Assembly: GCF_012035195.1 (NCBI RefSeq)
Contig: NZ_JAAVJH010000009.1
Coordinates: 1 to 64,000, forward strand
Origin: Sphingomonas corticis
Lineage (GTDB): Bacteria > Pseudomonadota > Alphaproteobacteria > Sphingomonadales > Sphingomonadaceae
Length of the DNA stretch: 64,000 nucleotides
Direction: 5' to 3'
Within the stretch, counting starts at the first letter, position 1; the number at the start of each line of letters is the position of its first letter. Shown here in pieces: positions 1 to 64,000 of this stretch. Below the pieces are notes generated by a model. It searched no databases. It was not told the origin of the DNA and worked only from the letters and a program-made list of their open reading frames with translations. Made by a program: the position numbers and the translations under genes.

Positions 1-65
1 CTCTTGGGAAAGAACGGCCGCAGCCGCTCCATCTGCTCGTCGGTCAGCCAAAACAGGTCGCTCAT
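1..65 (-). CDS. IS5-family transposase, N-terminal fragment cut by the window edge
   Basis: Only the first 21 codons are visible. They read MSDLFWLTDEQMERLRPFFP, the characteristic N-terminus of IS5-family DDE transposases, in which this segment precedes the DUF4096-like and DDE catalytic domains. The ATG lies at 63-65 on the minus strand, with GGAG about 9 bases before it. The gene is too short here for ORF calling but the match is strong. The catalytic residues, a possible frameshift and the intactness of the element cannot be assessed. Confidence 0.75.
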   Translation of the reverse strand, partial: MSDLFWLTDEQMERLRPFFPK

Positions 66-127
66 TCCGGTCTCCTTGCGGAGCCTGAATCAGATCGCAA
101 CGCTCACATCAATGGGTCCTGACCCTA
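1..127 (-). mobile_element. End of an IS5-family insertion sequence (partial)
   Basis: The left edge holds the 5' end of a transposase gene read on the minus strand, followed outward by about 60 bases ending in GGGTCCTGACCCTAG. Read from the element outward this is CTAGGGTCAGGACCC, the kind of terminal sequence I associate with IS5-type elements of alphaproteobacteria; CTAG or TA is the likely target duplication. The other end lies outside the window, so completeness cannot be judged, and the exact boundary is an estimate within a few bases. Confidence 0.65.
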
Positions 128-180
128 GACTCCCGTGAATGTCCTCCTCCTCCCCATCGCGCGGATGAGCGCGAGCGCCG

Positions 181-3138
181 ATGTCGGTCGCCGATGAACC
201 TGATCCCGCGCTCGCGTTCCTGGCGGGCGGCGGCGAGATGGGCGCGCGGATCCGCGCGCATGACTGGTCCGAGTCGCTGGGCGAGCCGCGATCCTGGCCG
301 CAGTCGCTGCGATCGGCGATGTCGATCTGCCTCCACTCCAGCTTCCCCACTGCGATCTACTGGGGAGCGGAGCTCCGCCTGCTCTACAACGACGCCTGGC
401 GACCCGTGGCGGCGGAACGTCATCCCCGGGCGCTCGGGCGGCCGGGCGTGGAGGTGTGGAGCGACATCTGGAGCGTGATCGACGCGCAGTTCGCCCAGGT
501 GCTGCGCACCGGCGAGGGCTTCTCGACCTACGACCAGCTGCTGCCGATGGTGCGCGGCGGCGTGGTTCAGGAGACCTACTGGAACTACAGCCTCACGCCG
601 ATCCGCGGGGAGGACGGCACGGTGGCCGGCGTCTTCAACCAGGGGCATGAGACGACCGAGCGGGTGCTGGGCGAGCGACGCTCGCTCGCCGAGCGGGACC
701 GGCTGCGCTTCCTGGCCGCGCTGGACGACCAGCTGCGCACGTCGCGCGATCCGGCCGGGGTGATGCACGCCGCGGCGGCGCTGCTGGCGCGCCACCTGGG
801 CACGTCGCGCACCGCCTATGCCGACGTGGACGACGACAACGACCGCTTCAGCATCCGCGACGATTACACCGCCGCCGGCGTCGATACGTCGATCGGCAGC
901 TACAGCCTGGACCTGTTCGGCCCGCGCGCCGCCGCCGACATGCGCGGGGGCAGCACGCTGGTGATCCGCGACGTGGCGGCGGAACTCGCGCCCGGCGCGG
1001 GGCGCGACATGTTCCGCTCGATCGGGATCGAGGCGATCGTGTGCTGCCCGCTGCTGAAGGACGGCCGCCTGGCCGCGATGATGGCCGTGCACCAGGACGC
1101 CCCGCGCGACTGGCAGCCGGAGGAGATCGCGCTGGTCGAGGCGGCGGTGGAGCGCTGCTGGGCCTATATCGAGCGCGCCGGGGCGGAGGCGCGCCTGCGC
1201 GAGATGAACGAGACGCTGGAGGAGCGCGTGTCCGCGGCGCTCGCCGAGCGCAAGATCCTGTCCGACCTGTTCGAGACAACGACCGCGTTCGTGCAGATCC
1301 TCGACCGCGACTATCGCTTCCTCGCGGTCAACAAGGCGTCGGCCGACGAATATGGCCGGGTGTTCGGCTTCCGCCCCTCCGCCGGCGACAACCTCCTCGA
1401 TCTGCTCCGCGACACGCCGCAGCGCGAGCCGGTCCACGCCCTGTGGCGCCGGGTGCTGGCGGGCGAGACGTTCAGCCACGTCGCGGAGATGGGCGAGGCG
1501 CGGTTGGGACGCGCCTGGTACGACATGAAGTTCGCCCCGGTCCTGAACGCCGCCAGCGACATCATCGGCGCCAGCCTGTTCGGCTACGACGTCACCGGGC
1601 GCGTCCACGAGCAGCAGCAGCTGGCGGCGACGGAGGCGGCGCGGCGCGAAGCGGACGCGCTGTACCGCGCCTATTTCGAGCATACGGCGGAGGCGCTGTT
1701 CGTCGTCGGAATCCGCGACGACGGCGGCTTCTCGATCGAGGAGCTCAATCCGACGCACGAGCGGCTGACCGGGCTGAGCACGGACGCGCTGAAGGGCAAG
1801 CCGATCGAGGAGCAGCTGCCCGCCGACGTGGTGGACGCGGTATCGGCCAACTTCCGCCGCGCGGTCGCGGAAGGGCAGCCGATCAGTTACCGCGAGGTGG
1901 TCGACCTGCCCAGCGGGCGGCGTCACTGGGACACGATCCTCGTGCCCGTCGACGGGCCGGAGCGGCGGGTGACGCGCATCATCGGCAGCTCGCGCGACGT
2001 GACCGCGCGGGTGCAGGCCGAGGAGCAGCTGCGACAGAGCCAGAAGCTGGAGGCGATGGGCAGCCTGACGGGCGGCGTCAGCCACGATTTCAACAACCTG
2101 CTGACCCCGATCATCGGCGCGCTCGACCTGTTGCAGCGCAAGGATGTGGGCGGGGACCGGGAAAAGCGGCTGATCGACGGCGCGCTGCAATCGGCGGAGC
2201 GTGCGCGCGTGCTGGTGCAGCGCCTGCTCGCCTTCGCCCGGCGCCAGCCGCTCCAGGCGGTGTCGGTCGACATTGCGGAGCTGGTGAACGGCATGGCCGG
2301 CCTGATCGGGTCGACGCTGGGACCGCAGATCAAGATCGTCGTGGAGGTGGGAGACGACCTGCCGGTCGCCTCGGCCGATCCGAACCAGCTGGAGATGGCG
2401 CTGCTGAACCTGGCGGTGAACGCGCGCGACGCGATGCCGGACGGCGGAACGCTGCGCATCACGGCGCGCGGCGAGGATGTCGTCACCGGGCGGTCCGACC
2501 ACCTCGCTCCGGGCCGCTACGTCCGCCTGTCGGTGGCGGACACGGGCATCGGCATGGAGGCGGAGACGCTGAAGCGGGCGGTCGAGCCCTTTTTCTCGAC
2601 GAAGGGCATCGGCAAGGGCACCGGGCTGGGGCTCAGCATGGTCCACGGCCTCGCCGCGCAGCTCGGCGGCGAGCTGACGATCGCCAGCCGCCCTGCGCTG
2701 GGCACCAACGTCGAACTGTGGCTGCCGGTCGGCAGCGCGCCCGCGGCGTCCTCGCCGACCGGGGGCAGGGACGCTGCCGCGCCGCGGCGGAACGGCACCG
2801 CGCTGCTGGTCGACGACGAGCCGCTGGTCCGCGCCACCACCGCCGACATGCTGGCGGAACTGGGCTTCACCGTGGTGGAGGCGGGGTCGGCCGAGGAGGC
2901 GCTGGACGCCATCGACCGCGGCCTCCGGCCCGACGTCATCGTCACCGATCACCTGATGACCGGCCGCTCGGGGAGCGAACTGGCGGCGGAGACGCGCGGG
3001 CGCTTCCCCGACCTGCCCGTCCTGCTCGTCTCCGGCTACGCCGACGTCGCCGGCGTCGATCCCGACCTGCCGCGGCTGGTGAAGCCGTTCCGGCAGGTCG
3101 ATCTCGCCGCGCGCCTGGCGGAGCTGACCGGCCGCTAG
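181..3138 (+). CDS. Hybrid sensor histidine kinase/response regulator (PAS-GAF-PAS-PAS-HisKA-HATPase-REC)
   Basis: A 985-residue cytoplasmic-looking hybrid kinase; no membrane segments are evident. An N-terminal PAS-like region (about 40-160) is followed by a GAF-like domain (about 175-330), a short coiled coil, two PAS domains (about 355-480 and 495-615), a HisKA dimerisation domain with the HDFNN box (phospho-acceptor His635), a HATPase with an N-box around Asn747 and GTGLGLS, and a receiver with acidic pocket VDDE and phospho-Asp923. The architecture suits sensing of a soluble ligand, light or redox with output by phosphotransfer. No partner regulator lies next door. The insertion-sequence end 50-120 bases upstream must bear on its promoter. 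The signal sensed is unknown; the DHp/ATPase assignment is secure. Confidence 0.92.
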
Positions 3139-3194
3139 ACCAGGGCGGGCGACGCCCGACGGGACACCGCCGATCGCTCGCGCGTTGGCCGGCG

Positions 3195-3371
3195 ATGGCG
3201 CATCGAAAGCCCCATCTGCCGACGAAGACATGCGCCGCCTGCGCCCGCCCGTTCGCGTGGCGCAAGAAGTGGGCGCGCGACTGGGACGCTGTGCGCTACT
3301 GCTCCGACCGGTGCCGCGGGGCCGGTGCGTCGAAGAACGGCGTCAGTGGCGGAAGTGACGCATCCCGGTGA
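3195..3371 (+). CDS. DUF2256 domain-containing small zinc-ribbon protein
   Basis: A 58-residue basic protein with [15 protein letters not shown] followed by YCSDRC, giving a CxxC...CxxxC arrangement expected to bind one zinc ion. It matches the DUF2256 family of tiny proteins of unknown function, often encoded near photolyase/cryptochrome genes in alphaproteobacteria. The start is the ATG in GGCGATGG; ORF extensions upstream run into the histidine kinase in another frame. The last 29 bases overlap the 3' end of the convergent purH gene. Confidence 0.75.
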
Positions 3372-4929
3372 AGACCATCGCCAGCCCGGCCTCGTTCGCC
3401 GCCGCGATCACCTCGTCATCGCGGATCGACCCGCCCGGCTGGATCACCGCCGTCGCGCCCGCCTCCACCGCGGCCAGCAGCCCGTCGGCGAACGGGAAGA
3501 AGGCGTCGGACGCCACCGCCGAGCCGATCGTCCGCGGTGCGCCCCAGCCCGCCTTGTCGGCCGCATCCTTCGCCTTCCACGCGGCGATGCGCGCCGATTC
3601 CAGCCGGTTCATCTGCCCCGCGCCGACGCCCGCGGTGGCGCCGTCCTTCGCGTAGACGATGGCGTTCGATTTCACGTGCTTGGCCACGGTCCAGGCGAAC
3701 AGGCAGTCGGCCAGCTCCTGCTCGGTCGGCTGGCGCTCCGTCACCACCTTCAGCTCCGCCGCGGTGATGCGCCCGGCATCGCGCGACTGGACCAGCCAGC
3801 CGCCCGCGATCGACTTGGCCGACAGGCCCGCGCGGCCGGGATCGGGTAGCTCCCCCGTCAGCAGCAGGCGCAGGTTCTTGCGCGCGGCGAACAGCGCGAG
3901 GGCCTCCTCGTCGGCGTCGGGGGCAATCACCACCTCGGTGAAGATGCCGGTGATCGCCTTTGCCGTCTCGCCGTCGAGCGGGCGGTTGACCGCGATGATG
4001 CCGCCGAACGCGCTCACCGTGTCGCAGGCGAAGGCCTCGGCATAGGCTTCGCCCAGCGTCGCCGCGGTGGCGACGCCGCAGGGGTTGGCGTGCTTCACGA
4101 TGACGCAGCTGGGCTGGGCGTCGCGGAACTCTGCGACCAGTTCCAGCGCCGCGTCCGCGTCGTTGTAGTTGTTGTAGCTCAGCGCCTTGCCCTGCACCTG
4201 GCGCGCCTGGCCGACGCCGCGCGCGCCAAGGTTCGTGCCCGCGCCGGTCGCGGCGTAGAAGGCGGCGGTCTGGTGCGGGTTCTCGCCGTAGCGAAGCTCC
4301 GGCCCCGCGCGCTTCAGCGTCAGCGGCAGCGTCTCGGGGAAGCGCTCGCCCTGGTCGGCGAAGCCGAACCAGCTGGCGATCGCCGAATCATATTCCGCGG
4401 TGCGCGCGAACGCCTTGGCGGCCAGCCGCTTGCGCGTCGCCAGCGTGGTCTCGCCGCTCTCGACCAGCGGATAGTCCGCGGGATCGGTGACGATCGCCAC
4501 ATAGGCATGGTTCTTCGCCGCCGAGCGCACCATCGACGGCCCGCCGATGTCGATGTTCTCGACGATCTCGTCCCGGTCCGCGCCCTTCGCCACCGTCTGC
4601 ACGAAGGGGTAGAGATTGACGACGACGAGGTCGATCGCGCCGATGCCGTGCTCCTGCATCGACGCGGCGTGGGCGGCGTCGTCGCGCACCGCCAGCAGGC
4701 CCCCGTGGACCTTGGGATGCAGCGTCTTGACGCGACCGTCCATCATCTCCGGAAAGCCGGTCAGGTCGGAGATGTCCTGCACCGCCAGCCCCGCGTCGCG
4801 CAGCGCCCGGGCGGTGCCGCCGGTGGACACCAGCTCCACTCCCTTCTCGGACAGCGCGCGGGCGAGATCGACGACGCCCGTCTTGTCGGAAACGGAGAGG
4901 AGCGCGCGGCGAATGGGGATGCTGGTCAT
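3343..4929 (-). CDS. purH: Bifunctional AICAR formyltransferase/IMP cyclohydrolase
   Basis: 528 residues, the normal length. It performs the last two steps of IMP synthesis: formylation of AICAR by 10-formyl-THF and ring closure. The N-terminal MGS-like cyclohydrolase domain (about 1-145, with STGGTARAL and [14 protein letters not shown]-like segments) is followed by the AICARFT domain with the catalytic KHANPCG motif (Lys279-His280). The start is the ATG before [17 protein letters not shown]; longer reading is not supported by the family. It stands alone, divergent from the DUF2491 operon and convergent with DUF2256, whose coding sequence it overlaps by 29 bases. Confidence 0.98.
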
Positions 4930-5082
4930 GCGCGGCGCGATAGGCGCGGGGGGCGGGGAGGGCAAGGTTGGCGGCCCGCCGCGCCCGACGTCGTGTCGGC
5001 CTCTCCCCGGGGCGACGGATCGAGCGACCCGGCATGCAAAGCGCTTCACCTGCCCGGCCCGTCCCTCTAGAAGGGTACGGGC

Positions 5083-5715
5083 ATGATCTGGAACCGGCTC
5101 TTCGGCGGGGAGGCTCCCGCGGCCAGCGGCGTCGCCGTGGTGCGCGACATCACGATCGGGCGGCAGGTGCGGCTCGACCCGCTGGCCTGGCGGCGGCTGG
5201 CGGGCGCGGCATTCACGCTGGATCGCGACACGCTGGAGATCACCGCGCAGGGCGTCGTGAAGCTGGACGAGGGCGGCTACGTCCACCGCTTCTACACCGA
5301 CGACGAGCTGATGCTGCAGGCCGTCAGCCAGAAGGCGGATGGGTCGGACGCGGACGATTTCACGCTGTTCCGTCCGTGGACCTCCACTTATCCCGCGGGG
5401 CCGTGGGACACGACCTTCGACGAGCGGCTGAGGAAGGCCGTGTGGGACGAGCCCGGGCTGCCGCGCTTCACCCGGTTCTGGTATCCCGGCGACGATCGCG
5501 AGCAGCCGCCGGTGCAATTGTGGGAAGCGGTGCACTGGGAGCGCGACGCCCCGCCGGTAAAGCACGTGCGCCAGCGCTGCATGCTCTACGCGCGCGAGGT
5601 GGACGGCGCCGGGCAGGAGCTGCTGCTCGCCATCGCGATGCAGACGGAGGGCGGCGACCTGACGCACGAGATCATGGTCGGCCTGCCGCTGCTGCCGGCC
5701 GAGTTCGGCGCCTGA
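5083..5715 (+). CDS. DUF2491 family protein (YjfK-like)
   Basis: 210 residues, no signal peptide or membrane segment. The sequence (starts [16 protein letters not shown]; later [18 protein letters not shown] and RFWYPGDD) matches the DUF2491/YjfK family of soluble proteins of unknown function. In Escherichia coli yjfK sits with yjfJ (PspA-like), yjfL (DUF350), yjfM (DUF1190) and yjfC (glutathionylspermidine synthetase-like). Here the next two genes are DUF350 and DUF1190 homologues in the same order with gaps of 13 bases or less, so an operon is very likely. A role in envelope maintenance is inferred from the partners only. Confidence 0.85.
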
Positions 5716-5728
5716 CGGGGAGAGGGCA

Positions 5729-6145
5729 ATGGGGTTCGACGCGCGCTACTTCATCGACGGGGCGGGGCATTTCGTGCTCGCCTTCGGCGTCGCCTGCGTG
5801 CTGCTGGCGGTGTTCAAGCGGGTCTATCAATGGTCCACCCCCTATGACGAGCGCGCGCTGCTGGCCGCAGGCAACAATGCCGCCGCCGCCGCGCTGGGCG
5901 GCGCGATCGTCGGCTTCGCGCTGCCGCTCGCCTCGGCGCTGACGGTGACGGCGGATCCGGTCGAGTTCCTGGCCTGGGCAGTGCTGGCCGGCGTGGTGCA
6001 GGTGGTCGCCGCCTTCGTCATCCGTCGCTTCGTCGTGCGCGACCTGACGCGGCGGATCGAGGAGGGGAACGTCGCCACCGGGCTCTACGCCGGTGCCACC
6101 TCGATCGCGGTCGGCCTCATCAACGCCGCCAGCATGACCTATTGA
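5729..6145 (+). CDS. DUF350 family inner-membrane protein (YjfL-like)
   Basis: 138 residues with four predicted transmembrane stretches (about 10-30, 48-72, 80-103 and 115-136) and short basic loops. The DUF350 family occurs singly or as a tandem duplication; this is the single version. It follows DUF2491 by 13 bases and its stop codon touches the DUF1190 reading frame (ATTGA), indicating coupled expression. The family is unassigned biochemically; its genomic links to PspA-like and DUF1190 genes suggest a membrane-stress or envelope-quality role. Confidence 0.87.
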
Positions 6146-6150
6146 GGCGG

Positions 6151-6813
6151 ATGATGAGCGATCCCTTCCTTCCCCGCCGCCGCAAGCGCTCCGCCGCGCC
6201 CGCGCTGACCGCGGCAGGCGCGCTGGCGATGCTGGGCGGATGCGACCCCGCGCCGTCCGAGCAGCAGGTCTCGCGCGAGCGCTACGGCGCGCCGACCGAG
6301 GTCGCCGCGTTCGCCACGCCGGCCGAGTGCAAGGCGAGCGGCGATTTCGCCGCCGTCACCTGCGACGAGGCCGCGGCCGCGGCAGCCAAGGACGACGGCG
6401 CCACGGCGCCGCGCTTCGAATCGAAGCAATTGTGCGAGGAGCAGTTCGGCGAGGCGATGTGCTTCCAGCGCGACGGGCAGCAGGCGTCCGGCGGGGGCGG
6501 CAGCTTCTTCGTGCCGCTGCTAACCGGCTTCATGATCGGGAACGCGCTGAACGGCGGCGGCTATCGCTACCAACCCTTGTACCGCAACCGCGACGACGGC
6601 CGCTACTACACGCCGTCAGGCGCCTGGCTGTTCAACGGCGGCTACGGCGGACGAGCGCACGGCTATCAGGTGGGATCGCGGGCGATCAGCACGCCGGTGA
6701 CGACGCAGCGCATCCAGACGCGCAGCTCGGTCGTGTCGCGCGGCGGCTTCGGCGGGCGCGTGTCGGCGCGGTCGAGCGGCGGCTGGGGCGGCGGGCGCTC
6801 GTTCGGCGGCTGA
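6151..6813 (+). CDS. DUF1190 family lipoprotein (YjfM-like)
   Basis: About 220 residues. The basic N-terminus (RRRKRS) and hydrophobic stretch end in LAMLGGC, a plausible lipobox placing the mature protein on the membrane. Downstream are a cysteine-containing globular part (TPAECKASGDF, VTCDEAAA, LCEEQFGEAMCF, which could form disulphides), a glycine-rich hydrophobic patch and a Gly/Arg/Ser-rich tail, all typical of DUF1190. The reading frame is open to TTG 6142, overlapping the DUF350 stop; ATG 6151 or 6154 directly after GAGGCGG is preferred, and which of the two is used is uncertain. Last gene of the DUF2491-DUF350-DUF1190 operon. Confidence 0.83.
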   Translation: MMSDPFLPRRRKRSAAPALTAAGALAMLGGCDPAPSEQQVSRERYGAPTEVAAFATPAECKASGDFAAVTCDEAAAAAAKDDGATAPRFESKQLCEEQFGEAMCFQRDGQQASGGGGSFFVPLLTGFMIGNALNGGGYRYQPLYRNRDDGRYYTPSGAWLFNGGYGGRAHGYQVGSRAISTPVTTQRIQTRSSVVSRGGFGGRVSARSSGGWGGGRSFGG

Positions 6814-6835
6814 GGCCCGATACTTCCCCGGCGAC

Positions 6836-6869
6836 GAGAAAGGCCGGCCGCCCCATCGGACGACCGGCC
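6836..6869 (-). terminator. Rho-independent terminator of rpoZ
   Basis: On the minus strand GGCCGGTCG pairs with CGGCCGGCC (nine pairs, one G-U) around a ten-base loop and is followed by TTTCTC. It lies 26 bases after the rpoZ stop. On the plus strand the same hairpin could also slow transcripts from the convergent DUF1190 gene, but it lacks a T run there. Confidence 0.65.
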
Positions 6870-6894
6870 CCCGAACTCCCGGCACCTCGGGCGA

Positions 6895-7239
6895 TCAGCC
6901 GTCGTAGTCGGCACCCAGGTTCTGGTTGCGCGGCGGCGCGACCGCGGTGAGGCGCAGCGCTTCGGCCGAGGCGGCGAGGCTGCCGACCGCGTCCGCCTCT
7001 TCCTCGTCGTCGACGCGCACGCGCTGGAGGCCGGTGATCGCGGATTCGTGCAGATCGCCCGGACGGATCGTCTCCTCCGCGATCTCGCGCAGCGCGACGA
7101 CGGGGTTCTTGTCGCGGTCGCGATCGATCGTCAGTTCCGCACCGCCCGACACCTGGCGCGCGCGCTGGGCGGCGAGCAGGACGAGATCGAAGCGGTTCGG
7201 GATCTTGTCGACGCAATCCTCGACGGTGACGCGCGCCAT
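6895..7239 (-). CDS. rpoZ: DNA-directed RNA polymerase omega subunit
   Basis: 114 residues. [20 protein letters not shown] near the N-terminus and [15 protein letters not shown] are the conserved omega motifs; the acidic C-terminal extension ([10 protein letters not shown] onward) is usual in alphaproteobacteria. Omega supports assembly of the beta-prime subunit into RNA polymerase and ppGpp response. A strong AGGAG lies just before the ATG. The gene stands alone between a promoter-like element and its own terminator. Longer open frames upstream are spurious. Confidence 0.97.
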
Positions 7240-7282
7240 CGACGCACTCCTTTGATTTGAGAAGCTGGCGGAAGAACGGACG

Positions 7283-7311
7283 CAGGTAGGCCGCGACCCC
7301 GCCAAAGTCAA
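7283..7311 (-). promoter_or_regulatory. Candidate sigma-70 promoter of rpoZ
   Basis: On the minus strand TTGACT (7306-7311) is followed after 17 bases by TACCTG (7283-7288). The -35 is near consensus and the -10 weak, common in GC-rich alphaproteobacteria. It would start transcription about 35 bases before the rpoZ ATG. Confidence 0.45.
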
Positions 7312-7356
7312 GAAAAGCGCGCTTGCGCCGCCGCGCGACGGGCCGCACAGCGGGGC

Positions 7357-8544
7357 ATGGATGCGCCCGCCGACCAGCCGACCTTCACCGTCGACGGCAA
7401 CCGGCTGACGCTGCTGGACACCGGGCCGCGCCGGCTGGACGCGGTGCTGGCGCTGATCGAGCGGGCGCACACCTCGCTGCGGATGATCTTCTACATCTAC
7501 GCCGACGACCACGCCGGGCGCCGGGTCAACGCCGCGCTGACGGCGGCGGCGCGGCGCGGGGTGAAGGTGGCGCTGATCGTCGACGGCTTCGGCGCGGACC
7601 GGGCCGATTTCTTCCGGCCGCTGGAGGCGGCGGGGGTGGGTGTCTGCCGTTTCTCGCCGCGGTTCGGCCGCCGCTACCTGTTGCGCAACCACCAGAAGCT
7701 GGCGCTGGCCGACGCGGAGACCGCGGACGCGCGCATCATCACCGGCGGCTTCAATATCGAGGACGATTATTTCGGCACCCCCGCGGATCAGGCGTGGCGC
7801 GATCTGGGCTTGCTGCTGGAGGGACCGGCGGCGGCGCGGATGGCGGGCTATTTCGACGCGCTGGAGGAGGGGATCCGCGGCGGCGGGCGGGTGCGGCGGC
7901 TGAACAAGGCGCTTGCGCAGTGGAGCGAGCGGACGGGACGCCTGCGCTGGACGATCGGCGGGCCGACGCGGCGGCTGTCGCCATGGGCGCGTGCGATCAA
8001 GCACGACATGCGCCGCGCTCGCCGTATCGACCTGATCGCCGGCTATTTCATGCCCAGTCCCATGCTGCTGCGCCGGATCGAGCGCGCCGGCGTCGGCCGC
8101 GGGCGGCGCCATCGTGCCGAGGTGCGGGTGGTGACGGCGGCGAAATCGGACAACAACGTGACGATCGCGGCGGCGCGCTTTACCTATGCCGGGCTGCTGC
8201 GCCGCGGCGTGCGCCTGTTCGAGTACCAGCCGACGAAGCTGCATACCAAGCTGTACGTGGTCGACCGCGCGACCTGGATCGGCAGCGCCAATTTCGACAT
8301 GCGCAGCCTGTTCATCAATCTCGAGCTGATGCTCCGCATCGAGGACCGCGCCTTCGCGGACCATTGCCGCGCCTATATCGACGGCGAGGTGGCGCAATCG
8401 GTGGAGGTCACCCGCGACGCCTATCGTGCGGCGACCGGCTGGTGGCAGCGCGCAAAGCAGTTCGCCGCCTATCTGCTGACCGCGGTGGCGGACCCGGCGA
8501 TCTCGCGGGGGTTGAACTTCGGTATCGACGAGGATGACGGTTGA
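7357..8544 (+). CDS. Phospholipase D-like / cardiolipin synthase family protein
   Basis: 395 residues with two HKD catalytic motifs: HQKLALAD (His112, Lys114, Asp119) and HTKLYVVD (His296, Lys298, Asp303), each followed by the Gly-Ser/Gly-Asn context of the PLD superfamily (GGFNIEDDY and GSANFDMRS). This arrangement is typical of cardiolipin synthases and phosphatidyltransferases. Unlike canonical Cls there is no N-terminal pair of membrane helices, as in the ClsB/YmdC type. Membrane phospholipid synthesis or turnover is the likely role. The start at ATG before DAPADQPTF gives a normal N-terminus. A long palindromic element begins directly after the stop codon. Confidence 0.88.
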
Positions 8545-8784
8545 GGTTCACGCGAAGGCGCGAGGACGCGAAGAAGAAAGATTGGTTCGCGCGGAGGCGC
8601 GGAGGCGCAGAGAGGGGGCGTTCGTGGCGATCGTCTCGCGTCAGCGAGACAGGGGATCTTGCGGCAGCCATAAGCTGAGCCGCCTGCCGCGGCTCGGAAT
8701 ATCACCGCAGGTGCGACACCTCCGCGTCCCCGCGCCTCCGCGCGAACAGATCTTCTTCTTTTCCCTCGCGTCTTCGCGTGAACC
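8545..8784. repeat. About 240-bp imperfect cruciform element, copy 1
   Basis: The outer arms are inverted copies: GGTTCACGCGAAGGCGCGAG at the left end matches the reverse complement of the right end, and the match continues through GTTCGCGCGGAGGCGCGG in both arms. Two small hairpins lie in the centre: GTCTCGC-GTCA-GCGAGAC (8633-8650) and GAGCCGC-CTGCC-GCGGCTC (8677-8695). It fills the space between two convergent genes. A second copy with the same centre lies at 47707-47948. No credible ORF is contained. Confidence 0.85.
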
Positions 8785-8815
8785 CGTTCTCTCACACCGA
8801 CGCACGAACCCGCCT

Positions 8816-9430
8816 TTACTCCTTCCACCCCCAGTAGAGCTGCGCCGGCGGCACGTTCCACCATTCCATGTCGTGGTCGATCCGCTCGAAATGCGGCGCG
8901 ATGAAGTCACGCACCTTGGGGCTGAACTGATAGACCAGGAAGGCGCCGCCGGACCGCAGCACGTCGTGCGTCGCCTGCGCGATCGCCGGCCCGACGCCGT
9001 CGGGCAGCGTGGAGAAGGGCAGGCCGGACAGGACGTAGTCCGCGCCGTCATGCCCGTGCTCGGCGACGATCCGCTCCACGTCGGCGGCCGATCCGTGCAC
9101 GGCGGAGAAGCGCGAATCGGTGATCGTGTGGTCGAGGTAGCGGATGAAGTCCGCATTGGTGTCGATCGCGATCAGCGTCGCGTCGGGCGCCATCTTCTCC
9201 AGGATCGGGCGGCAGAAGGTGCCGACGCCGGGGCCGTATTCGACGAAGAGCTTGCACGAGGCCCAGTCCACCGGCCGCAGCATCTTCGCGATCAGCCGGT
9301 CCGACGACGGGATGATCGACCCCACCATCACCGGATGCTTCAGGAAGCCGGACAGGAACATCTGCCAGGGCGAGGGCACGCCGGCGGCCTTGGTGCGGTC
9401 GCGCCGCAGCGCGTTGATCTGGCTGGGCAT
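8816..9430 (-). CDS. Class I SAM-dependent methyltransferase, phospholipid N-methyltransferase-like
   Basis: 204 residues. WQMFLSGFLKHPVMVGSIIP at the N-terminus followed by the SAM-binding loop FVEYGPGVGTF and IDTNADFIRYL resembles the short phospholipid N-methyltransferases (PmtA type) of Rhizobiales and the related rRNA-dimethylase-like group. PmtA makes phosphatidylcholine from phosphatidylethanolamine. The substrate cannot be fixed from sequence; a neighbouring PLD/cardiolipin-synthase-like gene gives weak support for lipid. The ATG at 9430 has GGGGAG about ten bases upstream. The longer open frame on this strand is a shadow. Confidence 0.75.
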   Translation of the reverse strand: MPSQINALRRDRTKAAGVPSPWQMFLSGFLKHPVMVGSIIPSSDRLIAKMLRPVDWASCKLFVEYGPGVGTFCRPILEKMAPDATLIAIDTNADFIRYLDHTITDSRFSAVHGSAADVERIVAEHGHDGADYVLSGLPFSTLPDGVGPAIAQATHDVLRSGGAFLVYQFSPKVRDFIAPHFERIDHDMEWWNVPPAQLYWGWKE

Positions 9431-9601
9431 GGAAAAGGCGAGACTCCCCGGTACGTGATCGCGGGCCTTCACGATGCGGCAGCCTCGCTGAAAAGGCTGA
9501 ACGTCGCAAAAGCACGAGGGTTGCCATAGCGGCCTTGCGCCCCGCCCCCAAGCGCCTAATCGGGTGGCGATGCGGGACGAACCGGGCGAGAGGAGCGGGC
9601 A

Positions 9602-10924
9602 GTGACGCGCGGGTTCGACCGCAGCTTCGCGCTGATGTTCCTCGTCATGCTGACGATCGCGGCGGGCAATACGGCGCTGCAATCGGTCCTCCCCGCGCTC
9701 GGCCGCTCGCTCGGCGTCGCCGACAGCGCGGTGGCGGCGGCCTTCTCCGTGTCCGCGCTGCTGTGGGTGCTCGCCGCCCCGTTCTGGGCCAACCGGTCCG
9801 ACCGGCACGGGCGGCGCGTGATGATCCTGCTGGGCATGGGCGGCTTCTGCGTCAGCCTCGCGCTGTGCGGCGTCTTCCTGGCCGCGGGCATCAACGGCGT
9901 GATCGGCGGCACCACGGCGTTCCTGCTCTTCATCCTCGGCCGGCTGATCTACGGCACGTTCGGTTCCGCCGCGCCGCCCGCAGTGCAGGCGCTGGTGGCG
10001 GGCAACACGACGCGCGAGGAGCGGACGCGCGCGCTGACGCTGCTGGCGAGCGCGTTCGGCCTCGGCACCATCCTCGGCCCCGCGATCGCGCCCTATCTGA
10101 TCCTGGGCCAGTGGGGTGCGGTGGAGGTGGGGCTGGCCGGTCCCGCCTTCGTCTTCGCGGTGTTCGGCCTCGTCGTCTTCGTCACCGTGCGCCGCACGCT
10201 GCCCGACGACCGCGACATCGCCGCGGGCGTCGGCGGGGCGGCCAACGCCTATCCGTCGATCGGCGGGCAGTCGACCGGCGCCAGCGTCACCGCCGCCACC
10301 GAGCCCAAGGGGGGCGACGCGGTCGGCTACCTCGATCCGCGCATCCGCGCGTGGATGATCGCGGGGCTGGTGATGGGCCATGCGCAGGCGATGACGGGGC
10401 AGGCGATCGGCTTCCTCGTCATCGACCGGCTGGGCCTGCCGCCCGCGCTGGCGCTGGAGCCGACCGGCATCGTGCTGATGATGGGCGCGGGGGCGGCGCT
10501 GCTGGCGCAATGGGGATTGATCCCGCTGCTGAACCTGAAGCCGCGCGCGCTGGTGCTGGTGGGCCTCGTCCTCGCCGCCGCGGGAACGGCGCTGACCGGG
10601 CTGGCGACGTCGCTCTACGGCATCGCCACCGCCTATGCGCTGGCCAGCCTCGGCTTCGGCTTCACCCGGCCCGGCTTCACCGCGGGGTCGAGCCTGGCGG
10701 TCGGCCCGCGCGCGCAAGGGGCGGTCGCGGGCAAGGTGACGAGCGTGAACGGCGCCAGCTTCGTGCTCGGCCCGTCGATCGGCGTAGGCCTGTACGAGTG
10801 GCACCACCCGCTTCCGTATCTGGTCGCGGGTGCCGGGTGCGTGCTGCTGGCGATCTACTGCTGGCGCGCGCTGACCGAGCCCGCCGCGGCGGAGGTCGCC
10901 GCCTTCGACGATCCCGTCGTCTGA
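9602..10924 (+). CDS. MFS transporter
   Basis: 440 residues with twelve likely transmembrane helices and the MFS motif A between helices 2 and 3 (ANRSDRHGRRVMIL), plus proline/glycine-rich helix 5 (FGLGTILGPAIAP), a feature of drug:H+ antiporters of the DHA1 type. The starting GTG at 9602 is preceded by GAGAGGAG at seven bases. There is a central hydrophilic loop around residues 200-240. Drug or metabolite export is possible; the substrate is unknown. It is convergent with ubiG and ends only two bases from it. Confidence 0.88.
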   Translation: MTRGFDRSFALMFLVMLTIAAGNTALQSVLPALGRSLGVADSAVAAAFSVSALLWVLAAPFWANRSDRHGRRVMILLGMGGFCVSLALCGVFLAAGINGVIGGTTAFLLFILGRLIYGTFGSAAPPAVQALVAGNTTREERTRALTLLASAFGLGTILGPAIAPYLILGQWGAVEVGLAGPAFVFAVFGLVVFVTVRRTLPDDRDIAAGVGGAANAYPSIGGQSTGASVTAATEPKGGDAVGYLDPRIRAWMIAGLVMGHAQAMTGQAIGFLVIDRLGLPPALALEPTGIVLMMGAGAALLAQWGLIPLLNLKPRALVLVGLVLAAAGTALTGLATSLYGIATAYALASLGFGFTRPGFTAGSSLAVGPRAQGAVAGKVTSVNGASFVLGPSIGVGLYEWHHPLPYLVAGAGCVLLAIYCWRALTEPAAAEVAAFDDPVV

Positions 10925-10926
10925 TC

Positions 10927-11673
10927 TCAGCGGCGGGTGGCGGTGACGAAATAGTCGAGCGCGGTGGAGGCGCCGAGCGTGAAGCCCGTGGCACCCAGCG
11001 TCATCCCGGTGACGTCGTCGACGCGCATCCCCGCGTCCTCCAGCATCGCGGTCAGTTCCGCGGGCGTCAGGAAGCGGTCCCAGTCGTGCGTGCCGCGCGG
11101 GATCGCGCCCAGCCGCTCCGCCCCCTCGACCAGCGCGACGCGCGACCAGAAGGTGCGGTTGGGCGTCGACATCACCAGCAGCCCGCCCGGCGCCACCCCC
11201 GCCGCCAGCGCGGCGACGAAGGCGGCGGGATCGGCGACGTGCTCCACCACCTCCAGCGAGCAGACGAGGTCGAACGCCTCGCCCGCCACCGCGTCCGTCC
11301 CGCCGACGCGATAGTCGATCGACAGGCCGCGCCGCCCGGCGTGCGCGCGGGCCACCGCCACGCTCTCCTCCGCCGCGTCCACCGCGGTGACGGCGGCGCC
11401 CAGCCGCGCCAACGGCTCGGCCAGCAGCCCGGCGCCGCAGCCCATGTCCAGCGCGCGCCGGCCCGCCAGCGGCGCGAAGCCCGCGTCGTCGCCGTCCCAA
11501 TGCCGGTCCGCCGCGGCACGGATGTAGCCGAGCCGCACGGGGTTCAGCCGGTGGAGCATCGCCGACGTGCCCGCCGGATCCCACCATTCCGCCGCCAGCC
11601 GGCCGAAATGCGTCGCCTCGCGCGCGATGATGGAGCGATCGCTGGTTGCGGCTGATACGGTTGCGTGCGCCAT
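10927..11673 (-). CDS. ubiG: Ubiquinone biosynthesis O-methyltransferase (3-demethylubiquinone/2-polyprenyl-6-hydroxyphenol)
   Basis: 248 residues. [20 protein letters not shown] near residue 25 and [20 protein letters not shown] (SAM motif I) are diagnostic for Ubi[10 protein letters not shown] and [10 protein letters not shown] follow. It catalyses both O-methylations of ubiquinone synthesis. Divergent from lysC, an arrangement repeated in many alphaproteobacteria, with 51 bases between the start codons. Confidence 0.96.
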
Positions 11674-11724
11674 GACCGGTCCCTATCAGCACCCCCGTTT
11701 TCCCACCAGCGCGAAGGGCGGTCC

Positions 11725-12984
11725 GTGGCACGCATCGTGATGAAGTTCGGCGGCACCTCCATGGCCGGCATCGAACGCATCCGCAGCGTGGCCGCGCGCG
11801 TGAAGCGCGAGGCGGAAGCCGGGAACCAGGTCGCCGTCGTCGTCTCCGCCATGGCCGGGGAGACCGACCGGCTCGTCGGCTTCTGCCGCGAGGCGTCGCC
11901 GCTCTACGATCCCAGGGAATATGACGTCGTCGTCGCCGCGGGCGAGCAGGTGACGAGCGGCCTCCTGGCCATCGCGCTGCAGGCGATCGGCGTGCCGGCG
12001 CGCTCGTGGCTCGGGTGGCAGCTGCCGATCCACACCGACGACGCCTTCGCCAAGGCGCGCATCGGCACGATCGACACCGCCGCCCTGGACGAGAGCCTGG
12101 CGCGCGGCGAGGTGGCGGTGATCCCCGGCTTCCAGGGGAAGAGCGTTGACGGGCGTGTGACGACGCTGGGCCGCGGCGGATCGGACACGTCCGCGGTGGC
12201 GGTGGCCGCCGCGATGAAGGCGGACCGCTGCGACATCTACACCGACGTCGACGGCGTCTACACCACCGACCCGCGCATCGTGCCGCGCGCGCGCAAGCTC
12301 GCCAAGGTGACGTACGAGGAGATGCTGGAACTGGCGTCGGTGGGCGCCAAGGTGCTGCAGACCCGCTCGGTCGGCCTCGCCATGAAGGAGAAGGTGCGCG
12401 TCCAGGTGCTGTCCAGCTTCACCGACGCCGACGCGCCCATGGCCGACACATTGCCCGGCACGATGATCGTCGCCGAAGAGGAGATCACAGAGGTGGAACG
12501 CCAGCTCATCACCGGCATCGCGCACGACAAGAATGAGGCGAAGATCACGCTGACGGCGGTTCCCGACAAGCCGGGCGCGGTGGCCGCCATCTTCGAGCCG
12601 CTGGCCGCGGCGTCGATCAACGTGGACATGATCATCCAGAACATCGCGCACGGATCGGCGTCGACCGACGTCACCTTCACCGTGCCCTCGGCCGATCTCG
12701 CCCGCTCGATCGAGGCGCTGAACCAGGGGCGGGAGGCGATCGGCTTCGGCGAGCTGATCCACGACACCCGCGTCGCGAAGATCAGCGTCGTCGGCGTCGG
12801 CATGCGCAGCCACGCCGGCGTCGCCAGCACGATGTTCACCACGCTGGGCGCGCGCGGCATCAACATCCAGGCGATCTCGACCAGCGAGATCAAGGTCAGC
12901 GTCCTGATCCACGAGGACGAGACCGAACTGGCGGTTCGCGTGCTGCACACCGCCTATGGCCTGGATGCGGAAGAGGCGGCGTAA
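11725..12984 (+). CDS. lysC: Aspartate kinase
   Basis: 419 residues, starting at GTG before [12 protein letters not shown]; the further 20 codons open upstream overlap the ubiG start region and are not family-like. KFGGTS (residues 7-12) binds [18 protein letters not shown] and [11 protein letters not shown] complete the amino-acid-kinase domain; two ACT domains occupy roughly 265-410 and would mediate feedback by lysine and/or threonine. It phosphorylates aspartate at the entry to lysine, methionine, threonine and diaminopimelate synthesis. Confidence 0.97.
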
Positions 12985-13019
12985 GTCGACGCCGCCCCTG
13001 CTCCGGCGCGGATGAGGCG

Positions 13020-13436
13020 CTACTCCCCCATCACCTGCACCGCCACCCGCCGCCGGTGCGGCGCCGTCCGGTGTTCGAACAGGTACACGCCCTGCCACGT
13101 GCCGAGCGCCATCGCGCCGGCGATGACGGGGATCGACAGCGACACGTCGGTCAGCGCGGTGCGCAGGTGGGCGGGCATGTCGTCCGGCCCCTCGTCGTCG
13201 TGCTCGTAGGCGCCGCTCTCCGGCGCGACGCCGGCGATCCAGCGTTGCAGGTCGCGCTTTACCGCGGGCGCGGCGTTCTCGTTGATCGTCAGCGAGGCGC
13301 TGGTGTGGCGGCAGAACAACGTCAGCAGCCCCGCGCCGATGCCCTGCGCCGCCAGCCAGTCCGCCACCTCTCGCGTGATCTCGTGCAGGCCCTGTCCGCG
13401 CGTCGCCACGGTCAGCTCCCCGGTTGCCTGTCTCAT
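13020..13436 (-). CDS. YjbQ/UPF0047 family protein (secondary thiamine-phosphate synthase enzyme family)
   Basis: 138 residues, full length. LLTLFCRHTSASLTINENA, the DDEGPDDMPAHL loop and GTWQGVYLFEHR are the family signatures and include the conserved histidines of its metal-binding trimer. A weak thiamine-phosphate synthase activity is described for the E. coli homologue, but the physiological role is unsettled. It is divergent from the next gene with only 23 bases between the two start codons. Confidence 0.92.
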   Translation of the reverse strand: MRQATGELTVATRGQGLHEITREVADWLAAQGIGAGLLTLFCRHTSASLTINENAAPAVKRDLQRWIAGVAPESGAYEHDDEGPDDMPAHLRTALTDVSLSIPVIAGAMALGTWQGVYLFEHRTAPHRRRVAVQVMGE

Positions 13437-13459
13437 CGCGTCTCCCTACGGCAGGCATC

Positions 13460-14488
13460 ATGACCGACACGACCGCCGGCTCCGCCCGTCTGTCCGCGCT
13501 GATGCAACGCGGCAACGACTTCCTTGGCTCCCGCTTCGCCGTGCTGGGCGGGGCGATGTCGTGGGTGAGCGAGCGGCACCTGGTCGCGGCCATCAGCGAG
13601 GCGGGCGGCTTCGGCGTGATCGCATGCGGCGCGATGACTCCCGAGCTGCTCGACGCGGAGATCGCGGCGACGAAGGCGCGCACGGGCACGCCCTTCGGCG
13701 TCAACCTCATCACCATGCACCCGCAACTGACCGAGCTGATCGCGGTATGCGCGCGCCACGGCGTCGGCCACGTCGTGCTGGCCGGCGGGCTGCCGCCCAA
13801 GGGCTCGCTGGAGGCGATCAAGCAGGGCGGCGCGAAGGTCATCTGCTTCGCGCCGACGCTGGCGCTGGCCAAGAAGCTGATCCGCAGCGGCGTCGACGCG
13901 CTGGTGATCGAGGGGATGGAAGCGGGCGGCCACATCGGCCCCGTGTCGACCAGCGTGCTGGCGCAGGAGATGCTGCCCGAGATCGCCACCGTGCTGCCCG
14001 TCTTCGTCGCGGGCGGGATCGGCCGGGGGGAGGCGATCGCCGGCTATCTCGAGATGGGCGCGGCGGGCGTGCAGCTGGGCACGCGGTTCGTTTGCGCAAC
14101 CGAATCGATCGCCCATGCCAATTTCAAGAAGGCGTTCATCCGCGCCAGCGCGCGCGACGCGGTGGCCAGCGTGCAGATCGACCCGCGCCTGCCCGTCATC
14201 CCCGTGCGCGCGCTGAAGAATTCGGCGTCGGAGCTGTTCGCCGCGAAGCAGCGCGAGGTGGCGCAGTCGCTGGACGAGAGCCGCGTCGCCATGACGGAGG
14301 CGCAGTTGCAGATCGAGCACTACTGGGCGGGCGCGCTCCGCCGCGCGGTGATCGACGGCGACGTCGAGCATGGCAGCGTCATGGCGGGGCAGTCGGTCGG
14401 CATGGTGACGAAGGAGGAGCCGGTCGCCGACATTCTCGCCACGCTGATGGACGAGGCCGCCGCCGCGCTGACGCGCCGGGCGGCGTAG
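13460..14488 (+). CDS. Nitronate monooxygenase family (2-nitropropane dioxygenase-like) FMN enzyme
   Basis: 342 residues, TIM-barrel flavoprotein. FAVLGGAMSWVSERHLVAA at the N-terminus, GGFGVIACG, EGMEAGGHIG (His158) and the FMN-phosphate segment FVAGGIGRGEAIAGYLEMGA match the NMO/FabK superfamily. Members include nitronate monooxygenases and enoyl-ACP reductase II; the sequence does not decide between oxidase and reductase activity. ATG before TDTTAGS is chosen; a further twelve open codons overlap the divergent YjbQ gene. Confidence 0.85.
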   Translation: MTDTTAGSARLSALMQRGNDFLGSRFAVLGGAMSWVSERHLVAAISEAGGFGVIACGAMTPELLDAEIAATKARTGTPFGVNLITMHPQLTELIAVCARHGVGHVVLAGGLPPKGSLEAIKQGGAKVICFAPTLALAKKLIRSGVDALVIEGMEAGGHIGPVSTSVLAQEMLPEIATVLPVFVAGGIGRGEAIAGYLEMGAAGVQLGTRFVCATESIAHANFKKAFIRASARDAVASVQIDPRLPVIPVRALKNSASELFAAKQREVAQSLDESRVAMTEAQLQIEHYWAGALRRAVIDGDVEHGSVMAGQSVGMVTKEEPVADILATLMDEAAAALTRRAA

Positions 14489-14527
14489 CGGCGGAGGCGA
14501 CTGCTCGCGCGATCAGAATCCACGTTT

Positions 14528-14579
14528 CCGTTCGTGCTGAGAAGAGGCTGACAAGCCTCGTCTCCAAGCACGAGCGTGA
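14528..14579. repeat. Long imperfect hairpin of the GTTCGTGCTGAG repeat family
   Basis: CGTTCGTGCTGAGAAGAGGCT pairs imperfectly with the following AGCCTCGTCTCCAAGCACGAG around a GACA loop. The left arm begins with the same GTTCGTGCTGAG core as repeats near 22.07 kb and 16.6 kb. It lies between two convergent genes and may act as a bidirectional barrier; no T run is present. Confidence 0.6.
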
Positions 14580-14610
14580 CGGTCGTCCCACGTGCTTCGA
14601 GGACGCCGGC

Positions 14611-15237
14611 CTAAGCCGCCGGCCTGGCCTCTGCAAACCTTGCCGCGATCCAGTCCGCCGCCTGTTCCCAGTCGTCGATCCGCGCGTGCGCTGCGGGGGA
14701 GGTGGGGACGCCGGGCGACAGCTCGGGTTCGCTCACCATGTGGAGCCGCCACACGCCGGGCGCGTGCTCCGCCACCGACTGGTGATGGTGCGGCAGGTCG
14801 TCGACGAAGACGGTGACGGGGTCGCCGTATTCCGCCACCAGTCGCGCCACGGGGCCGCCCTTGCCGCCCTGGTTGCACTCCACGCGATGCGCGATGCCGA
14901 ACGCGGCCAGCTGCTCCACGCGATGCGCCTGGCAATGGTCCTGCAGGTTGGTGAGGATGACGACGTCCGCCACCTGCGCCAGCCGCGCCAGCGCCTCCCG
15001 GGCGCCGGGCACCAGCGTCTGCCGGTGCATCTCCGCCGGGAAGAAGCCGCCGAGGAAGCCGAACATCTCCTCCTGCGTCAGCGCGGGGCCGCCGCCGCGG
15101 CGCTTCATCGACTTGGCCAGCTCCCACGTGCCGATGGTGAAGTCCACCTCGTGCGCTTCGCCCAGCCACGTCGCGAAGTGGCGCACCATGTGCAGCAGCA
15201 CCTCGTCGCAATCGGATATCAGGAGCGGGCGCGTCAT
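14611..15237 (-). CDS. HAD family hydrolase
   Basis: 208 residues. DxD motif ISDCDEVLL (Asp9, Asp11), motif II region VVILTNLQDHCQAH and motif IV VFVDDLPHHHQSVAEHAPGV identify a haloacid-dehalogenase-like phosphatase with a small cap. The substrate is unknown. The start codon overlaps the stop of DUF3572 (ATGA), so both are translated from one message. Confidence 0.85.
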   Translation of the reverse strand: MTRPLLISDCDEVLLHMVRHFATWLGEAHEVDFTIGTWELAKSMKRRGGGPALTQEEMFGFLGGFFPAEMHRQTLVPGAREALARLAQVADVVILTNLQDHCQAHRVEQLAAFGIAHRVECNQGGKGGPVARLVAEYGDPVTVFVDDLPHHHQSVAEHAPGVWRLHMVSEPELSPGVPTSPAAHARIDDWEQAADWIAARFAEARPAA

Positions 15238-15512
15238 GCGGTATCCTCCAGCGCGGCACGCGCGCGGACCAGGGCGAGGGGGGCGACGTCGAGCGCATCG
15301 GCGCAGGCGAGAAGATCGGGCTCGTGCGACTCGAGGAAACCCAGCGCCGCGGCCAGCACCGCCGGCTCGCCGATGCGCGCGCGCAGCCCCGCCCCGTCGA
15401 GCCCGGTCAGCGCCAGCAGCCGCGCGGCGCGATCCTCGTCGCTGAGCGTCCACGCGATCGCGCGCAGGGCCGTGGTCTCGGCGGCTTCTTCGTTTGAACT
15501 GGCTGGGTGCAT
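15234..15512 (-). CDS. DUF3572 family protein
   Basis: 92 residues, alpha-helical, Leu/Ala-rich (ALRAIAWTLSDEDRAARLLA; GFLESHEPDLLACAD). It matches the small DUF3572 family found next to divK in many alphaproteobacteria, as here, where it is divergent from divK by 65 bases. No biochemical role is known. Translationally coupled to the HAD hydrolase. Confidence 0.85.
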   Translation of the reverse strand: MHPASSNEEAAETTALRAIAWTLSDEDRAARLLALTGLDGAGLRARIGEPAVLAAALGFLESHEPDLLACADALDVAPLALVRARAALEDTA

Positions 15513-15577
15513 GGCCTATCGTCGCGGACGGGGAAAAATGATGCCGGATCCCTTGGGAAAGTAGGGAGCAACCGCGG

Positions 15578-15940
15578 GTGGCAAAAAGGGTGCTCGTTGT
15601 CGAGGACAACGAACTGAACCTGAAGCTGTTCTGCGACCTGCTGCGGGCGCATGATTTCGCGGCCGAACCGGTGCGCGACGGCCGCGAGGCGGTGGATCGC
15701 GCCCGCGCCTTCCAGCCCGACCTGATCGTGATGGACATCCAGATGCCCCACGTGACCGGCTATGAGCTGATCCTGGAGATCAAGGCGGACGAGACGCTGC
15801 GCACGATCCCGATCATGGCCGTCACCGCCTATGCCGGGCGCGAGGACGAGGATCGCATCCGTGCCGCCGGCGCCGACGCCTATGTGTCCAAACCGATCAG
15901 CCTGGCGCGCTTCATCCAGGCGGTCGGCGCGCTGACGTGA
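15578..15940 (+). CDS. divK: Single-domain response regulator DivK
   Basis: 120 residues, receiver domain only: acidic residues Glu9/Asp10, phospho-acceptor Asp53 in DLIVMDIQMP, Thr83 and Lys105 (SKPIS). The position of Asp53 and the sequence agree with Caulobacter-type DivK, the diffusible regulator that modulates DivJ/PleC and so CtrA activity and cell polarity. The start is GTG after GCGG. The gene is followed with a GTGA overlap by a HTH protein rather than by the common downstream pleD. Confidence 0.92.
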   Translation: MAKRVLVVEDNELNLKLFCDLLRAHDFAAEPVRDGREAVDRARAFQPDLIVMDIQMPHVTGYELILEIKADETLRTIPIMAVTAYAGREDEDRIRAAGADAYVSKPISLARFIQAVGALT

Positions 15941-16599
15941 CGCTGGACGTGCGCGAGGCGGAACGGCGGGTTCTCCGGCTGTTCGCGCAGGGGCATAGCG
16001 CGAAAAGTGCGGCGGTCGAACTCGGCCTCTCCGTCAATGCGGTGAACGAACGGCTGCGCGACGCACGTCGCCGCACGGGCGTGGGCAGCAGCCGGGAATT
16101 GGCCCGGCTCCTGTGCGCACAGGAAAATCGTGACGATGTTTCTGGGCTTCCCGCGGCGGCCGGCCCGGCGCCATCCCCGCCGCTCAATCGCGGGAGGATG
16201 ACGATGATGATGATCGCCGGAATGATCGGTGCGGGCGTAACGGCGGCGGCGATGCTGGCCGCCTCCGCGGGCGAGACACCGGCGGCGCCGCCGCGCGTGC
16301 TGCGTATCGTGCCCTCCAGCGGCGCGACCGTGCCGGCCGGACCGCTGGAGGTGACGGTGACGTTCGACCGGCCGATGCGCGGGGACGGCTGGTCCTTCAC
16401 CACCAGCGACCGCGGCCGCTACCCGCGCTGCGCGGCCGTCCCGCGCCTCTCGCCCGATCGGCGCACCTTCACGCTCGCCTGTACGGTGGAGGCGGGCGGC
16501 CGCTACGCGATCGGCATCAACGGCGGGCGATACCGCAACTTCGTCGGCGAAAACGGGATGCCGGCGACGGCCGCGCAGACGATGTTCCGGGCGCGGTGA
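15937..16599 (+). CDS. LuxR-type HTH protein with membrane segment and periplasmic Ig-like domain
   Basis: 220 residues. Residues 1-60 form a LuxR/sigma-4-like helix-turn-helix (VLRLFAQGHSAKSAAVELGL then NAVNERLRDARRRTG). A Pro/Ala linker leads to one hydrophobic stretch (about 90-112) and a C-terminal Big_5/SbsA-like Ig domain (IVPSSGATVPAGPLEVTVTF...) that would be periplasmic. This resembles ToxR-like one-component membrane regulators. Translation starts at GTG overlapping the divK stop. An internal GGGAGG precedes in-frame ATGs at 16198 and 16204, so a shorter exported Ig protein may also be made. Targets unknown. Confidence 0.75.
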   Translation: MTLDVREAERRVLRLFAQGHSAKSAAVELGLSVNAVNERLRDARRRTGVGSSRELARLLCAQENRDDVSGLPAAAGPAPSPPLNRGRMTMMMIAGMIGAGVTAAAMLAASAGETPAAPPRVLRIVPSSGATVPAGPLEVTVTFDRPMRGDGWSFTTSDRGRYPRCAAVPRLSPDRRTFTLACTVEAGGRYAIGINGGRYRNFVGENGMPATAAQTMFRAR

Positions 16600-16612
16600 G
16601 ACGGCCTGCCTC

Positions 16613-16697
16613 CGGTCGTGCTGAGCCCGTGGAATCACTGACGTTCTTCGCGCCGCCTTCACGATGGCAGAACGGCGCTTCGACAAGCTCGGCGCGA
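16613..16697. repeat. REP-like element (GTCGTGCTGAGC...CTTCGACAAGCTCGGCGCGAAG)
   Basis: A degenerate member of the dispersed GTTCGTGCTGAGC/CTTCGACAAGCTC repeat family, with the two cores about 55 bases apart in inverted orientation. It fills the start of the gap between the HTH-Ig gene and rpmG. No gene is visible in it. Confidence 0.5.
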
Positions 16698-16760
16698 AGG
16701 GACGGGTCCGCTTTGCCGCCAACGGCAAAGGCCGCGGGGCGTCGCCGCCCGCGGCCCTGG

Positions 16761-16790
16761 ATCCCGGCCCCAGGAGATGTGGGCCGGGAT
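16761..16790. repeat. Short palindromic repeat ATCCCGGCCC...GGGCCGGGAT
   Basis: A perfect ten-base inverted repeat around CAGGAGATGT. It is of the TGGATCCCGGC.../GCCGGGATGACC type common between genes in alphaproteobacteria; a relative lies at 26476-26496. It lies 32 bases past the rpmG stop on the convergent strand and may contribute to 3'-end formation. Confidence 0.6.
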
Positions 16791-16821
16791 GACCGAACGG
16801 TCGCTTACGCAACCCGTACGG

Positions 16822-16989
16822 TCACTTGATCTTGGCTTCCTTGAACTCGACGTGCTTGCGCGCGACGGGGTCGTACTTGTTGAAGCTCAGCTTCTCCGTC
16901 TTCGTGCGCGGGTTCTTCTTCGTGACGTAGAAGAAGCCGGTGTCGGCGGAGCTGACGAGCTTGATCTTGACGGTGGTCGGCTTGGCCAT
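16822..16989 (-). CDS. rpmG: 50S ribosomal protein L33
   Basis: 55 residues: [20 protein letters not shown] through [19 protein letters not shown] is the bacterial L33 pattern. The zinc-binding CxxC pairs are absent, so this is the zinc-independent (C-minus) form. A single-gene unit with no neighbouring rpm genes. Confidence 0.97.
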
Positions 16990-17153
16990 GACCGGTTCCT
17001 GAAAAACGATGAATGAAAAGGGCGACGGAAACTGGCCCGTCGCCGCACAAGGTGGGGCGCATGGCGCAAGGCCGCGGCGGAGTCAAGCCGCCGGCGGTTT
17101 TACGCGGCCTTTACCCGGCGCTGCCATGGTCGTCCGGTGAGGAGGCTGCGGCG

Positions 17154-17474
17154 ATGATGGACGGCACCGGAACGAGCACGCTGGCGACGGTGAGGGCGGA
17201 CCTTTCCCGGCGGATCGGCGCGATCGAGTGGCGCGCGGGGCCGCGCGGCGTCGCCGTGGAGGTGGATGCGATCCGCGCCATCGCGCACCGCCACCACATG
17301 CTGCCCGCCGTCACCGTCGCGCACCTGCTGGAGGGCGCGCTCGCCCGCGGCGAGCATGGCGCGCTGGTCCACGGCTGGCTCGCCATGCTGCGCGACGCGG
17401 TGGCCAGCGACCGGCAGGACGAGGCCGCCTCGCGCGCCTTCGCTGCCGCCTGCTCGGTTCGCTTCGCCGCCTGA
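17154..17474 (+). CDS. Hypothetical protein (106 aa)
   Basis: No family is recognised. The chosen ATG (the first of MMDGTG) follows TGAGGAGG by about nine bases; the open frame extends upstream but has no coding character there. The protein is Ala/His/Arg-rich, predicted helical, with AIRAIAHRHHMLPAVTVAHL as its most distinctive segment and no signal peptide or membrane helix. It ends ten bases before the GDT1-like transporter gene, so the two are probably cotranscribed. Confidence 0.55.
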   Translation: MMDGTGTSTLATVRADLSRRIGAIEWRAGPRGVAVEVDAIRAIAHRHHMLPAVTVAHLLEGALARGEHGALVHGWLAMLRDAVASDRQDEAASRAFAAACSVRFAA

Positions 17475-17484
17475 CCCTTCCGTC

Positions 17485-18048
17485 ATGGACGCGCTGATGG
17501 CCGCGCTCGTGCTGGCGGCACTGACGCAGGCGTCCGACCGCACGCCGTGGCTCGCCGCGATCCTGGCCGACCGGCTGGGGCGCGGCACGGTGGTCGTCGC
17601 CGGCCTCGTCGCGCTCGCGCTCAGCTACGCCATCGGCGTCGCCGGCGGACGGCTGCTCGCGCCGGTGATGACGCCCGCGGCGACGCTGCTGCTGCTCGCG
17701 CTCGCGCTCGTGCTGGCGGGCGTGGGCACCGGCTGGCGCGTGGCGCGGCCGGAGGCGCTGGAACGCTGGCGCCTGCCCGCCCCCGTCACCGCCGTGCTCG
17801 GCCTGTTCATCATGGCGTTCGGCGACCGGATGCAGTTCGTCGTCGTCGCGCTGGCGGCGCGCAGCGACCTGCCCTGGGCGGCGGCGGTCGGTGCGACGAT
17901 CGGCGCGGGGCTGGTCGCGGGTGCGGCGGCCCTCGCGGGGGAGGCGGCGTGGCTCGCCCTGCCGCTCCGCGCCGTCCGCCTCGCCGCGGCGCTGCTGCTG
18001 ACCGGCGCGGGGCTGGTGACGGGCGTGGCGGCGGTGGGGCTCGTCTGA
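17485..18048 (+). CDS. TMEM165/GDT1 (UPF0016) family membrane protein
   Basis: 187 residues with six likely membrane helices in two repeats. Each half carries a relaxed E-x-G-D-R-S/T motif: QASDRTPW near residue 17 and AFGDRMQF near residue 113. Family members transport Mn2+ or Ca2+. The first motif lacks the initial acidic residue and the second has Met in place of Ser/Thr, so substrate or activity may differ. The start is ATG before DALMAAL. Probable operon with the preceding 106-residue gene. Confidence 0.72.
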   Translation: MDALMAALVLAALTQASDRTPWLAAILADRLGRGTVVVAGLVALALSYAIGVAGGRLLAPVMTPAATLLLLALALVLAGVGTGWRVARPEALERWRLPAPVTAVLGLFIMAFGDRMQFVVVALAARSDLPWAAAVGATIGAGLVAGAAALAGEAAWLALPLRAVRLAAALLLTGAGLVTGVAAVGLV

Positions 18049-18112
18049 GCGGGGAGCGTTTGCGCGCGACCGTCGTTGTCGTGGCGAAATCAAATCCGAA
18101 GGGAGCCGCCCC

Positions 18113-18610
18113 GTGGCCGACATCAATCCCGCGCTGAACACGCCGACCGACCTGGCGCGCAACGACACACGCACGGTCGCCGACGCGCTGAACGCCTCGC
18201 TGGCCGATTGCTACGCGCTGTACCTGAAGACGAAGAACTTCCACTGGCACGTCTCCGGCCCGCACTTCCGCGACTACCACCTGCTGCTGGACGATCAGGC
18301 CACGCAGATCCTGGGCGTGACGGACGCGATTGCCGAGCGGGTGCGCAAGACGGGCAACACCACGCTGCGCTCCATCGGCGACATCTCCCGCCGGCAGGGA
18401 ATCGTCGACAACGACCGCGACTTCGTGTCGGCGGAGGACATGCTGTCCGAGCTTCGCGACGACAACCTGAAGCTGGTGGAACGGTTCAGGGAGGTGAAGG
18501 ACGCCGCCGAGGAAGCGAAGGACAACGCCACCAGCGGCATCGTCGACGAGTGGACCGACCAGGCCGAGGAGCGCGCCTGGTTCCTGTTCGAGGCCAGCCG
18601 GAAGGGCTGA
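18113..18610 (+). CDS. dps: Dps family ferritin-like DNA-protection protein
   Basis: 165 residues, starting at GTG. YLKTKNFHWHVSGPHFRDYH and LLLDDQATQI contain the His/His/Asp residues of the inter-subunit ferroxidase site of Dps; the rest fits the four-helix bundle. Dps dodecamers store iron, consume hydrogen peroxide and protect DNA in stationary phase. In this sequence the glutamate usual after the site aspartate is replaced by Asp-Gln, which may alter iron binding. Monocistronic. Confidence 0.92.
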   Translation: MADINPALNTPTDLARNDTRTVADALNASLADCYALYLKTKNFHWHVSGPHFRDYHLLLDDQATQILGVTDAIAERVRKTGNTTLRSIGDISRRQGIVDNDRDFVSAEDMLSELRDDNLKLVERFREVKDAAEEAKDNATSGIVDEWTDQAEERAWFLFEASRKG

Positions 18611-18642
18611 CGCCGGCCCGTGCCGCGACCATATAGGCGGCG

Positions 18643-19794
18643 ATGACACCTCTCACCGCGCGCATCGCCGCCGGCGTTGCGGACATCCCGGCCGCCGACT
18701 GGGATGCCTGCGCCGGCGGCGGCAATCCCTTCGTCGGTCACGCCTTCCTCGCCGCGCTGGAGGCGTCGGGCAGCGTCGGCGGGCAGAGCGGGTGGCAGCC
18801 GGTCCCCATCGTCGTCGACGGGGCGGACGGCCGCCCCGCCGCGGTCGCGCCCGCCTACGCCAAGTCGCACAGCCAGGGCGAGTACGTCTTCGACCACGCC
18901 TGGGCCGACGCGTGGGAGCGGGCCGGCGGCGCCTATTATCCCAAGCTCCAGGTCGCGGCGCCCTTCACCCCGGTCCCCGGCCCGCGCCTGCTGCTGCGCG
19001 CCGATGGCGAAGGGCAGGGGGCGGGGCCCGCGCTGATCGCCGCGCTGGAGGCGGTGGTGCGCCGGCACGATCTGTCCTCCGCCCACGCCACCTTCGTCGA
19101 TCCCGCGCAGCTCCCGCTGTTCGAAGCCGCCGGCTGGCTGGTGCGCGAGGGCACGCAGTTCCACTGGACCAACCGCGGCTACGCCAGCTTCGACGATTTC
19201 CTCGGCGCGCTGGCCAGCCGCAAGCGCAAGGCGATCCGTAAGGAGCGCGCCGCCGCGGTGGAGGGGCTGACGATCCGCCACCTCCCCGGGCCGGCGATCG
19301 GCGCGCGCGAGTGGGACGCCTTCTGGTCCTTCTATCAGGACACCGGCAGCCGGAAGTGGGGTCGTCCCTACCTGACCCGCGCTTTCTTCCCGCTGCTGGG
19401 CGAGGTGCTGGGAGACCGCGTGCTGCTGATCCTGGCGGAGCGGGACGGCGTGCCGATCGCGGGCGCGCTGAACCTGGTCGGCGCCGACGCGCTGTACGGC
19501 CGCTACTGGGGCTGCGTGGAGGAGGTGCCGTTCCTCCACTTCGAGCTGTGCTACTATCAGGCGATCGACGCCGCCATCGCGCGCGGCCTGTCCCGGGTGG
19601 AGGCGGGGGCGCAGGGCGAGCACAAGCTGGCGCGCGGTTACGAGCCGGTGCCGACCTGGTCCGCGCACTTCCTGCCCGATCCCGGCTTCCGCCGCGCGGT
19701 CGCGGATTTTCTGGTGCGCGAGCGCGAGGCGGTGGCGATGGACCGCACGCTGCTGTCCGATATGGTGCCGTTCCGCCGCGGCGACACGCCGTAG
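18643..19794 (+). CDS. GNAT/FemAB-like acyltransferase (COG3146, DUF482)
   Basis: 383 residues. NPFVGHAFLAALEASGSVG, YVFDHAWADAWERAGGAYYP, FTPVPGPRLLLR, RKRKAIRKERA, and GYEPVPTWSAHFLPDPGFRR are the conserved blocks of the COG3146 family, often annotated as a peptidoglycan-biosynthesis-like or GNAT protein. The fold is two tandem acetyltransferase halves; the substrate is unknown. It lies 32 bases after dps but has no clear functional link. Confidence 0.85.
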   Translation: MTPLTARIAAGVADIPAADWDACAGGGNPFVGHAFLAALEASGSVGGQSGWQPVPIVVDGADGRPAAVAPAYAKSHSQGEYVFDHAWADAWERAGGAYYPKLQVAAPFTPVPGPRLLLRADGEGQGAGPALIAALEAVVRRHDLSSAHATFVDPAQLPLFEAAGWLVREGTQFHWTNRGYASFDDFLGALASRKRKAIRKERAAAVEGLTIRHLPGPAIGAREWDAFWSFYQDTGSRKWGRPYLTRAFFPLLGEVLGDRVLLILAERDGVPIAGALNLVGADALYGRYWGCVEEVPFLHFELCYYQAIDAAIARGLSRVEAGAQGEHKLARGYEPVPTWSAHFLPDPGFRRAVADFLVREREAVAMDRTLLSDMVPFRRGDTP

Positions 19795-19908
19795 CGGCCG
19801 CCCGCTTCAACCCGCGTTCAGCCGCGATCCGCTAGCCGCCTCCACCACTTGCATCGGACAGCCTGCCTGCCCTAGTCCGGTGACACACCCCTCCGCCGAG
19901 GAACATCG

Positions 19909-22059
19909 ATGCGTCCCTTTTCCCTTGCCGCCGTTGCCGTCCTGATGACCTCCACTGCCGCCCCTTCAACTGCCGGCGCACAGACCCTGCCCGCCGCCAA
20001 TCCCTTCGCGAAGCCGAGCACGCTGCCGTACCACGCGCCCGCGTTCGACCGGATCAAGGACACCGACTACCAGCCGGCGATCGAGGCGGGCATGGCGGAG
20101 CAGCGTCGCGAGATCGCCGCCATCGCCAACAACAGGGCGGCGCCGACGTTCGAGAACACGATCGTGGCCATGGAGCGCTCGGGCCAGCTGCTGGAGCGCG
20201 CGGGCAATGCCTTCAACGGCGTGACCGGTGCGAACACCAACGACACGCTCCAGGCAGCGGAGGCCGCGCTCGCGCCCAAGTACGCGGCGCACGGCGACGC
20301 CATCGCGCTCGATGCGAAGCTCTTCGCGCGGGTGAAAACGCTGTACGACAAGCGCGCCGCGCTGAATTTGACGCCGGAGCAGACCCGCGTCCTGGTCAAG
20401 ACCTACGAGAACATGGTTCGCGCCGGCGCGCAGCTGACCCCGGCGCAGAAGACGCGGATGACCGCGCTGAACGCCGAGCTGGCGCAGCTGACGAACACCT
20501 TCAACCAGAAACTGCTCGCCGCGACCAAGGCCGGCGCGCTGGTGGTCGACGACAAGGCGAAGCTGGCGGGCCTGTCCGAGGCGGAGATCGCCGCCGCCGC
20601 GGATGCGGCCAAGGCGCGCGGGCTGGACGGCAAGTGGGCGATCCCGCTTCAGAACACGACGCAGCAGCCGCTGCTGGCGAAGATGACCGACCGGCCTACG
20701 CGCGAGGCGTTGTTCAAGGCGAGCTGGACCCGCACGACCAAGGGCGACGCCAACGACACCCGCGCCATCATCGCGCAGATCGCGCAACTGCGCGCGGAGA
20801 AGGCGAAGCTGCTCGGCTATCCCACCTACGCCGACCTGTCGCTGGCCGACAGCATGGCGAAGACGCCGAAGATCGCGAGCGACTTCATGCGCCAGCTCGC
20901 CACCCCGCTGGCCGTGGAGCAGAAGCGCGAGGCGGCGGAGCTGCAGGCGCTGGTGAAGCAGGAAGGCGGCGACTTCACGCTCCAGCCGTGGGACTGGGAC
21001 TTCTACTCGGAGAAGCTGCGCAAGGCGCGCTACGACCTGAACCAGGACGAGCTGAAGCCGTATTTCGAGATCACGAAGGTGCTGGAGAACGGCGTCTTCG
21101 AGGCGGCCCGGCAGATGTACGGCCTCACCTTCAAGAAGCGCACCGACATCCCCGTCTACCATCCCGACGTGACGGTGTACGAGGTGTTCGAGGCGAACGG
21201 TCAGCCGCTGGGTCTCGCCTATTTCGATTACTGGAAGCGCGACAACAAGCGCGGCGGCGCCTGGATGTCGAACTACGTCAACCAGTCGAAGCTGTTCGGC
21301 ACCAAGCCGGTGGTCTTCAACGTCGGCAATTTCACGAAGCCCGCCGCGGGGCAGCCCGCGCTGGTGACGTTCGACGACGTGTCGACCATGTTCCACGAAT
21401 TCGGCCACGCGCTGCACGGGCTGTTCGCCAATCAGACCTATCCGTCGGTGTCGGGCACCGCGACGGCGCGCGACTTCGTGGAATTCCCGTCGCAGTTCAA
21501 CGAACATTGGGCGCTCGATCCCGCTGTTCTGCCCAAGTACGCGGTCCACTATCAGACCGGGCAGGTGATCCCGCCCGCGCTGGTGGAGCGGATCAAGCGC
21601 GCGTCCACGTTCAACTCGGGCTATAGCGTCGGCGAGGCGCTGGCGGCGGCGCAGATGGACATGAGCTGGCACGCGCTGACCGCGGACCAGCCGCGGCAGG
21701 ACGCCGACGCGTTCGAGACGAAGGCGCTGGCCGCCACCGGGCTGGACACGGCGAACGTGCCGCCGCGCTACCGTTCCAGCTATTTCCAGCACGTCTTCGG
21801 ATCGGGCTATGCCGCGGGCTATTACGCGTACCAGTGGACGAAGATGCTCGACACCAATGCCTATGAGTGGTTCGAGCGCAACGGCGGCATGACCCGCGCC
21901 AACGGTCAGCGCTTTCGCGACATGGTGCTCTCGCAAGGCGACACGCAGGATTACGCGACCATGTTCCGCGCCTTCTACGGCCGCGATCCGGAGATCGCGC
22001 CGATGCTGAAGGACATGGGGCTGAACGCCGACGGCAGCCGGATCGGCGAGGCGAAGTAG
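19909..22059 (+). CDS. M3 family metallopeptidase (peptidyl-dipeptidase Dcp type), exported
   Basis: 716 residues. An N-terminal signal peptide (PFSLAAVAVLMTSTAAPSTAGA) predicts periplasmic location. The zinc site is HEFGH (His496, Glu497, His500) with Glu525 in DFVEFPSQ as third ligand. Substrate-loop residues GYAAGYYAYQW are conserved. Dcp removes C-terminal dipeptides from oligopeptides; an oligopeptidase A-type activity is the alternative. Monocistronic, with a REP-like element just after the stop. Confidence 0.93.
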   Translation: MRPFSLAAVAVLMTSTAAPSTAGAQTLPAANPFAKPSTLPYHAPAFDRIKDTDYQPAIEAGMAEQRREIAAIANNRAAPTFENTIVAMERSGQLLERAGNAFNGVTGANTNDTLQAAEAALAPKYAAHGDAIALDAKLFARVKTLYDKRAALNLTPEQTRVLVKTYENMVRAGAQLTPAQKTRMTALNAELAQLTNTFNQKLLAATKAGALVVDDKAKLAGLSEAEIAAAADAAKARGLDGKWAIPLQNTTQQPLLAKMTDRPTREALFKASWTRTTKGDANDTRAIIAQIAQLRAEKAKLLGYPTYADLSLADSMAKTPKIASDFMRQLATPLAVEQKREAAELQALVKQEGGDFTLQPWDWDFYSEKLRKARYDLNQDELKPYFEITKVLENGVFEAARQMYGLTFKKRTDIPVYHPDVTVYEVFEANGQPLGLAYFDYWKRDNKRGGAWMSNYVNQSKLFGTKPVVFNVGNFTKPAAGQPALVTFDDVSTMFHEFGHALHGLFANQTYPSVSGTATARDFVEFPSQFNEHWALDPAVLPKYAVHYQTGQVIPPALVERIKRASTFNSGYSVGEALAAAQMDMSWHALTADQPRQDADAFETKALAATGLDTANVPPRYRSSYFQHVFGSGYAAGYYAYQWTKMLDTNAYEWFERNGGMTRANGQRFRDMVLSQGDTQDYATMFRAFYGRDPEIAPMLKDMGLNADGSRIGEAK

Positions 22060-22066
22060 CACCGCT

Positions 22067-22140
22067 CTCCGTTCGTGCCGAGCGAAGTCGAAGCACCGCC
22101 GCGGTCGAACCGTAGCCTTCGACTTCGCTCAGCCCGGACG
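22067..22140. repeat. REP-like inverted repeat
   Basis: CTCCGTTCGTGCCGAGCGAAG (left, minus one base either side) and its inverted relative CTTCGACTTCGCTCAGCCCG (right) frame a short spacer. It lies between the convergent peptidase and MFS genes. The same cores recur at 61081-61172. Confidence 0.75.
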
Positions 22141-22154
22141 CATGTTCGTGCGTG

Positions 22155-23363
22155 TCAATCCACCCAGTCGCGCACCAGGCGCCGGCTGGCCAGCGCCATC
22201 AGCACGCCCGCCACCACGTAGAGCAGCAGCGCCGCCGCGATGGCGTAGCGTAGCGCCTCGCCGGCGTAGGCCGGCGTCAGTGCGTCGGACAGGCGCCCGA
22301 TCAACCAGCTGCCCAGCCCCAGTCCGATCAAATTGTTGACCAGCAGGAAGCTGGCGGAGGCGGTCGCGCGCATCCGCGCGGGCACCAGGTGCTGCACCGC
22401 GGTCAGCACCGGGCCGAGCCAGACGTAGACCAGCGCCTGCGGCACCAGGAACAGCGCGAAGGCCGCCGCCGCGCTGCCCGACAGCACGCCCGCGACGAAC
22501 AGCGGCGTGCCCGCGACATAGGCGAGCGCGGGCAGCAGCGCGTACCAGCGCCGGTCCCGCGCGCCCAACCGGTCGCCCAGCACGCCGCCCAGCAGGATGC
22601 CCGCGACCCCGCCGGTCAGCAGCAGCGCGCCGATGAACTGCCCGGTCTCCACCAGCGACAGGCCGAAGCTGCGCTGCATGAGGCTCGGCAGCCAGAAGGC
22701 GACGCCGTAACCGCACATCGACCCCGCCGCCGCGCCGAAAGCGAGCAGCCAGAAAGCGGGCTTTCCGGCGAGGATCGCGAAGACGCGGCCCATCGGCTCC
22801 GCCACCGGCGCGGCGGCGCGCGGCGGATCCTTGACGAGCCAGCGGAACAGCGGTGCGATCAGCAGCCCGGCGACGCCCACGACGACGAAGGCCACGCGCC
22901 ACTGCACGGCGGCGGCGATGTACCCGCCCAGCAGCACACCCGCCGCGGCGCCCAGCGGGATGCCCAGCGAGTAGATCGACAGCGCCCGCGCGCGCCGCTC
23001 CGCCGGAAAGGTGTCGGCGATCAGCGCGTAGGAGGGCGCGACGCCCCCCGCCTCGCCCACGCCCACGCCCAGGCGGAAGGCGAACATTTGCGCGAAGTTC
23101 TGCGCCGCGCCGCACAATGCGGTGAAGGCGGACCACACACCCAGGCTGATCGTGATGACCCACGTCCGGCTGGTCCGGTCCGCGATCAGCGCCAGCGGGA
23201 TGGCCAGCGTGGAATAGAGGATCGCGAAGGCGAGCCCGCCCAGCATCCCCAGCTGCGCGTCGGACAGCCCCAGATCCGCCTTCACCGGCTGCGCCAGGAT
23301 GGAGAGGATCTGCCGGTCGAGGAAGTTGAAGGTGTAGACCAGCAGCAGCATGGCCAGCACCAC
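22155..23363 (-). CDS. MFS transporter, spinster-like family
   Basis: 402 residues from the first GTG; twelve membrane helices. VYTFNFLDRQILSILAQPVK in helix 1, ADRTSRTWVI (motif A) and VGVGEAGGVAPSY in helix 4 are hallmarks of the spinster-type MFS group that often accompanies TonB receptors in sphingomonads. From GTG the protein would begin inside helix 1 with no leader. The frame is open 15 codons further to CTG 23408, which overlaps the TonB receptor stop (CTGA) and has GGAGGT six bases before it; that may be the real start. It follows the receptor in one operon and probably carries the imported compound across the inner membrane. Confidence 0.88.
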   Translation of the reverse strand: MVLAMLLLVYTFNFLDRQILSILAQPVKADLGLSDAQLGMLGGLAFAILYSTLAIPLALIADRTSRTWVITISLGVWSAFTALCGAAQNFAQMFAFRLGVGVGEAGGVAPSYALIADTFPAERRARALSIYSLGIPLGAAAGVLLGGYIAAAVQWRVAFVVVGVAGLLIAPLFRWLVKDPPRAAAPVAEPMGRVFAILAGKPAFWLLAFGAAAGSMCGYGVAFWLPSLMQRSFGLSLVETGQFIGALLLTGGVAGILLGGVLGDRLGARDRRWYALLPALAYVAGTPLFVAGVLSGSAAAAFALFLVPQALVYVWLGPVLTAVQHLVPARMRATASASFLLVNNLIGLGLGSWLIGRLSDALTPAYAGEALRYAIAAALLLYVVAGVLMALASRRLVRDWVD

Positions 23364-23404
23364 GCCCGGACGCGAGCGCCCCGGCGTGGGCGAGGACGGG
23401 TGGG

Positions 23405-25648
23405 TCAGAAACGTACCTCCACGGTGGCCGTCGCGGTGCGCGGCGGGCCGTAATAGCCGATGATCGAATTGCCGAAGAGCGCGCCCGGGAAGTTGTAGCC
23501 GCCGACGCGGTATCGCGCGTCGGTCAGGTTGCGCAGCGCCATGCCGACGCGGTAGCGCCCGTCCGGCGACAGCCAGTTGACCGACGCGTTGGCCAGGACG
23601 TAGCCGTCCTGGTCCAGCGCGGGCGTGGGGATCTCGAACAGCGTTACATCGCTGCGCAGCGCCACGTCGGGCGTGACGGACAGCGTCCCGCCGGCGAAGT
23701 CGGTCGAGGCGGTGACGCTAGCGTTGACGGTGAACTTCGGCGTGTTCTGGAACACGCGCTGGTCCGCCACGTCGACCGGCGTGGTGCCGCCGCCGATGAC
23801 GGTCAGGAACTCCTTGTAGTCGGCGTTGGTGTAGCCGAACGACAGCTGCGCGGAGAAATCGCGCGACGGCACGATCCGCGTCTCCAGCTCCAGGCCGTAG
23901 ATGTCCGCCTTGCCCGCATTGTCGACGAAGCTGGCAATGCCGCCGGCCACGTTGGGCACCTGCACCGTCACCTGCTGGTCGGTGTAGCGCGAGTAATAGC
24001 CGGCGAGGTTCACGAACAGCGTGCGGTCGAGGAACGCGCCCTTCATGCCCAGTTCGTAGCTGCTGATCTTCTCCGGCTCGTAGCCGTTGACGGTCGTCGG
24101 CGTGAACACCGCGTCGCCGCGCATGTCGAACCCGCCCGACTTGAAGCCCTTCCCCCACGAGGCGTAGAGGTTCAGGTCGTCGCGCGGCTCGAAGCTGATC
24201 GAGACGCGTGGCGTGAACTGGTCGAAGCTGCGGTCGTTGGTGTAATCCGTGCGGATCAGACCCGGCACCGCCGCCGCATTGCCGAACAGCGGGCTGCGGA
24301 TGCCGGTGTAGTTGCGGCGGAACACCGTGCCGCGCTTGTCGTCCTTGGTATAGCGCAGCCCGCCCGACAGCTTCAGCTTGTCGGTCACGTCGAAGCTGAC
24401 GTCGCCGAACGCGGCGTAGCTCTTCGTGCGCACCTCGCCCGAGGTCAGCGTGGTGGTGTTCAGCAGCCCGACCACGGTGTCGAACGCGCCCGATGCCTTC
24501 GCGTCGAGATAGTAGAGGCCGAGGACACCCTGCACCCGGTCCGCCTCCACCAGCAGCTGCACTTCCTGCGTGAATTGCCAGTCGTCATACTCCGCCGGCA
24601 CGTCCAGCGTCGGCAGCGCGGTGTTGTCGAAGTCGATGACGGTGTTGGTCGATCCGTCGCGATAGGCGCTGATCGTCTTGAAGGTCAGCGCGTCGGACAG
24701 GCCGAACTCGCCCGTCAGCGACAGGCCCTGCGCGACTACCCGGTTGCGATCGCCGATCCCGGCGCGGGTGTCGTAGACGCTGCGGGTCGGCGCGTAGACC
24801 GGATCGGTGCCGTTGGGCAGCAGCCGCGTGCCGTGGCGCGGATTGGAGCGGTCGAGCGTGCGGTCGCCCGCCACGCGCACGAAGATGTCGTCGGTGGGCG
24901 ACCATTCGGCGGAAACGCGCGCGGCGAGCACGTCCTTGTCATATTGCTCCGCACCCGTCGTCAGGTTGCGGCCATAGCCGTCGCGCCAGTATTTCGCGAC
25001 CGCCGCGCCGACCGACAGCGTATCCGTCAGCGGGATGGTCAGCTGCCCGACGAGGTCGATCTGGTCGTACGAGCCGTAGCTGGCACGCGCCTGGCCCGCG
25101 AATTCGTTGCCCAGCCGCTTCGTCACGTACTTGATCGCGCCGCCGATAATGTTGCGGCCGTAGAGCGTCCCCTGCGGCCCGCGCAGCACCTCGACGCGCG
25201 ACACGTCGAAGATGTCGAGAACGGCACCCTGCGGGCGCGCGACGTAGACGTCGTCGATGTAGAGGCCGATGCCCGGCTCGAACCCCCACAGCGGGTCCTG
25301 CTGCCCCACGCCGCGGCTGAAGGCGATCAGCGTGGAATTGGAGCCGCGCGCGATCTGCAGCGTCAGGTTGGGCGTGCGATCCTGCAGCGCGGTGATGTCC
25401 ACCGCGCCGGTCTGTACCAGCGTGTCGCCGGACACCACCGACATGGCGATCGGCACGTCGATCAGCGTCTCCTCGCGCCGCCGGGCGGTGACGACGACGT
25501 CGCCCACCTCCTCCGCCGCGGTTTCCGCGGGCGTCGTCGCCTGCGGCTCGCCGACCGTGGCGGCGGCGTCCTGCGCCATCGCCGGCGTCGCGGCGATCGC
25601 CGCCAGGCTGGCGCCCAGGTGCAGCCACGTGCGTGTGATTCGCGCCAT
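23405..25648 (-). CDS. TonB-dependent outer-membrane receptor
   Basis: 747 residues. A signal peptide ends at AMAQ-DA (about residue 25); EVGDVVVTARRREE is the TonB-box/linker region typical of sphingomonad receptors; the plug contains PNLTLQIARG and VEVLRGPQGTLYGRN; the 22-strand barrel ends in the terminal Phe (VEVRF). The ATG at 25648 is favoured over 25654 because GGGGAGG lies six bases upstream. It faces a divergent TetR gene and a likely operator. The ligand is unknown; the pairing with a spinster-like MFS suggests an organic nutrient rather than iron. Confidence 0.94.
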   Translation of the reverse strand: MARITRTWLHLGASLAAIAATPAMAQDAAATVGEPQATTPAETAAEEVGDVVVTARRREETLIDVPIAMSVVSGDTLVQTGAVDITALQDRTPNLTLQIARGSNSTLIAFSRGVGQQDPLWGFEPGIGLYIDDVYVARPQGAVLDIFDVSRVEVLRGPQGTLYGRNIIGGAIKYVTKRLGNEFAGQARASYGSYDQIDLVGQLTIPLTDTLSVGAAVAKYWRDGYGRNLTTGAEQYDKDVLAARVSAEWSPTDDIFVRVAGDRTLDRSNPRHGTRLLPNGTDPVYAPTRSVYDTRAGIGDRNRVVAQGLSLTGEFGLSDALTFKTISAYRDGSTNTVIDFDNTALPTLDVPAEYDDWQFTQEVQLLVEADRVQGVLGLYYLDAKASGAFDTVVGLLNTTTLTSGEVRTKSYAAFGDVSFDVTDKLKLSGGLRYTKDDKRGTVFRRNYTGIRSPLFGNAAAVPGLIRTDYTNDRSFDQFTPRVSISFEPRDDLNLYASWGKGFKSGGFDMRGDAVFTPTTVNGYEPEKISSYELGMKGAFLDRTLFVNLAGYYSRYTDQQVTVQVPNVAGGIASFVDNAGKADIYGLELETRIVPSRDFSAQLSFGYTNADYKEFLTVIGGGTTPVDVADQRVFQNTPKFTVNASVTASTDFAGGTLSVTPDVALRSDVTLFEIPTPALDQDGYVLANASVNWLSPDGRYRVGMALRNLTDARYRVGGYNFPGALFGNSIIGYYGPPRTATATVEVRF

Positions 25649-25702
25649 CGTCATCCTCCCCTTGCCACGTCTTTGCGACGCGCTTGCCCTTCGTGGCGCC
25701 GG

Positions 25703-25731
25703 TCTATACTGAAACCTGAACCGGGTTTCAA
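25703..25731 (-). promoter_or_regulatory. Sigma-70 promoter of the TonB receptor operon
   Basis: On the minus strand TTGAAA (25726-25731) and TATAGA (25703-25708) are separated by exactly 17 bases, both close to consensus and unusually AT-rich for this genome. The start site would be near 25696, about 48 bases before the receptor ATG. A palindromic operator fills the -35 and spacer. Confidence 0.7.
25710..25730. promoter_or_regulatory. Candidate TetR-family operator
   Basis: TGAAACC and its inverted partner GGTTTCA are separated by seven bases (TGAACCG). The palindrome lies across the -35 and spacer of the receptor promoter and 24 bases before the tetR ATG, where a dimeric TetR repressor would block both genes. 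Sequence-based inference; binding is not shown. Confidence 0.6.
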
Positions 25732-25753
25732 CTTGGCTCGGCAAGGAAGCACG

Positions 25754-26371
25754 ATGGACGTGACGGGGGAGGGGGCGGAGGAGGCCGAGCGCAAGGCGCC
25801 GCGCACCGACCGCGGACGGCGGACGCAGCGCGCGATCCTGGACGCGGCGCTGGCGGAGTTCGGCGAGCGCGGCTTCCACGAGGCATCGATCAGCGGGATC
25901 ACGCGGCGCGCGGGCGTGGCGCTGGGCAGCTTCTACACCTATTTCGATTCGAAGGACGCGCTCTTCCGCGCGCTGGTGAACGACCTGTCGGCGCAGGTGC
26001 GCGACCATGTCGCCCCCGCGATCCGCGGCGCGCAGGACCAGGTGGCGGCGGAGCGCGCGGGCCTGGCCGCCTTCCTCGACTTCGTGCGCGCGCACCAGGA
26101 AATCTACCGCATCATCGACGAATCGGAATTCGTCGATCCCGACAGCTTCCGCCGCCATTATTCCTCTACCGCGGAGCGGATCGAGGCGCGACTGCGCGCC
26201 GCCGCGGCGCGGGGCGAGATCGTCGACACGGTGGACGAGGTCCACGCCTGGGCGATCATGGGGATGAACGTGTTTCTCGGCCTGCGCTACGGCGTGTGGA
26301 GCAACGACCGGCCGGTGGCGGATGTCGCCGACGTGGTGGCCGCGATGCTGGCGCGCGGCATCGGGCGGTAG
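25754..26371 (+). CDS. TetR/AcrR family transcriptional regulator
   Basis: 205 residues. The N-terminal HTH (RTQRAILDAALAEFGERGFH, then GVALGSFYTYFDSKDALFRA) is canonical; the C-terminal two-thirds form the ligand/dimerisation domain. Divergently placed from the TonB receptor/MFS operon with a 105-base shared control region that contains one clear palindrome, so it is most likely the local repressor, relieved by the transported compound or a product of it. Confidence 0.93.
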   Translation: MDVTGEGAEEAERKAPRTDRGRRTQRAILDAALAEFGERGFHEASISGITRRAGVALGSFYTYFDSKDALFRALVNDLSAQVRDHVAPAIRGAQDQVAAERAGLAAFLDFVRAHQEIYRIIDESEFVDPDSFRRHYSSTAERIEARLRAAAARGEIVDTVDEVHAWAIMGMNVFLGLRYGVWSNDRPVADVADVVAAMLARGIGR

Positions 26372-26410
26372 CGGGACCGGGCCTGGGCGCAGTGCCCCCG
26401 ATGCATCGTC

Positions 26411-26496
26411 ATGCCGGCGCGTTCCGGCATCCACGCTGCACCAGGCGCCCAGCCGCTCGTTACGCGGCACGATGGACCCCGGCACAGGTCCGGGGT
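26411..26496. repeat. Pair of short palindromic repeats
   Basis: ATGCCGG-CGCGTT-CCGGCAT (26411-26430) and ACCCCGG-CACAGGT-CCGGGGT (26476-26496) lie between the convergent tetR and merR genes. Both belong to the common intergenic GGATCCCCGG/ATGCCGG type; the second resembles the palindrome at 16761. Confidence 0.6.
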
Positions 26497-26518
26497 GACG
26501 GACGGGTGCGAGGCCGGC

Positions 26519-26839
26519 TCAGCTCTCCGCCAGAGCCCGCGCCAGCAGCTCGCGGATCGCGCGCAGGTCGTCGGGCGGCGCCGCCACCGCGGGTTTCGCC
26601 TTCAGCAGCTTCTGCACGCCGGCGAGCGTATAGCCCTCGTGCTGGAGCAGGCTGGCGATGCGCTGCACCAGCGCGACGTCTTCCGGCCGGTAGTAGCGGC
26701 GATTGCCCGCGCGCGTCACCGGCTTCAGCTGCGGGAACCGCGCCTCCCAATAACGCAGGACGTGCGGCGCGACGCCGGTCGCGGCCGAAACCTCGCCGAT
26801 GGTGCGGAACGCGGCGGCGGATTTCTCGTCCGACGCCAC
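26519..26839 (-). CDS. MerR family transcriptional regulator
   Basis: 106 residues: [20 protein letters not shown] then [20 protein letters not shown] form the winged HTH, followed by a short helix and no metal-binding C-terminal cysteines. This small MerR-like protein follows ihfA at the end of the rpmF-plsX-fabH-ihfA operon in many alphaproteobacteria. Its targets are unknown. Confidence 0.92.
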
Positions 26840-26858
26840 GCGGACCGATCGCCCGGCG

Positions 26859-27158
26859 TCAGCCGGCGTCGATGATGCGCTCGCGCATCATCTGGCTGGC
26901 GCGGAAGGTGAGGACGCGCCGCGGTGCGATCGGCACCTCGACCCCGGTCTTGGGATTGCGCCCGACGCGCTCGCCCTTGTCGCGCAGCACGAAGGTGCCG
27001 AAGCCGGAGATCTTCACGTTCTCCCCACGGCCCAGTGCGTCGCACATGCAGCTCAGCACCTGCTCCACCATGCGCGACGAATCGGCGCGAGAAAGTCCGA
27101 TGTTCTTGTGCAGCGATTCGGCGAGATCCGCCCGCGTCAGCGTCCCGGCTTCGGTCAT
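26859..27158 (-). CDS. ihfA: Integration host factor subunit alpha
   Basis: 99 residues, a full-length HU/IHF fold: [40 protein letters not shown], and [10 protein letters not shown] with the DNA-intercalating proline, ending in [17 protein letters not shown]-alpha pairs with IhfB to bend DNA. Sits between fabH and merR in the conserved operon. Confidence 0.96.
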
Positions 27159-27229
27159 GTCCTAGCTTCTCCCCTCAGAAGGTGGCCATTTTCACGCGGA
27201 GATCCGCGCTCCGCAACGAAATTCGTCGA

Positions 27230-28198
27230 TCAGTAGCGCAGCACCGCGGCGCCCCAGGTGAAGCCGCCGCCCATCGCCTCCAGCACCACGATCTGTCCCG
27301 GCCGGATCCGCCCGTCGCGCACCGCGGTGTCGAGCGCCAGCGGGACCGATGCGGCGGAGGTGTTGGCGTGCTGGTCCACCGTGACGACGACGCGCTCGGC
27401 GGGCAGCGACAACTTGCGCGCGGTGGCATCGAGGATGCGCGCGTTCGCCTGGTGCGGCACGACCCAGTCGACGTCGGCGGGCGTCAGGTCGATGCCCTTC
27501 AGCGCCTCCTCCATGACGGAGGCGAGGTTGACGACGGCATGGCGGAACACCTCGCGGCCCTTCATGCGCAGCTTGCCCACGGTGCCGGTGGTCGAGGGGC
27601 CGCCGTCGACGTAGAGCAGTTCGTTGTGGCGCCCGTCGGCGTGCAGCTTGGCGGCCAGGATGCCGCGCCCCGCCTTCTCCTCGCTCTCCTGCGCCTCCAG
27701 CACGATCGCCCCCGCGCCGTCGCCGAAGAGGACGCAGGTGGTGCGGTCCTCCCAGTCGAGGATGCGGCTGAACGTCTCGGCACCGATCACCAGCGCGCGG
27801 CGGTGCGCGCCGGCGCGGATCATGCTGTCCGCCACCTGCACCGCGTAGAGGAAGCCGGAACAGACCGCCGCGACGTCGAAGGCGACGCAATCGTCGATGC
27901 CCAGCATCGCCTGCACCTTCGTCGCCGTCGCCGGAAAGGTCTGGTCGGGCGTGGCGGTGGCCAGCACGATCAGGTCGACCTCGGCCGCCGCGGTGCCGGC
28001 GGCGTCCAGCGCGCGGCGGCACGCCTCCGCCGCCAGCGTCGCCGTGGTCTCGCCCTCGCCCGCGATGTGGCGGAAGCGGATGCCGGTGCGCTCGACGATC
28101 CACTCGTCGGTGGTGTCCACCTGCTTCGCCAGTTCCGCATTCGACACGCGGCGCGCGGGCAGCGCAGAGCCGGTGCCGGTGACGACCGAACGGATCAT
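27230..28198 (-). CDS. fabH: Beta-ketoacyl-ACP synthase III
   Basis: 322 residues. The catalytic triad is visible: Cys113 in [11 protein letters not shown], His249 in [10 protein letters not shown] and Asn279 in [10 protein letters not shown]. FabH condenses acetyl-CoA with malonyl-ACP to start fatty-acid synthesis. Its ATG overlaps the plsX stop (ATGA), indicating coupling of acyl-chain initiation with phospholipid synthesis. Located in the rpmF-plsX-fabH-ihfA-merR operon. Confidence 0.98.
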
Positions 28199-29256
28199 GC
28201 CGCAGCCCTCGCGTCGAAATTGCCCAGGTCCTCGGCGATGCGGCGGGCGAGGTCGGCGCGGACCATCTTCACCGCATTGCCGATCGCCGTCGCCACGCCC
28301 AGCTCGTTGGCGCTGCCGTGGCTCTTCAGCACCAGCCCGTTGAGGCCGAGGAAGACCGCGCCGTTGTGATTGTTCGGATCGAGATGGTCGCGCAGCAGCT
28401 CGGTCGCCGGACGCGAGATCAGGAAGCCGAGCTTGGACCGGACCGAGCTGGTGAAGGCGCGCTTCAGCAGGTCGCCGACGAAGCGCGCCGTGCCTTCCGC
28501 GGTCTTCAGCGCGATGTTGCCGGAGAAGCCGTCGCACACGATCACGTCGTGCTCGCCGCGCGACAGCCGGTCGCCCTCGACGAAGCCGGTGAAGGTCATC
28601 GGCAGGTGGGTCGCCGCGCGCAGCGCGCCGGCCGCGTCGCGGATCTCCCCGGTGCCCTTCTGGTCCTCGCTGCCGATGTTCAGCAGCGCGACGCGCGGGG
28701 AGGCGAGGTCCAGCGTGGTGCGCGCATAGGCCGCGCCCATCACGGCGAACTGCATCAGGTTCTTCGCGTCGCACTCGGTGTTGGCGCCGAGGTCGAGCAT
28801 GACGACGTCGTTGTCGCCCAGCGTGGGCAGCAGCGCGGCCAGCGCAGGCCGATCGATCCCCGGCATCGTGCGCAGCGACAGCTTGGCCATCGCCATCAGC
28901 GCGCCGGTGTTGCCCGACGACACCGCGGCACCGGCGCGGCCCTGTTTCACGCAGTCGATCGCGACGCCCATCGACGTCGTCCTCGCACGGCGGATCGCCT
29001 GGCTCGGCTTCTCGTCGCCCGCGATCACGTCGGGCGCGTGGACGATCTCCGAGTGACGCTCGAGATTGGGGTGCGCGGACAGGCCGGCGCGAATCGCCGC
29101 CTCGTCGCCGACCAGCAGGAAGCGGATTTCGCCGCCCTGCGCCTCGGCGGCGCGACGCCGCGCGCGCGCGACGCCGGCGAGCATCACCGCCAGCCCCTCG
29201 TCACCGCCCATCGCATCGACGGCGATGCGCGGAACGTTCCCGGGGCTGTCGGTCAT
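28195..29256 (-). CDS. plsX: Phosphate acyltransferase
   Basis: 353 residues: [19 protein letters not shown] at the N-terminus, [38 protein letters not shown] and the C-terminal [17 protein letters not shown] block are typical of PlsX, which makes acyl-phosphate from acyl-ACP for PlsY. Second gene of the conserved operon, 32 bases after rpmF and overlapping fabH. Confidence 0.97.
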
Positions 29257-29288
29257 GGCAAATCCTGCTCCTGTCGTGCCCGAAGGGT

Positions 29289-29468
29289 TCAGGCGTCGAC
29301 GGAGATAACCTCGCGACCGTTATAATGGCCGCACGCGGTGCACAGATTGTGCGGGCGCTTCAGCTCGCCGCAGTTCGGGCATTCCTGGAACGCCTCGACC
29401 GACAGGGCGTCGTGCGCGCGGCGCATGCCACGGCGGGAGGGGGAAGTCTTTCGCTTGGGGACGGCCAT
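29289..29468 (-). CDS. rpmF: 50S ribosomal protein L32
   Basis: 59 residues: [20 protein letters not shown] followed by [18 protein letters not shown], a four-cysteine zinc ribbon (zinc-binding form). The ATG is preceded by AAGGTGCCGCG. First gene of the fatty-acid/phospholipid operon, as in most proteobacteria. Confidence 0.97.
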
Positions 29469-29667
29469 CGCGGCACCTTGTCTTTCAACGTTATCGGTTG
29501 CGATGGGCCGGGCCGACGCCCGCGCGGCCGACACGAGAGCCGGCCGCGGCAGAGCAGCCGGGCATCGGCACGCATCGCGAAGCAGCCGCGCCTATACCGA
29601 TTTCCGGGCACGTTGCAACCCGATGCGCGGGGTGGCACGCTCGCGCCATCGATGGGGAGGGGGATGG

Positions 29668-30054
29668 ATGCCGTTACCGGTGACGCTGACGATCGCGGCC
29701 GCCTGCGCGATCGCCAACCTGTGGCTGGCCTCGCGCGTGGTGCCCGGGCGCCTGAGGGGCGTGGCGGTGGGCGACGGCGGCGATCCGGGCATGACGGCGC
29801 GGATGCGCGCGCACGCCAATTTCGCCGAGTACGCGCCGATCGTGCTGGTGCTCCTGGCCGCGATCGAGCTGTCGGGCGGGGCGCGGTGGTGGCTGTGGTG
29901 CGCGGGCGCGGTGTTCGTGGTCGGGCGACTGGCGCACGCGATCGGCATGACCCGCCCTTCGCCCAACCCCTTCCGCGCTGGCGGGATCCTGTCGACCTGG
30001 GCCGTGACGGCGGCGCTCGCCGGCTGGGCGCTGGTGCTGGCGTACGGTGCGTGA
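29668..30054 (+). CDS. MAPEG family membrane protein
   Basis: 128 residues with four membrane helices. RMRAHANFAEYAPIVLVLLA and ARWWLWCAGAVFVVGRLAHA carry the MAPEG signature (glutathione-binding region R-x-x-A-x-x-N-x-x-E). Bacterial members are glutathione-dependent transferase/peroxidase-like proteins of uncertain substrate. The start is the second of two overlapping ATGs, with GGGGAGGGGG upstream. Confidence 0.88.
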   Translation: MPLPVTLTIAAACAIANLWLASRVVPGRLRGVAVGDGGDPGMTARMRAHANFAEYAPIVLVLLAAIELSGGARWWLWCAGAVFVVGRLAHAIGMTRPSPNPFRAGGILSTWAVTAALAGWALVLAYGA

Positions 30055-30056
30055 CT

Positions 30057-30082
30057 GCTCCCTCTCCCCATTGGGAGGGAGC
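30057..30082. terminator. Bidirectional hairpin between convergent genes
   Basis: GCTCCCT (30057-30063) and AGGGAGC (30076-30082) pair, extended by an inner CCC/GGG. It fills the 35 bases between the stops of the MAPEG and metallo-beta-lactamase-fold genes. There is no T run on either strand, so it may terminate weakly or stabilise the 3' ends. Confidence 0.5.
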
Positions 30083-30089
30083 CGGGGAG

Positions 30090-30752
30090 CTACGCCGAAA
30101 GCGCCGAATCGCTGACGAACATGTTCCACTGCCGCTCGTGCGCGAAGGTGGAGGGCTTGCCGTGGCCGGGAATGAAGGCGGTCTCGTCGCCGAGCGGCCA
30201 CAGCTTCGTGACGATCGATTCGATCAGCTGTTTGTGGTTGCCCTGCGGCAGGTCGGTGCGCCCCACCGATCCCTGGAACAGCACGTCGCCGACCTGCGCG
30301 AACCTCGACGGGGCGTGGTGGAAGATGACGTGGCCGGCGGTGTGGCCGGGCGTGTGGTAGACGTCCAGCGTCAGGTCCCCCACCGTCACCGTGTCGCCGT
30401 CGGACAGCCAGCGGTCGGGCTCGAACGGAACGCCGCGGATGCCCCAGTTCTTCCCGTCCTCCTCCAGCCGCGCCAGCCAGAAGCGGTCGTCCTCGTGCGG
30501 GCCCTCGATCGGGACGCCGAACGCGTCGGCGCACGGCTTCGCCTCGCCCGCGTGATCGATATGGCCGTGGGTGAGCAGCACCTTCTCCACGGTGAAGCCC
30601 GCCTGCGCCACCGCCGCCTGGATCTTCGGCAGGTCTCCGCCGGGATCGACGATCGCGCCGCGCATCGTCGCCGTGCACCAGATCAATGTGCAATTCTGCT
30701 CGATCGGCGTCACCGGCACGATGGCGGCGCGCAGCGGGGGCAAATCGGTCAC
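30090..30752 (-). CDS. MBL-fold metallohydrolase, glyoxalase II-like
   Basis: 220 residues. THGHIDHAG (His62, His64, Asp66, His67), HTPGHTAGH, GDVLFQGSVGRTDL and PGHGKPST give the two-metal site of the hydroxyacylglutathione hydrolase-like (YcbL/persulfide dioxygenase-like) group. GSVGRTDLPQG is typical of the YcbL subgroup. Start is GTG overlapping the upstream peptidase stop (GTGA). Confidence 0.9.
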   Translation of the reverse strand: MTDLPPLRAAIVPVTPIEQNCTLIWCTATMRGAIVDPGGDLPKIQAAVAQAGFTVEKVLLTHGHIDHAGEAKPCADAFGVPIEGPHEDDRFWLARLEEDGKNWGIRGVPFEPDRWLSDGDTVTVGDLTLDVYHTPGHTAGHVIFHHAPSRFAQVGDVLFQGSVGRTDLPQGNHKQLIESIVTKLWPLGDETAFIPGHGKPSTFAHERQWNMFVSDSALSA

Positions 30753-32713
30753 TTCACTTCCTCTCCGAGCAGATGGCGCTGCCAGAACGCGAGTTCGGCG
30801 AGAAAGGCGTAATCGCGATTCGCTTTCTTCGCGAAGCCGTGGCCCTCGTCCGCGGCGACGATGTGCCACGCCTGTCCGCCGTTGGCGCGCACGGCCGCGA
30901 CCATCTGGTCCGCCTCCGATTGCGGCACGCGCGGATCGTTGGCGCCGGTGACGACCATCAGCGGGATGGTCAGCTCCTTCGACCGCGTCATGGGCGAGAT
31001 CGCGAGCAGCTTCGCGCGCTGCCGGGGGTCGCGCTCGTCCCCGTACTCGACCCGGCGCAGGTCGCGGCGGTAGCTCTGCGTGTTCTCGAGAAAGGTGACG
31101 AAATTGGAGATGGCGACGATGCAGTTCGCCCCCTTCAGCCGCGCGCCGTAGCGGATCGCGGCGGCGTAGCACATGTACCCGCCGTAGCTGCCGCCCTGCA
31201 CGCCCACGCGCGCGGCGTCGATGCCTGGGTCCCTGTCCAGCCGGTCGAGGAAGGCGCCGATGTCCTTCAGCGGATCCTCGCGCTTGAACGGGCCGTTGTC
31301 CATCGCCACGAACCGCTTGCCGTAGCCGCTGGAGCCGCGGACGTTGGGGTAGAAGACGGCGATGCCCAGCTCGTTGGGATAGTAATTGCCGGCGCCCGAG
31401 TAATAGGGCCGCTCCTGCCCCTCCGGCCCGCCGTGGATGTCGATCAGCAGCGGGCGCTTGCCGGGGAATCTGGCGGGATCGGGCCGGTACAGGAAGCCGG
31501 AGACGGGCGTGCCGTCGAAGCTCCTCACCTCCACCAGCTCGGGCGCGCGATTGGTCGCCGGGTCCAGCCCCCCGGTCTCGCTCTGCGTCCAGCGCGTGAC
31601 CGCGAGAGTGGCGGGATCGATCGCGAAGCTGTCGCCCGGCGTCGTCGCGCCGCTGACGCTGACCGCGATGGTGCCCCAGGGCGCGACGGTCAGCCCGCCG
31701 GCCACGCCCGCGGGCAGGCCGGACACCTCGCGCACCGCCCCCGTTTTCGGATCGAGCAGCCGGATGCGGCTCAGCCCCGCCTCGTTCACGTTGTAGACCA
31801 CGAAGCTGCCGTCGTCGGCCACGTCGAACTCGTCGACGTCCCACTTCGTCTCCGCCGCTATCGGAGCGAACTTGCCCGTCTTCGGATCGAGCGTGCCGAG
31901 CCGCTGGAAATCCGAACCCTTGTCGCTGGTGACGAACAGCGTGCCGTCCGGTGCGTAGCGGGCATCGCCCCAGGCGACCGTGGCCTTGGGATCGGTGATC
32001 GCGGTCAGCTTCCCCGTCGACAGGTCGAGGTCGTAGAGCGTCGACTTCTGTATCGACTGGTAGTTGCCGACCACCGCGTGGGCGCCGTCCGGCGCGAAAT
32101 CCAGGATCGACCAGCCGCCGCCCTGCACCTGCGCGACCAGCCGGTCCGTCTTCGGATCGCGCGGGTCCATGACGTACAGGTCGGTGTCCGCGCCGTTGCG
32201 GCGGGTGGAGCTGTAGCCGACGAGGCGCCCGTCCTTGCTCCACGCGCCGAAGGTGTTGCGGCTCTTCCCGTCGGTCAGCAGCGAGAGGCGGCCATCCTTG
32301 AGCGAATACAGCTGGAAGAACTCGCCCCCGCCGGTGTCCTTCTGCACGACCAGCACGTCGCCGCTCTTCGAGTAGCTGCCGCTCGAGACGCGGTCCGCCT
32401 CGAACGTGATCTGCCGCCGCATCGCCAGCGGCTGCGCCACCGTGTGCAGCTGCGCCACGTTGGCGAAGCGCGTGGTGACCAGCAGCGAGCGGTCGACCGG
32501 GTTCCAGTCCACCGGCGCGGCCGAGCGCGATTCGAGATAGGGGCGCACGCGATCGGCGAGCGCGACCGGCAGCGCGGGCACGCCGTCCGCGGTGATCGCG
32601 GCGGGCACCGGGACGGCCGGCGCGGCGGCGGGAGCGGGAGCCCGCGCGAGGGCGGGCGCGGCGAGCGCCAGGGCGAGAGCGTGCGCCAGCGGCGTCACGA
32701 GCGAGCGGTGCAT
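30749..32713 (-). CDS. S9 family prolyl oligopeptidase-like peptidase, exported
   Basis: 654 residues with a signal peptide (LALALAAPALARA, about 10-25). A beta-propeller of TolB/DPP-like repeats (about 60-390: WNPVDRSLLVTT, WSKDGRLVGYSS, FAPDGAHAVVGNY) precedes the alpha/beta-hydrolase domain with nucleophile Ser509 in GGSYGGYMC, the acid in TGANDPRVP and His in DEGHGF. A periplasmic dipeptidyl/prolyl-type serine peptidase is most likely. Upstream partner of the MBL-fold gene. Confidence 0.93.
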   Translation of the reverse strand: MHRSLVTPLAHALALALAAPALARAPAPAAAPAVPVPAAITADGVPALPVALADRVRPYLESRSAAPVDWNPVDRSLLVTTRFANVAQLHTVAQPLAMRRQITFEADRVSSGSYSKSGDVLVVQKDTGGGEFFQLYSLKDGRLSLLTDGKSRNTFGAWSKDGRLVGYSSTRRNGADTDLYVMDPRDPKTDRLVAQVQGGGWSILDFAPDGAHAVVGNYQSIQKSTLYDLDLSTGKLTAITDPKATVAWGDARYAPDGTLFVTSDKGSDFQRLGTLDPKTGKFAPIAAETKWDVDEFDVADDGSFVVYNVNEAGLSRIRLLDPKTGAVREVSGLPAGVAGGLTVAPWGTIAVSVSGATTPGDSFAIDPATLAVTRWTQSETGGLDPATNRAPELVEVRSFDGTPVSGFLYRPDPARFPGKRPLLIDIHGGPEGQERPYYSGAGNYYPNELGIAVFYPNVRGSSGYGKRFVAMDNGPFKREDPLKDIGAFLDRLDRDPGIDAARVGVQGGSYGGYMCYAAAIRYGARLKGANCIVAISNFVTFLENTQSYRRDLRRVEYGDERDPRQRAKLLAISPMTRSKELTIPLMVVTGANDPRVPQSEADQMVAAVRANGGQAWHIVAADEGHGFAKKANRDYAFLAELAFWQRHLLGEEVK

Positions 32714-32817
32714 CCTTGATCCCCCTGGTCGTCGTCGCGCGAAGGCTAGTCGCCGTGCCGCGCGCTGGCAATCGGCGCGAGCGTTCCGCGGCCGCGCCGC
32801 TTGCCGCGCCGGGGCGG

Positions 32818-32837
32818 GGCGGGCATCACCGCCCGCC
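32818..32837 (+). promoter_or_regulatory. Hairpin abutting the pabB start codon
   Basis: GGCGGGC and GCCCGCC form a perfect seven-base stem around ATCACC and end at the base before the ATG. If present in the mRNA it would occlude ribosome access; alternatively the message starts within it. Confidence 0.45.
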
Positions 32838-34571
32838 ATGCTGCCCCCGCCCCCCTTCGTGCTGCTCGACGACGCCCGCGACGGCGCCGCCCCCGCGCGG
32901 CTCTACGCGCGGCCCGTCGCCGTGCTGGAGGCCGATACGCCCGCGGCGGTGCACGGCGTGCTGGAGGAGATCCGGCGCTCGGTCGGCGAACCGGGCCGGC
33001 ACGCCGCGGGCTTCCTGTCCTACGAGGCGGCGGGGGCGTTCGAGCCGCGAGCGGCGCTGGCGGGCCGCGCCGCGCCGCTCGCCTGGTTCGGCCTGTTCGA
33101 CGGCTACGCGGAGGTGGACGCCGCCGCGCTGCTGCCCGATGCGGCGGGCGGCTGGGCCGGCGCGCCCGAGCCGCAGGTGTCGCGCGACGATTACGATGCG
33201 ATGTTCGCCCGCGTGCAGGCGCTGATCGCGGCGGGCGACCTCTACCAGGCGAACCTCACCTTCCGCGCGCGGGTGCCGGTCGCGGGCGACCCGCTGGCGC
33301 TCTACGCCGGGCTGCGGCGGGCGACGGGCGCGGGCTGGGCCGCGGTGGTGCACACCGGGCGCGACCTGCTGCTGTCGCTGTCGCCCGAACTGTTCTTCGC
33401 GCTCGACGGCGACCGGCTGACGTGCCGGCCGATGAAGGGCACCGCGCGGCGGCAGGCGGACCCGCACGCGGACGCCGCGGCGGCGCGCGCGCTGGCGGCC
33501 GATCCGAAGCAGCGCGCGGAGAACCTGATGATCGTCGACCTGATGCGCAACGACCTGTCGAGGGTCTCGCGCCCGGGGACGGTCGCGGTGCCGAAGCTGT
33601 TCGACGTGGAGCGCTATCCCACGGTGCACCAGATGACCTCCACCGTCACCGCCCGGCTGGCCGGGGGGCGCGACGCGGTGGACGTGCTGGCCGCGCTGTT
33701 CCCGTGCGGCTCCATCACCGGCGCGCCCAAGCTGCGCGCGGTGGCGGCGCTGGACGCGATCGAGCACGACGCGCGCGGCGTCTACACCGGGGCGATCGGG
33801 CGGATCGATTCGCGCGATGATGCGATGTTCAACGTCGCCATCCGCACGCTGGCGATCCGCGGACAGGAGGCGACGATGGGTTTGGGAGGCGGCATCGTGG
33901 CGGATTCCACGGCGGACGCGGAGTGGGACGAGGCGCTGGCCAAGGGCGGCTTCGTCGCGCACGCGCAGCGCCCGCTCGACCTGATCGAGACGATGGCGTT
34001 CGACCCGATGGAGGGCGTGCTGCGGGTCGAGCCCCACCTCGAGCGGATGAAGGCCAGCGCGGCGGCGCTGGGCTTCGCGTTCGACCGCCACGGCGCGCGC
34101 AACGAATTGCAGGCGGCGACCTTCCGGCTGCGCACGGCCGCGCGCGTGCGGCTGGTGCTGTCGCGCGCCGGCACGGTGGCGATCGAGGTGTCGCCGCTGC
34201 CCGTCAGCCCCGCCGTGATGCGCGTCGCGCTGGCGCCCCTGCCGGTGCCGCCAACGGACCTGCGGCTGCACCACAAGACCAGCGACCGCGCCTTCTACGA
34301 CGCGGCGCGGATCGCCGCGGGGACGGACGAGGTGGTGTTCGTCCGCTCCGACGGCGCGCTGACCGAGGGCAGCTTCACCAGCCTGTTCGTGGAGCGCGAC
34401 GGCCTGCTGCTGACGCCGCCGCTGACGGACGGGCTGCTGCCCGGCGTCCTGCGCGGCGAGCTGATCGGCGCGGGGCGCGCGCGGGAGGAACGGCTGACGG
34501 CACGGGACCTTGGCGACGGCTTCCTGCTCGGCAACGCGCTGCGCGGCCTGGTGCCGGCACGCCTGATCTGA
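32838..34571 (+). CDS. pabB: Aminodeoxychorismate synthase component I fused to aminodeoxychorismate lyase
   Basis: 577 residues. The chorismate-binding domain (about 110-345; PMKGTARR, AENLMIVDLMRNDLSRV, TARLAGGRDAVDVLAALFPC, GSITGAPK) makes ADC from chorismate with an external glutaminase (PabA). A class IV aminotransferase domain (about 370-577; HHKTSDRAFYD with PLP Lys480, SDGALTEGSFTSLFV) is ADC lyase, releasing p-aminobenzoate and pyruvate. The PabB-PabC fusion occurs in many alphaproteobacteria. No pabA is nearby. Role: folate synthesis. Confidence 0.94.
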   Translation: MLPPPPFVLLDDARDGAAPARLYARPVAVLEADTPAAVHGVLEEIRRSVGEPGRHAAGFLSYEAAGAFEPRAALAGRAAPLAWFGLFDGYAEVDAAALLPDAAGGWAGAPEPQVSRDDYDAMFARVQALIAAGDLYQANLTFRARVPVAGDPLALYAGLRRATGAGWAAVVHTGRDLLLSLSPELFFALDGDRLTCRPMKGTARRQADPHADAAAARALAADPKQRAENLMIVDLMRNDLSRVSRPGTVAVPKLFDVERYPTVHQMTSTVTARLAGGRDAVDVLAALFPCGSITGAPKLRAVAALDAIEHDARGVYTGAIGRIDSRDDAMFNVAIRTLAIRGQEATMGLGGGIVADSTADAEWDEALAKGGFVAHAQRPLDLIETMAFDPMEGVLRVEPHLERMKASAAALGFAFDRHGARNELQAATFRLRTAARVRLVLSRAGTVAIEVSPLPVSPAVMRVALAPLPVPPTDLRLHHKTSDRAFYDAARIAAGTDEVVFVRSDGALTEGSFTSLFVERDGLLLTPPLTDGLLPGVLRGELIGAGRAREERLTARDLGDGFLLGNALRGLVPARLI

Positions 34572-34642
34572 CGGCGGCGGTTGCGAAACAAGCGTGCGCC
34601 GTCCATAGGCGCGCGCGCATTTTCCGAACAAGGACGCCCCCC

Positions 34643-35842
34643 GTGAAGCCTTCCGCCGCGCTCGACCGCATCAGCCCGTCGCCCACGCTCGCGATCACCA
34701 GCCGCGTGCTGGAGCTGAAGCGCGCCGGCGTCGACGTGATCGGGCTGGGCGCGGGCGAGCCCGATTTCGACACGCCCGACTTCGTCAAGGAGGCGGCGAT
34801 CAAGGCGATCCGCGACGGCCAGACGAAGTATACCAACGTCGACGGTACCGCCGAGCTGAAGGACGCGATCGTCGCCAAGTTCGCGCGCGACAACCGCCTG
34901 ACCTACACGCCGCCGCAGATCAGCGTGAACGTCGGCGGCAAGCACACTTTGTTCAACGCGCTGGTGGCGACGCTGGACGCGGGCGACGAGGTGATCGTGC
35001 CCGCGCCCTATTGGGTCAGCTATCCCGATGTCGTGCAGTTCGCCGGCGCCGTGCCGGTCATCGTCGCGGCGGGGGCGGACCAGGGCTACAAGCTGACGCC
35101 GGCGATGCTGGAGGCGGCGATCACGCCGCGGACCAAGTGGGTGATCCTCAACTCGCCCTCCAATCCAACGGGTGCGGCCTATACCGCGGACGAGCTGCGC
35201 GCGCTGGGCGCGGTGCTGGAGCGGCATCCGCAGGTGTGGATCTTCGCCGACGATATGTACGAGCATATCGTCTACGACGACTTCGCCTTCGCCACGATCG
35301 CGCAGGTCTGCCCCTCGCTCTACGACCGCACGCTGACGGTGAACGGCTGTTCCAAGGCCTATGCGATGACCGGCTGGCGCATCGGCTTCGCCGCGGGCGC
35401 GCCGTGGCTCATCAAGGCGATGGCGAAGCTGCAGTCGCAATCGACCAGCAATCCCTGCTCGATCGCGCAGGCCGCGGCGGTGGCGGCGCTGACCGGCGAC
35501 CAGTCCTTCCTGAAGGAGCGCGCGCGCGCCTTTCAGGTGCGCCGCGACCTCGTCGTCGACATGCTGAACGCGGCCGAGGGCATCACTTGCCCGCGGCCCG
35601 AAGGCGCCTTCTACGTCTATCCCGACGTGTCCGGCGCGATCGGCAAGTCGACGCCCAAGGGCGCGCGGATCGAGAGCGACAGCGACTTCGTGACCTATCT
35701 GCTGGACGACGCGCGCGTGGCGGCGGTGCAGGGCGTCGCGTTCGGCGTGTCGCCCGCCATGCGGATCAGCTACGCCACGTCGGAGGCGCAGCTGACGGAG
35801 GCGTGCACCCGCATCCAGCAGGCGTGCGCCGCGCTGCGGTAA
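34643..35842 (+). CDS. aspC: Pyridoxal phosphate-dependent aspartate/prephenate-type aminotransferase
   Basis: 399 residues, class I aminotransferase fold. LGAGEPDFDTPDFVKEAA, NSPSNPTGAAY and the PLP-binding Lys238 in GCSKAYAMTGWRIGF are typical of the type Ib aspartate aminotransferases, some of which also act on prephenate. Starts at GTG with AAGGA upstream; MKPSAALDRISPSPTLAI is a usual N-terminus. Seventy bases after pabB, so cotranscription is possible. Confidence 0.92.
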   Translation: MKPSAALDRISPSPTLAITSRVLELKRAGVDVIGLGAGEPDFDTPDFVKEAAIKAIRDGQTKYTNVDGTAELKDAIVAKFARDNRLTYTPPQISVNVGGKHTLFNALVATLDAGDEVIVPAPYWVSYPDVVQFAGAVPVIVAAGADQGYKLTPAMLEAAITPRTKWVILNSPSNPTGAAYTADELRALGAVLERHPQVWIFADDMYEHIVYDDFAFATIAQVCPSLYDRTLTVNGCSKAYAMTGWRIGFAAGAPWLIKAMAKLQSQSTSNPCSIAQAAAVAALTGDQSFLKERARAFQVRRDLVVDMLNAAEGITCPRPEGAFYVYPDVSGAIGKSTPKGARIESDSDFVTYLLDDARVAAVQGVAFGVSPAMRISYATSEAQLTEACTRIQQACAALR

Positions 35843-35871
35843 CCACCGGGTTTCGCCACGGAAACGATCCT

Positions 35872-35898
35872 GTTCCCGCACTGACATGGCGCGGGAAC
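35872..35898 (+). other. Hairpin after the aminotransferase gene
   Basis: GTTCCCGC (35872-35879) and GCGGGAAC (35891-35898) form a perfect eight-base stem thirty bases past the stop. A second stem GAACGCCG/CGGCGTTC (35926-35949) follows. No T runs; possible factor-dependent termination or mRNA stabiliser. Confidence 0.4.
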
Positions 35899-36003
35899 CC
35901 GTGCGCCGCTATCTGGCGCGCCGATGAACGCCGCGACCAGCCGGCGTTCAGTCGCGCCCGCGTACATCCGGCCGCATCGTTCGTTGCCTGTAGGAAAGAG
36001 ATC

Positions 36004-36141
36004 ATGTCCCGTTTCGCCCGCTCCAGCTTCCTGTGGCAGTTCGCCGGCGGCTTTCTGCTCGGCACGATGGGCATGGGCGCGCTGTACGTCTCGCACGACG
36101 CGCCGCCGTCCACCCCCGCCGCGATCTACGCGCAGCGCTGA
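36004..36141 (+). CDS. Small single-pass membrane protein (45 aa), unknown function
   Basis: 45 residues: basic MSRFARSS, a hydrophobic helix (FLWQFAGGFLLGTMGMGALYV) and a short polar tail. AGGAAAGAG precedes the ATG at a good distance, supporting translation. It is too small for a signal-peptide-processed enzyme and could be a membrane microprotein or a cleavable-leader secreted peptide. Its gene stands alone between the aminotransferase and msrA. Confidence 0.55.
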   Translation: MSRFARSSFLWQFAGGFLLGTMGMGALYVSHDAPPSTPAAIYAQR

Positions 36142-36195
36142 TCGCGACGCGGGAGCGGACTGGCACGGCGCGCGGTGCGCCACCATATCGGCCGC

Positions 36196-36837
36196 ATGAC
36201 CCGCGCCATCCTCCTTCCCGCCCTGCTGCTCGCATCCTGCGGTCCCGCCGCGGCGGAGCGCGCCGTTCCCATTCCCGCCGCGCGCAGCGACGTGCCCGCC
36301 GCCGCCGGCACGCAGGTCGCCGTGCTGGCGGGGGGATGCTTCTGGGGAATGGAAGCGGTGTTCGAGCAGGTGCGCGGCGTGAGATCCGTCACGTCGGGCT
36401 ATGCCGGCGGCACCCGCGGCACCGCCAATTACGATGCGGTCAGCACCGAGCGGACGCGCCACGCCGAGGCGATCCGCATCGTCTACGATCCCCGGGTCGT
36501 CAGCTATGCCACGCTGCTGCGCGTCTATTTCTCCGTCGCGCACGATCCGACCCAGGTGAACCGGCAGGGGCCGGACAGCGGCCCCAGCTACCGTTCCGCC
36601 ATCTTCCCGCAATCGCCGCAGCAGCGCGCCGTCGCGACCGCCTATATCGCGCAGCTGAACGCGGCGAAGGCGTTCCCCGGCGCGATCGCGACGCGGATCG
36701 AGGGCGGCGCCTTCTACCCGGCGGAGGCCTATCACCAGGACTTCTACCGCCGGAACCCGACGCATCCGTACATCGTGCGCTGGGACAAGCCGAAGGTCGC
36801 CGCCTTCCGCGCCGGTTTCCCGAAGCTCGCGGCCTAG
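36196..36837 (+). CDS. msrA: Peptide-methionine (S)-S-oxide reductase, exported lipoprotein form
   Basis: 213 residues. The catalytic Cys48 lies in GGCFWGMEAVFEQV; SGYAGG, HAEAIRIVYDP and AYHQDFYRRNP complete MsrA. An N-terminal segment ALLLASC is a lipobox (Cys15), so the enzyme is probably anchored facing the periplasm, repairing oxidised envelope proteins, unlike the cytosolic form. Its stop overlaps the end of the convergent DUF177 gene by four bases. Confidence 0.93.
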   Translation: MTRAILLPALLLASCGPAAAERAVPIPAARSDVPAAAGTQVAVLAGGCFWGMEAVFEQVRGVRSVTSGYAGGTRGTANYDAVSTERTRHAEAIRIVYDPRVVSYATLLRVYFSVAHDPTQVNRQGPDSGPSYRSAIFPQSPQQRAVATAYIAQLNAAKAFPGAIATRIEGGAFYPAEAYHQDFYRRNPTHPYIVRWDKPKVAAFRAGFPKLAA

Positions 36838-37379
36838 GCGCGCGACTTCTTCTCCAGCGCCTGCTTCAGCCCGGCGAGCGCGCCGAGCGGCCGGGCGTCC
36901 TCCTCGCTGAGCACGCCCGCCTCCCTCAGCGCCGCCGCCGCCGCAGGGCTGCGCGAATAGGGATCGAGCGCGAGCGCCACCGTCTCCGCCGCCGCCTCGC
37001 CCAGGTCGATGCCGCCGCCGGTAATCTCCACCGTGTCGAGCGCGTCGGCGGCCAGCTCCACCTCGTCCTCCCCGCCCGCGCCCGGCTCGACGAACAGCAG
37101 CGACACCGGCTCGTCGATCGCCTGCGTCAGCGGCTCGCCCGTCACCGCGCAGGCCTGCACCACCGCCGCCTCCACCCGGCCGCGCGCGGCGATGCCCGCA
37201 GCCTCGCGGCGGATCGCGAAGCTCGCCTCCAGCCGCTCGATCGCGACCAGGCCGAATCGCTGCGCCAGCGCCGCGCGCTCCTCCGGCGTGGCGGCGATGG
37301 CGACCGTCCGCTCCTCGCTGCCGATCGCGTCCAGCCGCTCGATGCGCGGGAACTCGGCCGGGGACACGGGCGACGTCAC
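36834..37379 (-). CDS. DUF177 (YceD) family protein
   Basis: 181 residues, starting at GTG overlapping the preceding gene (GTGA). VVQACAVTGEPLTQAIDEPV, the acidic middle (GEDEVELAADALDTVEIT) and ALDPYSRSP are typical; in other lineages YceD is next to rpmF and is linked to 23S rRNA processing. Here the partner is the cytochrome bc1 chaperone gene, a usual alphaproteobacterial order. Confidence 0.9.
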   Translation of the reverse strand: MTSPVSPAEFPRIERLDAIGSEERTVAIAATPEERAALAQRFGLVAIERLEASFAIRREAAGIAARGRVEAAVVQACAVTGEPLTQAIDEPVSLLFVEPGAGGEDEVELAADALDTVEITGGGIDLGEAAAETVALALDPYSRSPAAAAALREAGVLSEEDARPLGALAGLKQALEKKSRA

Positions 37380-37903
37380 GGCAGCTTCCCTTCGTCCAGT
37401 GCGGCGCGCGGCCAGTCGGCCAGCGCGGTGTGGAGCGCCTTCAGCTCGTCGCGCACGTGCGCCAGCGCGGCGGCGTCGGGCGCCTCGCCGCGGTAGAGGT
37501 TGCGCACCAGCGCGGCATCCAGCGCCGCATCGTCCTGCGCCAGTCCGTCGCGATAGGCGCCCAGCCGCCCGCCCAGCATCCCCATCATGCGGCCGACATG
37601 CTTGCCCACCACCATGTCGCCGAACCCGATCTGCCGCACCTGCGCGTCCATGTCGTCGACGAACCGCTCGGTCAGCGGGATGGTCGCGGCGACCGCGTCC
37701 TCCTCCCGCTCCAGTCGCAGCAGCACGATCGACAGGATTGCGGCGACCATGTCGAACCGGCCGTCCAGCGTGTCGGGCACGTGCCCGTCGAGGTACCAGT
37801 GCGGCCGCCGCGCGCGGGCGATGACCGCGTCGTACAGCGGCAGTGCGGCGGTGGGGTCGTGCCGCCCGAACAGGCGGGGGAAGAGGCGGGCGAGGAAGGT
37901 CAA
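37376..37903 (-). CDS. Ubiquinol-cytochrome c chaperone family protein
   Basis: 175 residues, starting at TTG (GGAG six bases upstream) as MTFLARLFPRLFG. LYDAVIARARRPHWYLDGHV, DTLDGRFDMVAAILSIVLLR, and MVVGKHVGRMMGMLGGRLGAY match the CBP3/UQCC1-like domain that helps assemble cytochrome b of complex III. Coupled to DUF177, divergent from the bamE-like gene. Confidence 0.9.
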   Translation of the reverse strand: MTFLARLFPRLFGRHDPTAALPLYDAVIARARRPHWYLDGHVPDTLDGRFDMVAAILSIVLLRLEREEDAVAATIPLTERFVDDMDAQVRQIGFGDMVVGKHVGRMMGMLGGRLGAYRDGLAQDDAALDAALVRNLYRGEAPDAAALAHVRDELKALHTALADWPRAALDEGKLP

Positions 37904-38035
37904 AGGGGCTCCGGCAGCGACGGGGAAGGTGATCGACGCGCGCGCCGCTTGTGTCGGCCGCGCGGCATCCATATTGGTGCGCGCGAGCGCCGCTGTCCAT
38001 GACGGGCGTTTCCAGTCGCGTCTCGCGGAGTCCCC

Positions 38036-38509
38036 ATGCGCCCCCTTCTCGCCTCCAGTCTCCTTCTCGCCGGCCTGCTCGCCGCCGGCTGCACGCCGCT
38101 TCGCTCGCACCAGGGCTATATCGTCGATGCGGACCTGGTGAACGCGATCCAGCCGGGGGTGGACAATCGCCAGTCGGTGCTGGCGACGCTGGGCACGCCC
38201 AGTTTCGCGAGCCAGTTCAACCAGGGCGACTGGTATTACGTGTCGCGCGACAGCCGCAACTTCGCGTTCAATCCGCCCTCGCCCAGCGACCAGCTGACCG
38301 TGCAGATCAGCTTCGACCAGAGCGGCAACGTGTCGGCGATCCGCCGCTCGGGCGTGGAGCAGGTGGCGAAGGTCGATCCGTACGGCAAGACGACGCCGAC
38401 GCTGGGCCGCGAGCGCGGCTTCTTCGCCGAGCTGTTCGGCAACATCGGCGCGGTGGGCGCGCCCGGCATGGGCGGCGCGCAGGGCGGCGGCGGGCGCGAT
38501 CGCCCCTGA
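38036..38509 (+). CDS. bamE: BamE/OmlA-type outer-membrane assembly lipoprotein
   Basis: 157 residues. Lipoprotein signal with lipobox LLAAGC (Cys19); the SmpA/OmlA fold follows (QGYIVDADLVNAIQPGVDNR, QSVLATLGTPSFASQFNQGD, WYYVSRDSRNFAF). It is a peripheral lipoprotein of the BAM complex that inserts beta-barrels. The Gly-rich tail ends inside the first unit of a 17-base tandem repeat. Divergent from the bc1 chaperone gene. Confidence 0.93.
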   Translation: MRPLLASSLLLAGLLAAGCTPLRSHQGYIVDADLVNAIQPGVDNRQSVLATLGTPSFASQFNQGDWYYVSRDSRNFAFNPPSPSDQLTVQISFDQSGNVSAIRRSGVEQVAKVDPYGKTTPTLGRERGFFAELFGNIGAVGAPGMGGAQGGGGRDRP

Positions 38510-38551
38510 TTCCTGCGCGCCCCTGATTCCTGCGAGCCCCTGATCCCCGCA
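38501..38551 (+). repeat. Three tandem 17-bp repeats over the bamE stop codon
   Basis: CGCCCCTGATTCCTGCG occurs twice perfectly (38501-38517, 38518-38534) and once degenerate (38535-38551). The bamE stop TGA is inside the first unit. The unit is not a multiple of three, so unit-number changes leave the protein unaffected, since translation stops in unit one. Confidence 0.85.
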
Positions 38552-38669
38552 AGCATCGTGATCTGCCTGTCGTTTCGCTGACGATCGCATTCGCGGGCGG
38601 TTCAGCGCGCCCGGCATAATCCCGTCCCCAGGTGGGCGCCCGTCGGCGCCCGCATGGAGGACAAGGAAG

Positions 38670-39233
38670 ATGCGTACCTTCTTCACCGCCGCACTGATCG
38701 CCGCCATGATGGCGCCCGTGTCGGCCGGCGCGCAGACGCGCGAGCTGCACCGCAACCGCCAGGACATCCGCCAGGAACAGCGCGAGTTGCGCGACGCCTG
38801 GCGCCGCGGCGACCGCCGCGACATCAGGGAGGAACGCCGCGACCTGCGCGAGGCGCGGCAGGAATATCGCGAGGACAGGCGCGATTATCGCCGCGACGTG
38901 CGCGACGATTGGCGCCGCGACCGGCGTGACGACTGGCGCGATGACCGGCGACGCAACTGGGGCCGCGACGATTGGCGCGGCTATCGCAACGATCACCGCG
39001 CCGTCTACGCCCGCGGCAACTGGCGTGCGCCGTTCCGCTACCAGTCGTTTCGTGCCGGCACGCGCATCGCCCCGGCCTATTACGGCGGGCGCTACGCCAT
39101 CGTCAGCCCGGCGCGATACCGCCTGCCGCCCGCCTATGGCGCGACGCGGTGGGTACGCCACTACGACGACGTGCTGCTGGTCGACGCGCGTCGCGGCGTC
39201 GTGCTGGACGTGATCCGCAACTTCTTCTGGTGA
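38670..39233 (+). CDS. RcnB-like exported Arg/Asp-rich protein
   Basis: 187 residues. Signal peptide (FFTAALIAAMMAPVSAGA), then a long highly charged helical region of Arg-Asp-rich near-repeats (RRDIREERRDLREARQEY, DRRDYRRDVRDDWRRD; about 25-110), then the conserved C-terminal RcnB domain (YRLPPAYGATRWVRHYDDVL). E. coli RcnB is a periplasmic nickel/cobalt homeostasis protein; the metal role here is family-based inference. A good AGGA lies upstream of the ATG. Confidence 0.85.
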   Translation: MRTFFTAALIAAMMAPVSAGAQTRELHRNRQDIRQEQRELRDAWRRGDRRDIREERRDLREARQEYREDRRDYRRDVRDDWRRDRRDDWRDDRRRNWGRDDWRGYRNDHRAVYARGNWRAPFRYQSFRAGTRIAPAYYGGRYAIVSPARYRLPPAYGATRWVRHYDDVLLVDARRGVVLDVIRNFFW

Positions 39234-39242
39234 GGGAACAAA

Positions 39243-39269
39243 GGGAAGCGGGCTCGCGCACCGCTTCCC
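39243..39269 (+). terminator. Terminator-like hairpin after the RcnB-like gene
   Basis: GGGAAGCGG and CCGCTTCCC form a perfect nine-base stem around GCTCGCGCA, starting nine bases after the stop. It is followed by TTCCCCTGTTG, a poor T run. Confidence 0.6.
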
Positions 39270-39304
39270 TTCCCCTGTTGCACCTGCTCCCCAATCGACT
39301 CGCC

Positions 39305-39434
39305 GGGCTTCGGCCCATGCCGGTTCGGCCGCGTCGCGGAAAACGCCACGACGCGGCCAGTACCGGCTTGGGGTCGGCACCGGTCCCGAAAGGGGAAAAG
39401 GGACCGCTGCGCCCAACGAGCCGGGCCGGTTTTT
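39305..39434 (+). other. Hairpin-dense leader upstream of the NfrB-like glycosyltransferase
   Basis: Three further stems follow in series: GGGC-TTCG-GCCC (39305-39316); a two-part 15-pair stem CCGGT...GGCCGCGTCG with CGACGCGGCC...ACCGG (39320-39366) around CGGAAAACGCCA; and GGTCCC/GGGACC enclosing GAAAGGGGAAAA (from 39381). The segment ends in GGGCCGGTTTTTG. No ORF is evident. It could be a structured leader/attenuator or a small RNA; no known riboswitch class was recognised. Confidence 0.45.
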
Positions 39435-39521
39435 GTTCGTCCTCTCCGACACTTTCGCGACCGATGTTGCGCGGGTGCCACACCTCGCGCACAAACCCGA
39501 TCGCTGGGGGGCGCGGGAACG

Positions 39522-40895
39522 ATGGGGTCGGTGGGTGATGGCTGGCTGATCGCGCTCGACGCGGGCCTCGGCGAGGCGCTGCTGTTCGCGGGCGTCCTGT
39601 TCCTCGTCGGCGGGCTGGACGATCTGGCGATCGATCTCGCCTGGGCGCGGATGCGCCGGCCGCCCGCGCGATTCGAGGACCTGCCGCCCGCACCGCCGTG
39701 CCGCCTCGCCGTGTTCGTGCCGGCGTGGGACGAGGGCGCGGTCATCGCGGCGATGCTGCGCGCGACGCTCTCCCGCTACCGCCACGACGATTATCGCCTG
39801 TTCGTCGGTTGCTATCCCAACGATCCCGCCACCATCGCCGCGGTCGCGACCGTGGCGCAGGAGGACGCCCGCGTCCGCCTGGTGATCGGCGAGGCCGACG
39901 GGCCCACGACGAAGGCGGCCAACCTCAACGACCTGTGGCGCGCGCTGCGCCGCGCGGACGCGCGCGACGGGCGCGCCACCGACGCGGTCGTGCTGCACGA
40001 TGCCGAGGACGTGGTCGATCCGTTCGAGCTGGCGCTGGTGGAGCGGCTGCTGCCGCGCTTCGCGCTGGTCCAGCTGCCGGTGGTGCCGCTGCTGGACCGG
40101 GGTGCCACGCTCGTGGCGGGCACCTATGCGGACGAGTTCGCGGAGAGCCACGGCCGGACGCTGGTGGTGCGCGGCGCGCTGGGCGTGGCGCTGCCGCTTG
40201 CCGGCGTGGGCTGCGCGCTCCGCTGCGACGCGCTGGCGGCGATCGCGGGCGCGGGGGACGCGCCGTTCGATCCGCGCACGCTGACCGAGGATTACGAGCT
40301 GGGCCTGCGACTCGGCGCGCTCGGCCTGCCCGCCTGCTTCGCGCGCGTCACCGCGCCGGGGCGGGGCGCGCCGATCGCCACCCGCGCCTATTTCCCCGAC
40401 CGCGTGCGCCCCGCGGTGGTGCAGAAGGCGCGCTGGATGGTGGGCATCGCCTTCGCCGGCTGGGACCGCACCGGCTGGGGCGCGGGGTGGCGGCCGGCGG
40501 AATGGTGGATGCGGCTGCGCGACCGGCGCGCGCCGCTGGCGGTGATCGCGCTGGCGGTCGCCTATGCCGCGCTGGCGGGGAGCGCGCTGTCCTGGGCGGC
40601 GCATGCGTGGCGCGGCACCGCCATGCCGTGGCCGCAGGGAGCGCTGCGCTGGCTGCTGGCGATCAACGCGCTGCTGCTGGCGTGGCGGCTGGCGATGCGC
40701 GCGGGGGCGACGGCGCGCGTCTACGGCTGGCGCGAGGGGATGCGCGCGGTGCCGCGCGCGGTGGTGGGCAACATCGTCGCGATGCTGGCGGCGCGGCGTG
40801 CGCTGGTCCGCTACTGCCGGATGCTGGCGGGGGACGAGGCGCGCTGGGACAAGACCGCGCATCGTTTCCCGGCGACGGTGCCGGGCGATGCGTGA
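39522..40895 (+). CDS. Membrane glycosyltransferase, NfrB-like
   Basis: 457 residues. One N-terminal membrane helix (about 15-40), a GT-A domain with VFVPAWDEGAVIAAMLRATL, GPTTKAANLNDLW, LHDAEDVVDP (DxD-like) and FDPRTLTEDYELGLRLGALG (TED, as in processive GT2 enzymes), then QKARWMVGIAF (Q/RxxRW-like) and C-terminal membrane helices. The family resembles the N-terminal part of NfrB, the inner-membrane synthase of the N4 phage receptor polysaccharide. Overlaps the next gene by eight bases. Exopolysaccharide synthesis is inferred. Confidence 0.85.
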   Translation: MGSVGDGWLIALDAGLGEALLFAGVLFLVGGLDDLAIDLAWARMRRPPARFEDLPPAPPCRLAVFVPAWDEGAVIAAMLRATLSRYRHDDYRLFVGCYPNDPATIAAVATVAQEDARVRLVIGEADGPTTKAANLNDLWRALRRADARDGRATDAVVLHDAEDVVDPFELALVERLLPRFALVQLPVVPLLDRGATLVAGTYADEFAESHGRTLVVRGALGVALPLAGVGCALRCDALAAIAGAGDAPFDPRTLTEDYELGLRLGALGLPACFARVTAPGRGAPIATRAYFPDRVRPAVVQKARWMVGIAFAGWDRTGWGAGWRPAEWWMRLRDRRAPLAVIALAVAYAALAGSALSWAAHAWRGTAMPWPQGALRWLLAINALLLAWRLAMRAGATARVYGWREGMRAVPRAVVGNIVAMLAARRALVRYCRMLAGDEARWDKTAHRFPATVPGDA

Positions 40896-41886
40896 CGCCG
40901 CGCATTCCGCGCGGCGCGGACGCCCGCTGCGCGCGCTGGGGCTGGTGCTCGGCGGCTGGATCGCGATGCGCGTGGCCTGGCTGTGGCCGCACGCGTCGAC
41001 GCCGCCCCGCCACGCCTCCATCCCGCCCCCGGCCTCGGCCCCGGCGACGCAGCCGGCACCGCCCCTTCGGCTCGCGCTGGGGATACCGGGTGAGGTGCCC
41101 GCGGTGCCGACCCGCCCGTTGCGCGAGCGGACGTTCGCGCCGACGCCCGTCGTGCCCCCTCCTCCGACCACGCTTTCCCCCGCTCCCGCGATCGCGTTGC
41201 CGCGCCCCCCGGTGGAGCACGTCCTCGCGCTGCTCGGCCTCGTGCGCTACGGCACGCCGGATCCGGCGCCGCCCGGCCCTTCGCGCTGGTCGGGCAGCGC
41301 CTGGGCGATCGTGCGCGGCGCGGGCGGGGCGGGCGGAGTGGCGACGCCGCAGCTGGGCGGTAGCCAGGCGGGTGCGCGGCTCGCCTACGCGCTGGACGAC
41401 CGGTTCGCGCTCGCCGCGCGCGTGGCGGGCGCGCTGGGCACGCGGCAGCGCGAGGCGGCAATCGGCGTCGAGTGGCGCCCCACCGCCCTGCCGCTGCGCG
41501 TGGTGGCGGAGCAGCGGATCGGGCTGGCCGCCACCCGCGGCGGGCCGGCGCTGGGCCTGGTCGGCGGCGTCTCCGACCGGCCGCTGCCGCTCGGCCTCGC
41601 GCTCGACGGCTATGCGCAGGCGGGGGTGATCGCGCGCGACGGCGGCGAGGGCTATGCCGACGGCGCGATCCGTGTCGGCCGGGCGGTGGGCGCGCTCGAC
41701 CTGTCGCTCGGTGCCTGGGGCGCGGCGCAGCGGGGCGCGGCGCGGCTGGACCTCGGCCCCTCGGCGGCGGTGGTCGTGCCGGTGGCGGCGGCGCGGGTGC
41801 GCGTGTCGCTCGACTGGCGCCAGCGGGTGGCGGGCAACGCGCGGCCGGCATCGGGCGTGGCGCTGTCGCTGGGAACCGATTTCTAG
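40888..41886 (+). CDS. NfrA C-terminal-domain-like outer-membrane protein
   Basis: 332 residues. A short N-terminal hydrophobic segment (about 14-32), a long proline-rich linker (about 35-110), then a beta-rich C-terminal region (WAIVRGAGGAGGVATPQLGG, SQAGARLAYALDDRFALAAR, ending VALSLGTDF) with the alternating pattern of outer-membrane strands, like the NfrA C-terminal domain. Aromatic C-terminus supports barrel insertion. With the overlapping NfrB-like gene it probably forms a polysaccharide synthesis/export pair. The TPR-rich N-terminal part of E. coli NfrA is missing. Confidence 0.65.
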   Translation: MRDAAHSARRGRPLRALGLVLGGWIAMRVAWLWPHASTPPRHASIPPPASAPATQPAPPLRLALGIPGEVPAVPTRPLRERTFAPTPVVPPPPTTLSPAPAIALPRPPVEHVLALLGLVRYGTPDPAPPGPSRWSGSAWAIVRGAGGAGGVATPQLGGSQAGARLAYALDDRFALAARVAGALGTRQREAAIGVEWRPTALPLRVVAEQRIGLAATRGGPALGLVGGVSDRPLPLGLALDGYAQAGVIARDGGEGYADGAIRVGRAVGALDLSLGAWGAAQRGAARLDLGPSAAVVVPVAAARVRVSLDWRQRVAGNARPASGVALSLGTDF

Positions 41887-41948
41887 CCGACCGGTCGCCG
41901 CGGGGCGCTATGCCGCGCGGCGCGAAGCGGCTAATCCCCGTCGTCGCC

Positions 41949-42863
41949 ATGGACCTCTACCTGCCGATCGCGAACCTGTCGGTGAACGCGCTGGTGATGA
42001 TCGCGCTGGGCGCCGGCGTCGGATTGCTGTCGGGCATGTTCGGCGTCGGCGGCGGGTTCCTGACGACGCCGCTGCTGATCGTCTACGGCATCCCGCCCAC
42101 GGTCGCCGCCGCCTCCGCCGCGACGCAGGTGACGGGCGCCAGCGTCTCCGGCGTGTTCGCGCACATGCGGCGCGGCGGCGTGGACGTGCGCATGGGCGGC
42201 GTGCTGGTGGCGGGCGGCATCCTCGGCTCGCTGTTCGGCGCGTGGCTGTTCCGGCTGCTGCAGCAATCGGGACAGATCGATACCGCTATCGCCGTCACCT
42301 ATGTGCTGCTGCTCGGCTCCATCGGCCTGTCGATGCTGCGCGAGGCGGTGGCGGCGATCCTGGTGGCACGCGGGCGGCGCCCGGCGAAGCCGCGGCGGCG
42401 GCGCCACCACCCGCTGGTCGCGGCGCTGCCGTTCCGGATGCGCTTCTACGCCAGCGGCCTCTACATCTCGCCGCTGGCGCCGCTGCTGCTCGGCTTCGCC
42501 ACCGGCATCCTCACCATCCTGCTCGGCATCGGTGGCGGCTTCGTGCTGGTGCCGGCGATGATCTACCTGCTTGGCATGGCGACCGGCGTGGTGGTGGGCA
42601 CCAGCCTGTTCCAGATCCTGTTCGTCACCGCGGCGGCGACGATGGTCCACGCGACGACGACCAAGGCGGTGGACATCGTCCTTGCCGCGCTGCTGCTGGT
42701 CGGCTCGGTCGCGGGCGCGCAGCTGGGCGCGCGGCTGGCCAGCCGCGCCAAGCCCGAATACCTGCGCCTGGCGCTCGCGCTAATGGTGCTGGCGGTGGCG
42801 TTCCGCATCGGGCTCGGGCTCGGCTGGCGGCCCGACGAGATCTACACGGTCGAGCTGAATTGA
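41949..42863 (+). CDS. TSUP (TauE/SafE) family anion permease
   Basis: 304 residues, eight or so membrane helices in two repeats: MFGVGGGFLTTPLLIVYGI and TILLGIGGGFVLVPAMIYLL are the paired family signatures. Members export or import sulfite, sulfonates and related anions. Start at ATG before DLYLPIANLSVNA. The next gene, TIGR02186, overlaps its stop (TTGA), a conserved pairing. Confidence 0.92.
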   Translation: MDLYLPIANLSVNALVMIALGAGVGLLSGMFGVGGGFLTTPLLIVYGIPPTVAAASAATQVTGASVSGVFAHMRRGGVDVRMGGVLVAGGILGSLFGAWLFRLLQQSGQIDTAIAVTYVLLLGSIGLSMLREAVAAILVARGRRPAKPRRRRHHPLVAALPFRMRFYASGLYISPLAPLLLGFATGILTILLGIGGGFVLVPAMIYLLGMATGVVVGTSLFQILFVTAAATMVHATTTKAVDIVLAALLLVGSVAGAQLGARLASRAKPEYLRLALALMVLAVAFRIGLGLGWRPDEIYTVELN

Positions 42864-43618
42864 GGCGCGCGCTGCTCCTCCTTGCCGCGCCGCTGCTGGC
42901 CGCGCAGGCCAAGCCCGTGCTGGTGCCCGACGTGTCGCAGCGCGAGGTCGAGATCGCCTACAGCTTCACCGGCGCGGAGCTGCTGCTGTTCGGCGCGATC
43001 CTCTATCCCGGCGGGCGCGTGCCCGCGGACGACCGGCGCACCGACGTGGTGGTCGTCGTCAAGGGGCCGACCGAATCGATCACGATCCGGGAAAAGGAGA
43101 AGGTGGCGGGCGTGTGGATCAACGCGCAGGCGCTGCGCTACCGCTCGGCGCCCAGCTTCTACGCCGCCGCCGCTTCCCGCCCGATCCGCGACATCGTCGA
43201 CGCGCGCACCCGCGCCATCTACGAGATCGGGCTGGACAGCCTCCAGCTCTCCCCCGCCTCCAACGCGCCGGCGGAGGTGCAGGATCGCTTCACCCGCGGC
43301 CTCGTCGAGCAGCGCCGCCGCGCCGGGCTGTTCACCGAGACGCCGGGCGCGGTGGAGATCACCGGCGGCGTCCTCTATCGCGCGCGCATCCGGGTGCCCG
43401 CGCAGGTGACCGTCGGGCGCTTTACCGCGGAAACCTTCCTGATTCGCGACGGCCGCGTCCTGGCGGCGGCGGTACGCGACATCGACGTGCGCAAGTCGGG
43501 CTTCGAGCGCTTCGTCGCCGAGGCGGCGGACCGCCATGCCATCCTCTACGGCCTCGCTGCGGTGGCGCTGTCGGTGCTGCTCGGCTGGGCGGCGGGGCGC
43601 ATCGCCCGGCGCGGCTGA
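42860..43618 (+). CDS. TIGR02186 family membrane-anchored periplasmic protein
   Basis: 252 residues, probably starting at TTG overlapping the permease stop. A signal peptide (LRRALLLLAAPLLAAQA), a beta-rich periplasmic domain (VSQREVEIAYSFTGAELLLF, GVLYRARIRVPAQVTVGRF) and one C-terminal membrane helix (ILYGLAAVALSVLLGWAAG) fit the TIGR02186 family, nearly always encoded beside a TSUP permease. It may be an accessory subunit of the transporter. Confidence 0.85.
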   Translation: MRRALLLLAAPLLAAQAKPVLVPDVSQREVEIAYSFTGAELLLFGAILYPGGRVPADDRRTDVVVVVKGPTESITIREKEKVAGVWINAQALRYRSAPSFYAAAASRPIRDIVDARTRAIYEIGLDSLQLSPASNAPAEVQDRFTRGLVEQRRRAGLFTETPGAVEITGGVLYRARIRVPAQVTVGRFTAETFLIRDGRVLAAAVRDIDVRKSGFERFVAEAADRHAILYGLAAVALSVLLGWAAGRIARRG

Positions 43619-43682
43619 TCCGTCCACGCTTCCTTTACCGCGCGCGCCTAGGCTGGCGGGGAACGAGGGGGCGTGCTGCACG

Positions 43683-45320
43683 ATGAACCATTTCTCTTCC
43701 GGCGCCTTCGTGCCGGCCGCGGACGTCAGCCGCGAACCGATCGGCTATGTTGCGGAAATCGCCGGATCGCGCAGCGAGATGGTGTTTGATCTCGCCGCCT
43801 TGCAGGCGCTGGTGGGACACGATGACCCGGTGATCGCGTCGGCGGGGCAGGTCGGCGGGCAGGTGAAGGTGCGCGTCGGCCAGTCGTGGCTGCTCGCCAA
43901 CATCCGCTCGCTCGGGCTCGCGCCGGGACAGATGGACCGCGTGGTCGCCACCGTCGATTTCCTCGGCGAGGGGGACGAGGAGCGGCTGACCGGCAAGCTC
44001 TACAACTTCCGCCGCGGCGTCACCCGCTATCCCATGCCGGGGGCGGAGGCCTATGCCGCCACCGGGGCGGACCTCCAGCAGGTCTATGCCGCGTCGGACC
44101 GGCCCAGCGTGGAGATCGGCCTCGTCTATCCCACCCGCGACGTGCGCGCCTCGCTGTTCGTCGATTCGATGCTCGGCAAGCATTTCGCGCTGCTCGGCTC
44201 CACCGGCACCGGCAAGTCGACCAGTGCCGCGCTGATCCTGCACCGCATCTGCCAGCTGGCGCCGCAGGGCCATATCGTGATGGTCGATCCGCACGGCGAA
44301 TATGCCGCCGCGTTCAAGGGGAACGGCGCGATCTACGACGTGTCGAACCTGCAGATGCCCTATTGGCTGATGAACCTGGAGGAGCATTGCGAGGTGCTGC
44401 TCACCTCCACCGGGTCGGACCGGCAGGTGGACGCCGACATCCTCGCCAAGTGCCTGCTCGCCGCGCGGTCGAAGAACCGCCTGGGGCAGGAGATCCCCAA
44501 GCTGACGGTCGACGCGCCGATCCCCTATCTGCTCAGCGACCTGACCCAGCTGATCCAGCTGGAGATGGGCAAGATGGATCGTGCCGGCGACACCGCGCCC
44601 TATCTGCGGCTGAAGAACAAGATCGACGAGGTGAAGGCCGATCCGCGCTTCGGCTTCATGTTCTCCGGCATGCTGGTCGCCGACACGATGGCCGGCTTCG
44701 TCAGCCGCGTCTTCCGCCTGCCGGGCGAGGGCAAGCCGATCTCGATCATCGACGTGTCGGGCGTGCCCAGCGAGATCACCAGCGTGGTGGTGGCGATGCT
44801 GAGCCGGATGGTGTTCGACTTCGCCATCTGGTCCCGCAACGAGCCGCAGCGCCCGATCCTGCTCGTGTGCGAGGAGGCGCACCGCTACATCCCGCGCGAC
44901 GACACCGGTTCGTCGGTCGCGCGCATCCTCGGTCGCATCGCGAAGGAGGGACGCAAGTACGGCGTGTCGCTGGGCCTCATCACGCAGCGCCCGTCGGACC
45001 TGGCCGAAGGCGTGCTGTCGCAGTGCGGCACGATCATCTCGATGCGCCTCAACAACGATCGCGACCAGGCGTTCGTGCGCGCCGCGATGCCGGAGGGTGC
45101 GCGCGGCTTCCTCGATTCGATCCCCGCGCTGCGCAACCGCGAGTGCATCATCTGCGGCGAGGGCGTCGCGATCCCGATCCGCGTCGCCTTCGATCCGCTG
45201 GAGGCGGACAAGCGCCCGGCGTCGGACGATCCGCTGTTTTCCGAGCTGTGGAAGGAGAGCGGGGGCGAGGAGCAGATCATCGCCCGCACGATCCAGCGCT
45301 GGCGCAGCCAGGGGCGCTGA
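43683..45320 (+). CDS. HerA-like ATP-binding protein (DUF87 hexameric translocase)
   Basis: 545 residues. An N-terminal HAS-barrel-like domain (about 15-110) is followed by a RecA-like ATPase with Walker A GSTGTGKS (172-179), Walker B ILLVCEEAHRY and an arginine-finger region GLITQRPSDLAEGVLSQCGT. HerA-type ATPases translocate DNA, commonly with the NurA nuclease; no nurA is adjacent. Possible roles are DNA-end processing or phage defence; housekeeping is equally possible as the gene is widespread in sphingomonads. Confidence 0.9.
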   Translation: MNHFSSGAFVPAADVSREPIGYVAEIAGSRSEMVFDLAALQALVGHDDPVIASAGQVGGQVKVRVGQSWLLANIRSLGLAPGQMDRVVATVDFLGEGDEERLTGKLYNFRRGVTRYPMPGAEAYAATGADLQQVYAASDRPSVEIGLVYPTRDVRASLFVDSMLGKHFALLGSTGTGKSTSAALILHRICQLAPQGHIVMVDPHGEYAAAFKGNGAIYDVSNLQMPYWLMNLEEHCEVLLTSTGSDRQVDADILAKCLLAARSKNRLGQEIPKLTVDAPIPYLLSDLTQLIQLEMGKMDRAGDTAPYLRLKNKIDEVKADPRFGFMFSGMLVADTMAGFVSRVFRLPGEGKPISIIDVSGVPSEITSVVVAMLSRMVFDFAIWSRNEPQRPILLVCEEAHRYIPRDDTGSSVARILGRIAKEGRKYGVSLGLITQRPSDLAEGVLSQCGTIISMRLNNDRDQAFVRAAMPEGARGFLDSIPALRNRECIICGEGVAIPIRVAFDPLEADKRPASDDPLFSELWKESGGEEQIIARTIQRWRSQGR

Positions 45321-45396
45321 ACGCACGCGGACGGTAGGCGAGCGGCCACGGCGCCGCTATGCGTTGATCGACATCAACTCCGTAGGGAGCCGACGT

Positions 45397-46074
45397 TTGA
45401 CCCTGATCCTGCTCATCCTGATCGGTGCCGCGGTCTGGCTGTTCCTGTCGTACAACAAACTGCGCGCGCTGGCAGAGAACGTGAAGCGGCGGCAGGCCAA
45501 CGTGGCCGCCAGCGTCAAGAAGCGGCTCGACATCGCGCAGCGGCTGGCGGACATCGCCGCGGGCTATGGCGAGCATGAGAAGCTGGCGCATTTCACCGTC
45601 GTGGAGGGCGAGGCGAACATCAGCGCCGCGAACGCGGCGGCGGCGGACGCCTCGCGCGTGATCGGCAACGTGCAGATGCTGGCGAACCGCTTTCCGGACC
45701 TGAAGGCGAATGCGACCTATCAGCAGCTGATGCGGCAGCTCGACGAGATCGAGACCGCGATCCTCGACCGGCGCGAGGCGTACAATGCCGCGGCGGAAGG
45801 CTATAACGCGACCCGCGGCAGCCTGCCGCACCTGTTCTACGCCGATGCGATGGGCTTTTCCGAGGCGACCTATTTCGCGGTCGACGACGACGGCGCGGAG
45901 CGGCTGGTCGAGTTCCGTACCGACGACGGGCGCATCCTGCGCGAGACGATGGGGCGGATGGCGACGGTGGCGACCGCCCATGCGCAAACCGCCGCCGGGC
46001 GCCTGCGCGCGGCCAACGAGCGGCCGAAACTGAACGACGCGGAGGCCGACGACGCGCGGGGCGAGGCACCATAG
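45397..46074 (+). CDS. LemA family membrane protein
   Basis: 225 residues, starting at TTG with AGGGAG about eight bases upstream (a TTG 11 codons earlier is possible). One N-terminal helix (LTLILLILIGAAVWLFLSY) followed by the helical LemA domain: NVKRRQANVAASVKKRLDIA, ANRFPDLKANATYQQLMRQL, DEIETAILDRREAYNAAAEGYN. An acidic tail replaces the usual short end. LemA proteins are of unclear function, often tied to membrane-protease or envelope stress systems. Confidence 0.92.
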   Translation: MTLILLILIGAAVWLFLSYNKLRALAENVKRRQANVAASVKKRLDIAQRLADIAAGYGEHEKLAHFTVVEGEANISAANAAAADASRVIGNVQMLANRFPDLKANATYQQLMRQLDEIETAILDRREAYNAAAEGYNATRGSLPHLFYADAMGFSEATYFAVDDDGAERLVEFRTDDGRILRETMGRMATVATAHAQTAAGRLRAANERPKLNDAEADDARGEAP

Positions 46075-46095
46075 CGCGATCTGGCTTCGCTCCGG

Positions 46096-47559
46096 CTACC
46101 GCGCCGGCGTGGCCAGCAGGTTCGCGATCTTCGCCCGCATCGCGCGCAGCGTGTCCGCCGACAGCGTCTGCACGCTGGCGAGCGAGATCGAGCGCGGGTT
46201 CACCGGGCGGCCGTTCTTCCACACTTCCCAGTGCAGGTGCGGTCCGGTGGAGATGCCGGTCGAGCCGACGTAGCCGATCACCTGCCCGCGGCGCACGCGC
46301 TGTCCCGGGCGCACCGCGATGCGGCTCATGTGGCCGTAGCCGCTGGCGAGACCGGCGGGATGCGCCAGCTTCACGAAATTGCCGTAGCCGCCGGATCGGC
46401 CCGCGAACGCGACCACGCCATCGACCGCCGCCAGGATCGGCGCGCCATAGGGGGCGCCGATGTCCATCCCCTTGTGCATCCGCATGAAGCCGAGCAGCGG
46501 GTGCATCCGCATCCCGAACGTGGAGGTGACGCGGCCCGCGACGGGCATCCCCATCGTGCCGCGCGTCTCGTAGCGGCCGGCGGCATCGAAGAACGATCCG
46601 GCGCCGTCGCCCCAGCGCACGAGCTGGAGCTTCTTGCCGCCCTGGTCCAGCGAGGCGAGCTGGAGCTGGCCCACCTCCACCTCGCCGGTCGCGGCGCGGC
46701 GCTGGTCGGCGACCAGGTCGAACGTGTCGGACGCGGCGACGCTGCCGATCGGGATGCGGGTCGCCAGCGCCTTGATGTACGCTTCGACCACGCGCGCGGG
46801 CACGCCGGCGGCGCGCGCGGAGCGATACAGGCTGGGGCCGACCAGGCCGCGCACGCGCAGCGGCGTGCGGTCGATCGCGATCGGACGGCGATCCAGCGTC
46901 AGCCCCTCGCCGGAGCGGTTGACGGCCAGCTCCAGGTCGAAGGCGGCGCGGAACGCGAGCTTCTCCAGCGGCCGGGGCTGAAGCTTCGTGGGCCGGCGGC
47001 CGAGCGTCAGGGACAGGACGGTGCCGGGCTTCAGCGAATCGATGCGAACCGCGTCGGAGACGAGGTTCGCCACCGTCGCCGCCTCGCCGCGGCCGATGCC
47101 GGCGCGCTGGAGCGCGGCGGGCAGGGTGTCGCCGTCGGAGAGCGCGGCGGTCAGCTCGATCGTCGGGCGCTCCGGCGTCTCCTTCAGCTGGCGCACCAGC
47201 GCGGACGCGGCCATGCGCCGCCCGGTGGTGGCGCCATAGGCCAGCGGGGCGATCCCCTGCGTGCGCGTCTCCTCGAACGCCGCGCCTCCGACCGCGGGCG
47301 CGGCATAGCCCAGGATCGGCCGCCAGCCCGGCGACAGCATCCACGCGGCGCCGCACAAAGCGGTGCAGGTGGCGAGACCGCGCCACCAGTCGCGCGTGCC
47401 GATGCGCTGGCCCAGGTCCGGCACCCAGTCGGTCTGCAACGCGGCGACGCGCAGCCGCTCGATCCAGGGCTGCTCCACCACGGGCACCAGCGCGCGGCCG
47501 AAGCTGCGCGCCCCGGCGGCACCGGCGAGTTCCAATCCTTGCGGTTCGCGCAGGAACAT
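46096..47559 (-). CDS. M23 family metallopeptidase (LytM-like)
   Basis: 487 residues. A membrane helix (about 62-82) leads into a periplasmic region with an OapA/LysM-like fold (about 125-190) and a C-terminal M23 domain: zinc ligands His362 and Asp366 in HKGMDIGAPYGAP and His441/His443 in GPHLHWEV. Such enzymes cleave peptidoglycan cross-links or, if inactive, activate amidases; all ligands are present. The start at ATG before FLREPQGLELAG is the natural one. Confidence 0.93.
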   Translation of the reverse strand: MFLREPQGLELAGAAGARSFGRALVPVVEQPWIERLRVAALQTDWVPDLGQRIGTRDWWRGLATCTALCGAAWMLSPGWRPILGYAAPAVGGAAFEETRTQGIAPLAYGATTGRRMAASALVRQLKETPERPTIELTAALSDGDTLPAALQRAGIGRGEAATVANLVSDAVRIDSLKPGTVLSLTLGRRPTKLQPRPLEKLAFRAAFDLELAVNRSGEGLTLDRRPIAIDRTPLRVRGLVGPSLYRSARAAGVPARVVEAYIKALATRIPIGSVAASDTFDLVADQRRAATGEVEVGQLQLASLDQGGKKLQLVRWGDGAGSFFDAAGRYETRGTMGMPVAGRVTSTFGMRMHPLLGFMRMHKGMDIGAPYGAPILAAVDGVVAFAGRSGGYGNFVKLAHPAGLASGYGHMSRIAVRPGQRVRRGQVIGYVGSTGISTGPHLHWEVWKNGRPVNPRSISLASVQTLSADTLRAMRAKIANLLATPAR

Positions 47560-47706
47560 GAGTGGCGAGGACCCCCGTACGCTCGCCGATCAACCCCCCG
47601 GCGATGGGTGGAAGCGTTGTGAGGCCAAGGTCCTAAAGTCAAATTAACCGCGGGGTTGCGCGATTCCCGCTGCGGTGGGGCGTTTGCCGCGCGCGGTGGG
47701 GTGAAG

Positions 47707-47948
47707 AGGGGGCTTACACAAGGGCACGAAGACACGAAGGAAGAAGGGCGTCACGCGGAGGCGCGGAACTTTGCCGCAGGCGGCGTCTCGCGCCAGCGAG
47801 ACAGGATCGCCCCACGCCGGCCATGTCATGAGCCGCCGGTGGCGGCTCGGGTCTCGTCCGCCCAGCATCAATCCGCGTCTCCGCACCCCCCGCGCGAACC
47901 CACCTTCTCCTTTTCCTTCGTGTCTTCGTGCCTTCGTGTGAGCACCCC
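47707..47948. repeat. About 240-bp imperfect cruciform element, copy 2
   Basis: This fills most of the 444-base gap between the divergent M23 and helicase genes. Outer arms GGGCACGAAGACACGAAGGA and its inverted partner (ending GTCTTCGTGCCTTCGTGTG) enclose GCGGAGGCGCGG-like inner arms and two hairpins, GTCTCGC-GCCA-GCGAGAC (47785-47802) and GAGCCGCC-GGT-GGCGGCTC (47830-47848). The centre equals copy 1 at 8545-8784 with loop changes that keep pairing. The rest of the gap holds no gene; promoters for both flanking genes must lie in it. Confidence 0.85.
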
Positions 47949-48003
47949 TTCTTCCGAAAACCGCATTGCAAACCCGCGTCCCCGCCCCGATGTTGCCCCC
48001 ACC

Positions 48004-50463
48004 ATGGGCGCACAGGACACGGCGCGGGTCACGGCGGTGTTGGGTCCCACCAACACGGGCAAGACCCATCTCGCGATCGAGCGGATGTGCGCGCATTCCA
48101 GCGGGATGATCGGCTTCCCGCTGCGCCTGCTGGCGCGCGAGGTCTATGACCGGGTCGTCGCGATCAAGGGCAAGGAGCGCGTGGCGCTCGTCACGGGCGA
48201 GGAACGCATCGTGCCCAGGGACGCGCGCTGGTTCCTGTGCACCGCGGAGAGCATGCCGCTGCACCGGGACTTCGCCTTCGTCGCGCTGGACGAGGCGCAG
48301 CTCGGCGCCGACCGGGAGCGCGGCCACGTCTTCACCGACCGGCTGCTCCACGCCCGCGGGCGCGAGGAGACGATGATCCTCGGCTCCGATGCCTTGCGCG
48401 GCGTCGTCCGCGCGCTGGTGCCCAAGGTGGAGATCGTCGAGCGGCCGCGCTTCTCCACGCTCTCCTACGTCGGCGCGAAGAAGCTCTCGCGCCTGCCGCG
48501 CCGCTCCGCCATCGTCGCCTTTTCCGCCGAGGAGGTGTACGCCACCGCGGAGATGCTCCGGCGACTGCGCGGCGGAGCGGCGGTGGTGATGGGCTCGCTC
48601 AGCCCGCGCACCCGCAACGCGCAGGTGGCGATGTTCCAGGCGGGCGAGGTCGACTATCTGGTCGCCACCGACGCGATCGGCATGGGGCTGAACCTGGACG
48701 TCGGCCACGTCGCCTTTGCCGGCCTCTCCAAGTTCGACGGCCAGCGCCGCCGTCGGCTGACGGTGGCGGAAATGGCGCAGATCGCGGGGCGCGCCGGGCG
48801 GCACCAGCGCGACGGGACCTTCGGCGCGCTGACCGAGGAAGGACCGGATGCCTTCGACGCGGAGGAGGTGGCGGCGATCGAGGGGCATCGCTTCCCGCCG
48901 CTGGAGACCCTGTTCTGGCGCGACGGCGCGCCCGACCTGTCGACGCTCGACGCGCTGGTCGCATCGCTGACGCGCCGGCCCGACCACGAGCGGCTGCGCC
49001 CCGCGCCCGAAGCGCTGGACCTGAAGGTGCTGAAGCGGCTGGCCGAGGACGCGCAGGTACGCGCGCGGGCGAAGGGGCAGGTCGACCGGCTGTGGTCCGC
49101 CTGCGGCGTTCCCGATTTCGAGAAGCTGGGCGTCGATCCGCACGCGCGCTTCGTCTCGCGCGTGTTCGGCTACCTCGCGGAGGGCCACGTGCCGCACCAA
49201 TGGTTCGCCGACGAGGTCGCGCGGCTCGACAAGGTGGACGGCGACGTGGAGACGATCGCGGGGCGCATCGCGGCGATCCGCAAGTGGGCATACATCGCGC
49301 AGCGCCCCGACTGGCTTGCCGATCCCGCGCACTGGGCGGCGCGCACGCTGGCGGTGGAGGAGCGATTGTCGGAGGCGCTCCACGCCAGCCTGACGCAGCG
49401 CTTCGTCGACAAGCGGACCAGCGCGCTGATGAAGACGATCGGCGCCGGCGCGGGCGAGCTGCCGGTGGAGATCGATGCCGGGGGCGAGGTGACGATCGAG
49501 GGGCATCCGATCGGCCGCCTCGACGGCTTCCGCTTCAGCGTCGCGGCGGAGGCCCGCGCCACGGACAAGCGCCGCCTGCTCGCCGCGGCGGAAAAAAGGC
49601 TGGCGGGCGAGCGGCGGCGGCGCGGGCAGGCGCTGGTCGCCGCGGCGGACGAGACTCTTGCGCTGGGCGAGGACGGCGCGCTCGCATGGGACGGGCTGGC
49701 GGTGGCGCGGCTGGCGCGTGGGCCGTCGCTGGCGCGGCCCACGGTGGTGCTGGACGCTGCGCTCGACTGCCTCGATCCCGCGCTGCGCGAGAGCGTGGCG
49801 GCGCGGCTGCGGCGCTGGGTGGCGGACGCGATCGCGCGCGCTCTCCCCTCGCTGGCGGCACTGTCCGAGGCAACCCGCGCGGCGGCGGCGGGGCCGGCGC
49901 TGCGCAGCGTGGCGGGGGCGCTGGAGGCGGGGGCGGGGGTCGCAGCGCGCACGCCGCTGGTTGCCGCGCTGGCCGACCTGACGCCGGAGGCGCGGCGATG
50001 GCTGCGGCAGCGGCGGATCACGATCGGCGCGCTCGACCTGTTCGACGCGCGGCTGCTGAAGCCGGGTGCGCAGGCGTGGCGGCGCGCGCTGCTGGCGGCG
50101 GCCAACGGCGTCGCGCCGCCCGCGCCGCCCGCCGGCGCCACCACGCTGCCGCGCGGCGCGCCCGGCGCGGTGCCGCTGATGGGCTTTCGTCCGCTCGGCG
50201 CCCAGGCGATCCGCGTCGATCTGGTGGAGCGGATCGCACGCGCCGCGCACGACGCGCGCGAAGGGCGGCAGGCGTTCGTGCCCGACCCCGCGCTCGCCGT
50301 CTCGATGGGGCTGGAGCCGGGCACGATCGCGCGGCTGATGGCGGAACTGGGCTTCCGTCCCGCGGGGGAGGGCTATGCCTGGCGCGGGCGTGCCCGGCCC
50401 CGGCCTGCGCCGGCGGCACCCACCGGCGCCTTCGCCGCGCTGGCCGGGCTGGTCCGCCCGTGA
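48004..50463 (+). CDS. SUV3-like superfamily II ATP-dependent RNA helicase
   Basis: 819 residues. Walker A GPTNTGKTHLAIERM (Lys20), motif II DEAQLGADRERG, and motif VI QIAGRAGRHQ form the helicase core (about 1-330), related to mitochondrial SUV3; the remaining 480 residues are a helicase-C/SUV3-C-like and Ala-rich region characteristic of the long alphaproteobacterial version. RNA degradation or ribosome-related roles are inferred. The following S4 RNA-binding gene overlaps its stop. Confidence 0.88.
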   Translation: MGAQDTARVTAVLGPTNTGKTHLAIERMCAHSSGMIGFPLRLLAREVYDRVVAIKGKERVALVTGEERIVPRDARWFLCTAESMPLHRDFAFVALDEAQLGADRERGHVFTDRLLHARGREETMILGSDALRGVVRALVPKVEIVERPRFSTLSYVGAKKLSRLPRRSAIVAFSAEEVYATAEMLRRLRGGAAVVMGSLSPRTRNAQVAMFQAGEVDYLVATDAIGMGLNLDVGHVAFAGLSKFDGQRRRRLTVAEMAQIAGRAGRHQRDGTFGALTEEGPDAFDAEEVAAIEGHRFPPLETLFWRDGAPDLSTLDALVASLTRRPDHERLRPAPEALDLKVLKRLAEDAQVRARAKGQVDRLWSACGVPDFEKLGVDPHARFVSRVFGYLAEGHVPHQWFADEVARLDKVDGDVETIAGRIAAIRKWAYIAQRPDWLADPAHWAARTLAVEERLSEALHASLTQRFVDKRTSALMKTIGAGAGELPVEIDAGGEVTIEGHPIGRLDGFRFSVAAEARATDKRRLLAAAEKRLAGERRRRGQALVAAADETLALGEDGALAWDGLAVARLARGPSLARPTVVLDAALDCLDPALRESVAARLRRWVADAIARALPSLAALSEATRAAAAGPALRSVAGALEAGAGVAARTPLVAALADLTPEARRWLRQRRITIGALDLFDARLLKPGAQAWRRALLAAANGVAPPAPPAGATTLPRGAPGAVPLMGFRPLGAQAIRVDLVERIARAAHDAREGRQAFVPDPALAVSMGLEPGTIARLMAELGFRPAGEGYAWRGRARPRPAPAAPTGAFAALAGLVRP

Positions 50464-50738
50464 GCGTGGCCGCCGACGCAATGCGGCTGGACGTCTTCCT
50501 GTGGTACGCGCGGCTGGCCAAGACGCGCAGCGCGGCGCAGGCGCTGGCGGTGGAGGGGCGGCTGCGGCTCGATGGGCGCGCGATCGATCGCGCGCACGCG
50601 CCGGTTCGCGTGGGCAACGTGCTGACCTTCGCGCAGGCGGGCCGCGTCCGCGTGCTGCGCGTCGAGGCGCTGCCGCACCGCCGCGGCCCGGCGCCCGAGG
50701 CGCAGGGCTGCTACCAGGAACTGGTCGCCGGATCGTGA
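50460..50738 (+). CDS. S4 domain RNA-binding protein (HSP15-like)
   Basis: About 92 residues if started at the GTG overlapping the helicase stop (GTGA); ATG 50481 gives 85. MRLDVFLWYARLAKTRSAAQ and GRLRLDGRAIDRAHAPVRVG are the S4 domain of the Hsp15 family, which binds stalled 50S subunits carrying nascent chains. Coupling with an RNA helicase fits RNA or ribosome quality control. Confidence 0.88.
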   Translation: MSVAADAMRLDVFLWYARLAKTRSAAQALAVEGRLRLDGRAIDRAHAPVRVGNVLTFAQAGRVRVLRVEALPHRRGPAPEAQGCYQELVAGS

Positions 50739-50844
50739 GGAAGCGGGGTGAGAACGTCTCGCATCAGGGCCCGACAGGTTGACGCCCCTGTGCGGCAGGC
50801 ATAGCAGCCGTGCCGTTCGTTCGCACAACAGGGCAGTTCCCGCC

Positions 50845-51186
50845 ATGACCTACGTCGTCACCGATGCCTGCATCCGCTGCAAGTACATGGACTGCGTGGA
50901 AGTGTGTCCGGTCGACTGCTTCTACGAAGGGGAGACGATGCTGGTCATCAACCCCAGCGAGTGCATCGACTGCGGCGTGTGCGAGCCGGAATGCCCCGCC
51001 GAGGCGATCCTGCCCGACACGGAGAGCGGGCTGGAGCAGTGGCTGGAGCTGAACAACACCTTCTCCGCACAATGGCCCAACGTGACGCGAAAGGCGGACC
51101 AGACCCCCGCCGACGCCGACGAGCACAAGGGCGAAGAGGGCAAGTACGACAAGTATTTCACGCCCGAGCCCGGCGCGGGGGATTGA
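50845..51186 (+). CDS. fdxA: Ferredoxin FdxA, 7Fe type
   Basis: 113 residues: [18 protein letters not shown] and [16 protein letters not shown] provide ligands for one [3Fe-4S] and one [4Fe-4S] cluster, with the alphaproteobacterial C-terminal extension ([20 protein letters not shown]). A low-potential electron carrier. In many relatives fdxA directly precedes carD; here a hydrolase gene intervenes. Confidence 0.96.
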
Positions 51187-51373
51187 GGCGCAGGGCGCAC
51201 GCCGGCAGCGCCGCTGCGGGCGAGGCGCCCAGGCCCGGCCCGCCTTGGCACCGCCGGGGAACGACGACGCGGCTTGGCCGCGGCGCGGCGCGCGATCCCG
51301 TCCGGCCTGACCGGTCGAAGGTCGCGTTTTGCGGCACTCCCCGGCCAGGCTCGGCACGAACGGGGTAGGCGCG

Positions 51374-52405
51374 GTGACGATCGGCGGGAGAGCGCGGCGC
51401 GGGATACGCCGGAACAGTCCGAACCGCCGCGACCTGCTGGTCGCCGCGGCGGCCGTACCGCTCGCCGCGGCGGCCCGCGCCAAGGGCCTGGCCGCCGTTC
51501 CGCCGCCCACCCGCGAGGCGATGGTGCCGGTGGAGGGCGGGCGCGTCTACGTCCGCGTGAACGGCCATCTGTCGGCGCCGCGGTTGCCGCTCATCCTGGC
51601 GCACGGCGGCCCCGGCGGCACGCACCTCCACAATCTCGAAGCCTTGCCGCTCGCCGACGAGCGGGCGGTGATCCTCTACGACCAGCTCGGCACCGGCCTG
51701 TCCGACCGGCCCGACGATCCGCGGTTGTGGACGGTGGCCCGCTTCACCGACGAGCTGGAGGCGATGCGCCGCGCACTGGGCATCGCGCGCTGGCACATGG
51801 GCGGGTTCAGCTGGGGCGGCACGCTCGCGCTGGAATATGGCGCGCGACGGCCGGCGGCACTCGCCGGGCTGGTGCTCGGCAGCCCGCTGGTCTCGACGCG
51901 GGCGTGGATCGCCGACACCGACGCCTGGCGCGCGCGTCTGCCCGCCGACGTTCAGGCGACGCTGTCGGCGTGCGAGCGGCCGGCTCCGCCCTCGCCCGAC
52001 CGTTGTACCGTGGCGCAGGACGCCTTCTACGCGCGTCACATGGTGCGCACGCAGGGCAATCCGGTGACCGCGGCCTATGCCCGCGCCCGACGCATCCGCG
52101 GCAATCCGGCGATGTACCGCGCGATGTGGGGGCCGACCGAGTTCACCGCGACGGGCACGCTGCGCGCCTATGACGGCACGCCGCTGCTGCGCCGGCTGGA
52201 CGGCGCCCGCGCGCTGTTCGTCACCGGGCAGTACGACGAGGCGCGCCCCGCCACCGTCGCTGCCTTCGCCGCGGCGGCAATGGCCGCGGAACTGGCCGTG
52301 ATTCCCGGTTCGGGCCACGCGCTGTTCGAGGATCGGCCCGACGAGACGCTGGCGGTGCTGCGCGCGTTTCTCGGCCGGCAGGATAGCTTCACCGCACGGG
52401 GGTGA
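51374..52405 (+). CDS. Prolyl aminopeptidase-like alpha/beta hydrolase (S33), Tat-exported
   Basis: 343 residues from GTG 51374. A twin-arginine leader (NRRDLLVAAAAVPLAAAARA) predicts folded export. HGGPGG is the oxyanion loop of proline iminopeptidases; catalytic Ser146 in GGFSWGGTLA, Asp288 in TGQYDEARP and His315 in GSGHALFED complete the triad; YDQLGTGLSDRP is typical of the family. Periplasmic release of N-terminal residues, especially proline, is likely; related S33 enzymes hydrolyse other amides. The frame is open to TTG 51329, not preferred. Confidence 0.87.
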   Translation: MTIGGRARRGIRRNSPNRRDLLVAAAAVPLAAAARAKGLAAVPPPTREAMVPVEGGRVYVRVNGHLSAPRLPLILAHGGPGGTHLHNLEALPLADERAVILYDQLGTGLSDRPDDPRLWTVARFTDELEAMRRALGIARWHMGGFSWGGTLALEYGARRPAALAGLVLGSPLVSTRAWIADTDAWRARLPADVQATLSACERPAPPSPDRCTVAQDAFYARHMVRTQGNPVTAAYARARRIRGNPAMYRAMWGPTEFTATGTLRAYDGTPLLRRLDGARALFVTGQYDEARPATVAAFAAAAMAAELAVIPGSGHALFEDRPDETLAVLRAFLGRQDSFTARG

Positions 52406-52594
52406 GACAGCGTTCCTGTCCAACATGGGCTGGTAATTTTGTTACCGTCGTGTTATTGCCCGCCCACCGACAGGATCGAGCTTCGTTCCGTCGGCCCGGA
52501 GACGTCTTAGAACCCCTTTCCCCGCCGAACCGATCCTGCGCGTCGTGGCGCCGGGTCTTCGATCGCGGGGATGATCTGAACGGAAAGGCCACCC

Positions 52595-53128
52595 ATGGCT
52601 GCCAAGGCTCTGCATTTCGATGTCGGTGATTATGTCGTTTATCCCAAGCACGGCGTGGGCCGGGTCATCGAGCTGCAGAAACAGGAAATCGCGGGCATGC
52701 AGCTGGAGCTGTACGTGCTGCGCTTCGAGAAGGAGCGCATGACGCTGCGCGTGCCCACGAACAAGGCCGAGTCGGTCGGCATGCGCAAGCTGTCCAGCGA
52801 CAAGACCATGCGTGAGGCGATGGAGACGCTGAAGGGCAAGCCCAAGGTGAAGCGCACCATGTGGTCGCGCCGCGCGCAGGAATATGAGGCCAAGATCAAC
52901 TCGGGCGACCTCGTCTCGATCGCGGAGGTGGTGCGCGACCTGTTCCGTGCCGACGACCAACCTGAGCAGAGCTATTCCGAGCGCCAGATCTTCGAAGGGG
53001 CGACCAGCCGCCTGGCGCGCGAGCTGGCCGCGATGGAGCAGATCGACGAGCCCGCCGCGCAGGAGAAGATCCTGGATATCCTGCGCAAGGCCGCCGCGAT
53101 CTACAACAAGGACAAGGTGCCCGCCTGA
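52595..53128 (+). CDS. carD: CarD family transcription factor (CdnL-like)
   Basis: 177 residues: FDVGDYVVYPKHGVGRVIEL begins the RNA-polymerase-interacting Tudor-like domain, VPTNKAESVGMRKLSS and KVKRTMWSRRAQEYEAKINS lead into the DNA-binding helical domain. CdnL/CarD stabilises open complexes at rRNA and housekeeping promoters. The 189-base leader upstream contains no gene. Strong hairpin directly after the stop. Confidence 0.96.
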   Translation: MAAKALHFDVGDYVVYPKHGVGRVIELQKQEIAGMQLELYVLRFEKERMTLRVPTNKAESVGMRKLSSDKTMREAMETLKGKPKVKRTMWSRRAQEYEAKINSGDLVSIAEVVRDLFRADDQPEQSYSERQIFEGATSRLARELAAMEQIDEPAAQEKILDILRKAAAIYNKDKVPA

Positions 53129-53135
53129 GCATCTG

Positions 53136-53164
53136 TTTACAACTGTAATCGAACGCGCTAGAAG
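53136..53164 (+). promoter_or_regulatory. Candidate promoter of the DUF2807 cluster
   Basis: TTTACA (53136-53141) and TAGAAG (53159-53164) are spaced by 17 bases in an AT-rich stretch after the carD stop. The start would fall near 53171, inside the left arm of the following hairpin. Moderate consensus match. Confidence 0.4.
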
Positions 53165-53211
53165 GCGCATCGTCCCCGTTCGGAGAGTGACGATGCGCCT
53201 TCTTTCCTTCC
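53161..53211 (+). terminator. 14-bp perfect hairpin with T-rich tail: carD terminator that contains the next start codon
   Basis: GAAGGCGCATCGTC (53161-53174) and GACGATGCGCCTTC (53189-53202) pair perfectly around a 14-base loop, followed by TTTCCTTCC. It has the form of a strong intrinsic terminator for carD. The right arm contains the ATG (53193-53195) of the DUF2807 gene and the loop contains its GGAGAG ribosome site. Confidence 0.7.
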
Positions 53212-53918
53212 TGCCGCTGCCCCTCGTGCTGGTCGCCACCCCCGCCGCCGGCGACCACGGACCCGGCCTCGTGCCGCAGCGGCAGGGCGACGCGTCCCTC
53301 TACACCGTCCGCGACTTCGATCGCGTGTCGTTCGGAACGCCGGGGACGGCGCAGGTCCGCGTCGGGCCGTCCTGGTCGCTCCGCGTCACCGGTCCGGCCG
53401 CCGCGCTGGAGAATGTGCGCGTCGTGGTGGAGCGCGGACGGCTGGAGATCGGACCGCGCTGGCGCGAGCGGAAGGTGTCCGACGCCGACCGCCGCGTGCG
53501 CATCGAGGTGACGATGCCCCGGCTGGCGGAGGTGGCGCTGGGCGGCTCCGGCCGGGTGGCGGTGGACGAGGTGACGGGCGACCGCTTCGCCGCCGCGCTG
53601 GGCGGCAGCGGAACGATCGCCTTGCGGAAGCTGGCCGTCGGGCAGGCCACATTCTCCATCGGGGGATCGGGCGAACTGGCCGCCGCGGGCACCGCGCGGT
53701 CGCTCGACGTCAATCTCGGCGGGTCGGGCAAGGTCGTCGCGCCCGAGCTGCGCGCCACCACCGCCACCGTTTCCGCGGCGGGATCGGGCAGCGTGCGTGC
53801 CACCGTGGACGGCACCGCCACCGTCTCGCTGGTGGGCAGCGGCGGCGTCGACCTGGGGCCGCAGGCGCGCTGCCGCGTCACCCGGATGGGCAGCGGCCGG
53901 GTACGCTGCGGCGGTTGA
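53193..53918 (+). CDS. DUF2807 family exported beta-helix protein (first of three)
   Basis: 241 residues. Signal peptide (LLSFLPLPLVLVATPAAG), then FDRVSFGTPGTAQVRVGPSW and repeated GGSG/GSG turns every 18-22 residues (LGGSGRVAV, LGGSGTIAL, IGGSGELAA, LGGSGKVVA, AGSGSVRA, MGSGRVRCGG), the putative auto-transporter adhesin head/GIN beta-helix. Function unknown. The start codon lies within the terminator-like hairpin after carD. Confidence 0.87.
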   Translation: MRLLSFLPLPLVLVATPAAGDHGPGLVPQRQGDASLYTVRDFDRVSFGTPGTAQVRVGPSWSLRVTGPAAALENVRVVVERGRLEIGPRWRERKVSDADRRVRIEVTMPRLAEVALGGSGRVAVDEVTGDRFAAALGGSGTIALRKLAVGQATFSIGGSGELAAAGTARSLDVNLGGSGKVVAPELRATTATVSAAGSGSVRATVDGTATVSLVGSGGVDLGPQARCRVTRMGSGRVRCGG

Positions 53919-53934
53919 TTCGACCGCGTCCAGC

Positions 53935-53956
53935 GTGTATTGCTGAAACAATACAC
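53935..53956. promoter_or_regulatory. Operator-like palindrome GTGTATTG-CTGAAA-CAATACAC
   Basis: A perfect inverted repeat of eight bases with a six-base spacer, AT-rich in a GC-rich setting, 16 bases after the first DUF2807 stop and 16 bases before the second DUF2807 ATG. It suits a dimeric repressor (for instance PadR or GntR type) or a small mRNA hairpin. No regulator gene is adjacent. Confidence 0.5.
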
Positions 53957-53972
53957 AGGGGGAGGATGCCCG

Positions 53973-54686
53973 ATGCGCAAGTTCCTGATCGCCGCGCTGC
54001 TGCCGCTGGCAGCGTGCGGCAACGGCGGAGATGAGGGCGAGGGCATCGTCGGCACCGGCAGCGGCAACGCGCGCAGCTACGCCGCGTCGGGCTTCACGCG
54101 CATCCTGGCGGCGGGCAGCGACGCGGTGGACGTGCGCGTCGGCCCCGCCTTCTCCGTCCGCGCGGAGGGCGACGAATCGGTGCTGGAGCGGTTGAAGATC
54201 GAGCGTGACGGCGACGCGCTGAAGATCGGGCGGCGCGGCTCGGGTTTCCTCTCTTCGGGCAACGCGCGCGTCTTCGTCACCATGCCGGCGCTGCGCGGCG
54301 CCAACCTGGCGGGATCGGGCGACATCGCGATCGACCGCGCGCAGGGCGAGAAGCTTGAGGCCAAGATCGCCGGATCGGGCAACATCACCTTCGCGCAGGT
54401 GGACGTGGACGCCGCCTCCTTCGCCATCGCCGGGTCGGGCGACATCGCGGTGGCCGGCACCGCGCGGTCGCTGAACGTCTCGATCGCGGGGTCGGGGGAC
54501 GTGAAGGCGAAGGACCTCACCGCGTCGCAGGCGCAGGTCAAGGTCGCCGGATCGGGCAGCGTGCGCGCGACGGTGAACGGGCCGGCTACCGTGCGGGCGA
54601 TGGGCTCGGGCGACGTCGACCTGGGTCCGGGCGCGCGCTGCGACTCGAAGGACATGGGCTCCGGCGAGGTGAAGTGCGGCGGCTGA
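53973..54686 (+). CDS. DUF2807 family lipoprotein (second of three)
   Basis: 237 residues. Lipobox LLPLAAC (Cys15) indicates a lipoprotein. Same beta-helix pattern as its neighbour: FTRILAAGSDAVDVRVGPAF, then LAGSGDIAI, IAGSGNITF, IAGSGDIAV, IAGSGDVKA, VAGSGSVRA and MGSGDVDLGPGARC. Clearly a paralogue of the first gene. GGGGGAGGATG is upstream, with the preferred ATG before RKFLIAALLP. Confidence 0.88.
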   Translation: MRKFLIAALLPLAACGNGGDEGEGIVGTGSGNARSYAASGFTRILAAGSDAVDVRVGPAFSVRAEGDESVLERLKIERDGDALKIGRRGSGFLSSGNARVFVTMPALRGANLAGSGDIAIDRAQGEKLEAKIAGSGNITFAQVDVDAASFAIAGSGDIAVAGTARSLNVSIAGSGDVKAKDLTASQAQVKVAGSGSVRATVNGPATVRAMGSGDVDLGPGARCDSKDMGSGEVKCGG

Positions 54687-55372
54687 TCGCGCTCGCCGTC
54701 GTCGTCACGGCGGTGCCGACGGCGGCGGAGGAGCGGACGTGGCCGGTCGCATCGTTCGACCGGCTGCGCGTGGAAGGCCCGATCGACGTCGACGTGACGC
54801 GCGGCAGCCCCACCGCGCGCGCGGCCGGGGATCGCGCGACGCTGACGCGGCTGTCGATCGTGCGCGAGGGCATGACACTGGTGGTGCGGCTGGCGGGGGC
54901 GCCGCCCGCGGGCCTCGCCGCCGCGGATGCGACGCTCGCGCCCGTGCGCGTCGCACTGGCCACGCCGCGGCTGGCGGCGGTGACGCACCAGGGAACGGGG
55001 CGGGTGACGGTGGCGCGGCTCGACGGCGACCGGGTCGACGTGGCGGCGACCGGCGGCGGCGAGGTGGCGGTGGCGGCGGTGGAGACACGGCTGCTGGCGG
55101 CGACGATCGTCGGCGGCGGCGGCGCGACGCTGGCAGGGCGCGCCGCACGCGCGCGACTGACGCTGAACGGCGATGGCGCGGTCGACGCCGCCGCGCTGGT
55201 GGCGGACGAGGCGAGCGTCTCGCTGGTCGGCGCGGGCGAGATCCGCGCCGCCGCCCGCTTCGCCGCGCAGGTCGTCGCCGGGCCGGCCGAGGGGCGAGTG
55301 ACCGTCACGGGCCGCGCGAGATGCGCGGTGCGCTCGACCGGCAAGGCGCAGGTGCGCTGCGGCGCCGGGTAG
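54674..55372 (+). CDS. DUF2807-like exported protein (third of three, diverged)
   Basis: 232 residues, starting at GTG inside the 3' end of the second gene (13-base overlap; MRRLIALAVVVTAVPTAAEE signal peptide). FDRLRVEGPIDVDVTRGS keeps the family opening, but the turns have become GTGRVTV, GGGEVAV, GGGATLA, GAGEIRA, showing drift from the GSG pattern. C-terminal RCGAG mirrors RCGG/KCGG of the others. Translational coupling with gene two is likely. Confidence 0.8.
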   Translation: MRRLIALAVVVTAVPTAAEERTWPVASFDRLRVEGPIDVDVTRGSPTARAAGDRATLTRLSIVREGMTLVVRLAGAPPAGLAAADATLAPVRVALATPRLAAVTHQGTGRVTVARLDGDRVDVAATGGGEVAVAAVETRLLAATIVGGGGATLAGRAARARLTLNGDGAVDAAALVADEASVSLVGAGEIRAAARFAAQVVAGPAEGRVTVTGRARCAVRSTGKAQVRCGAG

Positions 55373-55381
55373 CGCGCGGCG

Positions 55382-55921
55382 TCAGTCCTCGTCGGGCCCC
55401 AGTGTCGCGTCCAGGTCGCGCGGGCGCACGAAGCGGACCAGCGTCGCGCCGCCGGGCGCCACGTCCGCCCAGCGCGCCACGTCGAACGTCATCTGCGCCA
55501 GCGTGGCGGTCGGATATTTCTCCTCCACGCTGTCGCGCAATCCGCCGGGCAGGTCGGGCACCAGATCCAGCACCAGTTCCTCCAGCCCCGGATTGTGCCC
55601 GACGAGCAGCAGCGAGGCATGCGCCGCGTCGGTCTCGCGCACCAGGTCGAGCAGCATCGCGCTGCTGGCGAGATAGGCGCGCTTGTCCCACGCCGGCGCC
55701 AGCGCGCGGCCGTAGCCGCCCTCCACCTCCGCCACCGTCTCCATGACGCGTACCGCGGGGGACGCGACGACATGGTCGAACGCCAGCGACAGGCCGCGCA
55801 GGTGGCGCCCCATCAGCGCGGCGGCGCGCCGCCCCTTGGCGTTGAGCGGCCGGTCGAAATCGCGAGCGACGGGATCGTCCCACCCCGATTTGGCATGGCG
55901 CAGCAGCGTCAGCGTCTTCAC
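55382..55921 (-). CDS. Histidine phosphatase family protein, SixA-like
   Basis: 179 residues. LTLLRHAKSGWDD (catalytic His9), ASPAVRVMET and LVGHNPGLEELVLDL are the SixA/phosphoglycerate-mutase-like blocks. SixA removes phosphate from histidine in HPt/PTS proteins in E. coli; the substrate here is unknown. GTG start overlaps the helicase stop (GTGA), so the two are coupled. Confidence 0.92.
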   Translation of the reverse strand: MKTLTLLRHAKSGWDDPVARDFDRPLNAKGRRAAALMGRHLRGLSLAFDHVVASPAVRVMETVAEVEGGYGRALAPAWDKRAYLASSAMLLDLVRETDAAHASLLLVGHNPGLEELVLDLVPDLPGGLRDSVEEKYPTATLAQMTFDVARWADVAPGGATLVRFVRPRDLDATLGPDED

Positions 55922-58698
55922 CGGGGTTGATCCTCGTCAGGAAGGGCGGGGCCTGCTGCGTAGGGGAGCGCGCGCGCCGCGGCAATGCCCGCGATGCCCG
56001 CCGTTCCCTGCCCAGCCATTTGGCGGGCCGTTCGCCCCGCCATGCGCGCGGCGATGCGCGCCGCCGCTTCCTCCAGCGGCACGCGCGCGATCGGCACCCC
56101 TGCGGGAAAGGCGTCGAGCAGGCGAGAGGGCATGGCCGCGGACAACAGCACGAAGGTGCCGCCATCGCCTTCGCGCCGCACCAGCCGTCCGAACGCCTGC
56201 GCCAGCCGCGCGCGCACGATACGGTCGTCGAAGGCGCTGCCGCCGCCCGCCAGCCGCCGCGCGGCGTGGAGCACGTTGGGCTTGGGCCAGGGCACCCCCT
56301 CCATCGCGACCAGCCGCAGCGAATCGCCCGGCACGTCGACGCCGTCGCGCAGCGCGTCGGTGCCGAACAGGCTAGCGTGCGGATCGTCGCGGAAGATGTC
56401 GACCAGCGTGCCGGTATCGACCGGGTCGACGTGCTGCGCGTGCAGCGGCAGGCCCGCGCGCGCCAGCCGGTCGGCGACGCGCGCGTGCACCGCGCGCAGC
56501 CGGCGGATCGCGGTGAACAGGCCGAGGACGCCGCCCCCCGCCGCCTCGACCAGCCGGGCGTAGGCGTTGGCCAGCGCGGGCACGTCGCCGCGCTTCACGT
56601 CGGTCACGATCAGCACCTCGGCGGAGGCGGCATAGTCGAACGGGCTGTCGACGGCGAACCGGTCAGGCGCGCGGGCCAGGTGCGGCGCGCCCACGCGCGC
56701 CTCTGCGGTGGACCAGTCGCCGCCACCAGTCAGCGTGGCGGAGGTGACGAGCGCGCCGTGCGCGGGCTTCAGCACGATCTCCGCGAAAGGCTTGGTCGGA
56801 TCCAGCCAGCGCCGGTGCAGCCCGGCGTCGATCTCGCGCCCCTCGATCCGGTCCACCGCCAGCCAGTCGACGAAGGCGGGATCCGCCGGGCCGCCGATCC
56901 GCGCCAGCAGCGACAGCCACGCCGCCACCGTCTCCGCGCGCCAGCCCAGCGACGCGATGGCGCCCTCGACGCGGGCGCGCGCGGGCGCGTCGAGCCAGTC
57001 GGGCGCGTCCGCCAGCACCGCCTCCATCCGCTTGCCCAAGGCGACCATCGGGCGCAGCAGCCGATCGAGCCCCTGCGCACACGCCGCCGCCGCCTCGACC
57101 AGATCGGGCGAGGGTTCGGCCAGCTCTGTCTCCAGCCCGTAGCCGGCGTCCGCCTCCTGCTCGGCGCGGGCGAAGACGAGGCCGCGCACCGCCGCCAGCA
57201 GCTGCTCCACCGCGCCGAACGGCTGGTTCTCCGCCAGCCGCGCGAGCCACCCGTCGCTCGCCAGCGCCTGCGCCGCGGCGACGATCTCGCCGATCGCGAC
57301 ACCGCCCTGCTCGTCGTAGCTGGCGAGGTCGGACAGCCGCGCCTGCAATCCGCGCCGCCGCCCGCGCGATCCGCCCTCCGGCCCGACGATCCAGCGGCGC
57401 AGCTCGATCGTCTCCTGTCCGGTCAGCGCGGTGCCGAACATCGCGTCGGCGGCGTCGAACAGGTGGTGCCCCTCGTCGAAGACGTAGCGGGTGGGCCGCG
57501 TCGACAGCTCGCGCCCGCGCGCGGCGTTCACCATGACGAGCGCGTGGTTGGCGATCACGATGTCCGCCTCCGCGCTGGCCCGCGCCGCGCGCTCGATGAA
57601 GCATTTGCGATAGTGCGGGCAGCCCGCGTAGACGCACTCGCCGCGCCGGTCGGTCAGCGCGGCGGAGCCGTTGCGGCGGAACAAGGTGGTCAGCCAGCCG
57701 GGCAGGTCCCCGCCCACCATGTCGCCGTCCGCGGTATAGGCCGCCCAGCGTGCGACCAGATGCGCCAGGATCGCGGCACGGCCCGCGAACCCGCCCTGCA
57801 ACGCGTCCTCCAGGTTGAGCAGGCACAGATAGTTCTCGCGCCCCTTGCGCGTCACCACGCGGGCGCGCCGCTCCGCCGCGTCGGGATGCAGCCGCCGCGT
57901 CTCGTGTCCCAGCTGGCGTTGCAGCGCCTTGGTATAGGTGGAAATCCACACCGCGCCGCCCGCACGCTCCGCCCACAGGCTGGCGGGGGCGAGATAGCCC
58001 AGCGTCTTGCCGATTCCCGTGCCCGCCTCCGCCAGCATCAGGTTCGGCGCGTCGCGTCCCATGCGCGGGGCGAAGGCGGCGGCGGCCGCCTCGGCATAGG
58101 CGCGCTGGCCCGCGCGCGGCTCGGCCCCCGCGCCGGTCAGCCGGTCGAGCCGGGCGAGCACGTCGGCGTCGGCCAGCGTGACGCTGCGCGGCGTAGGGCG
58201 GGGGGCGGCCTCCTCCCACTCGGGCAGGCGCGCGAACAGCCAGCGCTCGTTGCGCCCGGGCTTGGCGATCCGCAGCAGCGGCGCCCAGGGCCAGCGCAGC
58301 CGTGCCAGCGCCTGCGCCCCGCTCCACGCGCCCTCGCGCTCCGGCCAGTCGCTTTCCGCCACCGCCAGCAGCCGCGCCGTCGCCGCCAGCAGGAAGGCGG
58401 GAATGGCGGCGTCGTCGGCGGGCACGGCGAGCCCGGCGGCGGCGGCCAGCCCCTTGGGGGTCGGCACCATGAAGCGCGCCGGGTGCAGGAAGGCGAACAG
58501 CTCCAGCACGTCGAGACCCGACAGCTCGGCATAGCCCAGCCTCTGGCCCACCAGCGGCGCGTTCATCATCACCACCGGCGTATCCGCCGCGATGCGGATC
58601 GCTTCGCCCCGCGACACCGCGCGCGTCTCCCCGCCGTGCGCGATCCAGATGCCGGCGTGGCTGGCGTGCAGCGCGGGGTAGGGAAAGGATTGCGGCAC
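55918..58698 (-). CDS. DinG/Rad3-like superfamily II DNA helicase (XPD family, Fe-S)
   Basis: 926 residues from GTG 58698 (MPQSFPYPALHASHAGIW). An N-terminal region of about 200 residues precedes Walker A AEAGTGIGKTLGYL (Lys231), a cluster of cysteines (YLCLLN then RGECVYAGCPHYRKCF) that would bind [4Fe-4S], the DEGHHLFDAAD box, SATLTGG and C-terminal QAFGRLVRREGDGG. This is the alphaproteobacterial ATP-dependent helicase related to DinG, acting on R-loops or replication-blocking structures. Codons upstream of 58698 are open but not family-like. Confidence 0.9.
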   Translation of the reverse strand: MPQSFPYPALHASHAGIWIAHGGETRAVSRGEAIRIAADTPVVMMNAPLVGQRLGYAELSGLDVLELFAFLHPARFMVPTPKGLAAAAGLAVPADDAAIPAFLLAATARLLAVAESDWPEREGAWSGAQALARLRWPWAPLLRIAKPGRNERWLFARLPEWEEAAPRPTPRSVTLADADVLARLDRLTGAGAEPRAGQRAYAEAAAAAFAPRMGRDAPNLMLAEAGTGIGKTLGYLAPASLWAERAGGAVWISTYTKALQRQLGHETRRLHPDAAERRARVVTRKGRENYLCLLNLEDALQGGFAGRAAILAHLVARWAAYTADGDMVGGDLPGWLTTLFRRNGSAALTDRRGECVYAGCPHYRKCFIERAARASAEADIVIANHALVMVNAARGRELSTRPTRYVFDEGHHLFDAADAMFGTALTGQETIELRRWIVGPEGGSRGRRRGLQARLSDLASYDEQGGVAIGEIVAAAQALASDGWLARLAENQPFGAVEQLLAAVRGLVFARAEQEADAGYGLETELAEPSPDLVEAAAACAQGLDRLLRPMVALGKRMEAVLADAPDWLDAPARARVEGAIASLGWRAETVAAWLSLLARIGGPADPAFVDWLAVDRIEGREIDAGLHRRWLDPTKPFAEIVLKPAHGALVTSATLTGGGDWSTAEARVGAPHLARAPDRFAVDSPFDYAASAEVLIVTDVKRGDVPALANAYARLVEAAGGGVLGLFTAIRRLRAVHARVADRLARAGLPLHAQHVDPVDTGTLVDIFRDDPHASLFGTDALRDGVDVPGDSLRLVAMEGVPWPKPNVLHAARRLAGGGSAFDDRIVRARLAQAFGRLVRREGDGGTFVLLSAAMPSRLLDAFPAGVPIARVPLEEAAARIAARMAGRTARQMAGQGTAGIAGIAAARALPYAAGPALPDEDQPR

Positions 58699-58925
58699 GG
58701 GGGACAGGTGTGACGTCGCGAACAGATTGGCAACGGGGAAAGTGCGGCGTCCGGCCTCTTCCCTCCGGCACCCGTGGCTTGCCCACGGCAGCGATTCCGG
58801 CATGACGACGAATAATGCTACTGCGAACCGTTATCCTTACATGAAAACGCGGGGTGGATTCATCGGGCGGCCTGTGCTTAAGCGACGGCGATCTTTCCGC
58901 CGTCCGATCGAGAGGACCCGCTGCG

Positions 58926-60125
58926 ATGAACATCCACGAATATCAGGCCAAGGAGCTGCTGGCCAAGTTCGGCGTCCCCGTCCCCGCCGGCTTCGCCGCG
59001 TTGAGCGTGGACGAGGCGGTCGACGCGTCGAAGAAGCTGCCCGGCCCGCTCTACGTCGTGAAGGCGCAGATCCACGCCGGCGGCCGCGGCAAGGGCAAGT
59101 TCAAGGAGCTGCCGCCCGAGGCGAAGGGCGGCGTGCGCCTCGCCCGCACCGAGGACGAGGTGCGCACCGCCGCGCAGGAGATGCTCGGCAACACGCTGGT
59201 GACGATCCAGACCGGCGACGCGGGCAAGCAGGTGAACCGTCTGTACGTCACCGACGGCGTCGACATCGCGAAGGAATTCTACCTCGCGCTGCTGGTCGAT
59301 CGCGCGACCGGGCGCGTCGCCTTCGTCGTCTCGACCGAGGGCGGCATGGACATCGAGACCGTCGCGCACGACACGCCGGAGAAGATCCACACCTTCTCGG
59401 TCGACCCCGCCACCGGGTTCCAGCCGCACCACGGCCGCGCCGTCGCCAACGCGCTCGGCCTGACCGGTGATCTCGCCAAGCAGGCGCAGAGCCTGGCCTC
59501 AAAGGTCTACGACGCCTTTCTCGGCACCGACGCCTCGCAGATCGAGATCAACCCGCTGGCGATCACCGAGGACCAGAAGCTGATGGTGCTCGACGCCAAG
59601 GTCGGCTTCGACGGCAACGCCATGTTCCGCCACAAGGACCTGGCCGAGCTGCGCGACGAGACCGAAGAGGATCCCGCCGAGCTGGAGGCGTCGAAGTACG
59701 ACCTGGCGTACATCAAGCTGGACGGCGACATCGGCTGCATGGTGAACGGCGCGGGCCTCGCCATGGCGACGATGGACATCATCAAGCTGAATGGCATGTT
59801 CCCCGCCAACTTCCTCGACGTCGGCGGCGGCGCGTCGAAGGAGAAGGTGACGGCGGCGTTCAAGATCATCCTCGCCGACCCGAACGTGAAGGGCATCCTC
59901 GTCAACATCTTCGGCGGAATCATGAAGTGCGACATCATCGCCGAGGGCATCGTCGCCGCGGCGAAGGAAGTGAACCTGTCCGTGCCGCTGGTCGTCCGGC
60001 TGGAGGGCACGAACGTGGACAAGGGCAAGGAGATCCTGGCCGGATCGGGCCTCGCCATCGTCCCCGCCAACGACCTGGGCGACGCGGCGAAGAAGATCGT
60101 GGCGGAGGTGCAGAAGGCGGCATGA
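58926..60125 (+). CDS. sucC: Succinate-CoA ligase, ADP-forming, beta subunit
   Basis: 399 residues. [20 protein letters not shown], the ATP-grasp fold with [15 protein letters not shown], and [17 protein letters not shown] are diagnostic. It pairs with SucD to make succinate and ATP in the TCA cycle; sucD is not adjacent, unlike in many bacteria, and etfB follows instead. A strong terminator follows the stop. Confidence 0.98.
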
Positions 60126-60152
60126 CCCGCGACGGCATCGACTGATTCGCAA

Positions 60153-60191
60153 GGGGGCCTGCACGCATCGCCGCGCGGGCCCCTTTTCTTT
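60153..60191 (+). terminator. Intrinsic terminator of sucC
   Basis: GGGGCCTGC (60154-60162) pairs with GCGGGCCCC (60175-60183), nine pairs with one G-U, then TTTTCTTT. It separates sucC from etfBA. Confidence 0.85.
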
Positions 60192-60321
60192 GCACCCGGC
60201 GCGCCCGCCGGACGTTACGGCATCGCGGGCACGGCATACCGCACTTGCGAAAAGCACGGCTTCCCGCCATGGGAACCGGCAAACGCGATCCTGCAAGGAC
60301 GAACGAGAGGAAGGACCCTCG

Positions 60322-61071
60322 ATGAAGGTTTTGGTCCCGGTCAAGCGCGTGCTTGACTATAACGTGAAGCCCCGCGTGAAGGCGGACGGCAGCGGGGTCG
60401 ATCTCGCCAACGTCAAGATGAGCATGAATCCATTCGACGAGATCGCGGTCGAGGAGGCGATCCGGCTGAAGGAAAAGGGCACGGTCACGGAGATCGTCGC
60501 CGTCTCGATCGGCGAGGCGAAGGCGCAGGAGACTCTGCGCACCGCGCTCGCGATGGGCGCCGACCGCGCGATCCTGGTGACCGCGGAGGAGAAGGTGGAG
60601 CCGCTCGGCGTCGCCAAGATCCTGGCGAAGATCGTCGAGGAGGAGCAGCCGAGCCTGGTGATCCTGGGCAAGCAGGCGATCGACGACGACAACAACCAGA
60701 CCGGGCAGATGCTCGCCGGGCTGCTCGGCTGGGGCCAGGGCACGTTCGCGTCCAAGGTGGAGCTCTCCGCCGATAGCGCGAAGGTGACGCGCGAGGTGGA
60801 CGGCGGGCTCGAAACGGACACGTTCAGGCTGCCCGCGATCGTGACGACGGACCTGCGCCTCAACGAGCCGCGCTACGCCAGCCTGCCCAACATCATGAAG
60901 GCGAAGTCGAAGCCGCTCGCGCAGAAGACCGCGGCCGATTACGGCGTCGACGTCACCGCGCGCGTGAAGACGCTGAAGGTCGCCGAACCCGCCAAGCGCA
61001 CCGCGGGCGTGAAGGTGGCCGACGTCGACGAACTGGTGAACCGGCTCAAGTCGATGGGCATCGCGAAGTAG
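60322..61071 (+). CDS. etfB: Electron transfer flavoprotein subunit beta
   Basis: 249 residues. [20 protein letters not shown] and the signature [20 protein letters not shown], then [20 protein letters not shown] identify EtfB, which with EtfA carries electrons from acyl-CoA dehydrogenases to ETF-ubiquinone oxidoreductase. AGAGGAAGGA precedes the ATG. Separated from etfA by a 120-base gap containing a repeat. Confidence 0.97.
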
Positions 61072-61080
61072 GGCATCGTG

Positions 61081-61172
61081 CCCACCCTCCGTTCGGGCTG
61101 AGCGCAGTCGAAGCCCACGCACCACGTCCGCCGCTTGCCCTTCGACTTCGCTCAGGGCGAACGGAGGTGGGA
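61081..61172. repeat. REP-like inverted repeat between etfB and etfA
   Basis: CCCACCCTCCGTTCGGGCTG (left) is mirrored by the right end CGAACGGAGGTGGG, and the arms also share the GAGCGCAGTCGAAG / CTTCGACTTCGCTC cores. It lies inside an otherwise operon-like gene pair and could act as an mRNA stability or attenuation element. Confidence 0.8.
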
Positions 61173-61191
61173 TTGAAGGAAGGCTGAGAAG

Positions 61192-62121
61192 ATGAAGACT
61201 CTCGTTTGGGTCGAGCACGACGGCTCGGCCGTCAAGGACGCCACCCTCTCCGCGGTCACCGCCGCGGCGAAGCTGGGCGAGGTGCACCTGCTGGTCGCCG
61301 GCCAGGGCGTGGACGGCGTCGCGCAGGCGGCGGCGAAGATCGCCGGCGTCGGCAAGGTCCACGTCGCCGACGACGCGGCCTACGCCCACGCGCTGGCGGA
61401 GAATGTCGCGCCGCTGGTGGTCGAGCTGATGGGCCACCACGACGCCTTCGTCGCGCCCTCGACCACCAACGGCAAGGCCATCGCGCCGCGTGTCGCCGCG
61501 CTGCTGGACGTCATGCAGATCAGCGACGTGCTCTCCGTGGAGTCGGAGGACACGTTCACCCGCCCGATCTATGCCGGCAACGCCATCGCCACGGTGCAGA
61601 CCTCGGACGCGAAGAAGGTCATCACCGTGCGCGGTACCGCCTTCGAGAAGGCCGCGGCCGAGGGCGGCAGCGGCACCGTCGAGGCGGTCGCCTCCACCGG
61701 CGACAAGGGCCTCGCCACCTTCGAGGGGCAGGAGATCGCCGCGTTGACCCGGCCGGAGCTGACCAGCGCGAAGATCATCGTCTCGGGCGGCCGCGCGCTC
61801 GGATCGGGCGAGAAGTTCGCCGAACTGATCGAACCGCTCGCCGACAAGCTGGGCGCGGGCGTCGGCGCCAGCCGCGCCGCGGTGGACGCGGGCTACGTGC
61901 CCAACGACTATCAGGTCGGACAGACCGGCAAGATCGTCGCACCGGAAGTCTACGTCGCAGTCGGCATCTCCGGCGCGATCCAGCACCTCGCCGGCATGAA
62001 GGATTCCAAGACCATCATCGCCATCAACAAGGACGAGGACGCGCCGATCTTCCAGGTTGCCGACATCGGCCTGGTGGGCGACCTGTTCAAGATCGTGCCG
62101 GAGCTGACGGAGAAGCTCTAG
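61192..62121 (+). CDS. etfA: Electron transfer flavoprotein subunit alpha
   Basis: 309 residues. [20 protein letters not shown] opens the N-terminal domain; [33 protein letters not shown], and [19 protein letters not shown] then [10 protein letters not shown] form the FAD-binding C-terminal domain. Functions with EtfB. The start ATG follows GAAGGAAGGCTGAGAAG. Confidence 0.97.
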
Positions 62122-62137
62122 GCGCACCTGCGCGCCG

Positions 62138-62163
62138 GTGCGAGCGCCGGCAGGCGCTCGCAC
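62138..62163 (+). terminator. Perfect 11-bp hairpin after etfA
   Basis: GTGCGAGCGCC and GGCGCTCGCAC pair perfectly around GGCA, 17 bases after the etfA stop. There is no T run, so it is either a weak or Rho-linked 3' end or a stabilising hairpin. The remainder of the gap to 62359 holds no supported gene. Confidence 0.55.
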
Positions 62164-62359
62164 GGATTCGTTCGGCGGCGGGTCGGCTTGTCCGAACCCG
62201 TCCGACGACGCGGGACTTGCTCCCGCGTCGGCCGCTCGGCAACGACGAAACCCGGCCATGGCGGTCTCGATCGCCGGCTCGTGCACCCGCGGCCAGTCGG
62301 CTTGCAGCGCGCGGACAGCCGGCCTTGTCCACGCCGTCACCCGCCGCTAGCCCGCGACG

Positions 62360-63004
62360 ATGCGCCTTCTCCTCCCGCTTCTCGCCCTCCTCGCCCCCGC
62401 CGTCGCCCAGGCGCAGCGCGCCGACCGGGCCACGCCCGGCTGGGTCCGCGTGCGGCTGGAGACCGCCGATGGCCCGATCGTGCTGGCGCTCAACCAGCGC
62501 CGCGCGCCGATCACCACCGCCAATTTCCTGCGCTACGTCGATGACGGCCGCTTCGACGGCGTCAGCTTCTATCGCACCGCCCGCAACAAGCGGTCGCCGC
62601 AGTTCGGCTTCATCCAGTCGGGCATCCGCACCGACGCGCGCCGCTTCCTCGACATGATCCCGCACGAATCGACGCGGCAGACGGGCATGAAGCACCTCGA
62701 CATGACCATCTCCATGGCACGCAAGGGGCCGCCCGGGTCCGCCAACGGCAATTGGTTCATCACCGTCGGCCCGATCGCGGCGATGGACTGGACGCCGCAG
62801 AACCCCGGCTATGCCGCGTTCGGCCGTGTCGTCGGCGGGCAGGCGACGGTGAAGCGCATCCTCGCCGAGCCGACGGGCCAGCAGATGAACGGCACGCTGA
62901 TGCTGCGCCCCGTCCGCGTGAACCGCGCGGTGCGGCTGGACGGCGTCGCGAAGCCCACCGGCCGCCCGCGCCCCTGGCTGATCGAGCGGCGCAAGGACGG
63001 CTGA
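62360..63004 (+). CDS. Exported peptidylprolyl isomerase, cyclophilin type
   Basis: 214 residues with a signal peptide ([17 protein letters not shown]). [49 protein letters not shown], and [10 protein letters not shown] are cyclophilin blocks; the usual active-site Arg-Phe-Gln residues are partly recognisable (FYR, then [19 protein letters not shown]). Periplasmic proline isomerisation in envelope-protein folding is likely. Confidence 0.92.
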
Positions 63005-63051
63005 ACTCTCGCCGTCACGCATCGTTCTGTTTCTTCCAAGGAGAACGAGCG

Positions 63052-63222
63052 ATGCCCGATCAACCCAACAAGCCTGGCGGCGACTTCCGCGACGACGGCA
63101 AGGTGCGCGACGCCGGCGACGAGCAGGCGGTGAAGAACCAGGGTGGCACCACGCCCGACGCCTATCCGGACAAGTCGTCCGGCAAGAACGCCGGCGGCGA
63201 CCTCTACGACAAGGATTCGTGA
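63052..63222 (+). CDS. Small hydrophilic protein (56 aa), disordered
   Basis: 56 residues, Gly/Asp/Lys-rich (MPDQPNKPGGDFRDDGKVRD, ending AGGDLYDKDS), no hydrophobic segment, resembling small stress-related disordered proteins. AAGGAG lies eight bases before the ATG and a clean hairpin follows the stop, so expression is credible. No family is recognised. Confidence 0.6.
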   Translation: MPDQPNKPGGDFRDDGKVRDAGDEQAVKNQGGTTPDAYPDKSSGKNAGGDLYDKDS

Positions 63223-63228
63223 CCGCCC

Positions 63229-63252
63229 GCTCCCCGGTCAGGGCCGGGGAGC
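63229..63252 (+). terminator. Hairpin after the small hydrophilic protein gene
   Basis: GCTCCCCGG and CCGGGGAGC form a perfect nine-base stem around TCAGGG, seven bases after the stop. No T run follows. Confidence 0.55.
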
Positions 63253-63318
63253 GACGTCCATATCCGCCGCGACTGGCCTCCCGCGCGCTTCGCGCTTGCC
63301 CCGGCGCCCGGTTCGCGC

Positions 63319-64000
63319 ATGATCCGCGCCATGCTCGCGCTCCTCCTCGCCGCCGCGCAGGCGGCCGCTTCCGCCCCCGCTCCAGCCCCGCCCCGCATCG
63401 AGCGGCTGCTGGAGCGCACGCCGATCATCGACGGTCACAACGATCTCGCGTGGGAATTGCGCGAGCGCTACGGCTCTCTCACCGATGCGGTCGCGGGCGA
63501 CACGTCGAAGGCGGCGTGGCCGCTGCAAACCGATCTCGCGCGGTTGAAGCGGGGGCATGTCGGCGGGCAGTTCTGGTCGGTGTGGATCCCCGCGACCGCG
63601 CAGGGGCCGCGCGCGGTGGAGATGACGGTCGAGCAGATCGACCTCGTTCGCCGCATGGCCGCGGCTCACCCCGCCGCGCTGCGCCTGGCGACGACGGCGG
63701 CGGAGGTGCGCGCGGCGATGAAGGCGGGCCGCGTCGCCTCGCTGATCGGCGTGGAGGGCGGTCACCAGATCGACGCGAACCTGGCCGTCCTGCGCCAGTT
63801 CAAGGCGCTGGGGGTCGCGTACATGACGCTCACCCACTCGCAGTCGCTGGAGTGGGCGGACAGTTCCACCGGCACCGTGCGCGCCGGCGGCCTGTCGCCG
63901 TTCGGCCGGCAGGTGGTGGCGGAGATGAACCGGCTGGGCATGATCGTCGACGTCAGCCACGTCGCCGACACGACGATGGCGCAGGCGCTGGACGTGTCGA
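63319..64000 (+). CDS. Membrane dipeptidase (peptidase M19), exported, C-terminus beyond the window
   Basis: 227 residues are visible. Signal peptide (MLALLLAAAQAAASAPA), then IDGHNDLAWELRERYGSL with the HxD zinc ligands, IGVEGGHQIDANLAVLRQF (bridging Glu) and YMTLTHSQSLEWADSS and LGMIVDVSHVADTTM with further ligands. This is the renal-dipeptidase-like family, hydrolysing dipeptides in the periplasm. ATG 63319 is chosen; ATG 63331 four codons later is also possible. The open frame continues past the window end. Confidence 0.9.
   Translation, partial: MIRAMLALLLAAAQAAASAPAPAPPRIERLLERTPIIDGHNDLAWELRERYGSLTDAVAGDTSKAAWPLQTDLARLKRGHVGGQFWSVWIPATAQGPRAVEMTVEQIDLVRRMAAAHPAALRLATTAAEVRAAMKAGRVASLIGVEGGHQIDANLAVLRQFKALGVAYMTLTHSQSLEWADSSTGTVRAGGLSPFGRQVVAEMNRLGMIVDVSHVADTTMAQALDVS

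Follow-up and report, generated by a model that had tools for sequence, protein, structure and literature searches.

The junction between carD and the gene that follows it in the window (the whole 64,000-nt stretch of Sphingomonas corticis DNA that was analyzed) raises the question of how a gene can stay independent of transcripts that leak in from its upstream neighbor. The carD stop codon ends at 53128 and the next ATG lies at 53193, leaving a gap of 64 nt, and the gene that begins there is the first of three DUF2807 genes downstream of carD. The initial annotation had proposed that a hairpin at this place insulates the DUF2807 cluster from carD transcription both by termination and by hiding the start codon in read-through RNA. 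The relevant features are the following:

52595–53128, + strand: carD, the proposed source of read-through transcripts (Pfam CarD_C, E 2.8e-25; CarD_TRCF_RID, E 1.3e-17)
53136–53150, + strand: TTTACAACTGTAATC, in which the predicted -35 (53136–53141) is overlapped by a BlaI/CopY-type dyad, TACAACTGTA (53138–53147), from pattern counts and ortholog leaders
53159–53164, + strand: predicted -10, TAGAAG, weak, 17 nt after TTTACA and matching in position an ortholog -10-like hexamer
53160–53174, + strand: left arm of the hairpin, from the inverted-repeat listing; the transcription start predicted from the promoter position, near 53171, falls within it
53175–53188, + strand: loop with the Shine-Dalgarno sequence GGAG (53182–53185), from sequence and fold
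53189–53203, + strand: right arm, including the ATG (53193–53195) of the first DUF2807 gene, from sequence and inverted repeat
53200–53212, + strand: U-rich stretch, a putative U-tract, within signal-peptide codons (8 of 13 bases are T)
53193–53918, + strand: first DUF2807 gene, 241 aa, with a signal-peptide-like N-terminus (Pfam PF10988, E 1.9e-34)
53935–53956, + strand: GTGTATT-N8-AATACAC dyad before the second DUF2807 gene, given as context and lying outside the hairpin, from sequence and pattern search

The hairpin is a perfect inverted repeat, with AGAAGGCGCATCGTC at 53160–53174 and GACGATGCGCCTTCT at 53189–53203 being 100% complementary over 15 bp and spaced by 14 nt. The stem had been described as a perfect one of 14 bp with a T-rich tail; it is perfect and the tail is T-rich (8/13), but the length is 15 bp. 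As had been claimed, the ribosome site GGAG lies in the loop and the DUF2807 ATG lies in the right arm. A translation start at 53193, within the stem and not downstream of it, agrees with the orthologs of the first DUF2807 gene, which have a similar signal-peptide-like N-terminus at the same place. The folding energy of the hairpin RNA is -28.1 kcal/mol (z -4.38; none of 200 shuffles was as low).

Structures of this kind are rare in the window. We expressed stem strength as an effective length, in which contiguous pairs are counted and G-U pairs count half. Among the 1,176 ATG triplets on both strands, only the junction ATG and its opposite-strand mirror exceed 11.5, and among all 3,937 ATG/GTG/TTG triplets the junction ATG is the highest (15.0), followed by five others at 12.0–14.5 that contain 2–5 G-U pairs. 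None of 3,000 shuffles of the leader reached the observed stem. Of 12 short-range inverted repeats of at least 13 nt listed for the window, the junction hairpin is the sole one that is perfect and has non-overlapping arms. A search of the window against Rfam at the gathering score gave no matches, and a search of the same genome for the repeat gave only chance-level partial matches elsewhere. The consensus terminator scan, which permits loops of 3–8 only, did not call the hairpin. The 15 nt of the right arm recur without change at 62356–62370, where they open another signal-peptide-like ORF; this second copy has no adjoining inverted partner and is probably a chance occurrence.

For comparison we collected 224 carD junctions, consisting of 144 from genomes of the genus (of 284 with a carD match) and 80 further loci, the two sets sharing some genomes. 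In 181 of the 224 (Sphingomonadales) it was possible to assign a start to the gene after carD; the counts are based on these and exclude the remaining 43. A screen for perfect-stem terminators missed many obvious ones and was replaced by a terminator score; likewise, a start-hairpin measure based on whole-window energy was misled by multi-helix folds and by some wrong start calls, and was replaced by the contiguous-stem measure. In much of the sampled Sphingomonadales (carD junctions L068–L147 and those from the genus), the gene after carD is of DUF2807 type, and a compact terminator usually separates the two.

A positive-scoring terminator follows carD in 170 of the 181 junctions and is absent from 11. 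In eight of these 11 there is no recognizable carD terminator: the window (G000), G183, G013, G014, G036, G082, G164 and G010. Of the remaining three, G012 has a degenerate or weak terminator. In the other two, G112 (also L207) and L099, the place of the carD terminator is taken by inverted repeats centered on CCCCGG...CCGGGG that lack a good U-tract; G112 has no strong start lock. The eight terminatorless junctions are also the shortest, with 64–91 nt from the carD stop to the next start, compared with at least 107 nt in the other 173.

All seven of the best start-codon stems among the 181 junctions, ranked by effective length (G014, G000, G183, G036, G013, G164, G082), occur in seven of the eight junctions that lack a recognizable carD terminator. 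These stems have 13–16 pairs and effective lengths of 12.0–15.5, with the start codon in the 3′ arm, and in shuffled leaders the observed stem was reached in 0 of 3,000 cases for six loci and in 3 of 3,000 for G082. If all pairs are counted equally, the stems of G012 and L090 match the shortest of the seven at 13 pairs (three G-U pairs each), and these two loci have this stem despite a terminator-like hairpin upstream; the remaining 172 junctions have 11 pairs at most. As to conservation in relatives, which had been named as a check, the stem is found in this form in seven genomes that fall into two groups, and it is not generally conserved. All of these counts refer to related loci with few lineages behind them, rather than to independent events.

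Closure of the ribosome site was modelled as the cost of opening positions -14 to +3. In read-through RNA, the eight terminatorless junctions and G012 together take ranks 1–9 of 181. The translational insulation that had been proposed has good support from modelling and from the relatives. The eighth terminatorless junction, G010 (L031), owes its predicted closure to another hairpin, formed by an operator-like dyad whose extension reaches into the Shine-Dalgarno sequence. Closure ranks of L099 and G112 are 12th and 49th of 181, though neither has a positive terminator score. When the junctions are ranked instead by read-through cost minus that of a generic own leader, the eight are found at 2, 3, 4, 5, 8, 9, 15 and 18 of 181, and not at 1–8.

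When the seven start hairpins are aligned, 95.2% of the pair cells are standard pairs, compared with 31–58% when the arms are slid against each other. The five mismatched cells of 105 lie at the outer end (three) and inner end (two), and all belong to the second group, that of G013, G014, G036, G082 and G164. G-U pairs are used in six of the seven stems. Changes on both sides are found in 6 of the 15 pairs, a number that 2 of 500 shuffles reach; the count of further pair types in the same alignment is not above that in shuffles (421 of 500). Much of the covariation consists of the difference between the two groups. The window and G183, which make up the first, differ at two pairs, of which one is A-T against G-C and the other G-C against G-U.

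The start-hairpin genomes form two groups in trees of both the DUF2807 protein and carD (G164 being outside the carD tree). A single origin of all seven is not rejected by either tree (p-AU 0.139 for the protein and 0.471 for carD), but we favor separate origins because the positions of the arms differ between the groups, and the start hairpins probably had more than one origin. A broader reading, which we put forward tentatively, would be that the loss of the terminator at this junction was repeatedly offset by a read-through lock on the next start, with no replacement terminator arising in the gap; three structurally different locks (that of the window and G183, that of the five genomes of the second group, and the operator-based hairpin of G010) would then have arisen separately, two of them doubling as terminators with a U-tract in the signal-peptide codons.

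Whether the DUF2807 gene could escape such a lock depends on where its own RNA begins. The candidate promoter that had been placed at 53136–53164 is supported in its position by the leaders of orthologs, although its -10 hexamer is weak and the consensus promoter scan gave no call for TTTACA (53136–53141) and TAGAAG (53159–53164) at a spacing of 17 nt. For the leader comparison, 35 of 36 genus matches with E of 1.3e-52 or lower were used, G076 being left out. TTTAC(A/G)-N3-GT(A/G) is present in all 35 leaders, 53–60 nt before the ATG, and in 34 of them the best hexamer 16–18 nt downstream of TTTAC(A/G), with the spacing chosen by the script, starts with TA. The pattern TTTACANNNGTAATC is found in 37 of 295 genus genomes, compared with 1 of 295 for the reversed control, and the DUF2807 promoter is the only site of TTTACANNNGTARNC in its own genome. 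Since the promoter sits where the ortholog family has it, transcription is expected to start near 53171.

The same stretch contains a candidate operator. The BlaI/CopY operator consensus is given as TACANNTGTA in PMC7253601, and this core is matched by TACAACTGTA at 53138–53147. A BlaI-family gene is present in the same genome (PF03965, E 3.1e-33), with TACAGGCGTA, one core base off TACANNTGTA, upstream of it. In two relatives (L052 and L059) the dyad precedes a blaI-like gene, the genes being identified by eye from the translation. These sites before blaI-type genes suggest that the DUF2807 cluster, with its predicted operator over the -35, may be under BlaI control. The BlaI/CopY-type dyad was noted at L283 as well as at L052 and L059.

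In the model, the lock is lost over a few nucleotides within the left arm. The predicted cost of opening the ribosome site of the window is 21 kcal/mol for RNAs with 5′ ends up to 53161, 17.7 at 53165, 9.9 at 53168 and 7.8 at 53171, so that the lock switches between 53165 and 53168 and is gone for 5′ ends from about 53168. The idea that the full hairpin would form only in carD read-through RNA agrees with the modelled difference between 21 kcal/mol and the 7.8 kcal/mol for a start at 53171. In the window and G183, only the first base of the -10 precedes the left arm; in the other five loci the arm ends 0–2 bases after the -10. The arms are shifted by about 8 nt relative to TTTACA between the two groups, while the distance from TTTACA to the ATG is constant at 57–60 nt in all seven. 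Because the predicted promoter overlaps the left arm, the gene’s own RNA should escape in both groups, lacking all or most of the arm. Over the seven loci, the modelled opening cost is 19.3–27.9 kcal/mol in read-through RNA and 7.8–12.9 kcal/mol in own RNA. The corresponding medians for 28 orthologs with a terminator-like hairpin upstream are 11.5 and 6.3 kcal/mol (G012, one of the 28, has 23.4 and 5.4), which suggests that the own leaders of the seven are freed from the lock but are not unusually open.

The hairpin has the G+C-rich stem-loop of an intrinsic terminator (15-bp stem, -28.1 kcal/mol), and in the window the trimmed stem is followed by TTTCCTTCC, a candidate U-tract, for a score of -3.4. 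The seven start hairpins score 16.1, 3.1, 2.6, 1.4, -3.4 (the window), -6.9 and -10.7 on this scale, and take ranks 1–7 of 181 for start-region terminator score; among 27 other orthologs no start region scores above -33.1 (one gave none). By comparison, the upstream carD terminators of 27 of the 28 orthologs score from 34 to 61, the exception being G012 at -14.6. Nucleotides 7–20 of the ORF contain 8–9 T in the seven start-hairpin loci, compared with 2–7 in the 28 orthologs. The U-rich codons and the scores are consistent with selection for a modest terminator written into the signal-peptide codons. The claim that the hairpin ends carD transcription is plausible, but by the score it is borderline.

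We consider it probable that the hairpin is a read-through insulator that combines a translational lock, partial termination of carD transcripts and escape of the gene’s own RNA. carD read-through RNA would carry both arms and form the 15-bp stem, hiding the start codon and its surroundings, so that carD transcripts would yield no DUF2807 protein. With its G+C-rich stem and the U-rich codons after it, the hairpin would also end part of the carD transcripts, in place of the ordinary terminator that is absent in this lineage. RNA from the gene’s own promoter, beginning near 53171 inside the left arm, could not form the stem and would be translated. With a BlaI-type operator over the -35, this would amount to a regulated gene that is shielded from its upstream neighbor. 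Sequence comparison and modelling show the stem and how rare it is, its occurrence where the terminator is missing, the covariation, the U-rich codons and the modelled switch; the transcription start, termination, translational repression and BlaI control are inferred.

The principal alternative, which we regard as unlikely, is that the hairpin locks translation without ending transcription, and that carD transcripts stop farther down, for example by Rho acting on the exposed, untranslated DUF2807 RNA. The window score of -3.4 fits this alternative, as do the values below zero in three of the seven start hairpins and the behavior of terminatorless G010, which closes the ribosome site without a start-region terminator score (rank 43). 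Against it stand the U-rich codons that follow the stem in all seven start-hairpin loci and, at that level, in none of the 28 other orthologs, as well as the start-region terminator scores of the seven, which occupy the first seven ranks of 181. The converse, that the hairpin is mainly a relocated carD terminator and overlaps the start codon only because the gap is short, is suggested by the gap being shortest where the ordinary terminator is missing and by the U-rich tail after the stem. We find it decidedly improbable, given that G010 closes the ribosome site without a U-tract, that G012 is closed with a start-region score of only -33.1, and that in both clades the left arm lies within the promoter, letting the own RNA escape.

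Two further explanations concern the inverted repeat itself. It might be a binding site for a regulator, with the RNA hairpin incidental, in keeping with the other dyads (BlaI-type and GTGTATT-N8-AATACAC) in the same leaders. The chances of this appear very small: all but one of the seven stems depend on G-U pairs, and these would be mismatched in double-stranded DNA; the right arm keeps its place at the start codon, but the position of the left arm against the promoter differs by about 8 nt between groups; and the repeat has no counterpart elsewhere in its own genome beyond chance-level partial matches. A fortuitous repeat is the least credible explanation of all. ATGCGC starts and GCGTAT/GTGTAT promoter stretches occur often, and these by themselves give some six paired bases, but shuffling the leaders gave the observed stem in none of 3,000 cases for six loci and in 3 of 3,000 for the other one, and the stem is both rare in the window and coincident with missing terminators.

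The logic of such a lock is already known. In the leaders of phage T4 gene e (lysozyme) and I-TevI, as described in PMC3014915 and PMC2988022, the long RNA from an upstream promoter sequesters the Shine-Dalgarno sequence and/or the AUG, and a promoter just upstream of the gene yields an RNA that lacks the 5′ strand and is translated. The carD junction resembles both in the sequestration of these elements in the long RNA, here in silico at 21 kcal/mol, and resembles gene e in having its predicted own promoter within the sequence that encodes the 5′ strand, here in silico with an ortholog-supported position and a cost of 7.8 kcal/mol from 53171. It differs in being a chromosomal junction after carD, whereas gene e and I-TevI are late genes in phage transcription units. 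It also goes together with the absence of an ordinary terminator, and the U-rich codons after its stem hint at a role in termination.

The transposase gene of IS10/Tn10 is likewise guarded from outside promoters, in that read-through RNA folds over the ribosome site and own RNA lacks the 5′ part. This lock shares its logic with that of the carD junction, but IS10/Tn10 is a mobile element, and we know of neither a terminator role for its lock nor a link to terminator loss in a neighbor. The hairpin also resembles the ordinary intrinsic terminators of Sphingomonadales carD genes, in that a G+C-rich stem and a U-rich stretch follow carD. Those terminators, however, consist of a compact stem and then TTTT(T), are complete before the next promoter begins and have scores of 34–61 in 27 of 28 orthologs, whereas the window hairpin shares sequence with the promoter, the ribosome site and the start codon, and its score is -3.4. 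In open papers we found no report of such a lock at a carD or DUF2807 junction, and the available portion of PMC7566282 does not mention CarD. What appears new is that the lock lies on a chromosome, that it would act as a terminator as well, and that it probably arose more than once.

The junction offers a compact and testable case of how neighboring genes may remain independent as the space between them shrinks, in which a single hairpin that spans the promoter, the ribosome site and the start of the coding sequence would distinguish leaked from proper RNA. If such locks generally offset missing terminators, part of what appears to be ordinary 5′ structure in bacterial genes would be read-through insulation, and signal-peptide codons would hold terminator sequence.

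A separate observation concerns the GTGTATT-N8-AATACAC dyad. By a loose pattern, dyads of this type are present in 93 of the 144 genus carD junctions, before the DUF2807-type gene that follows carD, while the core of the dyad is found at one place in the genome of the window. In L010, L019 and L270, the symmetry of the dyad reaches outward to the edge of the Shine-Dalgarno sequence (the arms of L010 are CCCGGTCATGTGTATT and AATACACATGACCGGG), so that read-through RNA could be partly locked at these loci despite the terminator that is present.
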